From: a virus
Strand: one strand, 5' to 3'
Length of the DNA stretch: 36,913 nt
IMG/VR virus record: IMGVR_UViG_3300030012_000595
Coordinates: 1 to 36,913 of that record
Shown here: piece after piece, positions 1 to 36,913 of the stretch
Layout: the number at the start of each line of letters is the position of its first letter
Numbering within the stretch: position 1 is the first letter of the stretch
Position numbers and translations under genes: made by a program
Notes under the pieces: generated by a model
Seen by the model: only the letters and a program-made list of their open reading frames with translations
What the model was told of the DNA's origin: nothing
Database searches by the model: none

Positions 1-82
1 AGAAATATTTGATAGTTTTGTAAAAACTCAATTAATAGAAATGGTTAATGGGATTTATACAGATAAAGACTTAATAAACATG
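1..82. repeat. Left copy of terminal overlap (circular closure)
   Basis: Bases 6-82 are identical to bases 36837-36913 (77 bases). The match continues outward over bases 1-4, with one mismatch at base 5 (A here, G at 36836). An exact 77-base end repeat is what a k-mer assembler leaves on a circular contig, and the reading frame continues through it. I read it as an assembly overlap of a circular or circularly permuted genome, not as a biological terminal repeat. Confidence 0.93.
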
Positions 83-127
83 ATGAAAAAAACAGTAGAA
101 ACATACGAGAAATTTGAGGAGGAATAA
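1..127 (+). CDS. C-terminal part of 44-residue small protein spanning the closure point
   Basis: The frame enters at base 2 and ends at TAA 125-127. The start lies at 36824 on the other side of the closure, giving a 44-residue protein that begins MGLEVFDSFVK and ends EKFEEE. It is acidic, with no recognised domain. The stop overlaps the next start (TAATG), and the GAGGAGGAA that encodes the terminal Glu codons is also the ribosome-binding site of the gene at 127. Base 5 differs between the two copies and changes Val (right end) to Ile (left end) at residue 5, so reads from two variants may be present. Function unknown. Confidence 0.75.
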   Translation, partial: EIFDSFVKTQLIEMVNGIYTDKDLINMMKKTVETYEKFEEE

Positions 128-459
128 TGTACAAAGAAAAAGAAATAGAAAACGAGTTATTAGATTATTTAGATAATAACGATTTGACTATAGAGGAGGC
201 TATCAAAGATGATGACCTACACCACAAAGTATATAACGAGGATTATTTTATTATAGGATATTACAACGCTGAAAAGTGGTTAATAGACAATGATGAAAAC
301 TATACCTTTGAAGTGTTAGGGTATGTCATGGAGCAAGAAAGAGAAATGTTTGGAGAAAATAATACTCTTTTTGATAATGCTGAAACTCTAGTAAATCATT
401 ATGCGTATTGGGTAGGCAATAAAATTATAAACGATTTACGAAACGAATTACTTGTATAA
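127..459 (+). CDS. Conserved phage hypothetical protein (YNxDYFIIGYYNAEKWL type)
   Basis: A 110-residue acidic protein. The core 'HHKVYNEDYFIIGYYNAE' followed by an FG.N...F.N.E..VN.YAY pattern resembles a small protein of unknown function that recurs in marine phage genomes; I recall the pattern but no function. There is no signal peptide or membrane segment. The start is supported by an upstream GAGGAGGAA overlapping the previous gene's stop. It is the last gene before the strong terminator at 487-519, so it closes the transcription unit that begins near 36071. A role in early host takeover is possible from position alone. Confidence 0.8.
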   Translation: MYKEKEIENELLDYLDNNDLTIEEAIKDDDLHHKVYNEDYFIIGYYNAEKWLIDNDENYTFEVLGYVMEQEREMFGENNTLFDNAETLVNHYAYWVGNKIINDLRNELLV

Positions 460-486
460 CTCCCCTTAGTTATACGATACGAAGAG

Positions 487-519
487 AAGCCCCCTGCTGC
501 CCCAGGGGGTTTTTCTTTT
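487..519 (+). terminator. Rho-independent terminator
   Basis: CCCCCTG (490-496) pairs with CAGGGGG (503-509) around a 6-base loop. The stem can be extended by a G-T and two A-T pairs outward (487-489 with 510-512). It is followed by TTTTTCTTTT. It lies 28 bases after the stop at 459 and just before the promoter at 527. Among the clearest signals in the window. Confidence 0.93.
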
Positions 520-526
520 ATATGAC

Positions 527-554
527 TTGACAACAGATATTCACATAGTAATCT
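527..554 (+). promoter_or_regulatory. Probable sigma70-type promoter after the terminator
   Basis: A perfect TTGACA lies at 527-532, followed 16 bases later by TAATCT (549-554), a weak -10 box. A palindrome ATGTACAT follows at 555-562, and the same octamer recurs at 1595-1602 ahead of another gene. Position right behind a terminator and 30 bases before the coupled gene series starting at 585 supports promoter function. The exact -10 is uncertain. Confidence 0.55.
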
Positions 555-584
555 ATGTACATGGTTATTAACAGAGGAGGAATA

Positions 585-707
585 ATGGCTAAACCAAAAA
601 TATATACAATGTTTGTATCATTTTCAGCTATGGATATGGAACAAGCAATAGAATATATACACGAATTAGATGATAAAGATATTAGAAGTTGTTTGGAGGA
701 GGAGTAA
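585..707 (+). CDS. Small hypothetical protein, 40 aa
   Basis: Starts MAKPKIYTMF and ends SCLEEE; unrecognised. The start follows GAGGAGGAATA directly, the same junction found between many genes of this strand. It is the first gene behind the promoter at 527. Its stop TAA shares a base with the next ATG (TAATG, 705-709), and its last codons GAGGAGGAG form the next gene's ribosome-binding site, so translation of the two is probably coupled. The middle (MDMEQAIEYIHELDD) could form an amphipathic helix. No function can be assigned. Confidence 0.7.
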   Translation: MAKPKIYTMFVSFSAMDMEQAIEYIHELDDKDIRSCLEEE

Positions 708-925
708 TGGATAAAGAATATCGTACAGTAAAAGTTCATACAGAGGAATTGCAAGAGATATTAGGTGCAAAATCATTTGTAGTAGAAATAGAACGAGAAG
801 TATCAGTTGTTGTTAATGCTGATAGCAAAGAACAAGCAGAGGAACACGCTATGGATTTGTTCGTTGAAAATCCTAACGAGGAACTTTTATTAAACAGAGT
901 TGTAGGAGTTACAGAGGAGGAATAA
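707..925 (+). CDS. Small hypothetical protein, 72 aa
   Basis: Starts MDKEYRTVKVHTEEL. I take the internal ATG at 707 rather than the one at 689, because 707 overlaps the upstream stop and has GAGGAGGAG at the right distance. The pattern is 'V.V.ADSKEQAEEHAMDLF', alternating hydrophobic residues followed by an Asn/Ala-Asp-Ser and an Ala/Glu-rich helix. Small beta-strand/helix proteins of this kind in phages often carry a 'VxVxAxSxEEAxxxA' motif, but no role is known to me. It ends GVTEEE with the coupled junction to the gene at 925. Confidence 0.75.
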   Translation: MDKEYRTVKVHTEELQEILGAKSFVVEIEREVSVVVNADSKEQAEEHAMDLFVENPNEELLLNRVVGVTEEE

Positions 926-1053
926 TGGCGTTAACAAAGAGCCAATATATAGATATTGCTACCAAAATATCAAATGCTAAAAACGATAATTGGTTAATTG
1001 AATTACAAGGACTACTTGAATATAAATTACATAAATTAAAAGAGGAGGAATAA
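925..1053 (+). CDS. Small hypothetical protein, 42 aa
   Basis: Starts MALTKSQYID and ends HKLKEEE. It is predicted to be mostly helical and charged, with no recognised domain. It is coupled on both sides by TAATG junctions (923-927 and 1051-1055), each with GAGGAGGAA as ribosome-binding site. The uniform junctions and consistent frame argue that it is a real gene despite its size. Function unknown. Confidence 0.68.
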   Translation: MALTKSQYIDIATKISNAKNDNWLIELQGLLEYKLHKLKEEE

Positions 1054-1229
1054 TGAAAAATATTAAAGTAGAACAAATTACTTTATATATAGCAAGTGAT
1101 AAAAGCAAAACAGATACTGCTTTTGATAGTGTCATAGGAACAGTAATGGAGGATAGCTTTATGAGTGACTATACATTACTTGATTATGATAACCCAACAG
1201 AATACAAGTTAGTTAAGAAAGGTAAGTAA
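1053..1229 (+). CDS. Small hypothetical protein, 58 aa
   Basis: Starts MKNIKVEQITLYIASDK and ends YKLVKKGK. The strong ribosome-binding site AGAGGAGGAA overlaps the preceding gene's end. The stop TAA at 1227-1229 shares a base with the next ATG, but unlike its neighbours this gene does not end in Glu codons, so the next gene has a poorer ribosome-binding site (AAAGGTAAG) and may depend on translational coupling. No domain recognised. Confidence 0.68.
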   Translation: MKNIKVEQITLYIASDKSKTDTAFDSVIGTVMEDSFMSDYTLLDYDNPTEYKLVKKGK

Positions 1230-1357
1230 TGCTGCATATATTTAGATGTATGATGACTACTCATGTAGTAGTCCAGGAAGAAGAGCCATACATAGGCACA
1301 GGCGATAGACCTATGTGTGATTACTGCTATGACATAGCAGAGGAGGGAAGTTCATGA
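1229..1357 (+). CDS. Small Cys/His protein, possible zinc finger, 42 aa
   Basis: Starts MLHIFRCMMTTHVVVQEE and contains C7, H12 and a C30-x-x-C33 pair (MCDYCYD), which together could make a CCCH/CHCC zinc site. This is inference from spacing; the family is not recognised. It begins on the TAATG overlap with the upstream stop and ends in an ATGA overlap with the gene at 1354 (TGA 1355-1357). A purine-rich AGAGGAGGGAAG near its end serves as ribosome-binding site for that gene. Confidence 0.65.
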   Translation: MLHIFRCMMTTHVVVQEEEPYIGTGDRPMCDYCYDIAEEGSS

Positions 1358-1563
1358 AATTATATGATACAGATTATGTAATAGTAGATAGCGAAACATT
1401 AGAGCCAAAAGATAGTTTAGATATTATCTATGGTAAAGATAGTTTGCAGGAGGAATTACAAAATAATCAATTAGGTAAAAATGAAATAGCAATATCTATG
1501 ACTAAATTACCTAAAAGATTACAAGACAAGTATCTACAACATATAAAATTTAACACCACTTAA
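1354..1563 (+). CDS. Small hypothetical protein, 69 aa
   Basis: Starts MKLYDTDYVIVDSETLEPKD. The beginning reads like a small beta-strand domain, followed by a helical Gln/Asn-rich middle and a Lys-rich C terminus. It is preceded by AGAGGAGGGAAG and overlaps the previous stop by four bases. The last codons fall inside an inverted repeat (1549-1582), which could fold at the mRNA 3' end. No function can be assigned. Confidence 0.72.
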   Translation: MKLYDTDYVIVDSETLEPKDSLDIIYGKDSLQEELQNNQLGKNEIAISMTKLPKRLQDKYLQHIKFNTT

Positions 1564-1582
1564 CATGACAATATGTGTTAAA
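1549..1582 (+). repeat. Inverted repeat TTTAACAC...GTGTTAAA
   Basis: TTTAACAC (1549-1556) is the exact reverse complement of GTGTTAAA (1575-1582), separated by 18 bases. A shorter nested pair TTAACA (1560-1565)/TGTTAA (1576-1581) uses the same right arm. No T-run follows, so it is not a standard terminator. It could be an operator with two alternative half-site pairings, or an mRNA end structure. It is followed by ATGTACAT (1595-1602), as also seen behind the promoter at 527. Confidence 0.45.
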
Positions 1583-1611
1583 CTGACAGTAGATATGTAC
1601 ATAAGGAGTAT

Positions 1612-1761
1612 ATGTATAAGGTACTAAGTACATCAATCTATGGTGGGAGTATGGAGTTTGACTTTGATACTCTACACGAGGCACAGTTAAAGGTTAGAGA
1701 GTTGAAAGACCACGACCACAAAGATGCTTTCATAGTTAGATTGATTACAGTAAATAGTTAA
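1612..1761 (+). CDS. Small hypothetical protein, 49 aa
   Basis: Starts MYKVLSTSIYGGSMEFDFDT; stop TAA at 1759-1761. The start has ATAAGGAG six bases upstream. The sequence suggests a short beta-hairpin, a helix (LHEAQLKVRELKDHDH) and a final strand (AFIVRLITVNS), so it is plausibly a compact folded domain. It stands alone, with 48 bases of noncoding sequence in front containing an inverted repeat and ATGTACAT, and may start its own transcript. Unrecognised. Confidence 0.65.
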   Translation: MYKVLSTSIYGGSMEFDFDTLHEAQLKVRELKDHDHKDAFIVRLITVNS

Positions 1762-1783
1762 AACAAAATAGGAGGAACTGAAT

Positions 1784-1987
1784 ATGGAATATTATATTTA
1801 TGTGCTTATAGTTGCATTGACAATTACAAGCGTAGGTGCATTATTGACACTAGGCTTAGTGTTGTGGTGGTTGTACGACAACTTCCCATTTAAATACATT
1901 AAGCTAGACAATTCATTTGTTGATACAATAGATGAACTACAACAGGACATTTACGAATACTTTGATGAGGAGGCAGAGCGTGAGTGA
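1784..1987 (+). CDS. Small single-pass membrane protein, 67 aa
   Basis: Starts MEYYIYVLIVALTITSVGALL. Residues 5-31 form one long hydrophobic segment ending in WWLYDN, followed by an acidic cytoplasmic-looking tail (DELQQDIYEYFDEEAERE). GGAGGAAC sits at a good distance upstream. The tail codons include GAGGAGG, which acts as ribosome-binding site for the HTH gene overlapping its 3' end. It could be an early inner-membrane protein, for example for superinfection exclusion or host takeover, but that is a guess from topology. Confidence 0.75.
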   Translation: MEYYIYVLIVALTITSVGALLTLGLVLWWLYDNFPFKYIKLDNSFVDTIDELQQDIYEYFDEEAERE

Positions 1988-2180
1988 TATGGAAACTAAA
2001 TTAGAAAACATACAACAACAGATAGATTATAAGCAGCAGAGCTTAGATAATCTACTAGAACTACGACAGAAATTTGTTATAGAAGCATACCATAATGGAA
2101 TGTCCATGATTAAGATAGGGCAACTGCTAAAGATTACACGACAAAGAGTGTACGCAGTTATCAAAGCAGAGGAGGAATAA
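1980..2180 (+). CDS. Small HTH DNA-binding protein, 66 aa
   Basis: I choose the GTG at 1980 because GAGGAGG (1967-1973) lies six bases upstream; METKLEN at 1989 is the alternative start. Residues 4-35 form a charged helix or short coiled coil (Gln/Leu-rich). Residues about 36-63 match a helix-turn-helix of the sigma-region-4/resolvase type: AYHNGMSMIKIGQLL then KITRQRVYAVI. It is a likely transcription regulator or DNA-binding accessory for the recombination genes downstream. It overlaps the membrane protein by eight bases and ends KAEEE on a TAATG junction with the gene at 2180. Confidence 0.75.
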   Translation: MSDMETKLENIQQQIDYKQQSLDNLLELRQKFVIEAYHNGMSMIKIGQLLKITRQRVYAVIKAEEE

Positions 2181-3004
2181 TGCCTAAATTTAATGTAGAT
2201 GACTATGTAATGGTGGAGGATAGGATAAAGAAGTTTAGAGAGAAACACCCTGATGGGCAGATTAAAACAGAACTTGTTGCCTCTACACCAGACTTACAGA
2301 GTGTCATAGTTAAAGCAGAAGTGTATGACAAAGAGGGCAACATGTTAGGTAGCGACCTAGCACAAGACCATCAAGGCACACACAACTTTGCTAATGAATA
2401 TTCATGGGTAGAAGTAGCAACAACATCTGCTATTGGTAGAGCTTTATTTAATGCAGGTTTTCAAAAGTCTAATGGCGAGAAGAAAGCTAGTAGAGAAGAA
2501 ATGCAAAAGGTTGTTAATAAACAAGAGCAGAGTAAGAAAGAGGTTGCAAAGATTACCAACGATAGTGCAGAGAAATTTGCAGAAGATATTGGTGCAAAGA
2601 AAAAATCTATTGGCGACCAACTTAATGACATATTAAAAGAGATGATACCTAACGATAAGAAGATGAAAGAAGTTAAGACCAAAGTCTATAACGATATGGT
2701 TGATAGTACAGAAGTTAACGAAGATGTAGAGTACTGGACTAACAAAGATATGGACAAGTTCTTAAACAGAGTAGAAGTTTTCTTAGAAGATGAGGACATT
2801 ATTGATGTTGTCATTGGTGCAGAGGTTATTAAAGAATGCCCAATCTGTAAAAAGACAGGCAATATTGAGGACAACAGAGAGAAAAAATCAGACCCTAAGT
2901 TTTCTAAAATACCTGACTTTGCATGTAGCAACTATGGAGAGAATGATGGTTGTGGTAAAGGTTGGTGGATAGGTAATGATGACCTACCAACAGAATGGAT
3001 TTAG
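2180..3004 (+). CDS. Putative ssDNA-binding/single-strand annealing protein with C-terminal zinc ribbon
   Basis: 274 residues. The N-terminal part (1-95) has DRIKKFREKHPDGQI, then VIVKAEVYD and TTSAIGRALFNAGF. This arrangement resembles a phage family near ERF/Rad52-like annealing proteins, in which a G-x-A-L helix ends the core; I place it there tentatively. A Lys/Glu-rich linker (100-215) follows. The C terminus has C220-x2-C223 and C249/C258, ending GKGWWIGND, a zinc ribbon of the CxxC...Cx8C type. If correct, it anneals or protects single strands during recombination-dependent replication, with the nuclease at 3539 as partner. It starts on TAATG with AGAGGAGGAA. Confidence 0.6.
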   Translation: MPKFNVDDYVMVEDRIKKFREKHPDGQIKTELVASTPDLQSVIVKAEVYDKEGNMLGSDLAQDHQGTHNFANEYSWVEVATTSAIGRALFNAGFQKSNGEKKASREEMQKVVNKQEQSKKEVAKITNDSAEKFAEDIGAKKKSIGDQLNDILKEMIPNDKKMKEVKTKVYNDMVDSTEVNEDVEYWTNKDMDKFLNRVEVFLEDEDIIDVVIGAEVIKECPICKKTGNIEDNREKKSDPKFSKIPDFACSNYGENDGCGKGWWIGNDDLPTEWI

Positions 3005-3294
3005 AAAGTGCAGGGGAAATCTTTAATGTTAAGAAACTTAAAGAAAAATTACAAAAAAGGTATCCCAACTACAATTTTGATGTACCTCCTTTACCTGATA
3101 GGGAGTGTAAAGCACCAATCTTATGTAAGAACAAAGATAAAGTTAGGTACACAGACAGTCAAGGAAATCTTTACTGTGGACAAAGGTACAAGTTAACTAA
3201 TGAAACCAATCCATACGAATGGGAATGGCGAACATGCCACGCCTTACTCAAAGAAGCAGAGCAAGGAATTGAAACAAGTGAGTTACCATTTTGA
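2995..3294 (+). CDS. Hypothetical protein with several Cys, 99 aa
   Basis: Starts MDLESAGEIFNVKKLKEK and overlaps the previous gene by 10 bases. The middle has C38, C44, C61 and C81 around DRECKAPILCKN and NLYCGQRYK, so a metal site is possible. The phrase 'YTDSQGNLYCGQ' suggests a small beta-hairpin. No family recognised. Its place directly behind the ssDNA-binding candidate, with overlap, suggests a related role in DNA metabolism. Ribosome-binding signal is weak, so expression likely depends on coupling. Confidence 0.7.
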   Translation: MDLESAGEIFNVKKLKEKLQKRYPNYNFDVPPLPDRECKAPILCKNKDKVRYTDSQGNLYCGQRYKLTNETNPYEWEWRTCHALLKEAEQGIETSELPF

Positions 3295-3350
3295 GTTTGA
3301 TTATGATATATGGGTTTTAATAAATAAAAGAGGAAATAAAAGGAGAAAAA

Positions 3351-3539
3351 ATGATTGATGTAATGTTAAGCAAAGCAACAGATGGTATGTTGATTGCAGA
3401 GTTATTAAACAGGAGAACAGACAAAGAAGTTCCTTTGTTTATGGGTAAAAGTATTTTGTTGCCTAATGGACAACAACAACTCATAGCCATACTTCCTAAC
3501 ATACAAATACTTACGAATGTAGAGCAAGAGGAAGAATAA
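3351..3539 (+). CDS. Small hypothetical protein, 62 aa
   Basis: Starts MIDVMLSKATDGMLIAELLN. It shows a helix followed by strands (FMGKSILLPNGQQQLIAILP), a pattern of a small alpha/beta domain, and ends VEQEEE. AAAAGGAGAAAAA is the ribosome-binding site. The stop overlaps the nuclease start (TAATG at 3537-3541), and its Glu codons (GAGGAAGAA) form that gene's ribosome-binding site. Coupled expression suggests that it is an accessory of the nuclease. Unrecognised. Confidence 0.7.
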   Translation: MIDVMLSKATDGMLIAELLNRRTDKEVPLFMGKSILLPNGQQQLIAILPNIQILTNVEQEEE

Positions 3540-4015
3540 TGGACTTCAGCGATATGGAGTACAACGACAGGGTAGAAGGTGGTGTTGGTAAACAAGCAGA
3601 GGACATCTTTGAACAACATCTTACAGACTTAGGGCTAGTAAAACAAAAAGACTGGTTAAAAGCAGCAACTAGCCCATGGGAACATAGTATTGATTTCTTT
3701 TGGTACTACACAGACATTATTGTTGTTCCTGATTACATTTTTAACAGAAGAGATAAGTTGTATTTGACAGAAGTCAAAGGTACAAAGAAAATAAAGTTTT
3801 CTGATATGGTAAAGCTACGAGAGTTATACGACAGAGCAAAAGATTATCCTGAAGTTAAAGTTGGTGTAACTTATGTCAATATAAAAACCAAAGAGGTCAA
3901 GTGGTATTCTTTTGATGAAATATTAAAGATGTGGGATAGCGTAAAAGAACATCACACTTACCATGAAAAAGACTTTAAAGGTCAAGAGAAAAGATACAAA
4001 ATTCTTCCATTGTAA
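3539..4015 (+). CDS. PD-(D/E)XK family nuclease
   Basis: 158 residues. Visible active-site pattern: E21 in a first helix (GKQAEDIFEQHL), D65 in VVPDYIF, and E78-x-K80 in LYLTEVKGT. This is the E...PD...ExK arrangement of RecB-like or Holliday-resolvase-like nucleases. The length is normal for a single-domain phage enzyme. It probably trims or resolves DNA during replication and recombination together with the annealing-protein candidate at 2180. A restriction-type enzyme is possible but no methylase is present. A promoter follows the stop, so this is the end of a coupled cluster. Confidence 0.78.
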   Translation: MDFSDMEYNDRVEGGVGKQAEDIFEQHLTDLGLVKQKDWLKAATSPWEHSIDFFWYYTDIIVVPDYIFNRRDKLYLTEVKGTKKIKFSDMVKLRELYDRAKDYPEVKVGVTYVNIKTKEVKWYSFDEILKMWDSVKEHHTYHEKDFKGQEKRYKILPL

Positions 4016-4026
4016 AAATACACGAT

Positions 4027-4055
4027 TTGACAAATGTGTCAACATGTGCTAACAT
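4027..4055 (+). promoter_or_regulatory. Promoter with extended -10 and palindromic operator-like -35
   Basis: TTGACA (4027-4032) is followed after 17 bases by TAACAT (4050-4055), preceded by TGC, an extended -10 element. The -35 box is also the left arm of an inverted repeat TTGACA-AATG-TGTCAA (4027-4042), placing a possible repressor site directly over the -35. It drives only the zinc-finger gene at 4087 before the convergent late operon is met. Confidence 0.68.
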
Positions 4056-4086
4056 GGTATCAGCAAATAAAACAAAGGGAGGAATT

Positions 4087-4227
4087 ATGGCTAGAAATAA
4101 ATGGATGGAAGATATGTATAAAATTCCAGAACCAAAACCAGAATGTTGGAGTTGTAATAAAACTTTTAATTCTGTATCTGTCAAAAACCAACACGAAGAA
4201 GAGTGTGATGAATGGATGGAGGATTAA
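4087..4227 (+). CDS. C2HC zinc-finger small protein, 46 aa
   Basis: Starts MARNKWMEDMYKIPEP. I use the ATG at 4087, not the earlier one at 4027, because AAAGGGAGGAATT lies just upstream and 4027 is the -35 box. The core is C-x2-C-x12-H-x4-C (ECWSCNKTF...NQHEEEC), a compact zinc finger like those used for DNA or protein binding. It has its own promoter with a palindrome over the -35, so it may be an early regulator. Its stop TAA (4225-4227) shares TTAA with the stop of the opposite-strand phosphoesterase. Confidence 0.78.
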   Translation: MARNKWMEDMYKIPEPKPECWSCNKTFNSVSVKNQHEEECDEWMED

Positions 4228-5399
4228 AGTATCTTTAGATTATCCCAACCTTTTTCATTGACAGTAAATGTAAGTACACCAGGGTGCGACCACATACCAC
4301 TTCTAGCAGTAAAGTCTATTGATTTATCTAAGCTAGGTGATTGAAACCAAGTTCTGTCACCCTGTTGCTTACTACGAAAGTGATGATAGTGACCTGTGAT
4401 TAAGATTTGACACTCACCTGCAGGAAGAAAGCCATACATCTGACCTTTCCACCAATTCTCTATCTTGTTTTCAGGATTGCTGCCTCCACCTGAAGTCATG
4501 TGTCCATGTGTCCAGCCACAAGTAATACCTTTGATGTCCATGACTTGATGAAACCCATCAGGAACTACAACAGATACCTTTTTATATCTATCAGGGTTAG
4601 CTTTCATAATCTCTTCACATATCTGCAAGTGCATAGTATCTGTGTTATCTAATCTGTTAGTGACAACCTGACCTTTCTGTGACCTAGAAGCCTCACCATG
4701 ATTACCTGGTGCTCCTGCTAAAACAAGTTTATCTGCATGTGGTAGGAAAGTATCTACTGTTTTCATCATCATAGACCTAGCTAACGCATACTGTTCTATC
4801 ATTGTAAGTTCAATGTTATAAGGTTGACTATCGTAAAAGCCATAACAGTTTTCAGTAAGGTCACCTAGTCCAATCATGTATATCTCATCTATTTGTACAC
4901 CTATCTTACGCAGTTCCTTAATTCTATTTACTGCATCTTGTAGGGCTATATCGTAGCGTTTAATGGTATTCTCAACGCCATAATCTTTCTTACCTAGCTG
5001 CCAATCAGCCATAAAAAACAAAAAAGCAGTATCACCTCCATGTGTTCTTAGTTTTAATGGTGGCTTACGACCTGCTTGTTTAAATAATGCCTGGAAATAT
5101 CTGTCATGTCCAGGTCTTTTCTTCTTTACAATGCCTTTAAACGCATAAAAGGTAGTAGTTTGTCCTCCTTTTAGCTGTGCATTCCATGAACTAGCTCTTA
5201 CAGAGCCCTCTATTTCGTAAATTTTAGGGTCAAAACCCCAACCTTCAAGTATCTCATCAAACTTCTGTCTATAGTTAGGGTCTGTTCCAACATGTGTGAT
5301 TTCACCTAGACCAGTTTGTTCATTGACTTCCAGACCTGGTTGCCAACCTGATTTGTAGAAGTTATTACCCCACTCTTCAGGTATATTTTTATTGGACAT
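4224..5399 (-). CDS. Calcineurin-like metallophosphoesterase
   Basis: 391 residues. The catalytic motifs are in the expected order: D132-x-Q134 (FMADWQLGK), G-L-G-D180, G-N-H-G-E at 232-236, HGH at 298-300 and GHYHH at 336-340, which bind two metal ions. The first motif has Gln where His is usual. An N-terminal region of about 120 residues (including GWQPG and SVRASSWNAQ) precedes the enzyme; this architecture is familiar from actinophage genomes. It may act on nucleotides, nucleic-acid ends or a signalling nucleotide. The start has AAAGGAGGACAA. It is the last gene of the late operon, distal to lysis genes, and ends on the converging early strand. Confidence 0.88.
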   Translation of the reverse strand: MSNKNIPEEWGNNFYKSGWQPGLEVNEQTGLGEITHVGTDPNYRQKFDEILEGWGFDPKIYEIEGSVRASSWNAQLKGGQTTTFYAFKGIVKKKRPGHDRYFQALFKQAGRKPPLKLRTHGGDTAFLFFMADWQLGKKDYGVENTIKRYDIALQDAVNRIKELRKIGVQIDEIYMIGLGDLTENCYGFYDSQPYNIELTMIEQYALARSMMMKTVDTFLPHADKLVLAGAPGNHGEASRSQKGQVVTNRLDNTDTMHLQICEEIMKANPDRYKKVSVVVPDGFHQVMDIKGITCGWTHGHMTSGGGSNPENKIENWWKGQMYGFLPAGECQILITGHYHHFRSKQQGDRTWFQSPSLDKSIDFTARSGMWSHPGVLTFTVNEKGWDNLKIL

Positions 5400-5454
5400 T
5401 TGTCCTCCTTTGCCCTGTAATTAACAGTTTACTACAAAGGAGTGACAAAATCTA

Positions 5455-5736
5455 TTACTTGGTAATTTGTTTTTTAGCGTATGTCTTGACTACTGCAAGG
5501 GCAGCACCACCACCAGCTAATGCAGCTAACTGTAAAGTTTCAGCTTCTACACCAACTAATGGAGCAACTGTCAATGCACCAATGAACGCTTCAATGAAGG
5601 TCCAAATGGCTCTTTCAAGCATATCTTTGAGTTCTTCACTCATTTTATACTCCCACGAATCAGACCAGGGTGTCCACCAAACATCTTTCTTAAATGTACC
5701 ATCTTGGTTTCTTGCTCTTTTAATTCTATCAAACAT
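5455..5736 (-). CDS. Holin, r1t-like
   Basis: 93 residues. A charged N terminus (MFDRIKRARNQDGTFKKD) and a Trp-rich stretch come before ERAIWTFIEAFIGALTVAPL, then a turn (VEAE) and LQLAALAGGGAALAVVKTYA, giving two membrane segments at about 42-62 and 66-85 and a basic end. The pattern matches the r1t-type holins common in phages of Gram-positive and actinobacterial hosts. It would form the membrane lesion for endolysin release. It starts on TAATG with the stop of the DUF5675-like gene, so both are translated together. Confidence 0.75.
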   Translation of the reverse strand: MFDRIKRARNQDGTFKKDVWWTPWSDSWEYKMSEELKDMLERAIWTFIEAFIGALTVAPLVGVEAETLQLAALAGGGAALAVVKTYAKKQITK

Positions 5737-6326
5737 TATTGAATTAACCTCCCTTTCAACATAGCATTACCTATCAAAACATTTCCATTTATTTCTTCTA
5801 ATTTTTCATAAACTGTGTTAGCTAAAACGACATGGTCTTTTGCTTTATTGTCTTGTTTATCCTCTAATAGTTTGTTTATTGTTGTGTATTCTATGGTCAC
5901 ATCTTTACCTTGAAGTAATTGACTGGCAACTTTTGAATACATTTTTTTGTACGCTACTGTACTGCTGCCTATGAAGCCATCTTTAGATACTTCTAAATCT
6001 TGTTGTGTTTCACCTACGATTAGACAACCTGATGTATGTTCATCAGTATTTCCTGTGTGTATAAGTATATAGGTAAAGTTAGGCACATCTTGTATATGCA
6101 ACATTCCATAGTGTGCGTTCTTATATCTCTCTGAATACTTAGCATGAAAACCACCTGTCTTTCTAAACTTAATATCATAAGTTCCTTCTGGTATGCAGGT
6201 TTCGTGCATCACCTTTACTGCTTGATACTGGTCTTCTAATGTATAACATTCAAAAATACCATCTATAAACAACAAACCATTTGTTGCATCTGTTCCAAAT
6301 TGTGTCCTAACTACAGTTAATTTCAC
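5736..6326 (-). CDS. DUF5675-like protein, candidate cell-wall enzyme
   Basis: 196 residues, starting at a GTG (6324-6326) with GGAGG five bases upstream. Residues 1-125 follow the DUF5675 pattern: CYTLED, then CIPEGTYDIKFRKT, then YILIHTGNT, then HTSGCLIVG. The H90...S99-G-C101 arrangement recalls L,D-transpeptidase-type catalytic motifs, so activity on peptidoglycan is plausible but unproved. The C-terminal 70 residues look helical. Lying between membrane proteins and the holin, it is my best candidate for the lysis enzyme, since no classical endolysin was seen. The start overlaps the 29-residue reading frame upstream by 20 bases. Confidence 0.72.
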   Translation of the reverse strand: MKLTVVRTQFGTDATNGLLFIDGIFECYTLEDQYQAVKVMHETCIPEGTYDIKFRKTGGFHAKYSERYKNAHYGMLHIQDVPNFTYILIHTGNTDEHTSGCLIVGETQQDLEVSKDGFIGSSTVAYKKMYSKVASQLLQGKDVTIEYTTINKLLEDKQDNKAKDHVVLANTVYEKLEEINGNVLIGNAMLKGRLIQ

Positions 6327-6396
6327 CTATACCTCCATATTCTCCATTACAAATAGTAATATGCGTACCTGCTTCATTAACATAGGACACACACAT
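6307..6396 (-). CDS. Tiny hypothetical protein, 29 aa
   Basis: Reads MCVSYVNEAGTH then ITICNGEYGGIGEINCS, with stop TAG at 6307-6309. The start ATG overlaps the stop of the 12-residue Cys-rich peptide (TAATG). Its GGAGGT codons form the ribosome-binding site for the GTG start of the next gene, so its main role could be to couple translation. It has three Cys residues. It resembles short phage peptides with a 'V.E.G..I...NGEYGG' pattern. Reality as a functional protein is uncertain. Confidence 0.5.
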   Translation of the reverse strand: MCVSYVNEAGTHITICNGEYGGIGEINCS

Positions 6397-6434
6397 TACT
6401 TACCACCACAGCAACCACTACCACAGCAGTCCAT
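6396..6434 (-). CDS. Cysteine-rich 12-residue peptide MDCCGSGCCGGK
   Basis: The reading frame encodes MDCCGSGCCGGK and stops at TAA 6396-6398. AAAGGAGAATAAC lies directly upstream; the GGAGAA comes from the last codons of the 62-residue membrane protein, and the stop overlaps the next ATG. The paired CC-GSG-CC arrangement could bind a metal ion or form disulphides. Too short for family assignment. Support is the ribosome-binding site, both-sided coupling and unusual composition; it could also be a regulatory leader whose four Cys codons sense charging of tRNA-Cys. Confidence 0.45.
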   Translation of the reverse strand: MDCCGSGCCGGK

Positions 6435-6435
6435 G

Positions 6436-6624
6436 TTATTCTCCTTTTCTAAAGCCTATGGTTAACAACCATATACCTAAAGTTATTATAGTAGCTAATC
6501 CTGTGATTTGTTGAGCACTTCCAGTAAGCGTAAGTGTTGCAATCACTAAACCAACTAAAGTCCAACTAAGATTTAGTGTTTCTTTAATTGCTTCTACTAG
6601 CCAAGACCATAACTTTTTAATCAT
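6436..6624 (-). CDS. Small two-span membrane protein, possible second holin or antiholin
   Basis: 62 residues. An amphipathic N terminus (MIKKLWSWLVEAIKETL) is followed by hydrophobic segments at about 18-35 and 40-57 and a short basic/acidic tail (FRKGE). Size and topology fit class II holins or antiholins. The ATG overlaps the stop of the 603-residue secreted protein. Together with the XhlA-like protein and the r1t-like holin it makes several candidate lysis membrane proteins in one cluster, so the role of each is not fixed by sequence. Confidence 0.65.
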   Translation of the reverse strand: MIKKLWSWLVEAIKETLNLSWTLVGLVIATLTLTGSAQQITGLATIITLGIWLLTIGFRKGE

Positions 6625-8435
6625 TAGCTTCTCCTAAATATAAACGCAGCCATACTAGCTATTCTAGTCAAGATTACAGGAACTACGACCTCCTGTGCTT
6701 TTTCTTTCTGGTCCTGTGTCATATCATCAGATATGTTTGACAAGTTTATCTCTGTTATGTTGTCAAAATCTACTAATACTTCTATAGGATTTTCTAAGAA
6801 AGCCTCATACTGTACCTCTGTTACCACATCAGCAAGTGTGTAATCTTCTACATCAGCGTTCTCAACTGCTCTTTCTACATACTCTTCAACTGCTTCTGCT
6901 ACTACCTCATCTTCTTTTACAGCTTCAGCAATAATTTCAACATCTTCTTTTTCTACTTGTAACACTTCTGCTACAACTTCTACCTGTTCCTCTGTAAGTT
7001 CTGCTACATCTTCAATAGCTTCTTCTACTACTGCTTGTATAACCTCTTGTACTTCCTCTGATACTTCTTCTAAGTTTTGTACACCAACATCATTAACTTC
7101 TTCAAGAACTTCTATGACTTCTTCTGTTTCTAGTTCTTCTACATATTCTTCTATAGCTTCAGCAACTTCTTCCTCTGTTGCATCTTCTTCTACGATAGGA
7201 ACTTCTACAACTTCTTCTATCTCTGCAACCTCTATAGCTACTTCTTCTTCAGTAAGTTCTTCAGGCTCTTTTATTTCTTCTTGTATATCCTGGTCTTTGA
7301 CATCTTCCTTTTGAACTGTATTTTCTCTGATGATGTCATCTCCTGGTATCTCTTTATCCAACTCATCTTCTATAATCTCTTCTTCTATAATTTCTTCTTC
7401 TATAATAATTATTTCTGGTATCTCAATGACAATTTCTTCAAAGTCAAACTCTTCTTCAAGTATCTCAACATCAATCTCCACTTCCTCTTCAACAATATCT
7501 TTTTCTTTGATAGGTTCAATATCTTCCACTTCATCTTTAGGTTCCACTTCAGGTACCACAACATCATCATCAGGAAGCTCCTCTTTGGTATCTGGTTGTT
7601 CTTCATCAACAACTATTATAACTTCTTCTTCTGGTTCTTCTTCTGGTATATCACAATCTCCACGCTCTATCTGTATATCAGTCATATAACAACCATACGC
7701 TTCTTCATTAGCTTTACGCTGGTTATCTCTATCAACAGTTCCATCTTCAACTTCTGATGGTTTATATTCTGCTTTAGAACCATCTTCCATTACAACCTCT
7801 ACTGTTTCTGGTTCAGGTGGAGGTGGTGGTGGAGGTGGTGGAGGTGGCACAGTAGTAGTTGTTGTGGTTGTAGTAGTTGTAGTTGTGCTAGATGTAGTAG
7901 TTGTATCAGGCACAGTTGTTGTGCTAGATGTAGTGCTAGATGATGTAGTTGTTGTAGTAGTAGATGTATCTACACAAGTAGTAGTAGGTGCTGTCCATTC
8001 TCCTAAATTTATAAATGGTAATTGATTAGGTATAGTAATAGTTTGTTCTGCTGTTAGTGTACTATAACTATTGTCTGTATCATTATCAGACCTTATCTGC
8101 GTTCTAAATGTACCATATGGATTTTCAAAATATGTTTGTAAATCTTCTAAAGAAAATACATAGTAGTTCCAAACAAGATTATCTGTATGTCCAAAAGAAG
8201 TAGATACACAATAAGCAGTAGTTGTATCTATAGTTTCATCACTAATCGTAAACCATATTGTGTATTTTTCTGGTGGACTATCTTCAAATCCATCAGATGT
8301 ATATATACCTATAGTTAAATCACCTGTTGTAGTATCTAATGCTATTGACTGATTGTACGCAGGTTGTGTTGGAACATGGTCAGCCATTACAGGCAAAGGT
8401 ATTAGTAAAAAAATAGCTAAGAGTATTCTTAGCAT
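6624..8435 (-). CDS. Secreted low-complexity protein: Thr tract, polyproline, long acidic Val/Ile-Glu region
   Basis: 603 residues. Residues 1-18 are a classic signal peptide (MLRILLAIFLLIPLPVMA). Residues 19-150 look like a beta-rich extracellular domain with C76 and C154. Residues 157-195 are almost all Thr/Ser, followed by 11 consecutive Pro (197-207). From about 225 to 560 it is highly acidic, with Val/Ile and Glu alternating (EEVIIVV, EEIIEEE). A hydrophobic stretch with basic end (about 583-603) could be a membrane anchor. The coding sequence there is a near-repeat of (TCT) on the + strand, prone to slippage. No phage family recognised; Thr-then-Pro spacers are common in secreted proteins of marine Actinobacteria. 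It sits in the lysis cluster. Confidence 0.8.
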   Translation of the reverse strand: MLRILLAIFLLIPLPVMADHVPTQPAYNQSIALDTTTGDLTIGIYTSDGFEDSPPEKYTIWFTISDETIDTTTAYCVSTSFGHTDNLVWNYYVFSLEDLQTYFENPYGTFRTQIRSDNDTDNSYSTLTAEQTITIPNQLPFINLGEWTAPTTTCVDTSTTTTTTSSSTTSSTTTVPDTTTTSSTTTTTTTTTTTTVPPPPPPPPPPPEPETVEVVMEDGSKAEYKPSEVEDGTVDRDNQRKANEEAYGCYMTDIQIERGDCDIPEEEPEEEVIIVVDEEQPDTKEELPDDDVVVPEVEPKDEVEDIEPIKEKDIVEEEVEIDVEILEEEFDFEEIVIEIPEIIIIEEEIIEEEIIEDELDKEIPGDDIIRENTVQKEDVKDQDIQEEIKEPEELTEEEVAIEVAEIEEVVEVPIVEEDATEEEVAEAIEEYVEELETEEVIEVLEEVNDVGVQNLEEVSEEVQEVIQAVVEEAIEDVAELTEEQVEVVAEVLQVEKEDVEIIAEAVKEDEVVAEAVEEYVERAVENADVEDYTLADVVTEVQYEAFLENPIEVLVDFDNITEINLSNISDDMTQDQKEKAQEVVVPVILTRIASMAAFIFRRS

Positions 8436-8602
8436 TACATTACAATCGCTGCAACAACTCCACCAAGTGCTACAAGTAGCGTTAGTACTTTATAAAACTC
8501 TGCTTTATCTAGTTTTGCATCTAGTTTTTCTTCTAACCTATCAAGTCTTTCAATGACCATATTGAGTAATTCCTTCTGCGTGTAGCCATTGTTGTTTGTC
8601 AT
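8435..8602 (-). CDS. XhlA-like small membrane protein, 55 aa
   Basis: Reads MTNNNGYTQKELLNM then a heptad-patterned ERLDRLEEKLDAKLDKAEF, then one hydrophobic segment to the end (LTLLVALGGVVAAIVM). The coiled coil followed by C-terminal membrane anchor is the layout of XhlA-type holin partners, which dock lysis proteins at the membrane. The stop overlaps the ATG of the 603-residue secreted protein (TAATG), and the start follows the preceding gene's stop without a gap. Assignment rests on layout, not on a diagnostic motif. Confidence 0.68.
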   Translation of the reverse strand: MTNNNGYTQKELLNMVIERLDRLEEKLDAKLDKAEFYKVLTLLVALGGVVAAIVM

Positions 8603-8749
8603 TTATGGTAAATCATCTTCCTGTAAAGGTGACATCCAATCCCACTCTTTATCCCAATCTGTTTGTGTAGATTCATTAGCTAATTTTTTAAGATAAGATA
8701 CTATCTCTTTACAAAGATAACCTACGAAGAAACCAAAAATAAAATCCAT
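8603..8749 (-). CDS. Small membrane-anchored protein, 48 aa
   Basis: Starts MDFIFGFFVGYLCKEIVSYL, a short N-terminal membrane anchor, followed by a hydrophilic tail rich in Trp and acidic residues (DWDKEWDWMSPLQEDDLP). The TAA stop is immediately followed by the ATG of the XhlA-like gene. Topology could place the tail in the cytoplasm beside other lysis proteins. Unrecognised, but similar short Trp/Asp-tailed proteins occur near lysis genes in marine phages. Confidence 0.62.
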   Translation of the reverse strand: MDFIFGFFVGYLCKEIVSYLKKLANESTQTDWDKEWDWMSPLQEDDLP

Positions 8750-8776
8750 AATTGGATTGTATCATAGGTTTTTTTA

Positions 8777-9079
8777 TTAGCTAGGTTTTGGATTATCTGA
8801 TTTAACTTTAGCTATGTGGTCTTTCCAAGTTGTTGTACCATTTACAGAATCCCAGTACTGCATATCTAATTGGTCAGCAATAGAGCCATACGCTTCTTGT
8901 CTAGCTTGGATATAACCAAACTGTTGGTCATTCCATTTGCTATTAGCAAGGTCTGTTATAGCTTGGTCATAATCATCATCAGTAAATTCAAGTTTTTCAT
9001 TATTGACTTGCTTATATAAAGGTTTAGCAGCTTCTATCTCTGCTGTAGCTTCTGTTGTTAATTCTTCTAATGTTGCCAT
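8777..9079 (-). CDS. Tail-associated protein, assembly-chaperone-like
   Basis: 100 residues. The C-terminal half has IQARQEAYGSIADQLDMQYW, followed by WKDHIAKVKSDNPKP. The 'R...Y.SI.DQLD....' then 'W...I..VK...PKP' layout is seen in small proteins at the end of tail-fibre clusters in many marine and enteric phages and resembles XkdW/tail-assembly chaperones. It is placed directly after the tail-tip genes and before the lysis cluster, as expected. A GGAGTA ribosome-binding site precedes the ATG. Function inferred from pattern and position. Confidence 0.65.
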   Translation of the reverse strand: MATLEELTTEATAEIEAAKPLYKQVNNEKLEFTDDDYDQAITDLANSKWNDQQFGYIQARQEAYGSIADQLDMQYWDSVNGTTTWKDHIAKVKSDNPKPS

Positions 9080-9111
9080 ATTACTCCTATCTTACTATAT
9101 ATTTCTTATAC

Positions 9112-9639
9112 TTACTTCTTTAAACCATATAAAGCAAAGCTAGAACCTGTTGAAAAATTAGTTGAACTTTCCAAAGTAAATTTTAATCCATCACAGGATT
9201 GAGCTACAGTATGCACAAATCCACCCTGCATACCTTTTAAATTTCCTAGATAATCAACAAAATTTGTTTCTACTGTTGCAAAACTGTACTCACTAGCATT
9301 AGCAAAATTAAATAAATAAAATACACCATTTGCACCCTCACCACCTACATTACCAATACTTAAAATAGGTAAAACACCTATTGAATAATTAGTGCCAGCT
9401 GTATTAGAAAAAGTAGTATCTGACCTTAACTGTTTATAAGCAAAATCATAATTTGCAGTACTATCAGCAGTTCCCCCTACTGTTACTTGAACTTGCATAT
9501 TTTTATCATCAGTTGCAGGTATAACATCACTTAACCTAACCATATACACATCATAAGTGCTATCAATACCTGTTAAAGTAACACTTGCTACTGCTGATGA
9601 AACTGTTGTTTCTGCTATTTTTATTAAACTACCTGCCAT
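9112..9639 (-). CDS. Tail-tip/fibre beta protein, paralogue C
   Basis: 175 residues, starting MAGSLIKIAETTVSS. It shares its frame with the two genes upstream: a 'L..I..T..SS' start, TYDVYMVRL near residue 30, NYDFAYK near 65, YLFNFANASEYSF near 110-120 and a final ALYGLKK. It is beta-rich and rich in Ser/Thr/Gly without a collagen or carbohydrate motif. Three such paralogues in a row suggest alternative or stacked receptor-binding tip proteins. The start overlaps the upstream stop by one base. Confidence 0.72.
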   Translation of the reverse strand: MAGSLIKIAETTVSSAVASVTLTGIDSTYDVYMVRLSDVIPATDDKNMQVQVTVGGTADSTANYDFAYKQLRSDTTFSNTAGTNYSIGVLPILSIGNVGGEGANGVFYLFNFANASEYSFATVETNFVDYLGNLKGMQGGFVHTVAQSCDGLKFTLESSTNFSTGSSFALYGLKK

Positions 9640-10151
9640 TATTTAACTCCATATACTGATACTTCTAACGTAAGTGCAGCAGAAGCATTTAATTGAAACC
9701 CTGATATTTGTTCTGCTGATTTATGAACACCAATAGATTTAAGTCCAACTAAACCACTTCCAGTTATTATTGACCCACCAGCTTGTCCTTGATAAAATGT
9801 GTAGCTTGAACTGTCATAAGGATTAAAGATGTAATGATAACCACCACTTTGTTGTGCTGAAGTTCCATCTCTCCTCATAATTCTATCTATTGCATTATTA
9901 TTAGTTTCTCTTTGTTCTAAAAATGTAGAATAATCCAACAATATATGGTTTGCATAATCATAATTACTTGTAGTAATAACTGTTCCCCCACTATCTAAAA
10001 ATCTTAAATTAATATAACCACTTCCAGTTGAAACAACTTTTGCTACTGAAAAAGCATACACATCATAAGTATCGCTAAAGCAATTTGTAACATCTAATGA
10101 ACTAACAGAACTTCCAGTAGCAGATTTTATAAATTCTAAACTTCCTGCCAT
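9639..10151 (-). CDS. Tail-tip/fibre beta protein, paralogue B
   Basis: 170 residues, starting MAGSLEFIKSATGSSVSS. The shared landmarks are TYDVYAFSV, NYDYANHIL, GGYHYIFNPYDSSSYTFYQ and the ending SVYGVK. The first four residues MAGS are the same as in paralogue C, as is the loop between the first two strands. The fold is probably a beta sandwich exposed on the virion. It differs from the other two most strongly in the middle, consistent with surface variation under selection. Confidence 0.72.
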   Translation of the reverse strand: MAGSLEFIKSATGSSVSSLDVTNCFSDTYDVYAFSVAKVVSTGSGYINLRFLDSGGTVITTSNYDYANHILLDYSTFLEQRETNNNAIDRIMRRDGTSAQQSGGYHYIFNPYDSSSYTFYQGQAGGSIITGSGLVGLKSIGVHKSAEQISGFQLNASAALTLEVSVYGVK

Positions 10152-10154
10152 TAT

Positions 10155-10715
10155 TTAACTTTCTGCAATTCCATATAAACTTGCTGTACAATCAAAAGTT
10201 CCTGCTGTAACAAATAATTTTATCTGGTCAACTGTACTTGCTTGTGGTAATACTCCACTACCATAATTAAAAGTAAATACTGTTGCATTACTTGTATTAG
10301 CAGAGTGTAATGATTGAAAACTATATTTTGAACTATCACCTAAATTATAAAAATAAGAATAAGAATGACTTTGCTCATTAGCTTGATTACCTGTTGTAAC
10401 ACCAGCTAACAAAAAATTTGTTCCTGATGCTTGTGAAGCACCAAAAGTTCCATTTGCTCTACCATATTGAGTTGCGTATTTATAAACATTACCACTTTCT
10501 TCAACACCACTTTCATAAAATCTTATTGCACAAAATTTACTATCATCACTAGGTTGAAAATTATTCACTGTTAAAAAATGTATATTGTATGTGCTTTCTT
10601 GAATAGAAGTAAATATTGCACTAGATGAAGATGATACATTTTTAGTTTCAATTAATTCTAGTTTACCTGGGTCTGGAGCACCTAGAAAGCCAAATCGTGT
10701 TGCACCTAATGGCAT
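10155..10715 (-). CDS. Tail-tip/fibre beta protein, paralogue A
   Basis: 186 residues with an N-terminal extension (MPLGATRFGFLGAPDPGK) before the shared part LELIETKNVSSSS. Landmarks: STYNIHFLTV, AIRFYESG, KYATQYG, YSYFYNLGDSSKYSFQ and the ending LYGIAES. The MPLGATRFGF...P start is seen at the beginning of some marine-phage tail proteins and may be an attachment peptide to the fibre or hub. It is the most upstream of the three paralogues and the only one with this extension. Confidence 0.72.
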   Translation of the reverse strand: MPLGATRFGFLGAPDPGKLELIETKNVSSSSSAIFTSIQESTYNIHFLTVNNFQPSDDSKFCAIRFYESGVEESGNVYKYATQYGRANGTFGASQASGTNFLLAGVTTGNQANEQSHSYSYFYNLGDSSKYSFQSLHSANTSNATVFTFNYGSGVLPQASTVDQIKLFVTAGTFDCTASLYGIAES

Positions 10716-10723
10716 ATGAACTC

Positions 10724-11194
10724 CTAACTATTTTTAAAATCTAATAAAGCATTAACTAAAGGATTACCTGCATCAAAAAATAAGAATGTAACTAAATCAA
10801 CAGCGTTAGCTGCTGTACTTAAAGTTATACCTGCATTTCCTTGTGTTAAAGCAACTGCTTCTGAACCACCATTTACAGTTACTTTGTTTATAGCTAAAGT
10901 TCTGCTACCTGTTCCATCTTGTGTTGCCTTTAATGTAAATGAAGAAGTACCATTTGCAGGTACATTTGTAAAATCTATATCTGTAACAGAGTGTGCAAGT
11001 GTAACAGAACCTGTATTACCATTAGCTAAGTCTATCGCTAAAGTAGTTGCTGAAGTAACAGTAACATCTGTTTCTACATAATCTGTAAAAGCTGCTCCTA
11101 CAACTGCACCATCTTTTAATGTAACACTATCTATTGCTACACCATTAGCAGAAGTCTTTTCTGATATGGTATCTACTTTAAGTTCGCTACTCAT
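10724..11194 (-). CDS. Tail fibre-type protein with 'LKVDTISEKTSANGVAIDSVTLKDG' anchor
   Basis: 156 residues. The first 29 residues (starting MSSELKVDTISEKTS, then ANGVAIDSVTLKDG) form a short anchor module found at the start of marine-phage fibre proteins and related to the N termini of the three genes at 11607-13987. The rest is a Thr/Val-rich beta region with repeated TLA/TLS strands and ends NPLVNALLDFKNS. It overlaps the 134-residue gene upstream by eight bases. Likely a short fibre or a fibre-tip component attached to the common anchor site. Confidence 0.72.
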   Translation of the reverse strand: MSSELKVDTISEKTSANGVAIDSVTLKDGAVVGAAFTDYVETDVTVTSATTLAIDLANGNTGSVTLAHSVTDIDFTNVPANGTSSFTLKATQDGTGSRTLAINKVTVNGGSEAVALTQGNAGITLSTAANAVDLVTFLFFDAGNPLVNALLDFKNS

Positions 11195-11591
11195 TTACGA
11201 GTTCCCAACCTTGGGTGTTATCTCCTTGATACGCATTCTCATTCCAAATGTAAGCATTACCATCATCTGGGTAAGCAATAGGTGCTTCCCATACCCAGTT
11301 AGATGTAAGTGTCCAGCTACCATAAGGTTGTGGTGGATAAAATACATCATTTTCTGTGTCATAAGTAAACCCAATACCTGCATAGTTACCTCTAAAAGGT
11401 GTACCTTCGCCAGTATGTGTGTTAGCTATTGTATTGTAAGAAGTTCTTTTACAAGTCTGACCTCTAAAATCTGCATACCAGGCTTCCCAGTCTGCAAAAC
11501 CTTCTGGTAAATCTGTAGTATCATCTTCATCTTTACCTACAATAACTTCTGTTACTATATTGTTTTCGTTTATAAATGCGTAATGTGCCAT
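11187..11591 (-). CDS. Conserved marine-phage tail protein (MAHYAFINENNIVTEVIVG type)
   Basis: 134 residues. It starts MAHYAFINENNIVTEVIVGK, with CKRTSYNT then FRGNYAGIGFTYD and FYPPQPYGSWTL downstream. This pattern is strongly familiar from structural gene clusters of marine cyano- and pelagiphages, where it is a conserved virion-associated protein of unknown exact role. The normal family length is about 110-140, so it is intact. Its location among fibre genes fits a tail-fibre accessory or tip protein. Confidence 0.78.
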   Translation of the reverse strand: MAHYAFINENNIVTEVIVGKDEDDTTDLPEGFADWEAWYADFRGQTCKRTSYNTIANTHTGEGTPFRGNYAGIGFTYDTENDVFYPPQPYGSWTLTSNWVWEAPIAYPDDGNAYIWNENAYQGDNTQGWELVNE

Positions 11592-11606
11592 ATCTCTCCT
11601 ATTATA

Positions 11607-12680
11607 TCAGCTAAAAGTAATTGTTCCTGTTCCTGCTGTAAAAACTATGTAACTATCTGAACCATCTGTTTGAACTCCACCATCTGTAAGTCCTGTTCTA
11701 GTGCCACCTATTGTTGCATTAGCAGTAGCCCAACGAAGTATGACTACACCAGAACCACCTGTTTTACCTGTGCTTTTACCAGAACCACTACCACCAGCAC
11801 CACCACCTGTGTTAGCAGTACCATTTACTGCATCTACGCCACGACTACCACCAGTACCTCCACCACCATCACCACCAGCAGCTTGTGTATCAACATTAGC
11901 ACCAGTACCACCACCACCTCCACCACCTCTTGTAACAGCAGAACCTGTAATTGAAGATGATAAACCATCTCCACCTTGTACATCTCCATCAGTATTACCA
12001 GCTTCAGAAGCTCCACCACCTCCACCACCTTTACGATAAACAGCACTTTGTGAAGCACTAAATCCTTGTCCAGGAACACCTAAACCACCTAAATATAATG
12101 GGTCTGTTTGTTGTGAAGTATCTGCACCTCTACCACCACCAGAACCACCAGGTCCTCCTGTAGAACTTCCACCAGCTCCTGCTCCACCACCAAATGAAAT
12201 AACTGTAGCTAATTTACTATCACTACCAGGACTGCCATGGTCATCGTGTGAGCTACCACCTGCTCCACCAGCTCCCACAGTTACTGTGTATGTAGTAGAA
12301 CCATCTGGATTTATTCTAAAAGGTTGTTCTGTAGTATTATTACCACCAGAAGTTTCAGAAGCATAGGAGTTTCTATATCCTCCTGCACCACCTCCACCAC
12401 CTGCACCACCAGCAGTAGCGCTCTCTCCTGCAGCACTACCACCACCACCAGCAATAACTAAATATTGTATAGGAACTAAACCATCTCCACCTGTTTGTTG
12501 CCAAGCTGAACCATCATAGTATTCTACTTTTGATGTGGTTGTGTTGTATATACTATCTCCAGCAGCAGAAGTTAAAGCATCTCTTTGAGTAGTTGTATAT
12601 GACTTTAAATTTAAAGAGTTATCTATAGATACATTGTTGCCATCATTTGTTGAAATTTGATTTGTTTTTAATTCACTCAT
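11607..12680 (-). CDS. Glycine-rich tail adhesin, copy 2
   Basis: 357 residues in three parts. Residues 1-65 form the anchor module (NVSIDNSLNLKSYTTTQRDA then YNTTTSKVEYYDGSAW). Then YLVIAGGGG opens a domain of about 230 residues made of repeated GGGG-containing segments (GGAGGGGGAGGYRNS, GGGGGGGTGA). A closing GSGVVILRWATA leads to the end TAGTGTITFS. Runs of Gly with short variable loops suggest a polyglycine-II sandwich, as known for T-even adhesin tips such as the S16 gp38. It would be the host-receptor binding protein. It is a paralogue of the next upstream gene. Confidence 0.82.
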   Translation of the reverse strand: MSELKTNQISTNDGNNVSIDNSLNLKSYTTTQRDALTSAAGDSIYNTTTSKVEYYDGSAWQQTGGDGLVPIQYLVIAGGGGSAAGESATAGGAGGGGGAGGYRNSYASETSGGNNTTEQPFRINPDGSTTYTVTVGAGGAGGSSHDDHGSPGSDSKLATVISFGGGAGAGGSSTGGPGGSGGGRGADTSQQTDPLYLGGLGVPGQGFSASQSAVYRKGGGGGGASEAGNTDGDVQGGDGLSSSITGSAVTRGGGGGGGTGANVDTQAAGGDGGGGTGGSRGVDAVNGTANTGGGAGGSGSGKSTGKTGGSGVVILRWATANATIGGTRTGLTDGGVQTDGSDSYIVFTAGTGTITFS

Positions 12681-12686
12681 ATTATC

Positions 12687-13796
12687 CTAACTAAATGTAA
12701 TTGTTCCTGTACCTGCTGTAATTTGTAATATTGTGTCAGAACCACTTGTACTAGATGCTATTGTTAAACCTGTTTGTGAATAAGAAGCTACATCTGCTGT
12801 TGCATATCTAAGTATGACTACACCACTACCTCCATTACCACCAGAGTAAGAAGCATCATCTCCAGAACCTCCACCACCACCACCACCTGTGTTAGCTGTT
12901 CCTGCATTACCATTACTATTAGCAGTACCACCAGAACCACCACCAGCAGAACCTGTACCTGGTGCACCTGAACCAGTATCACTTCTAATTCCACCACCAC
13001 CTCCACCACCTCTTGAAACAGCAGAACCTGTGATTGATGAACTTAAACCTGCACCACCATTTCCTGCATCAGAATTAGCATTTCCTAAAGTTTCTCCATT
13101 TCCACCAACTGAACCTGCACCACCTCCACCACCACCTGGACCTCTGTTTACATTATCACTTGTTCCACCATATCCACCATCAAATCCTTGTCTTGAAGTA
13201 CCTTTACCAGGGTTTCTTGTTTCATAAGCTCCTGTTGGGTTTCCATACAATCCACCACCACCAGAGCCACCATCTCTACTTCCAACTGTATATGAGTTAC
13301 CATCTCCACAACCACTACCACCACCAACAGCAATTATATTTTGAAAGTAGCTATCTGAACCACCAGCACCACCAGCACCAGTTCCAGATGCTCCAGCACC
13401 TATTGATACATCATAAGATTTACTTTTAGAAGCATAAAAATCTGTGTCTGTTGTGTCTAAATTACCACCAGTTTTTTCTCCAGATACATTACACACATAG
13501 CCACCAGCACCACCTCCACCACCACCATTACTTGATGCGTAACCTGCTATACCTCCACCTCCACCAGCAATAACAAGGTATTCTAAAGCAAAGGCATCTA
13601 ATCCACCTAAATCTTCCCAAGCAGAACCTGTATATACTTGAACTTTACTGTCAGTTGTATTGTATATAACATCTCCAGCAACTGATGTAAGTGCATCTCT
13701 TTGTGTTGTAGTGTATGACTTTAAATTTAAACTATCATCAATAGAAACATTATTGCCAGAGTATTTACCTATAGAGTTGGTTTCTAATGTACTCAT
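12687..13796 (-). CDS. Glycine-rich tail adhesin, copy 1
   Basis: 369 residues with the same plan as its neighbour: anchor module at 1-67 (NVSIDDSLNLKSYTTTQRDA, VYTGSAWEDLGG), YLVIAGGGGG, a glycine-rich domain with SRGGGGGGG and GGGGGGGSGDD, then GSGVVILRYATADV and an ITAGTGTITFS end. The loops between glycine runs differ in sequence from copy 2 while both ends are conserved, the expected result of diversification of receptor-binding loops. Stop and start of the two copies are six bases apart. Confidence 0.82.
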   Translation of the reverse strand: MSTLETNSIGKYSGNNVSIDDSLNLKSYTTTQRDALTSVAGDVIYNTTDSKVQVYTGSAWEDLGGLDAFALEYLVIAGGGGGIAGYASSNGGGGGGAGGYVCNVSGEKTGGNLDTTDTDFYASKSKSYDVSIGAGASGTGAGGAGGSDSYFQNIIAVGGGSGCGDGNSYTVGSRDGGSGGGGLYGNPTGAYETRNPGKGTSRQGFDGGYGGTSDNVNRGPGGGGGGAGSVGGNGETLGNANSDAGNGGAGLSSSITGSAVSRGGGGGGGIRSDTGSGAPGTGSAGGGSGGTANSNGNAGTANTGGGGGGGSGDDASYSGGNGGSGVVILRYATADVASYSQTGLTIASSTSGSDTILQITAGTGTITFS

Positions 13797-13987
13797 TATA
13801 AATCACTCCAACTGCTTCCATTGTAGAACTGAACCTTACTGTCTGTGGTGTTGTATATTATGTCACCAGCAGCACTTGTTAATGCGTTTCTCTGTGTTGT
13901 TGTATAAGACTTTAAATTTAAAGAACAACTCATAGCAACATTGTTGCCAGATACTTTTGATATTGTGTTTACTTTTACATTAGCCAT
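13796..13987 (-). CDS. Stand-alone fibre anchor module, 63 aa
   Basis: Starts MANVKVNTISKVSGNNVAMS and ends FYNGSSWSDL. It is the anchor module of the two glycine-rich adhesins alone; its stop falls just where those proteins enter the YLVIAGGGG domain. It could be the stump of a third adhesin that lost its receptor-binding part, or a functional cap or adaptor. No stop-codon scar or downstream glycine coding remains, and start and stop overlap the flanking genes by one base each, which favours a maintained gene over decay. Confidence 0.72.
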   Translation of the reverse strand: MANVKVNTISKVSGNNVAMSCSLNLKSYTTTQRNALTSAAGDIIYNTTDSKVQFYNGSSWSDL

Positions 13988-16188
13988 TAGATAACGACCA
14001 TTGTACCATTATTCGTAATTGTTCCTGTGATTGTTATAGGTCCTGCTAATACAGCACCTGTACTTGCTGGAACAGAATATGTTGCAGCTTGTGTTTGGTG
14101 ATGTTGAAATATACCACCTGCTGTTGAAAGTACAACACCTGCTTGATTCCAGTCAGCCATATCTGTATTGTCTAACTCGTAGTGTATTCCATTAGCAATA
14201 CCATCTGTAATTGTAAAATCTGAATCGCCATCAACTAATGCGTTAGCTGAACCTGATGCTATCTGATTTGGTTTTACTTTGTAAACTGTACCATCTGTAA
14301 CATCTTCTAATATAAGCAAGTCATTAGCTGTATCTACTGTAACGCTAGAACCATCAGCTAAGTTAGATGGGTCAACTGTTAGCGATACTGCACCAGATGT
14401 TGCACCTCCAGCTAAACCAGAGTTAGATGCTGTGTTAACTGCTGTAATATCTCCAACATCAGGAGCAGAGATTTCTATAGTTCCATCTCCATTAGTTATT
14501 GTTACACCTGTACCTGCTGTAAGTGTTGATACTGCTGGACCAGATGTACCACCTATAAGTAGTTCACCATTTGCGTCCATAGCAGCAGCAGCTAAAGTAT
14601 CTGTTCCACTATCTTGTGTAATTATTACAGCTTTGTCTGCAAAAGATGTAGCACCTGTACCACCACTAGCTACAGTTAATGTTGAAGATAATCCACCTGC
14701 TGTTCCAGAAACATTACCTGTTACATTACCTACAAGGTTTGCAGTAATACTAGAAGGAAGTCCTATTGTAACTGTGTCTGTAGCACTTACTGCTACTTCT
14801 ACTTCATTAGAAGTACCACTAAATGTTATTGTGTTACCATCACTAATTGTTTGAGATGTGCCACCATCTGATATTGTAAAGCTATTCATATTACCAACAC
14901 CAGTACCAGTTAAGAAAGCAGCTCTAGTCTGTTTCTTTAACGCACTAGCTGTATCATCATAAATAAGAAGAACATCATTATTATCAGCAGTTCCTTCATT
15001 TGTTTGACCAGTAATTACTGTTGCATCTACTGCAATACTATTTCCTGTAATTGTAAGACCTGAACCACCTTCTAAAGTAGAACCAAATACACCAATTTTT
15101 CCACCCATACCAGAGTGTGATGAACAGTAATAATATAAATTATCAGGAGTATCAGCATCTACAGTAAATTCAATATAAGCATTAGCACTACCTTGTGAAC
15201 CACTAGCAGTTCTACCAGTTGTATAAGCTGTACCTTCGCTTGTTTCTGATAATACAAATGGGTGTGATGCTACTGAACTATCAGATACATCAAATCTATG
15301 TACAACACCAGGTCTAAATGATATTGTTGCATTTGCTTCGCCATCAATTAAAAAGTTACCACCTGATTCTGTAACTACATATACAACTATTGCTTTGTTA
15401 TTTTCAAAGTTAATTTCCTTATTTGTAAGAGTTTGTGAATCATCTAAATCTACAAGCGTTGCATCAGATACAGCAGTATTTAATTGTGCAAGTGTAGATG
15501 TAACTGTATTGTTAGCTAAGTTAATTCCTTTGTTTGTAAGTGTTTGTGAACCAGTAAGAGTTGCTACTGTGCTATCTATTGCAAAACTAACTTTGCCTGT
15601 ACTAGCAGTTGTATCTATACCAGTTCCACCTTCTAAATCTAATGTTGCTGAATCTAAGTCAATAGATATTGGTCCTCCACTATCAGCATCAACATCTAAA
15701 TCCTCTGCTGTAAGTTGAGTATCTACATACGCTTTAATTGACTGCTGTGTTGCAAGATGTGTAGCAGAGTTAGAAGCCATATTATCTTCATCTTTTACTA
15801 CTCCTGTTGTTACAACTGCAGTACCAGCTTCGTTGATTATTGTATCTACTCTGTCATTAATATCTTCTATGTGTTGTTGAAGTGGTGCCATTCTTACAAC
15901 AGAACCTGAAGCGTGTGATAATCCTGAATTTGCTGCTGAACCAGTTAAATATCTATCACTAACAGAATTTATTGTTAATTGTTTTGAACTAGCATTTACA
16001 GCAGATATTAATACAACTTCTCTATTTGATGCACTATCTGGATTTAGAACTAAATAACTATCTGGTTGTATTTGATTTCCAGCAGAATCAACAACAGAGT
16101 TTACATTAAATACTACATCTGATGCACCAATAGTGCCTGTCAAAGTTGTTTCAAAAGCATTTAATAAGTTAGTTTCTCTTGCTGTCAT
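13987..16188 (-). CDS. Long tail fibre with cupredoxin-like insert
   Basis: 733 residues. N-terminal region 1-160: virion attachment and coiled part (APLQQHIEDINDRVDTII, ATQQSIKAYVDTQL). Residues 210-260 carry two copies of SQTLTNK.IN...N, a fibre repeat. Residues about 265-368 look like a blue-copper fold: GVVHRFDVSD, then SHPF with H309, then LYYYCSSHSGMGGKIGV with C355, H358 and M361, the C-x2-H-x2-M ligand loop of plastocyanin-like proteins. Residues 380-733 are beta-rich fibre ending in TITGTITNNGTMVVI. It is the first of the fibre genes and overlaps the next by one base. Confidence 0.82.
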   Translation of the reverse strand: MTARETNLLNAFETTLTGTIGASDVVFNVNSVVDSAGNQIQPDSYLVLNPDSASNREVVLISAVNASSKQLTINSVSDRYLTGSAANSGLSHASGSVVRMAPLQQHIEDINDRVDTIINEAGTAVVTTGVVKDEDNMASNSATHLATQQSIKAYVDTQLTAEDLDVDADSGGPISIDLDSATLDLEGGTGIDTTASTGKVSFAIDSTVATLTGSQTLTNKGINLANNTVTSTLAQLNTAVSDATLVDLDDSQTLTNKEINFENNKAIVVYVVTESGGNFLIDGEANATISFRPGVVHRFDVSDSSVASHPFVLSETSEGTAYTTGRTASGSQGSANAYIEFTVDADTPDNLYYYCSSHSGMGGKIGVFGSTLEGGSGLTITGNSIAVDATVITGQTNEGTADNNDVLLIYDDTASALKKQTRAAFLTGTGVGNMNSFTISDGGTSQTISDGNTITFSGTSNEVEVAVSATDTVTIGLPSSITANLVGNVTGNVSGTAGGLSSTLTVASGGTGATSFADKAVIITQDSGTDTLAAAAMDANGELLIGGTSGPAVSTLTAGTGVTITNGDGTIEISAPDVGDITAVNTASNSGLAGGATSGAVSLTVDPSNLADGSSVTVDTANDLLILEDVTDGTVYKVKPNQIASGSANALVDGDSDFTITDGIANGIHYELDNTDMADWNQAGVVLSTAGGIFQHHQTQAATYSVPASTGAVLAGPITITGTITNNGTMVVI

Positions 16189-16189
16189 T

Positions 16190-18118
16190 CTATCCTAATC
16201 TACCTACTCCTAATAGTTCTATACCTAATCCTACTCCAGAACTTGAAGTTTGTATTACTTTGCTACCTCTAAATCTTACCAAACAATACATTGTTACAGA
16301 GCCTCTAGGACTAATTTCTTCTATAGGACTACTAACATTTTCTATTATACCTCGTAATAATGTATCTGGTCTAAATATCTCTAATTGCACATTCTTACCT
16401 TCTTTGTTACGAAGTGCTTGATATACTAAATCTCCTTGACCTTGTACTCGTAATGCTTTTCTAAATGGTCTTTCTATCTGGTCAGATATATTTACAGGCA
16501 TATCTACTACCAAGTCATTAACAAGCTGGAAACCTCTAATAGCAAATGACAACATTTCTGGTGATTGTGTTACATCATCTGTATTTAGTTCTATTTTTCC
16601 TGCTATCCATCTACCATCTACAAGTGTCATAACTTCTTCATCACCACCTGTACCAGAAAATATAGATACTTGTTCTGCCCAAGTAGCAGCAGTAGGGTTG
16701 TTTATATCTGCTGCAATCGTAGAAGTAAATAATTTAACAGAACCTGAAGCTACAACATTAGTGTTTACTTTTGCACCTACCCATTGTTTTTTTTCTGAAG
16801 TAAAAAAATCTGCAAGTGGTGTAATAATGTAACCTGTAGATACATAATCTGTGCTTTCTCTAAACAATCCACCACCAGATATTGTTGCAAATATTCTATC
16901 AGAGAATACTGCTATACCTTCCACTATGCCACTTTCTGCAAACTCTACATCTCTGGCTATACCACCTGTTGGTAAGTAATATCGCCAAAGATTAGTTTTA
17001 CTTGCACTATCTACTATGCCTGTATAAATACTATCTCTAGTAGATATAATTTTATATGGTGCTTGATTAAGTGTTGTTGTACCATCACCCCATTGTTTTA
17101 TTAATTGTGCATTTACAAGTACATACAAACTGTTAGCATTTGTTATTTCTGCTACATACAATCTACCAATTTTTCCACTAGCAGTATTTTGATATGTGCC
17201 ATAAAATATAAGACCTTGTGCTGCATCTATTGCATTAGGTACTTCGCCCTCCACAAATGTCTGTCCTTTTAGCGTAAGTGATGATGACACATCTGCAAAA
17301 GAATATATATATCCATCTGTTGCACAAGCTAACACAACTGCACCACCATCTGCTAAGTCTGTCCACTCTGTGCCAGTAGGTAATGTTTTCATAGTTGTAG
17401 GATTACTGCTATCAGGTACTTCATATAAATCACCAGAAGTATCACTAGCAACAATACGACCTTTCATAGACCATATTTTGCTATATGTTTTATGAGTATT
17501 GTGTGTTGTAAAATTACCTGCACTATTTCTTATGTAAATATTTCCATTTGCTACAAGATACAACTTTGTACCTAATACAGCCATACCTGTAATATTGTTA
17601 CCTGAACTAGGTTTACCATTTCCTACACCACCATCTTCTGTAGAAGAAGTGTCTGTCAATGGTGTTCCTACAACTTTAAGAGTATCTCCAGCAGCATAAA
17701 ATATATCTCCACCTAACTCTTGCATATATAGATTTGTTGCTGATTCTGTTTGCACTTCATCTGTATCGTGTAATAGTGATACTTTGTATTCCTGTCCTAC
17801 TTGCTTACCACTAAATACATCAATACCTTTGCTATCCCAATATCTTTGGAAGTCATTAGGACCTGCATTTCTTTTGTGTGCTTTGTCTAAACCACTACCA
17901 CCAGCAAAGTCTGTCCTTGAAAATATTTGACCAAACTCCTGTTGGAAATCTTCTGGTGTTTCTGATGTCTGTATAGCTTGTGCCTGTAGTGGAGCAGTAT
18001 TTATGCTCATCTGCCTACCAGGACCTACAGCAAATCTAAGAAATAAGTCATCTAAGTTAGCTTCAAAACCTTGTGATTCAGGTGCAGATGTGTTGCTGGG
18101 TGAAGGTAATACAGCCAT
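16190..18118 (-). CDS. Beta-propeller-like tail protein (tail tube/nozzle type)
   Basis: 642 residues. Repeating strand units such as LYMQELGGDIFYAAGD, GMAVLGTKLYLVANGNIYI, GGAVVLACATDGYIYSFAD and AAQGLIFYGTYQN suggest a multi-bladed beta-propeller at about 130-450. A C-terminal beta region with EEISPRGSVTMYCLVRFRG follows. Podoviruses carry a large propeller protein as tail nozzle or stabilisation protein at this gene position, after the connector and before the fibres. No enzymatic motif was seen. It overlaps the connector gene by one base. Confidence 0.72.
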   Translation of the reverse strand: MAVLPSPSNTSAPESQGFEANLDDLFLRFAVGPGRQMSINTAPLQAQAIQTSETPEDFQQEFGQIFSRTDFAGGSGLDKAHKRNAGPNDFQRYWDSKGIDVFSGKQVGQEYKVSLLHDTDEVQTESATNLYMQELGGDIFYAAGDTLKVVGTPLTDTSSTEDGGVGNGKPSSGNNITGMAVLGTKLYLVANGNIYIRNSAGNFTTHNTHKTYSKIWSMKGRIVASDTSGDLYEVPDSSNPTTMKTLPTGTEWTDLADGGAVVLACATDGYIYSFADVSSSLTLKGQTFVEGEVPNAIDAAQGLIFYGTYQNTASGKIGRLYVAEITNANSLYVLVNAQLIKQWGDGTTTLNQAPYKIISTRDSIYTGIVDSASKTNLWRYYLPTGGIARDVEFAESGIVEGIAVFSDRIFATISGGGLFRESTDYVSTGYIITPLADFFTSEKKQWVGAKVNTNVVASGSVKLFTSTIAADINNPTAATWAEQVSIFSGTGGDEEVMTLVDGRWIAGKIELNTDDVTQSPEMLSFAIRGFQLVNDLVVDMPVNISDQIERPFRKALRVQGQGDLVYQALRNKEGKNVQLEIFRPDTLLRGIIENVSSPIEEISPRGSVTMYCLVRFRGSKVIQTSSSGVGLGIELLGVGRLG

Positions 18119-19023
18119 TATGCACTATAGTTTATGTTCATTATTGATACAGGAGCAGGATATAAAGAACGCAAGTTCCCTCTTGCTTCATCTATCAACA
18201 ATGACCTAAGTCTAAGTAGTGCATTTCTAAGTCTTTCTCCTGAACCTACTGGATAGCTATCAGCAGCTAGTTTCTCTGTTATAAACTCTTGTGTTGAGGC
18301 ATCTACATCTGTAGCACCCACAATGTCAGCTACAGCACCTACCATAACTATCTGCTCATACTCATCAGATATAAGACAATCAGTAGCTAAATCTACAGTT
18401 TCTGATGTAGGTCTAACAAACTTTCTTTTTACAACTAAATGTACTGTTTTTCCACTAGATGTGTTATAAAACTGTACAGCAGTATTAGTTGTTGATGGTG
18501 GGAAATCTCTTAGTAGTTCTATACCAGCAGATGTGTACTGTTCACCACTAGCATTCTGTACATAAGAAGTTAATATCTCTACTGTACTTGCTGGTACTTC
18601 TGCGTATGTACTACCAGAAGTTACATTAGTTGTTGTTACATTATACAAACTTGGATATAACCTAACTATGTTATCTGCTACTGCATCAAATACAGACTTA
18701 CGAGGAAATGTTGGATTTATAAAAATATTTGTTTTATCTGCGTGTGTTGCAGCAGTTGTACCAGAGTAACCTCTTGATACAGTAAGTGTTCTTGTAGATG
18801 TATTAGCTGCAGTAACTAGCATTAACTCTTGGTCAACTTCTACTAATGCTCCATTACCTAACAAGTTTTCTTCTTCAGATGAAAATAGTCCTGATTCATA
18901 GGTAAGTGTTGTACCTGTTGTATCTGACATAGCTCCATCTAAACGAGAAAACGCAGATAAATCATCTGGTTTGTTTAAAAAATCTCTATATATTCTATCT
19001 ACAAGTGTGCTTACTGCTGCCAT
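18118..19023 (-). CDS. Head-tail connector/adaptor protein
   Basis: 301 residues, starting MAAVSTLVDRIYRDFLNKPDD. The N-terminal third is a small beta domain (NGALVEVDQELMLVTAANTS, TLTVSRGYSGTTAATH), a pattern known from phage adaptor/connector proteins. The middle has FPRKSVFDAVADNIVRLYPSL, and the end is helical with RLRSLLIDEARGN. It lies between capsid and propeller protein as connectors do. The ribosome-binding site is poor (AGG only) and a stable hairpin precedes it, so expression is probably well below that of the capsid. Confidence 0.68.
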   Translation of the reverse strand: MAAVSTLVDRIYRDFLNKPDDLSAFSRLDGAMSDTTGTTLTYESGLFSSEEENLLGNGALVEVDQELMLVTAANTSTRTLTVSRGYSGTTAATHADKTNIFINPTFPRKSVFDAVADNIVRLYPSLYNVTTTNVTSGSTYAEVPASTVEILTSYVQNASGEQYTSAGIELLRDFPPSTTNTAVQFYNTSSGKTVHLVVKRKFVRPTSETVDLATDCLISDEYEQIVMVGAVADIVGATDVDASTQEFITEKLAADSYPVGSGERLRNALLRLRSLLIDEARGNLRSLYPAPVSIMNINYSA

Positions 19024-19038
19024 ATATACCTATGTTAC

Positions 19039-19066
19039 TAGAGGGAGAAGTATTTATCTCCCTCTA
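19039..19066 (-). terminator. 10-bp hairpin after the capsid gene, attenuator or mRNA-end structure
   Basis: TAGAGGGAGA (19039-19048) pairs perfectly with TCTCCCTCTA (19057-19066), loop 8 bases. In the - strand transcript it follows the capsid stop by 25 bases. No U-run follows (next bases are GUAACAUAGG), so it is not a canonical intrinsic terminator. It more likely limits read-through or protects the capsid mRNA 3' end. Together with the promoter at 20716-20742 it frames scaffold plus capsid as one high-output unit. Confidence 0.75.
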
Positions 19067-19090
19067 ATAAATATACTATCTAACTACTTA

Positions 19091-20029
19091 TTAGGAAGTT
19101 GATAGTGATGTAATTTTGCCATGGAATTGTTCTGGTCCATATTCTAGTCCAACTTCTCCATAGATTTGGAACTTATAAGCTGCTCCAGTTTGTGCAAGTG
19201 GTTCAGCGAAAAAGTGTCCTTTTCCAGGAATGTCTAAGAATACAGGCTTACAATACGCAAGGTCAACGCAAATTATATCTTCAGCAGGTAAGTGTCTGCT
19301 ATAGACAATTCCTACTTCACCAAAGTCAGTTTCTATAGTTTGTATATTTACGCCACCATAGTTTCTATCTCTTGGTGCAAGTGACAATGCACTTGAATAG
19401 ATTGAAGATAGTTTTTGCTTTTGGAAAGCGTTAGCCATAATTACAGGTTGCTCAAATGGAGCTCCTGAATCTGCCATAGCTTTCATCAAAGCATTTACTT
19501 TTGCTTGGTCAAGAGCTGCGTTACCACCAGCTACTTCGTTAGTAGCGATAGCTGAAAGCATACCTCTTGTTTTTCTTGCTGTTCCTACATTTGTGTCAGC
19601 TACATATGAACCTCTTAGGAAAGAGAACTCAATATCTCTGGCTGCTCTTTTCATAGCCATATCTAATTGGAAAGACAATTCATCTTGAACTGGCTGATTT
19701 CCTAATATAGATTCACCTGAAAGGTTGCCTGTTGCTGCTTGTTTTGTGTAGGAAACATGTACACCATATTGCATGATTTGAGTAACATTTGTTACTTCGC
19801 TTCTGCTTCTTTCTGCGAAAGTTGCATCTGCACCTTCAGCAACTACTGTTTGAGCTGCTGCTGCATTGTCAACTGTTTGCCAGGTGAATTGTTTAGAGGT
19901 AACTGATTTACCTCCAGTCATTCCACCAATAGCAGAAAGGAAAGGTGTGTCATTTGGAGTTATATTAAATAACTCACCCACGAAATTGGGAAGGTCATAC
20001 GAATCTCCCAATCCTGATACTGCACCCAT
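19091..20029 (-). CDS. Major capsid protein, HK97-like (DUF5309/SU10 type)
   Basis: 312 residues. Starts MGAVSGLGDSYDLPNFVGEL, then FNITPNDTPFLSAIGG, FTWQTVDN, RAARDIEFSFLRG, RKTRGMLSAIAT, and QPVIMANAFQKQKLS. The 'L.N..P.DTPFLS.I' start, the ARDIE..FL.G helix and the TRGML.AI element are landmarks of the DUF5309 capsid family. No protease cleavage region is obvious, in keeping with a separate scaffold gene. AAAGGAGATTTAAA precedes the ATG. It is expected to be the most abundant virion protein. Confidence 0.9.
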   Translation of the reverse strand: MGAVSGLGDSYDLPNFVGELFNITPNDTPFLSAIGGMTGGKSVTSKQFTWQTVDNAAAAQTVVAEGADATFAERSRSEVTNVTQIMQYGVHVSYTKQAATGNLSGESILGNQPVQDELSFQLDMAMKRAARDIEFSFLRGSYVADTNVGTARKTRGMLSAIATNEVAGGNAALDQAKVNALMKAMADSGAPFEQPVIMANAFQKQKLSSIYSSALSLAPRDRNYGGVNIQTIETDFGEVGIVYSRHLPAEDIICVDLAYCKPVFLDIPGKGHFFAEPLAQTGAAYKFQIYGEVGLEYGPEQFHGKITSLSTS

Positions 20030-20041
20030 TTTAAATCTCCT

Positions 20042-20500
20042 TTACTTTTTTTTAGTTAGTGCTCTTAATTTATCTGCTTTGAGATTAGAACTTGTTTGCC
20101 AATCACCATCAGCTTGTGCTTGATTTATTTGGTCATCTATGCCTACAGGTTCTACAGGAACTGATGCTTCTATAACAGTATCTAAACTATCTTGACCAGA
20201 AACAACTCTTTGTCTTTGTAGTTCTTCTTGTGATGGTTCTGCTGGAGTTTCACCCCAACCATAGTCAGCAGCAAATTGCTTTATAGCCTCTACTTCTAAC
20301 TCACCTTTATACAAGTCTTTTAATGCTTTACCTTCACCAGAGTTTGGGTCAAATCCTGCATCTGTGATGGCGTTATCCATCTTTACAGACTTAAACTCTT
20401 TCTCTACTGATTCAAGTTCTTTAATACGCTCACGCATTTGCTTGATAGCATTATTATCTTCTTGTACTTCTTCTACTGTATTTTCTACTTCGTTTTCCAT
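20042..20500 (-). CDS. Capsid scaffold protein
   Basis: 152 residues. I use the ATG at 20500 (MENEVENTVEEVQEDNN) rather than the in-frame one at 20539, because AGGAGAAAAA lies just upstream. It is strongly acidic and helical at the start (IKQMRERIKELESVEKEFK), has the NAITDAGFDPNSGEGKALKD motif typical of phage scaffolds, a Pro/Glu linker, and a C-terminal LKADKLRALTKKK that would dock on the capsid. Immediately upstream of the capsid gene, as expected. First gene behind the strong internal promoter and structured leader. Confidence 0.82.
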   Translation of the reverse strand: MENEVENTVEEVQEDNNAIKQMRERIKELESVEKEFKSVKMDNAITDAGFDPNSGEGKALKDLYKGELEVEAIKQFAADYGWGETPAEPSQEELQRQRVVSGQDSLDTVIEASVPVEPVGIDDQINQAQADGDWQTSSNLKADKLRALTKKK

Positions 20501-20711
20501 TTTTTCTCCTACTCCAAGTGTTGCTATAAACTGCATCACCCTTGGGATAATGATGCGATAGGCGACAAATTAAATTTAAGAATAACTAGAATTGTCAGCC
20601 ACTTCTGGGCTATTCAGATACTAGGCGAATTGTAATACGCAGCTTACACGCCAGTTATAAGCTGGAGAGTGCAGAGTCAATTTATATTCGCAGACTACCA
20701 CTATGCGACAA
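20501..20711 (-). promoter_or_regulatory. Structured mRNA leader of the scaffold-capsid unit
   Basis: About 210 bases without a gene. Reading the - strand: CGCA/TGCG hairpin; GCGAAT (20686-20691) with ATTCGC (20625-20630) enclosing CAGCTTA/TAAGCTG (7 bp, 20658-20664 with 20640-20646); AGCC/GGCT hairpin near 20598-20612; GCATCA/TGATGC (20551-20556 with 20533-20538) about 25 bases before the ribosome-binding site at 20505-20509. Such a long, folded leader is unusual in a genome where most genes touch. It could control scaffold translation, protect the mRNA or contain a separate small RNA. Confidence 0.6.
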
Positions 20712-20715
20712 TTTC

Positions 20716-20742
20716 ATTATACCACTAGATATAGTATGTCAA
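20716..20742 (-). promoter_or_regulatory. Strong internal late promoter with consensus boxes
   Basis: On the - strand TTGACA (20742-20737) and TATAAT (20721-20716) are both perfect matches to the sigma70-type consensus, with TGG in front of the -10 (extended -10). The spacer is 15 bases, shorter than the usual 17. It begins two bases after the stop codon of the upstream gene. It would start a transcript near 20709 with a leader of about 210 bases. Confidence 0.8.
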
Positions 20743-20744
20743 GT

Positions 20745-21569
20745 TTATTCTTCTACTAAACCTAGTACCCTACGACCTCTTCTAGCAGCACCTGTCAATG
20801 GTGTAAATCTAGTGGCTTCTTCTGCTTCTAAAAGTCTTACTTCTTCTATCTCTTCAGGTGTCCTAAATACTGCAGCTTCTGTAAACTCTTCTACTCCAAA
20901 TACATCTTCTTCTGCAACTTCTCTACCACCTCTAGCTTGTAGCTCTTGTATTCTAGGAACTTCTATCTGTGCTGCTTGGAACACCTCTCTAGCTTGTTGC
21001 TGTGTTACTCCAAATCTTTGTAGTCTTTCTATCTGTGGTTGTGATATTTCTATACCTCTAGCTTCTGCTTCACCACCTATTTGTGCTTGTGTTATCTGTC
21101 CAGAAAGTATTGCATCACCTAATGTTGGGTCAACAGCAGCAGCAAATATTGATTCTTCTGATAAATCAATACCAAAGTTTGTAGCATAATATTCTTTTAC
21201 TTCTGGTATGTTTTGTTCAATACCACTATATACAGTATTTAATCTTGATTTAAACTCTGTTGGACTTACATCACCTTCTACTAACTGTCCAAAGTTATCT
21301 GCAAATACATCAGGGTTTATACCAAATGTTCTTAGCGAATCTTTGTATGATTCTAAAACAGAGCCATACTCTGCCTCTGATAACCTTACAGAACCATCTG
21401 CTCTTTGATTACCAGGAAAATAGTTATCATAATCTTCATCTTGTCTTACTGCACCTAGTGCTAGGTTTACATTTTTATCAAAATCTATGTACTTCTCTAT
21501 AAACAAATCTACTAGACCCTCTGGTAGAAATGGGTATAATGCTTGTACTTCTGCTCTAAAATCTGCCAT
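20745..21569 (-). CDS. Probable internal virion protein, 274 aa
   Basis: Starts MADFRAEVQALYPFLPEGLV. Mostly helical with little low complexity; a central part reads SIFAAAVDPTLGDAILSGQI, TQAQIGGEAEARGIEI, then FGVTQQQAREVFQAAQ, which look like short helical repeats. The C terminus is basic (TGAARRGRRVLG). I do not recognise a family, but proteins of this look occur between portal and scaffold in actinophage-like podoviruses. The last gene before the internal promoter, it overlaps the 486-residue gene by one base. Confidence 0.65.
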   Translation of the reverse strand: MADFRAEVQALYPFLPEGLVDLFIEKYIDFDKNVNLALGAVRQDEDYDNYFPGNQRADGSVRLSEAEYGSVLESYKDSLRTFGINPDVFADNFGQLVEGDVSPTEFKSRLNTVYSGIEQNIPEVKEYYATNFGIDLSEESIFAAAVDPTLGDAILSGQITQAQIGGEAEARGIEISQPQIERLQRFGVTQQQAREVFQAAQIEVPRIQELQARGGREVAEEDVFGVEEFTEAAVFRTPEEIEEVRLLEAEEATRFTPLTGAARRGRRVLGLVEE

Positions 21570-23029
21570 TATTGTATTCTAACTCCTTGCCCAAATACCT
21601 TCAAAGCATCTAAAGCCTCATTAACAACCTTATCTACGCCCACTTCTAAACCTTTTTGTGTAAGATACTTACTAGCTTTCGTAGCATCATTTAATTTCAA
21701 TACTTCTTGAAAGTATTCACTTGTAGTATCTACTTGCTGACCCCATTGATTAGTTGTAAAGTTTTCCCATGGTGCAGCAAACTCTTCATAAGTAACATCT
21801 TCTGCGTAGTTTGGAAACAAACTCTTCTTTTGTGCTGTAAGTTTTGTAATTAGTTCTTGTTCATAATCTGCATCATTTCTTAATTTACCTGCTTCTTCTG
21901 CAATTAAATTAGCTTGTACATCACCAAATACAGGACCTAAATATCTCTTATATAACTGTGTTACTCTATCTTCACCAGCTCTTGTAGTATCATACTCAAT
22001 AGCATCTCCACTAATAAAATCTTGTAAATCTGTATCTAGTGTTCCTACTTTTGATGGGTCAGCTACTAAAGCTATCTGGTCCTCTGTGTAAGTATCAGAC
22101 CATTGTCCTGTTGTAAATTTATTAGAAACCCAGTTAATTAGATTATCTGGTGGATTAGAAACACCAGCTTGTATCATAGCGTTTCTTATTGCAATCTTAT
22201 CATCAACTATTTTTGATTGTGCATCTGCAGGTAATTCTTCTATAGACTTACCTTGTGATAATAACAACCAATCTCTCTCATCTTGTGTATGTGTTCTCCA
22301 CCAATTAGTTGTTTTCCATTCTGTTTCTGTAACAGTCCTGCCTTCAAGAGTTGCTTCTGCTAATAAAAATACCATTTCTTCATCTGCTAACCAAGGTCTA
22401 AGTTCTGCTTCTTTATCTAAATAATCAATAAAACCTTCCCATGGTGTTAGTCCAGATGTAATGTATCTAGGGTCATAAAGTTCAGCTATATTACCAAAAT
22501 CTATAGAGCCTAAACCATTAAATTCTGCTTCAGATAAAGTATCAAATTGTTGTTTGTCATAATCTAAAGGATATAGACCTTTTATATCTGCTTCACTAGC
22601 TTCATAACTTATTGATAAATTTGAATTAGGAACTTGATACAATACATAAAATTTATCTGCAACTTTAACTATTTCACCACCTGCTGGTATTTTTCTAACA
22701 TAAGCATCATCAACAGGTACACCATCTTGTGTAATAACAACTTCTCCATCTGGTCCTACATTTGTATAATCTTTAGGGTCATAGCTGGTATTACCAACAC
22801 CAACAACACTTTCTCTTTCATTCATAGGAGTAGATGCATCTTCTCCTCCATAATCACCAGGATAATCTGGTGTTAATGGTTCTTTTTGTGTTGCTCCTTT
22901 ATAACCTTCTCTACCTGGTATTTCACCAGCTATTAGTCTTTCATATTCTGATTTTTCTTCTCCAGTTCTGCGTTCAGTATTAGCTGTTGTTCTAGCCCCA
23001 TTTGGTCCATATACGACTACTTGTGCCAT
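21569..23029 (-). CDS. Probable internal virion protein, 486 aa
   Basis: Starts MAQVVVYGPNGARTTANTER; the first 100 residues are Gly/Pro/Asp-rich and probably unstructured. Residues about 100-160 form a small beta domain (GEIVKVADKFYVLYQVPNS). The rest is helical and Trp-rich (WLADEEMVFLLAEATLEG, WWRTHTQDERDWLLLS, LGPVFGDVQANLIAEEAG). No catalytic motif. By position between transglycosylase-like and other internal proteins it is a likely component of the ejected core. Overlaps both neighbours by one base. Confidence 0.65.
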   Translation of the reverse strand: MAQVVVYGPNGARTTANTERRTGEEKSEYERLIAGEIPGREGYKGATQKEPLTPDYPGDYGGEDASTPMNERESVVGVGNTSYDPKDYTNVGPDGEVVITQDGVPVDDAYVRKIPAGGEIVKVADKFYVLYQVPNSNLSISYEASEADIKGLYPLDYDKQQFDTLSEAEFNGLGSIDFGNIAELYDPRYITSGLTPWEGFIDYLDKEAELRPWLADEEMVFLLAEATLEGRTVTETEWKTTNWWRTHTQDERDWLLLSQGKSIEELPADAQSKIVDDKIAIRNAMIQAGVSNPPDNLINWVSNKFTTGQWSDTYTEDQIALVADPSKVGTLDTDLQDFISGDAIEYDTTRAGEDRVTQLYKRYLGPVFGDVQANLIAEEAGKLRNDADYEQELITKLTAQKKSLFPNYAEDVTYEEFAAPWENFTTNQWGQQVDTTSEYFQEVLKLNDATKASKYLTQKGLEVGVDKVVNEALDALKVFGQGVRIQ

Positions 23030-23781
23030 TACATTCTTCCTAAACTAGCAAATAACTTAACGAATATATCATTAATCTGTTGTTTTCTAGGTGACATAGG
23101 TCTATTCTCTATTTCTTTAGCTCTAAATGCTTCTTGTTGCCTTTGTCTTAAAAAGTTTTCTTGTTGCATTGGTTGTGGCTCTACAGTAGGTTCTTCTACC
23201 TTTGGTGTTTCTACAACTTCTTCTACTGTTTCTTCTTCCATCTCTACCTCATCTTTAGGTTGTAAGGATTGCATATATGCTTCCATAGCATTTGTAGCCA
23301 TATCCCAATCTTCTTGTTGCCTATTGTCTGGTTTATTACCACCATTATAAGCAGACCAAGCCTCCCAACCTGTAGGACTATCTTTTCTTTTTTTCCTATC
23401 AGACCATATTTGGAAAGCTGCCTCTGCATTATTCAAAGGGTCTTGTAACCATTGTACAGCATCTTTACGAGTTTTAATACCTCTTTGCTTAAACCATTTA
23501 CGCATAGAGTTTTTCTCGCCACCTAAATCCCAATGAGCAGATAAATCTACTTGGAATAAACCTACAGCAGGACCTCTGTCATTTTGTAGTTTGTCTGGCT
23601 GACCCTTAGATTCTAGTAAAACAATTCTTACTGCTTCAGGTATGACCTCATCTGGAAACCCAGCTTTCTTTGCAAATCCAGCAATATCACCAGGACTTAG
23701 TCCACCTTCTACATCATAAGGATTTTCAGCCACCAATGCTCCTAAGCCCAGCAACGCTAGACTTAATAATGTTGGCAACAT
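23029..23781 (-). CDS. Lysozyme-like lytic transglycosylase, virion-associated
   Basis: 250 residues. Hydrophobic N terminus (residues 1-18), then a lysozyme-fold domain at 28-150: catalytic E57 in RIVLLESKG, GLFQV at 74-78, DPLNNAEAAFQIW at 114-126 and W-E-A-W-S-A-Y-N at 139-146. These are the transglycosylase landmarks. The tail has acidic Glu/Val/Pro repeats and a basic end (MSPRKQQ). It would open the cell wall for DNA injection. It overlaps the upstream gene by 56 bases, so its start is not secure, but no better ribosome-binding site was seen. Confidence 0.8.
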   Translation of the reverse strand: MLPTLLSLALLGLGALVAENPYDVEGGLSPGDIAGFAKKAGFPDEVIPEAVRIVLLESKGQPDKLQNDRGPAVGLFQVDLSAHWDLGGEKNSMRKWFKQRGIKTRKDAVQWLQDPLNNAEAAFQIWSDRKKRKDSPTGWEAWSAYNGGNKPDNRQQEDWDMATNAMEAYMQSLQPKDEVEMEEETVEEVVETPKVEEPTVEPQPMQQENFLRQRQQEAFRAKEIENRPMSPRKQQINDIFVKLFASLGRM

Positions 23782-24664
23782 TTCTTGTTTGTTCCCTTCG
23801 TTGGTTAAAATCCATTTCAGGTTTAAATAGTTCTCTCACTTTAGCTTGAAACCTTTCATTAGCATCAAAAGCAGATTGTTGTGCTACTGCAGGTGAAGTT
23901 TCTACTACTTGGTCTACAAATGTTTGTGTTTGAGGGTCAAAAACTCTTTTCTTAGCATAACCTGGTTGAAGAGTATCTGTAAGTGCATCAATACCTTCTT
24001 GAAATTCTTTTTCTTTTAAACCAGCAAATATTGATGTAAGTATATCTATTTCTGATTGTGTAGGTGTTCTACCTATTTCTTGTTTTACAGTATTTATAAC
24101 ATCATTAGTTAATGTGACAAAATCTGGCTCTTGAAACTCTGGTAAATCAGATGGGTCATAAAGTGGACTAACTATTATTTCATCTAATAAATTACTCCAA
24201 TCAGAACCTATCCTGTTAGCTTCACCCATAAGATTGTACATAGCTGTATATGTTGATGATTGTATAAGTCCTGGTCTATATTCATCAGACTTTAAATAAC
24301 CAGCAGATTGTAATTTTTTCTGTAATTTTTTTATATCATTTGTATTTGTTATATTATTTAAAACAACTCTTTCATCACCAGGAAAATAAATATCTGATAA
24401 TAAAACACCTCTACCTGTTAAATATTCAACAGTTGGAATACTTACATTATCTTCACTAACAAAATAAAACTGATTCATTCCTATTGGTGCAGGATAATTA
24501 CCCTTACCTTTTAAATCTGAATATATGTCTATAAGGTTTTTAACATCTTGTATACCCTCAATACCTTCAGGTGTAGATGTATCTAACCTATTTAATTGCT
24601 CATTAGCAGTTTCTTCAATAGTTTCTTCTAATTGTTCCTGTAAAGGATTATTCTCTTCTTCCAT
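23726..24664 (-). CDS. Virion protein with peptidoglycan-binding-like domain
   Basis: 312 residues. After an acidic N terminus (MEEENNPLQEQLEETI), residues about 110-150 read IKKLQKKLQSAGYLKSDEYR then IQSSTYTAMYNLMG, the 'LQ..L...GYL......G....ST..A' pattern of peptidoglycan-binding repeats. A helical C-terminal half includes RTPTQSEIDILTSIFAGLKE and ends SVAGLRSIGG. Next to the transglycosylase gene, it could target that enzyme to the wall during ejection. No membrane segment was seen. The assignment is by pattern only. Confidence 0.6.
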   Translation of the reverse strand: MEEENNPLQEQLEETIEETANEQLNRLDTSTPEGIEGIQDVKNLIDIYSDLKGKGNYPAPIGMNQFYFVSEDNVSIPTVEYLTGRGVLLSDIYFPGDERVVLNNITNTNDIKKLQKKLQSAGYLKSDEYRPGLIQSSTYTAMYNLMGEANRIGSDWSNLLDEIIVSPLYDPSDLPEFQEPDFVTLTNDVINTVKQEIGRTPTQSEIDILTSIFAGLKEKEFQEGIDALTDTLQPGYAKKRVFDPQTQTFVDQVVETSPAVAQQSAFDANERFQAKVRELFKPEMDFNQRREQTRNVANIIKSSVAGLRSIGG

Positions 24665-24666
24665 AA

Positions 24667-27600
24667 TTATTCTTCTCTATTATATTGTATCTCTTTTCTA
24701 AGCAAGTCATCATACAATACCAAAAATTCTGGTACTTCTGCTGACAATATTTTTGCAAAATCTCTTAGTATTTCTCTACCAAACTGTGCGACTTCTTTAT
24801 CTGCATTTCTTAATCTGCCCTTTGCATACTCTCTACTGTCTGCTGGTATTCTTCCTGCATCTTCTGATATTAGAGTAAGTACCATATCTCTTGCTTCCAT
24901 ATATTGATTTATTGCAGTCCAAACAGGAGCTATATCATCTAGTGCTTTATCTTTTGCCATATTTTCTAGCTCTAATATATTTGCATCAATATCTGTACTG
25001 TAGGGCTGTAATATGTTTCTATCTAAAATTACAGCTAAGTTTTCTTGTACATAAGGGTCACCAAAAGGAAGCATTTGATTTAACTCTACTTTTACTTTAT
25101 CTCTAATCATATTTGCTTCTAAACTGTAATCACCATCTAGTGGTTCTACTAAATTCTTTTTAATTAAACTATATAAATACTTTTGAGATTCAACTAAAAA
25201 TATTGCAGGGTCTATAGCTTGTAATTTATCAAGTAAATCAAAAAATTGTATTTCATCAAATGTTTTTTCATCTTGTATATTAGGTGTAAGATACACACCA
25301 GTCAGAGGATATTTTTCTAATATGCTTGGATATTCCTTAGCAAACTTTACCTCACCCTCAAACTGTGGTTCTTTAGCTCCCCTTGATTTATATTTACCCT
25401 TTGTTAATGTAGTTGCTGCTAATAAATCTTCTAAACTATTTTTATCTAATCCCAAGTTTCTAACAAATGTATAAAAAGCAATTTCCTCACCTTCATCACC
25501 ATATAATTTTTCTGCTTCTTGTTCTAGGTTAGAATAATAAGCTGCAAGTACTCCTAGCTGTACCATAGTCTTTCTATCTTTTACATCTAGTTTTCCTAAT
25601 TTATCTGTATCTAATACAGCCTCTAATAATTCTTCTGCATTTTCTGGTGTAAAAGCCTGTTGATAAATAATTCTAGGTGAAGCAGGAGCCATAAACTGTG
25701 CAAAAGCTCTAAGCAAAATTCTATTTCTTGTTAACTTATATGCTTTTTCCTGAAACTGTTTAAACTGTTCAACTGTTTCTAGTGGTTGATTTTCTGATAA
25801 AGCCAACACTCTAATACTTTCATTCATTTGTGCAGCAAAATATTCAGAATTAAATCCATCTATTTCTTGATTTGTTAAAGCTGTAATAGCTTTAGTCATG
25901 TAAGCAGGCAAGAAAGTTCTTATAAAAGTTTCACCTGTTCCTAATTCTCCAATATCTTCTACTGGCAAACCAAATGGAAAGAATATTCTAACTAACTCTT
26001 CATTGTCAAATGATGCTAAGTTTTTTATAACACCTGCTGATATACCTACTATTGGACCAACACCTGGCAACAATGATGTAGATATTAAGTTAAAACCTGC
26101 AAGAGGTGCAACTAATCTTGAATCAACATCTCTATCTTCTGATTCTCCTGGAACTAAAATTCTTGATACTGCTTCGCTTTGTGGATAAACAAAATAATCT
26201 TCTCCTGTTCTAAAATCTTTATAAAAAATACCTTGCCTTCTACCAGCTTGTGTAGCATTAGAAAATTGTCTAATTGTAGAATATGATTTTTGTGCTAATC
26301 CTCTACCCCATGATGTAGCAACTTCTTTATATGCCTCAAAGAAAGGGAACATAAATCTAAAAGCATCTGCTACTAAACCTTTTTGTGATAGGTTGTAAAG
26401 TATTTTATTGTGTTGATTTAAAGAATATTCCATAGCATCTTGACTGGCTTCTTCTAAAGTATATTTTTTAAATCCACCACCTTTTATAGATTTTACATTT
26501 TTAAGGTCTTGTACTAATTCATTAGGTAGTTTATCCATTCTAGCTAATAATTTTTTCTGTCCTGCAGCATCTATTTGAGGTAATATTTCTTTTATTCTTC
26601 TGTAATAAAATTGTTTAAATGAAGGTATACGATTTAGTCTTGCTTCTGGTAACTGACCTAAATAATACCACAAGAAAGAGCCACCTCTTTTCTGTCTTGT
26701 TAAAAAGTCATCTGCAGTTCCTTTTGCTAAATAATCAGGAGCACCAATGATACCTGGTCTATTTTCAGATGTTCTAAGCATATTTTTTATATTGTCAGAT
26801 ATTTTTTGTCTTGCACCTGATTCAAACCTATCCCATTTTAATAAATCTACATCATCTAATCTACCTGTAGCTAAACCTTGTAATAATTTATTGTCATATC
26901 CTACTGTTTCATTTATGTATTTAGCATAAGCATCTACTAAATCATCTGCTCCTTCTCTAGTTGCTAACAATGTTTTGTTGACATTACCTGGTTCATAAAG
27001 TCTAAGTTGACTTAACCTTATATCTTGCAAATCACCTTTCCAATAAGCCTCTTTTACAGCATCAAGTGGTTTACCATTTGCAAGAGCTTCTGATATAGCT
27101 TTTGCTAAATCCTCTTTAGCTAAATTGTTATATTGTATTTGTATTGCATCAGCAAATCTTTGAACAGTATCTGCATTATCCATTAACTCATCAGATAGTG
27201 TAAGAGTTACATAGTTTTCCTGCATATAAGCATTTTTATTACTTGGACCAAATACTTTGTTTTGATAGTTACCTGTAGCTTTTTCAATAGCTTCGTGAGC
27301 TGTCATTTTGCTTTTACGAAGTCCTTTAATAAATTTATCTCCCATAACATCTTCATCAAGAACTTTAAAACCTACTTTTGCAAATTTACTAGCTAAAGAT
27401 TTTGGCATAGATAAAAAGTATGATAAATAACTTAATGGGTTGTTAGGTAAAGCATCTAATCCATATAACCACATTCTTGGTTGTCCTTCTGCTATTAATC
27501 GTAAAGGATATGCAATACGAGTTACTAATTGCATTCTTGTCCAAACTTTTTGTGTTGACCATAAAAACTCACCAGTACTCCAGTAAAGTTCAGGTACTGT

Positions 27601-29667
27601 TTTAAACATATCATTCTGTGCAATACCAGACTTGTTTAGTATTTTACCTATAACTGTGTCACCATTAATAGCACCCTTAATACCAACATCTAATTTATTA
27701 TTTAATATTTTTCCTACTGTACTTGCTTGATTTCTTAATTGTCTGATGTTTATAAAGTCTACTGTTAAATCTGTTAGTTGATGTGGAAAAGCTATATCTG
27801 CTTGTACTGCATCTCCTAAAATATGTTGCTTAGCAGCTAATTTAGTTTGTATAGGTTTTATTGCTCCTTCTTTTCTAAATGTTGTTTGGTCTATTGTGTA
27901 TCTTACGCCATCTGTTACGAAACCTCTAAATGATGTTTGATAATCCATAAATGCTTTTTTTACATCTTTGTTTGCTTTAAACTCATCTAAATTATCAGCT
28001 ATAGCTCCATAAAATTCTTCATGGAATGCTACTTTAGCTTCACCTAATTTACCTTTATTAATTAAGCTAGATACTTTAAAAGTTAAATCATTTAAAACTT
28101 TAGGGTCTAATTTTGCAGCAGCACCATAATTAAGCATATCTGACACTACGCCATCTATGTCCTCTAAATTTCTAGTTTGTGCTGGTAATACTCTTCCTGA
28201 ACCAAATACACCATACACATTGTTTTTCTTTGCATTTTTACTTATATAGTTCCAAAAAGTTTTGTATTGTGGGTCACTTAACCAATCATTAATTACTTTT
28301 GTATTTCCTAATTTAGAAGCACTACTATCAGGACCAGTTTTCATACTTCTTTGGAACACAGTTTTAGCCTGTCTGTATGTTTGAGCTTCTGTCATTTTTG
28401 TTGCAAAGTCAGCATCTTTAGTAGCGTCAAACAACCTTACAAATTTAGTAGGTGAATCATCAGCTACTATTGTTCTTAAAGTTGCTTCCATATCTGGTGA
28501 TTTAGTAAATCTTTCTATCAAAGCGTTAGCTTCTTTGGTGTTGCCTTCTTTTAATAATTTTTGTACATTATTAGATACTTGCCTACCTCTTGATGCTAGT
28601 TTTTCTGGACTGTCAGGTAGCTTTAATGCTTTAAATGCTTTTCTTGCTTTACTTGCAACTAAAAATGGGTCTGTAACAGCTACAAATGCAGCATCTACAA
28701 CACCTGCTAAAACATTAACTTTGTTTTCATCTGTATCAACTCCTAGCAAATTAGATACATACTTGCCTGTAGTAATAGATTGGTCATTGTATTGTAAACT
28801 TGTTCTTCTTATTTTTTCTGATTCTTCAAATGCTTCACCTAATGGTAAAAATCCTTTGCCATTATATTCTTCATAAAACTCATTTAAACCTTCTATACCT
28901 ATTCTTTTATATAATTCAGGAATATTACGAAATGGTGAATCAGGGTCTAAACCTTCTTTTTTAGCTAATTCTTGAAATGTATATTCAAGTGTACTAGGTC
29001 CAGCATCTTGTCTATATTGTGTTATTTGATTTTGAAATGGCTGTGACCTTAAATTTATATCTTTACCAAACAATTTACGAGCAAGTAATTCTGTAATTGC
29101 ATTAGCTGTTCCTGTATTGTATCTATTAAGTAAAGATGGAGCAACAAAAAAACTTGCTGCTAATCCTCCAAGTTCAGCTTTTTTTTCTGCAAACCTTTGT
29201 CCATCTGCTTCAAAACCAACCTCTAATATCTTTTCTAAATCACCTGCAAGTTGTATGTTTGCTCTCATTTGTGATGCAGCTTGATGAGTAGTGCTGTGTT
29301 CAAAAATATTAAAACCTAAATTTATAGCTTTCATTAATGGAGATAAAGTTCTTTTACCTGCATCTTTTACTTTTGTAATAAAACTTTGTGGAACTCTTGC
29401 ATAGTCTGTATCTTGTGCAGCAGCAGTTTTATATACCTGTTGTGCTAATTCTTTGACTGCATCATTATCTGCGTTAGTAGCAGACAAACTTGCTATAACT
29501 CCAGGAGGTAAGATGTGATACGCTTGATAAATACTTTTAGTTCTATCATAAACACCAGTTGTTATGTAACTATCTCTAAATGTTTGTTGTGCTTTTTCTA
29601 ACTGTTCTTTTCTGTCTGTAGAATCTTTTAAAGAATCATAATTATCAACAAATAAAAAATTTGACAT
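24667..29667 (-). CDS. Giant internal virion (ejection) protein, 1666 aa
   Basis: The largest gene, about 14% of the genome. It is mostly helical with charged segments. Near residues 1185-1215 is a Gly/hydrophobic stretch (LVAPLAGFNLISTSLLPGVG, IVGISAGVI) that could insert in membranes, and another near 735-760 (WLYGLDALPNN, LSYLSYFLSM). No catalytic motif was seen in my reading. Podoviruses package such large proteins in the capsid and eject them to form a channel across the envelope; size, position and membrane-active segments support that. Start is at the TAATG overlap with the upstream gene. Confidence 0.72.
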   Translation of the reverse strand: MSNFLFVDNYDSLKDSTDRKEQLEKAQQTFRDSYITTGVYDRTKSIYQAYHILPPGVIASLSATNADNDAVKELAQQVYKTAAAQDTDYARVPQSFITKVKDAGKRTLSPLMKAINLGFNIFEHSTTHQAASQMRANIQLAGDLEKILEVGFEADGQRFAEKKAELGGLAASFFVAPSLLNRYNTGTANAITELLARKLFGKDINLRSQPFQNQITQYRQDAGPSTLEYTFQELAKKEGLDPDSPFRNIPELYKRIGIEGLNEFYEEYNGKGFLPLGEAFEESEKIRRTSLQYNDQSITTGKYVSNLLGVDTDENKVNVLAGVVDAAFVAVTDPFLVASKARKAFKALKLPDSPEKLASRGRQVSNNVQKLLKEGNTKEANALIERFTKSPDMEATLRTIVADDSPTKFVRLFDATKDADFATKMTEAQTYRQAKTVFQRSMKTGPDSSASKLGNTKVINDWLSDPQYKTFWNYISKNAKKNNVYGVFGSGRVLPAQTRNLEDIDGVVSDMLNYGAAAKLDPKVLNDLTFKVSSLINKGKLGEAKVAFHEEFYGAIADNLDEFKANKDVKKAFMDYQTSFRGFVTDGVRYTIDQTTFRKEGAIKPIQTKLAAKQHILGDAVQADIAFPHQLTDLTVDFINIRQLRNQASTVGKILNNKLDVGIKGAINGDTVIGKILNKSGIAQNDMFKTVPELYWSTGEFLWSTQKVWTRMQLVTRIAYPLRLIAEGQPRMWLYGLDALPNNPLSYLSYFLSMPKSLASKFAKVGFKVLDEDVMGDKFIKGLRKSKMTAHEAIEKATGNYQNKVFGPSNKNAYMQENYVTLTLSDELMDNADTVQRFADAIQIQYNNLAKEDLAKAISEALANGKPLDAVKEAYWKGDLQDIRLSQLRLYEPGNVNKTLLATREGADDLVDAYAKYINETVGYDNKLLQGLATGRLDDVDLLKWDRFESGARQKISDNIKNMLRTSENRPGIIGAPDYLAKGTADDFLTRQKRGGSFLWYYLGQLPEARLNRIPSFKQFYYRRIKEILPQIDAAGQKKLLARMDKLPNELVQDLKNVKSIKGGGFKKYTLEEASQDAMEYSLNQHNKILYNLSQKGLVADAFRFMFPFFEAYKEVATSWGRGLAQKSYSTIRQFSNATQAGRRQGIFYKDFRTGEDYFVYPQSEAVSRILVPGESEDRDVDSRLVAPLAGFNLISTSLLPGVGPIVGISAGVIKNLASFDNEELVRIFFPFGLPVEDIGELGTGETFIRTFLPAYMTKAITALTNQEIDGFNSEYFAAQMNESIRVLALSENQPLETVEQFKQFQEKAYKLTRNRILLRAFAQFMAPASPRIIYQQAFTPENAEELLEAVLDTDKLGKLDVKDRKTMVQLGVLAAYYSNLEQEAEKLYGDEGEEIAFYTFVRNLGLDKNSLEDLLAATTLTKGKYKSRGAKEPQFEGEVKFAKEYPSILEKYPLTGVYLTPNIQDEKTFDEIQFFDLLDKLQAIDPAIFLVESQKYLYSLIKKNLVEPLDGDYSLEANMIRDKVKVELNQMLPFGDPYVQENLAVILDRNILQPYSTDIDANILELENMAKDKALDDIAPVWTAINQYMEARDMVLTLISEDAGRIPADSREYAKGRLRNADKEVAQFGREILRDFAKILSAEVPEFLVLYDDLLRKEIQYNREE

Positions 29668-30080
29668 TATATCTCATCTAAATCTATTTCTTCTGTAACT
29701 GCATCTAATAAATCAACTAAATCTGTTGTAGGAAACTTAGTAGCTAATGCAATTATCATTTGGTCATTTATTTGTTGTGGTGTTAATTGAGCACCCATTC
29801 TACCAGGACCTAATGCAGCACCATCTGTAATTGGTTGACTAGGTGCTTGTGTTTGTGCAAATACATCTACAGGACTAAATTTTCTAGCAGGTGCTTTAGG
29901 TGTTTCTTCTTTTGGTAAAGGAGCAGCTTTCTGTTGTTCTGTTAAGGCTTGTTGTTCGCCATACTCCATACCAGGTATTCTTCTGACAGCTTGTGTATTG
30001 TCATTAAAGTTTCTAGCTGGTGGTGGTACATTACTATTTCTACCTGTAACACCTTTATTAGAATTACTCCTCGTAGCCAT
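29667..30080 (-). CDS. Pro/Gln-rich small structural protein, 137 aa
   Basis: I start at 30080 (MATRSNSNKGVTGRNSN) because GAGGAGAATCAAG precedes it; an in-frame ATG at 30101 is less well placed. The first two thirds are rich in Pro, Gln, Ala and Asn and likely disordered. The end is a helix with QQINDQMIIALATKF and an acidic DAVTEEIDLDEI. Possibly a portal accessory or an early scaffold-like component, but not recognised. It overlaps the preceding 70-residue gene by 17 bases. Confidence 0.68.
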   Translation of the reverse strand: MATRSNSNKGVTGRNSNVPPPARNFNDNTQAVRRIPGMEYGEQQALTEQQKAAPLPKEETPKAPARKFSPVDVFAQTQAPSQPITDGAALGPGRMGAQLTPQQINDQMIIALATKFPTTDLVDLLDAVTEEIDLDEI

Positions 30081-30276
30081 CTTGATTCTCCTCATCATCA
30101 TAAAACATAAATGTAGAACTTATAATCATGTAACCAAAAGGAAAAGCCAATGGAGGCATCTGGTCATAAAATACTTTACCTTCATCTTTAGCTTGAAATA
30201 TAATAGCATCACCTTTTTCATCAATGTCACCAAGTGAGTTGTGTACTATATCTGCAAAATCTTTATTTATAGACAT
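30064..30276 (-). CDS. Small hypothetical protein, 70 aa
   Basis: Starts MSINKDFADIVHNSLGDIDE. It contains a strand-rich middle (DAIIFQAKDEGKVFYDQMPP, LAFPFGYMIISSTFMFYDD) and an acidic end. Unrecognised. Its ATG overlaps the portal stop (TAATG) and its end overlaps the next gene, so it is translated with the portal. Its conserved-looking compact beta pattern suggests a real head protein. Confidence 0.65.
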   Translation of the reverse strand: MSINKDFADIVHNSLGDIDEKGDAIIFQAKDEGKVFYDQMPPLAFPFGYMIISSTFMFYDDEENQDGYEE

Positions 30277-32021
30277 TATCCACCAATCCCTTGTAAGAAC
30301 TGTTGTATGCCTGGTGGAGGACCTTGTGGTGGTAAGGCACCTCCTCCAAGCAATTCCTGTTCAGCGACTGGTATTTCAGGTTCTTCTGCAGTAAAGAACT
30401 TATCCAGTATATTTTGCATATTATCTGGATTCTTTCTTATCTGCACAACAGCCATAGTTGCCTTTGTATCTCCTTGTTGTGCTTGTGCTAATAATGTATC
30501 AAATAAAACTTTGTCTGCTTTTTCTTTTGTAATTCTGCTATTTACTGCAGATAGGTTATCAAGACCATCTAAGTTTTCTTGTAGTGTCTGTGTGTCTATG
30601 ATACCTGCTTGTAGTAACTGCAGCCCTGTTACAATTTTTTGTGGCTCATCATATCCAGCCATAGCACCATATACTCTTCTAGTTTTAAATGCACCTTGTA
30701 TATCTTTTTGTGGGTCATACTTTTCACTAAAGAACTGATTGTTATAATAACCAGACAATTCTTTTGATGTACCACCATACATCTTTTGGTCCCACTCTAA
30801 TCTCTTACTGTCAATCATCTCTATAGCATCAGCCATAACTGTGTGATACTCTCTAATCATAAGTGACATAGATGCACCTAGTTCTTCTAATCCTCTACCA
30901 GTAGCAAAGCTAAGTGGTGACTGTGAATCATCTGTTATAGGATATGCACCACCAACACGAAGTTGTCTTTCTATCCTATCTATCTGTTGAAAAATCTGAT
31001 AAGGAACATTTGATGCAGGTTTACTTACTTGTGTACCTGGAGCTAGATAGTTTACAGCGAACCTACCTTTACGATACTGTCCTGATTCTATCTCACCAGA
31101 TATGTTGGTTTCTGTAAATACTGCATCTTCCATAGCTATTATTGACATCACATTTATCTTTGCCATAGAAGCCATAAGACCTATAATTTGGTCATACTGC
31201 CCTTGCATTCTGTCAAAAGCAAATTTCTTTGCAATAACAAAAGCAGGTCCACTATCTAGTGGGTTAGGTATGAAGTCAAGAATAGTTCCAGAAGTCATGT
31301 GGAAAATGTATGTACCTTCTTCGTTGTAATACTCTGCTACAAGGTCACCCTCGCCATTTGAGTTAGCCCATGAGCCATTGTAAGAATCTGTATAAGCAGA
31401 AGCATACGCATTACCTACACCTAGTGTATTTACTTGGTAAGCATCTTTGCTATTTATCTTGTCTGCATACTTAGGGTACGCTCTTGACAAAGCATCTTTA
31501 GGTACTCTTCTAATAATTGCCATTTCTTTTGGTTGTTGGTCTGCACCAAAATAGCCAGGGAAACAGTTGTAAGGGTCACGCAGTTCTGCACAAGGATATG
31601 GTGTACCATCAGGTCCTTTTTTTTCTCTAATTACCCATACAGCAAAACCATAACCAGGTAGCCATCTACCTACTTGTGGCATTTGTAAATCTAGTTTCTG
31701 TGTGTCATCATACGAAGTTACGATACGAGCTATCTTATCTGCTTTAGCTCTAGCTCTGTCAGAATCTTTATTGTTTGGAACATCTACTTTTAAGTTTGGA
31801 ATACGACCTATCTTTTGTGACAAGTGTTCTAAACCTGACATCATCAAGTTAGGTACAGGTATTTGGAAATCTTGAAAACCTTTTATCTGGTCACCTAGTA
31901 AAGCTAGTAAACCATCAGGTCCACCATTCATAATTGCACGAATACGACCTCTAGTAGAATATGCACTCTGATTATCAAAGTGCAACTGTGTAATCTGATA
32001 TTGTAATTCTTCAGGTGTCAT
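30276..32021 (-). CDS. Portal protein
   Basis: 581 residues. Starts MTPEELQYQITQLHFDNQSA. Landmarks: GRWLPGYGFAVWVIREKKGP, LRDPYNCFPGYFG, an internal helix region (YDQIIGLMASMAKINVMSI), LAPGTQVSKP, RQLRVGGAYPITDDSQSP, and FATGRGLEELG. The DPYNCFP motif and the long helical stem are shared by portals of podovirus-like actinophages. It forms the twelve-part ring for DNA packaging and ejection. Normal length, directly behind the terminase. The C terminus is Gly/Pro-rich (LGGGALPPQGPPPG), possibly contacting the core. Confidence 0.87.
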   Translation of the reverse strand: MTPEELQYQITQLHFDNQSAYSTRGRIRAIMNGGPDGLLALLGDQIKGFQDFQIPVPNLMMSGLEHLSQKIGRIPNLKVDVPNNKDSDRARAKADKIARIVTSYDDTQKLDLQMPQVGRWLPGYGFAVWVIREKKGPDGTPYPCAELRDPYNCFPGYFGADQQPKEMAIIRRVPKDALSRAYPKYADKINSKDAYQVNTLGVGNAYASAYTDSYNGSWANSNGEGDLVAEYYNEEGTYIFHMTSGTILDFIPNPLDSGPAFVIAKKFAFDRMQGQYDQIIGLMASMAKINVMSIIAMEDAVFTETNISGEIESGQYRKGRFAVNYLAPGTQVSKPASNVPYQIFQQIDRIERQLRVGGAYPITDDSQSPLSFATGRGLEELGASMSLMIREYHTVMADAIEMIDSKRLEWDQKMYGGTSKELSGYYNNQFFSEKYDPQKDIQGAFKTRRVYGAMAGYDEPQKIVTGLQLLQAGIIDTQTLQENLDGLDNLSAVNSRITKEKADKVLFDTLLAQAQQGDTKATMAVVQIRKNPDNMQNILDKFFTAEEPEIPVAEQELLGGGALPPQGPPPGIQQFLQGIGG

Positions 32022-32022
32022 T

Positions 32023-33915
32023 CTATCCCCAAGGGCTTTCGTTCATATCGCTTATATTCCATTCTCCAAAACTAGGTTTATAATCTAATCCTACCTCAGC
32101 TAATCGTTCTTTTCCTAATCTTCTAATAACTTTTAGAGGAAACCAACTAGCCATTACGACATCTGATTTATAACTTTTCGCCTTACTTGCCTTACTAGCA
32201 GCAGATGAAAAATAAATTAGTTGTCTACGATATATATTACTCTTAGTTTCGCTTTCTGTATCACCATAAGGCAGATTTATTAGCTTTTGTTCAAATAACT
32301 GTTGCATACTTCCAACACCATAAATTGGGTCATACTTGTTCTTTTGTGTCTGATGACCTTCTAAATATACACCAAATCTACTACAGTAATCTTTTATCTC
32401 TTTATCTTGCCTAATAGCTTTCTGAAAACCATTCTCTTCAATAACCCAATGTGCAAGTCCATACTTCTCATACCATTTCTGTATTGACTTCTTAGCTTGT
32501 ATAACACCACCACCTTGTTCGTTTTCTATATCTACAAGATACAACTGACCTGTTTCTGGATTTGCTGCCCACAATACACAAGCCTGAAAACCTGTAGATG
32601 CAGGGTCTAATCCTGCAATCAAATGTGTACCTGCAGGTATGTGACCAACTGTTCTATTGACATCTCTACATTGGTCTATATCTTCAGAGTTAAACATTGT
32701 TATACCTTCTACAAATGCTTTGTTTAGATATACCATCTCAAAGATAGCTCTACCACCTGTAGTATCTGCATTATTCTTTTGTGACATAAGCCATTTAAAA
32801 GTACGCTTACTTGCCCATAACATACAGTCTTTATGGTCCTCTATATCACCTTCTGGCAATATACACTCTGAACTATGTGCCTCTTCTACAATGTGGTCAA
32901 ACTCTGGGTTTTCTAATAAAAAGTTATATAAATCTTCAGGGTGCTGTCTTGACCCAATCACAACTACAGCAGTATGTTCCTCTTTACGAGATGACAGAGT
33001 AGTTGTCCACCATTGTCTAGTTTGTTCTCTAGCACTAGGTTGTATTGTTGTACCATGGTCCTCAATATCATCTGCAATAATTAAATCACAGTCACGAGAA
33101 AGTATTTTACCACCTTTACCTACAGCAACCATAGTAGGTGACTTTATACCAGTAACTGTTCTAGTAGCTATAGTAAATTGTCCTGATGACCAAGATTTAC
33201 CTGACCTTACTTTTGGTTGAAACTTAACACCTGGTCCATTCATTTCTTCATTAAGTTGCTCGTTGTTCTCTAAATGGTCCATAACAGAACCTACAGCATT
33301 CTTTGCAATATCTTCATTACCACCAACCCACATAATTCTTATGTTTGGATTTTTACATATCTGCCATACAGCAAAGTGTGTAAGCAAGTCTGTCTTACCA
33401 TGTCTAGGTGGGCTTAGTATCATTTGTTGCTTACCATTTTCTATAGCATCAACAATATTGTTTATCCAGTTCTCGTGAAAGTCTGCTGTTTCGTATAGGT
33501 CACCTGTTTCTGTTTTAAAATACCTATCTCTAAAATCTTTAAAATCTTGTAAGGATTTCTTTGTTTCCTCTGCTATCTCCCAGTCTTGTTGTGCTTCAAG
33601 TATTGCTTTATCTTCTCTATACGCTGCATACATTTCTGTAACAGTTACACGACCAATATCCATAAGGTCAGCAACTTGTTGATGTGTAAATACTTTATCT
33701 TCTATCTTTTGTGCATATAGCGTAACAAAGTCTTTATAGTGCTGACCTCTGTTTGTAGATGATTTACCAGAAGGTTCTGGTTTTTTCTTCTTTTTATTTT
33801 TTATGTAGTGGTATCTTTTTTTACATTTATCAGTACAGTATGGGCTACGCTCTCTTCTCTGCCTTCTACAAGATTCACCAACTAGCTCATTGATTTTACA
33901 TCTAGGTCTAGCCAT
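32023..33915 (-). CDS. Terminase large subunit with N-terminal zinc/HTH extension
   Basis: 630 residues. ATPase: Walker A LSPPRHGKT (167-175) and Walker B LIIADDIED (278-286), plus VVVIGSRQHPEDLY as coupling region. Nuclease: D437 in IAGLDPAS, E493/E494 in HWVIEENGF, D585 in SYKSDVVMA. The first 100 residues hold C6, C16, C27 and C31 in a basic region (KKRYHYIKNKKKKKPEP), a possible zinc knuckle, then a helix-turn-helix (THQQVADLMDIGRVTVTEMY, 77-96). No separate small terminase was found, so this extension may bind DNA in its place. It cleaves and translocates the genome into the head. Confidence 0.92.
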   Translation of the reverse strand: MARPRCKINELVGESCRRQRRERSPYCTDKCKKRYHYIKNKKKKKPEPSGKSSTNRGQHYKDFVTLYAQKIEDKVFTHQQVADLMDIGRVTVTEMYAAYREDKAILEAQQDWEIAEETKKSLQDFKDFRDRYFKTETGDLYETADFHENWINNIVDAIENGKQQMILSPPRHGKTDLLTHFAVWQICKNPNIRIMWVGGNEDIAKNAVGSVMDHLENNEQLNEEMNGPGVKFQPKVRSGKSWSSGQFTIATRTVTGIKSPTMVAVGKGGKILSRDCDLIIADDIEDHGTTIQPSAREQTRQWWTTTLSSRKEEHTAVVVIGSRQHPEDLYNFLLENPEFDHIVEEAHSSECILPEGDIEDHKDCMLWASKRTFKWLMSQKNNADTTGGRAIFEMVYLNKAFVEGITMFNSEDIDQCRDVNRTVGHIPAGTHLIAGLDPASTGFQACVLWAANPETGQLYLVDIENEQGGGVIQAKKSIQKWYEKYGLAHWVIEENGFQKAIRQDKEIKDYCSRFGVYLEGHQTQKNKYDPIYGVGSMQQLFEQKLINLPYGDTESETKSNIYRRQLIYFSSAASKASKAKSYKSDVVMASWFPLKVIRRLGKERLAEVGLDYKPSFGEWNISDMNESPWG

Positions 33916-34103
33916 TATCTCTTTTTCTTTTTATCTGAAACTCTTGACTTTTGTACTTTCTTTATATTTACTTTTTTACCTTTTTTATAAGCTGCAGCAG
34001 TAGCTAATATCTCTCTAGCTCTTTTTTTTGCATCTGCCTCTGATAGACCTGATAGATATTTTGCAGGTACTCCATACTTATAAGGTTGTTTTCTTCTACT
34101 CAC
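33915..34103 (-). CDS. Lys-rich small protein (YKYGVPAKYLSGLS type), 62 aa
   Basis: Starts MSRRKQPYKYGVPAKYLSGL. The 'YKYGVP.KYLSGLS.....KR..EI..TA..YK.GK' pattern is a short conserved protein found in marine phages and large algal viruses; its role is unknown. It is very basic, and could bind packaged or replicating DNA or help the terminase. It overlaps the terminase start by one base and the upstream gene by four (ATGA), so it is tightly bound to the packaging operon. Confidence 0.75.
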   Translation of the reverse strand: MSRRKQPYKYGVPAKYLSGLSEADAKKRAREILATAAAYKKGKKVNIKKVQKSRVSDKKKKR

Positions 34104-34336
34104 TTTTTCTTTTTCTTTCCACCACGCAGGTCAGTATCGTGTTTTCTTGAACCACGAATATAACTGTTCACCCTGCCCATAGCCCATTGAGCCATAGAAA
34201 CTCCTGGTCTTGAACCAGAACTCATATACGCAGCCTGACCTCTTTTGTACACAGTTTTAAGTGTAGATAAAGATATACCACTAGACTTTGCTTTTTTAAT
34301 TAGTGCAGTATTTGCACTTGCTGGTATCTTAGCCAT
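34100..34336 (-). CDS. DUF5824-like small basic protein, 78 aa
   Basis: Starts MAKIPASANTALIKKAKSSG. The core GISLSTLKTVYKRGQAAYM, then SRPGVSMAQWAMGRVNSYI, then HDTDLRGG, matches a domain I know as DUF5824, common in phages and large DNA viruses of algae. It is thought to be associated with virion or DNA functions, but no activity is established to my knowledge. Ends in five Lys. Starts at TAATG with the previous gene's stop. Confidence 0.72.
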   Translation of the reverse strand: MAKIPASANTALIKKAKSSGISLSTLKTVYKRGQAAYMSSGSRPGVSMAQWAMGRVNSYIRGSRKHDTDLRGGKKKKK

Positions 34337-34509
34337 TACTTACCTACAGCTTTCTGTGCTCTTGTGTGAGCCTGTGTAAAGGTAGCACCTCTACGCATAG
34401 AGTTGTACATGTACTGCATGTGTTTTTTGCTATGATGCTGTGAATGTTTTTTCATAGTTTCTTGTTGTCTTTTAGTTAACTTAGAAACATCTACGCCTTT
34501 AACTTTCAT
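34336..34509 (-). CDS. Basic small protein (MKVKGVDVSKLTKRQQ type), 57 aa
   Basis: Reads MKVKGVDVSKLTKRQQETMK then KHSQHHSKKHMQYMYNSMRR and GATFTQAHTRAQKAVGK. The 'LTKRQQ..M..H..HH...HM..M...M..G.TF..AH..A...VGK' pattern recurs in marine phages. The four His spaced along a helix could bind metal. It overlaps the 38-residue gene by four bases (ATGA) and the next gene by one. Confidence 0.72.
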   Translation of the reverse strand: MKVKGVDVSKLTKRQQETMKKHSQHHSKKHMQYMYNSMRRGATFTQAHTRAQKAVGK

Positions 34510-34625
34510 TTCTTTTTTTTCTTTCTAAGTGCTTTAAAATCAGCAGCAGTTATTTTATTTCTAGGTGGTGCAACTCTTGCAATTTTCATTTGCTTTTTAG
34601 AGTAACCTTTTTTACCTTTTGGCAT
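34506..34625 (-). CDS. Lys-rich mini protein, 38 aa
   Basis: Reads MPKGKKGYSKKQMKIARVAP then PRNKITAADFKALRKKKK. The stop TGA overlaps the next ATG (ATGA, 34506-34509). AAAGGAGAGAT precedes the ATG. It is highly basic, with a short central helix (TAADFKALR). This kind of mini protein is often seen ahead of terminase genes in marine phages. Coupled reading frames on both sides support it as a real gene; function unknown. Confidence 0.68.
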   Translation of the reverse strand: MPKGKKGYSKKQMKIARVAPPRNKITAADFKALRKKKKK

Positions 34626-34634
34626 ATCTCTCCT

Positions 34635-34892
34635 TTACCAATCTCTACATGCCCAGTAACGAGCAGTAGTCTTATCTTTTGCAGTAGAACATTTATGCCT
34701 GGCACGAAACGAAGCTCTTGCTTTAGGATTGTTTTTACGAACAGGCATATTTGGGTCACCAAACATTACTTTCTTTACCTTGCCATTAGACATAACAAAA
34801 ACTTTTTTTGACTTACGCCCATACCCTGGTTCGCCTTTCCTAATAGCACTAGGACTATTTAGCTTGACCTTCATTCCACGCCATTCAGCCAT
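34635..34892 (-). CDS. Conserved marine-virus protein (FGDPNM...FRARHKC type), 85 aa
   Basis: Starts MAEWRGMKVKLNSPSAIRKG. The landmarks KVFVMSNGKVKKVMFGDPNM, then NPKARASFRARHKCSTAKDK and TTARYWACRDW, are among the most recognisable small-protein patterns of marine phages and giant algal viruses, where they are sometimes fused to capsid protease or scaffold genes. C68 and C82 might coordinate a metal with H66. Exact role unknown; virion assembly is likely. Confidence 0.78.
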   Translation of the reverse strand: MAEWRGMKVKLNSPSAIRKGEPGYGRKSKKVFVMSNGKVKKVMFGDPNMPVRKNNPKARASFRARHKCSTAKDKTTARYWACRDW

Positions 34893-34951
34893 TAGTACCT
34901 TCTGCCTTTTTTCTTTCCAGACATTTTTTTCTTTTTCTTCTTGCTATACAT
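34892..34951 (-). CDS. Lys-rich 19-residue peptide MYSKKKKKKMSGKKKGRRY
   Basis: The reading frame from ATG 34951 encodes 19 residues, 13 of them Lys or Arg, and its stop overlaps the ATG of the FGDPNM gene (TAATG). TTAGGAGAA lies 11 bases upstream of the start. It is the first gene of the late - strand operon. The composition and the coupled end argue that it is translated; a DNA-compacting tail or a leader peptide is possible. Confidence 0.55.
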   Translation of the reverse strand: MYSKKKKKKMSGKKKGRRY

Positions 34952-34986
34952 TATGTGTGTGTTCTCCTAACTATACTATATCTTGT

Positions 34987-35193
34987 ATGAGTGATTATAT
35001 AAAAGGAAATAAATATCCTAATTACAAACCCTCTACTTCTTATACTAGTGGAAGAATTTGTTTGCAGGAAGGCTGCGATACTGTTATATCAAAATATAAC
35101 AAGTATAGATATTGTAATACTCACAAAATTAAAGTGTACCCAAGAATAAAGGGCAGAAAACCACCCATTGATTTACAAGAACCAGGTGCGTAA
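34987..35193 (+). CDS. Zinc-binding small protein, 68 aa
   Basis: Starts MSDYIKGNKYPNYKPSTSYT. Core: C-x4-C-x12-C-x2-H (RICLQEGCDTVISKYNKYRY then CNTHK), a treble-clef-like CCCH site similar to zinc motifs in small phage DNA-binding proteins. A basic middle (KVYPRIKGRKPP) supports nucleic-acid binding. There is no ribosome-binding site; TATACT (34972-34977) ends nine bases before the ATG, so the mRNA may be leaderless. It is divergent from the late operon and adjacent to the gene-free interval, and may be a regulator or origin-binding protein. Confidence 0.7.
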   Translation: MSDYIKGNKYPNYKPSTSYTSGRICLQEGCDTVISKYNKYRYCNTHKIKVYPRIKGRKPPIDLQEPGA

Positions 35194-35207
35194 AAAAAAT
35201 TTTTTTT
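35192..35207. other. A8T8 tract, likely DNA bend
   Basis: Eight A followed by eight T at 35192-35207, starting inside the stop codon of the zinc protein. Such perfectly symmetric A/T tracts alter DNA shape and often mark origins, packaging sites or nucleoid-protein targets. It opens the 877-bp gene-free interval. Confidence 0.7.
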
Positions 35208-35261
35208 AATCATCTTGTTATACCATACCCTAGACTAGCTAGGGCATATACAGGGAGGAAC

Positions 35262-35282
35262 ATGAATAAAGAATCATGTTAG
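35262..35282 (+). CDS. Possible leader peptide MNKESC
   Basis: ATG 35262 to TAG 35280-35282 encodes MNKESC. It is preceded by GGGAGGAAC, as strong a ribosome-binding site as any in the window, which is surprising for six codons. It lies between the hairpin at 35228-35244 and the structured region. It could be a leader peptide, a remnant of a lost gene, or chance. Confidence 0.3.
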   Translation: MNKESC

Positions 35283-35780
35283 TTTAAGTATAGCAAAAAA
35301 TGGTTAATGAGTTGCCCCAAAAACCATTTCTTGCATATTATTTATTTGTATATCCCATTACAGGTACTTGTATTATATTAGCCTTCTGTTATTATTCAAG
35401 TAACAAAAATTATTTAGGAGTAGATAGATACAGGTAAAGAGGGCATCAGGAGCACAAAAGGCTTACCAGGGAAACCTGACCAACTAGAAAGACAAGTAAG
35501 CTACCCAAGGTCTAAACCAAACTAAGTAATCAAAACTTTTCGCAAATATATTGCCACTAATGCCTGTTATGGAAAATCAGCTAGACTACCCTTATTGAGA
35601 AAGAAATGTAAAGAGTGTGAAAACACTCTAAAACAGATAGGTAAACAGAATAGATACTACTGTGATAGTTCACCTACTATATGTAGTATGTCAGGTAAAA
35701 CACACACTATATAGTATGCCTACTAGACATTGTTTTAGTACAGTTTGTCACCTTTAAATAAAGAGTGGTTACAACATATA
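35283..35780 (+). ncRNA. Candidate large structured noncoding RNA
   Basis: Predicted helices by eye: GCAAAAAATGGTT (35293-35305) with AACCATTTCTTGC (35322-35334), 13 positions and one mismatch; TACTTG/CAAGTA (35365-35370 with 35397-35402); GGGCAT/ATGCCT (35441-35446 with 35560-35565) enclosing GCTTAC/GTAAGC (35461-35466 with 35496-35501), which stacks on CAGG-GAAA-CCTG (35467-35478); GCAA/TTGC (35542-35554); AGAGTGT-GAAA-ACACTCT (35612-35629); ATACTAC/GTAGTAT (35654-35660 with 35683-35689) around GTGA-TAGT-TCAC; the palindrome ACTATATAGT (35706-35715). Two hairpins have GAAA tetraloops only on the + strand, which favours a + transcript. Size and phage setting recall ornate RNAs such as GOLLD and ROOL, but I could not match either; limits are approximate. 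Confidence 0.45.
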
Positions 35781-35846
35781 AAGAAAGAGCTAATATTGAC
35801 ATTTGCATTAGTTTTATTGTTGTCTTGCCTGTATATATAAACACTA

Positions 35847-35872
35847 TTTCACAAACTTTATACATTGTGAAA
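35847..35872 (+). promoter_or_regulatory. Operator-like inverted repeat TTTCACAA-N10-TTGTGAAA
   Basis: Perfect 8-base arms (35847-35854 and 35865-35872) separated by 10 bases; 26 bases in all, the size of a dimeric repressor or origin-protein site. It lies just after TATATATAA (35832-35840) and about 200 bases before the first early gene. It could also form an RNA hairpin. Confidence 0.55.
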
Positions 35873-36070
35873 CATTATAAATTATTGTTGTGTAGTTCTG
35901 TAGTGTTGTGGTAGATAGGATTAGCTTAATTGATAACCACCCCCTACCATTATTTAAACCCAATCAATCAAATCAATAAAAAGAGTGGGAAAAAAATATT
36001 AAAGAAATACCCAACTAATTATAAATGTATAGTACTATTTACAGTAAGTAAAAACTAAGGGAGGTACATA

Positions 36071-36463
36071 ATGTACGAAACATACGAAACAAAAACAGTA
36101 GGGGAAATTGGCGTTGATAGTGGGCAAGTTCTATTAATAGACCCTTGCTACATTAAAAAAGATACGCTAGGCAATGAGGAAATGAACTACACTCAAAACA
36201 ATAGAAGTGAAGTTAGTTTTCTTAATGACCCAACACTAGACAACAAAAAGAACTTTTACACAAATGTTTGTGAAAGAACTTCAGTTGGCGAGGGTTTTGG
36301 AAATACTCAAAATGGTTTTGCAACTGCAACAACTCATGGAGATGGTACATACAAAGTCAAAGGTATTTTCAAAGATGGAGTATTACAGGGCTTTTATGTT
36401 AATTTCTCAGATGATACATTTACAGTACAAGCAGAGGAAACAGAGGACGATTATTACTGGTAA
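36071..36463 (+). CDS. Conserved hypothetical protein with 'VDSGQVLLIDPCYI' motif, 130 aa
   Basis: Starts MYETYETKTVGEIGVDSGQV. The phrase VGEIGVDSGQVLLIDPCYI, later a Gly-rich GDGTYKVKGIFKDGVLQGFY with FTV at the end, is the layout of small beta proteins found in many phages and related to DUF4241-type domains ('D.G...I.DPCY'). Function unknown. CTAAGGGAGGTACATA gives a good start. As the first gene after the gene-free interval it heads the leftward-closing + strand unit that ends at the terminator 487-519. Its tail is acidic (EETEDDYYW). Confidence 0.75.
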   Translation: MYETYETKTVGEIGVDSGQVLLIDPCYIKKDTLGNEEMNYTQNNRSEVSFLNDPTLDNKKNFYTNVCERTSVGEGFGNTQNGFATATTHGDGTYKVKGIFKDGVLQGFYVNFSDDTFTVQAEETEDDYYW

Positions 36464-36467
36464 AACT

Positions 36468-36512
36468 CTAGGAGGATATTTTAACAGGTATCCTCTAGGA
36501 GCTTTATAGCTC
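36468..36512 (+). promoter_or_regulatory. Two abutting mRNA hairpins between genes
   Basis: CTAGGAGGATA (36468-36478) pairs with TATCCTCTAG (36489-36498) with one bulged G, loop 10. It abuts GAGCT-TTAT-AGCTC (36499-36512). The first stem hides an AGGAGG, a perfect ribosome-binding site with no usable start codon after it. The next gene's own AAGGAGGAATA at 36520-36530 is free. Likely an RNA stability or processing element, or a decoy for ribosomes. Confidence 0.65.
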
Positions 36513-36530
36513 AATAACTAAGGAGGAATA

Positions 36531-36824
36531 ATGAAAGCTAAAGTAAAAACAAATCAATCTATAAAATGCGTAGACCAAAAGGAACACGCAAAAGAAAATA
36601 ACTATAATGGTTGGGCTAATTATGAAACATGGAATGTTTCCTTGTGGATTAATAACAATGAAAGATTGTATGATATTGCAAAAGATTGCAAAGATTATGC
36701 AGAGTTTATTGCATTTACTAAAGATATTGATATAACTATGACTGGCGACAAAGTAAAGTTTGACAATGATTTAGTTAATGTAGATGAAATAAACGATATG
36801 TTAAAAGAACTAAGGGGGGAATAA
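36531..36824 (+). CDS. DUF7249-like protein (NGWANYETWNVSLWI type), 97 aa
   Basis: Starts MKAKVKTNQSIKCVDQKEHA. The central YNGWANYETWNVSLWINNNE is the landmark of a small phage protein family I know as DUF7249-like; most members read NGW.NYETW.V.LW..N. Function is not established; the wide spread in phages of unrelated hosts suggests action on a conserved host target. AAGGAGGAATA precedes the ATG. It ends LRGE, with GGGGGGAATAATG coupling to the gene at 36824. Confidence 0.78.
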   Translation: MKAKVKTNQSIKCVDQKEHAKENNYNGWANYETWNVSLWINNNERLYDIAKDCKDYAEFIAFTKDIDITMTGDKVKFDNDLVNVDEINDMLKELRGE

Positions 36825-36913
36825 TGGGTTTAGAAGTATTTGATAGTTTTGTAAAAACTCAATTAATAGAAATGGTTAATGGGATTTATACAGATAAAGA
36901 CTTAATAAACATG
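36824..36913 (+). CDS. N-terminal part of 44-residue protein running over the closure point
   Basis: ATG at 36824 (TAATG overlap with the previous stop) opens a frame that stays open to the window end and continues at base 83 of the window. The joined product has 44 residues (MGLEVFDSFVKTQLIEMVNG, then IYTDKDLINMMKK, then TVETYEKFEEE). The ribosome-binding stretch is AAGGGGGGAA. The intact frame through the join is independent support for circular closure. Unrecognised. Confidence 0.75.
   Translation, partial: MGLEVFDSFVKTQLIEMVNGIYTDKDLINM
36832..36913. repeat. Right copy of terminal overlap
   Basis: 36837-36913 equals 6-82 exactly; 36832-36835 equals 1-4; base 36836 is G where base 5 is A. 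See the left copy. Removing one copy gives a circle of about 36,836 bases. Confidence 0.93.

Follow-up and report, generated by a model that had tools for sequence, protein, structure and literature searches.

A conserved structured RNA core behind a promoter-like sequence in an almost unannotated group of marine phages

Does the interval at 35283-35780 of this phage genome encode a structured RNA, and what might such an RNA do there? The window (the whole stretch of DNA analysed) is an entire virus record of 36,913 bases, in which gene direction flips at ~34.9 kb, leftward before this point and rightward beyond it. The gene for the terminase large subunit (TerL) is found at 32023-33915 on the minus strand and matches PHROG 38. 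The window is part of an almost unannotated marine phage group: nucleotide similarity searches against cultured phage records gave nothing useful, and the nearest cultured relatives of its TerL are distant, with ~26% identity. For most of the window's proteins, among them those of 1666, 642, 603 and 581 aa, there is neither a PHROG match nor an above-cut-off Pfam match. A sequence-only reading had proposed a large structured RNA for the whole interval. An undescribed folded RNA on the + strand is indeed what we found, with a core of ~160 nt and not 500. As judged from sequence comparison, positions 35405-35566 (+) are a functional, conserved structured RNA core with seven helices and a pseudoknot, which we have called type I. 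That a real structured RNA is encoded at this locus seems to us practically certain.

Homologues were collected by a terminase search in viral contigs, which gave 80 loci, and by a scan with the consensus GTRAAG-N5-ATCRGGA-N4-RAAAG, which gave at least 120 stretches, some of them coding false positives. Scanning with a variant loop recovered a third group, clade C, with the loop AUCGGAC, and a scan of 84,980 bacterial and archaeal genomes returned two MAG contigs with type I, both apparently phage. The total is 144 distinct copies, from marine viral contigs and 2 MAGs. Near relatives share an identical block of 80-85 bases with altered flanks, and in remoter ones the unpaired letters are the same and whole stems have been exchanged. 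The covariance model R1, with the window as one of its 47 seeds, matches positions 35405-35540 with 109 bits (E 2e-23) and scores clade C, which is outside the seed, with 65-87 bits. All 17 virus records tested contain one copy each. A divergent copy (L211/L212) is found in a 58,316-base MAG contig, G002 contig C30, which looks like a single 43.85-kb phage genome read past its end; an identical stretch is present at 1 and ~43,866, and the genome would therefore be circularly permuted.

The core, on the + strand, begins shortly before P0 and ends with the 3' strand of the pseudoknot, as delimited by the match to R1 and by covariation. P0 joins 35409-35417 with 35522-35530, with double changes in 7/7 family pairs, and is also present in the minimum-energy fold. 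P1 joins 35425-35429 with 35510-35514 (double changes in 5/5 family pairs), and P2, with RGUR as its 5' strand, joins 35433-35436 with 35502-35505 and is always paired. The P3 hairpin (35441-35455) is formed by 35441-35444 and 35452-35455 and carries the 7-nt loop AUCAGGA at 35445-35451; double changes affect 3/4 of its pairs and 94% of its cells are paired in 71 copies, the second pair being a G-A mismatch in the window's clade. P4 (35461-35501, pairing 35461-35466 with 35496-35501) shows double changes in 5/5 pairs with 100% of cells paired, and encloses P5 and P6. P5 (CAGG-GAAA-CCUG, 35467-35478) is a GAAA hairpin already pointed out by the sequence-only reading, and its helix is kept despite wholesale sequence exchange. 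P6 (35484-35491) is a C-G pair closing the hexaloop UAGAAA; the pair is swapped between C-G and G-C in a 34:36 ratio among 71 sequences, with no mismatch. The pseudoknot or kissing interaction pairs CAGG in the P3 loop (35447-35450) with CCUG (35563-35566), which belongs to the GCCUG at 35562-35566, assigned by the covariation of loop and downstream sequence. The unpaired core (GURAAG, AUCRG, RAAAG, UAGNAA and CAAA) is very conserved, and the internal loop between P0 and P1, often AGUA facing GAA, looks by eye like a bulged-G (E-loop) motif. Further conserved pieces downstream of the core are clade-specific. In clade B loci such as L111, L098 and L103, a conserved element GAATTACCAGCATATTTTT..AGACATACGTA is found ~70-100 nt past the core; it is perhaps an extra RNA domain or a short peptide.

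Compensatory changes across homologues, which the sequence-only reading had named as a check, were found and speak for a + strand RNA. In alignment A1, made with MAFFT from 47 rows and with the structure read by hand, 88.4% of cells are paired, compared to 58.5% after shuffling and 30-40% with slid partners, and 25 of the 31 pairs show double changes. RNAalifold alone predicted 27 pairs, 23 of them with compensatory changes. Alignment A2 contains 71 diverse copies and, having been fitted to the model, is biased in favour of the structure; in it, 91.2% of cells pair (59% shuffled, 31-41% with slid partners), 26/31 pairs have double changes, and the covariation score reaches 0.78, as opposed to 0.21 for shuffled and 0.08-0.13 for slid alignments. 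G-U cells outnumber A-C cells 125 to 9, and the selected, acting molecule is therefore the + strand RNA. Regarding the pseudoknot, the P3 loop variants CAGGA, CGGGA and CGGAC are matched by GCCUG, GCCCG and GUCCG in 33/33, 84/84 and 22/22 copies, respectively. Hence, the pairing of the loop (CRGG or GAC) with GCCYG or GUCCG is consistent in 139/139 testable copies, the window having CAGG and CCUG. On the TerL tree this interaction has changed at least 10 times, always in a coordinated manner (94/94), and for a G-C/A-U pair in P2 the minimum is 9 changes, with 0 mismatches in 94. These changes were counted on an independent protein tree, so the covariation is not accounted for by common descent alone.

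Judged on energy alone, a criterion that the sequence-only reading had itself set, the claim of an RNA would fail. The 498-base interval has a z of -0.95, with 16/100 shuffles as stable, and the core a z of -0.96, with 35/200 shuffles as stable. The minimum-energy fold of 35405-35540 in the window does give the consensus P0, P1, P2, P4 and P5. It is the comparison of homologues, and not folding energy, that we take to establish the RNA. One could argue from the shuffles, which fold as stably as the real sequence, that there is no RNA here and that the signal comes from a DNA element, a coding sequence or chance. We consider this exceedingly improbable in view of the compensatory changes, their controls and the excess of G-U over A-C, and because insertions and stops disrupt every frame within the core. 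A coding origin of the core was rejected on the same grounds, as a 3-nt insertion and stops in relatives break any frame.

Several other parts of the initial proposal have to be revised. The 13-position stem at 35293-35334 exists (GCAAAAAAUGGUU/AACCAUUUCUUGC, 12/13 positions pair) and falls outside the RNA, because it is upstream of the promoter at 35368-35395. A second GAAA hairpin, at 35612-35629, can also be formed and lies inside a conserved open reading frame (ORF) for a small Zn-ribbon protein; the presence of this ORF means that the interval is noncoding only in part. The nested GGGCAT/ATGCCT domain is pairable in the window and is not kept in relatives, its bases being used by P3 and the pairing of the loop with GCCYG. 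The argument from GNRA caps does not hold either: a GNRA-like cap is present on P5 alone, where cap and stem both vary freely. AGGTAAA, seen three times and proposed as a shared motif, belongs to the conserved RNA core at 35432, while near 35638 and 35693 it corresponds to codons of the ORF that vary in relatives; the three copies are a coincidence. In all, several of the proposed helices did not hold.

Upstream of the RNA, the 35293-35334 stem is kept in close relatives with one compensatory change (GGUA/UACC in L061), and is perhaps a terminator or a 3' UTR element of the gene at 34987-35193. Further upstream, 35219-35249 and 35259-35280 contain a CCCTAGACTAGCTAGGG hairpin, near-invariant in relatives, followed in near relatives by an identical AACATGA/TCATGTT inverted repeat.

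A sigma70-like promoter is present at 35368-35395 (+), with TTGTAT at 35368-35373, a 16-nt spacer and TATTAT at 35390-35395, and we infer a transcription start at ~35402-35404, a few bases before P0. The promoter-like pattern (TTGnnn, 15-18 nt, TAnnnT) is found just before type I in 121 of 142 distinct copies, 98 of them with 16 nt, compared to a background of 7.6% in random windows and 7.3% in other intergenic windows. This promoter-like sequence would drive the operon pointing away from the terminase operon. Where TerL is present, it is always upstream of type I on the opposite strand (73/73 TerL genes), and in contig C36 of G002 a distance of 64 nt separates type I from the start codon of the divergent TerL.

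What follows the RNA is less constant. In clade A the next gene on the same strand is always the Zn-ribbon ORF (35595-35714, + in the window; 39 aa, TTG start), whose pattern CxxC...YYCDSxPTxCS is conserved in ~50 distinct proteins of 37-40 aa, with ATG or TTG starts and without a clear Shine-Dalgarno. Changes at third positions are in excess in this ORF, and the members of a 30-member cluster are always on the RNA's strand. Clades B and C instead have a noncoding stretch of several hundred bases after the RNA. A conserved ATTRACATnnGCAT-like element, seen with both RNA types described here, is found past the Zn-ribbon gene at ~35811-35830 in the window. Since some relatives apparently lack an AUG, we examined a structure-driven (IRES-like) translation start; it was rejected, as each of the three frames is represented among the open ones that follow GCCYG.

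The window also contains the palindrome CTATATGTAG (35677-35686), one of the YACTANATNTAGTR sites that are typical 200-600 nt after the RNA. Over ~155 loci, almost all of these sites are placed 200-600 nt past the RNA, often 15 or 28 bases apart, and they reach 0.95 per 900 nt after RNAs of both types, against 0.033 expected (~30-fold). CTAnATnTAG sites are unremarkable across the whole window, the enrichment becoming visible only when sites from many loci are placed by their distance from the RNA. They could be operators or origin sites. Terminator-like hairpins downstream of the RNA were found in 11/22 loci of clade C (4/66 in shuffles), 12/51 of clade A (10/153) and 13/61 of clade B (12/183), those of clade C, present in half of its loci, lying ~200-235 nt after the core. 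The window's own rightward genes, examined on the + strand, gave no terminator-like site.

TerL relatives without type I have a different element, type II, which is likewise flanked by this promoter and this Zn-ribbon gene. From an alignment of 22 type II rows (A3), we obtained a nine-pair helix with eight covarying pairs, further helices and a pseudoknot between a loop and downstream sequence (CCAGCU/AGCUGG, CUAGCU/AGCUAG and CCUGCU/AGCAGG). Type II has no Rfam match and is a second structured RNA, unrelated to type I. The TerL tree requires at least 7 to 8 switches between the two types, all at exactly the same site, and all TerL loci with more than 2 kb upstream carry one or the other, except two truncated loci; no type III was seen. 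The type II loci are L014, L028-L030, L032, L039, L047, L048, L050, L081, L084, L085, L088 and L304-L334, an example being L321:7361-7571 on the minus strand. The CCCTAGACTAGCTAGGG hairpin is near-invariant with either type.

In order to contextualize type I, it can be compared with known RNAs. The phi29 pRNA, a small RNA of phage origin, has a junction and loop pairs that covary, and is encoded near a packaging gene. All of these traits are shared by type I, which differs in being next to an ordinary large terminase, in showing no evidence of a packaging role and in matching no Rfam model. The glutamine, c-di-GMP and other riboswitches combine a junction with a pseudoknot. The likeness here is one of general architecture, together with the E-loop-like AGUA/GAA between P0 and P1; the differences are again the lack of an Rfam model match and an inconstant downstream gene. 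Against Rfam 15 (4227 families, including GOLLD, ROOL, group I introns, ribozymes and riboswitches), neither the window nor eight related loci gave a match at gathering score, and with relaxed thresholds the core's matches, at E up to 5-10, were at chance level. No description of type I was found in the open-access literature, a scope that excludes preprints and subscription papers. We thus call type I a new RNA family, in line with the possible new class that had been proposed.

The likeness to GOLLD and ROOL suggested by the sequence-only reading was not borne out. Both families are included in Rfam 15; they are structured RNAs of phages, without a known function, that have kissing loops, covary strongly, measure ~650-800+ nt and are encoded near tRNA islands (PMC12286853). 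Type I is likewise a phage-encoded structured RNA with a kissing loop and strong covariation, but it is placed at a TerL-divergent promoter, has no match in Rfam 15 and, with a core of ~160 nt, is much smaller than the more than ~600 nt that characterize those RNAs. A closer parallel in position is HK022, where putL is found just downstream of the PL early promoter and exerts its action on the polymerase purely as an RNA; put, of ~70 nt and two stem-loops, replaces nut/N in lambdoid phages (PMC9378689). Like put, type I is a phage RNA just past a promoter-like sequence at the start of an operon, and the alternation of put with nut/N at one place resembles that of types I and II. Unlike put, it has at least 160 nt, a branched junction and a pseudoknot. 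By size and fold type I is not a put RNA, and by analogy it may work like one, through polymerase binding and antitermination, put being an RNA that binds the beta' zinc-binding domain of RNA polymerase and suppresses both pausing and termination.

The reading we prefer is that type I is a promoter-proximal, cis-acting leader whose target would be the transcription complex or the fate of its transcript, most likely through control of elongation (antitermination); we give it a tentative probability of roughly 0.38. The RNA would fold on emerging, with P0 closing near the 5' end, P1-P6 forming next and the pseudoknot between loop and GCCYG last. Once folded, it would modify the polymerase that made it, allowing the downstream operon to be read, and type II would do the same job in sister phages, as with lambdoid nut/N or put. 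We favour this reading because the place after the promoter is fixed among phages whose TerL proteins are only ~50-55% identical, because the downstream gene is inconstant, and because types I and II are exchanged at the same place; with downstream content varying by clade, an action on the transcript or polymerase fits better than the control of one gene. That downstream terminator-like hairpins are commoner than in shuffles supports it as well. Some doubt comes from the window's + strand, which offers no terminators to overcome, and from the hairpins elsewhere, which are far from universal. Two observations count against it: there is only one copy, where two would be expected if both divergent operons needed the RNA, and type I exceeds put in size and complexity. 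Its location and the exchange of types are also compatible with an origin or with an RNA acting in trans. A discrete phage RNA made early and acting in trans, for example by binding a host protein or ribosome component or by countering host defence, would owe its locus to the promoter, and could account for its own promoter-like sequence, the very conserved unpaired core, the hairpins ~200-235 nt past the core in half of clade C and the changing gene that follows. We find it doubtful, given that its position at the start of the operon is kept across such divergent phages and that two unrelated RNAs share a slot from which a trans-acting RNA would be free to move.

A riboswitch, attenuator or translational leader sensing a ligand, ion or protein for the downstream gene or operon would agree with the 5'-leader position, a junction with many invariant unpaired bases, a pseudoknot close to the 3' end, an arrangement that many aptamers share, and, in clade A, a directly downstream Zn-ribbon gene that lacks a clear Shine-Dalgarno. 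It is nonetheless unlikely, as the downstream gene differs among clades, the reading frames past the pseudoknot are unfixed and type II substitutes before the same Zn-ribbon gene. The palindromes, enriched after both types of RNA, and the GC skew of the window, which turns at ~35 kb, could point to an origin of replication, with the promoter transcript folding to prime or activate replication nearby, as ColE1-type RNA II does. This we judge quite unlikely: gene direction changes at the very point where the skew turns and confounds it, the palindromes may instead serve as operators, and no initiator gene was recognised nearby. Finally, a packaging RNA like the phi29 pRNA, with loops pairing between copies, would be in keeping with TerL adjoining the RNA in every TerL-bearing locus and with a covarying loop pair that could form between molecules. 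However, the TerL has an ordinary size (~630 aa, PHROG 38), its synteny follows from the divergent promoter and nothing separates intra- from intermolecular pairing, so that a role in packaging is very unlikely.

Returning to the cis-acting leader, if type I were a true antitermination RNA it would be a new variety of this kind. A bolder and rather improbable proposal is that two independently built, interchangeable RNAs occupy one promoter-proximal slot throughout a whole marine phage family. The activity that they provide would be a new one, needed by all members and perhaps exerted in trans or by multimers joined through the P3 kissing loop. In any case, the support for type I as an RNA class is strong; it has no relative in Rfam 15 and comes from phages that are hardly annotated. 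With one RNA in each record tested, its replacement by type II in relatives provides natural, built-in controls for asking why a complex RNA should stand at the very start of a transcript. Type I is kept at the same place after the promoter in well over a hundred distinct marine phages, and such conservation points to a dependence of these viruses on an RNA device.
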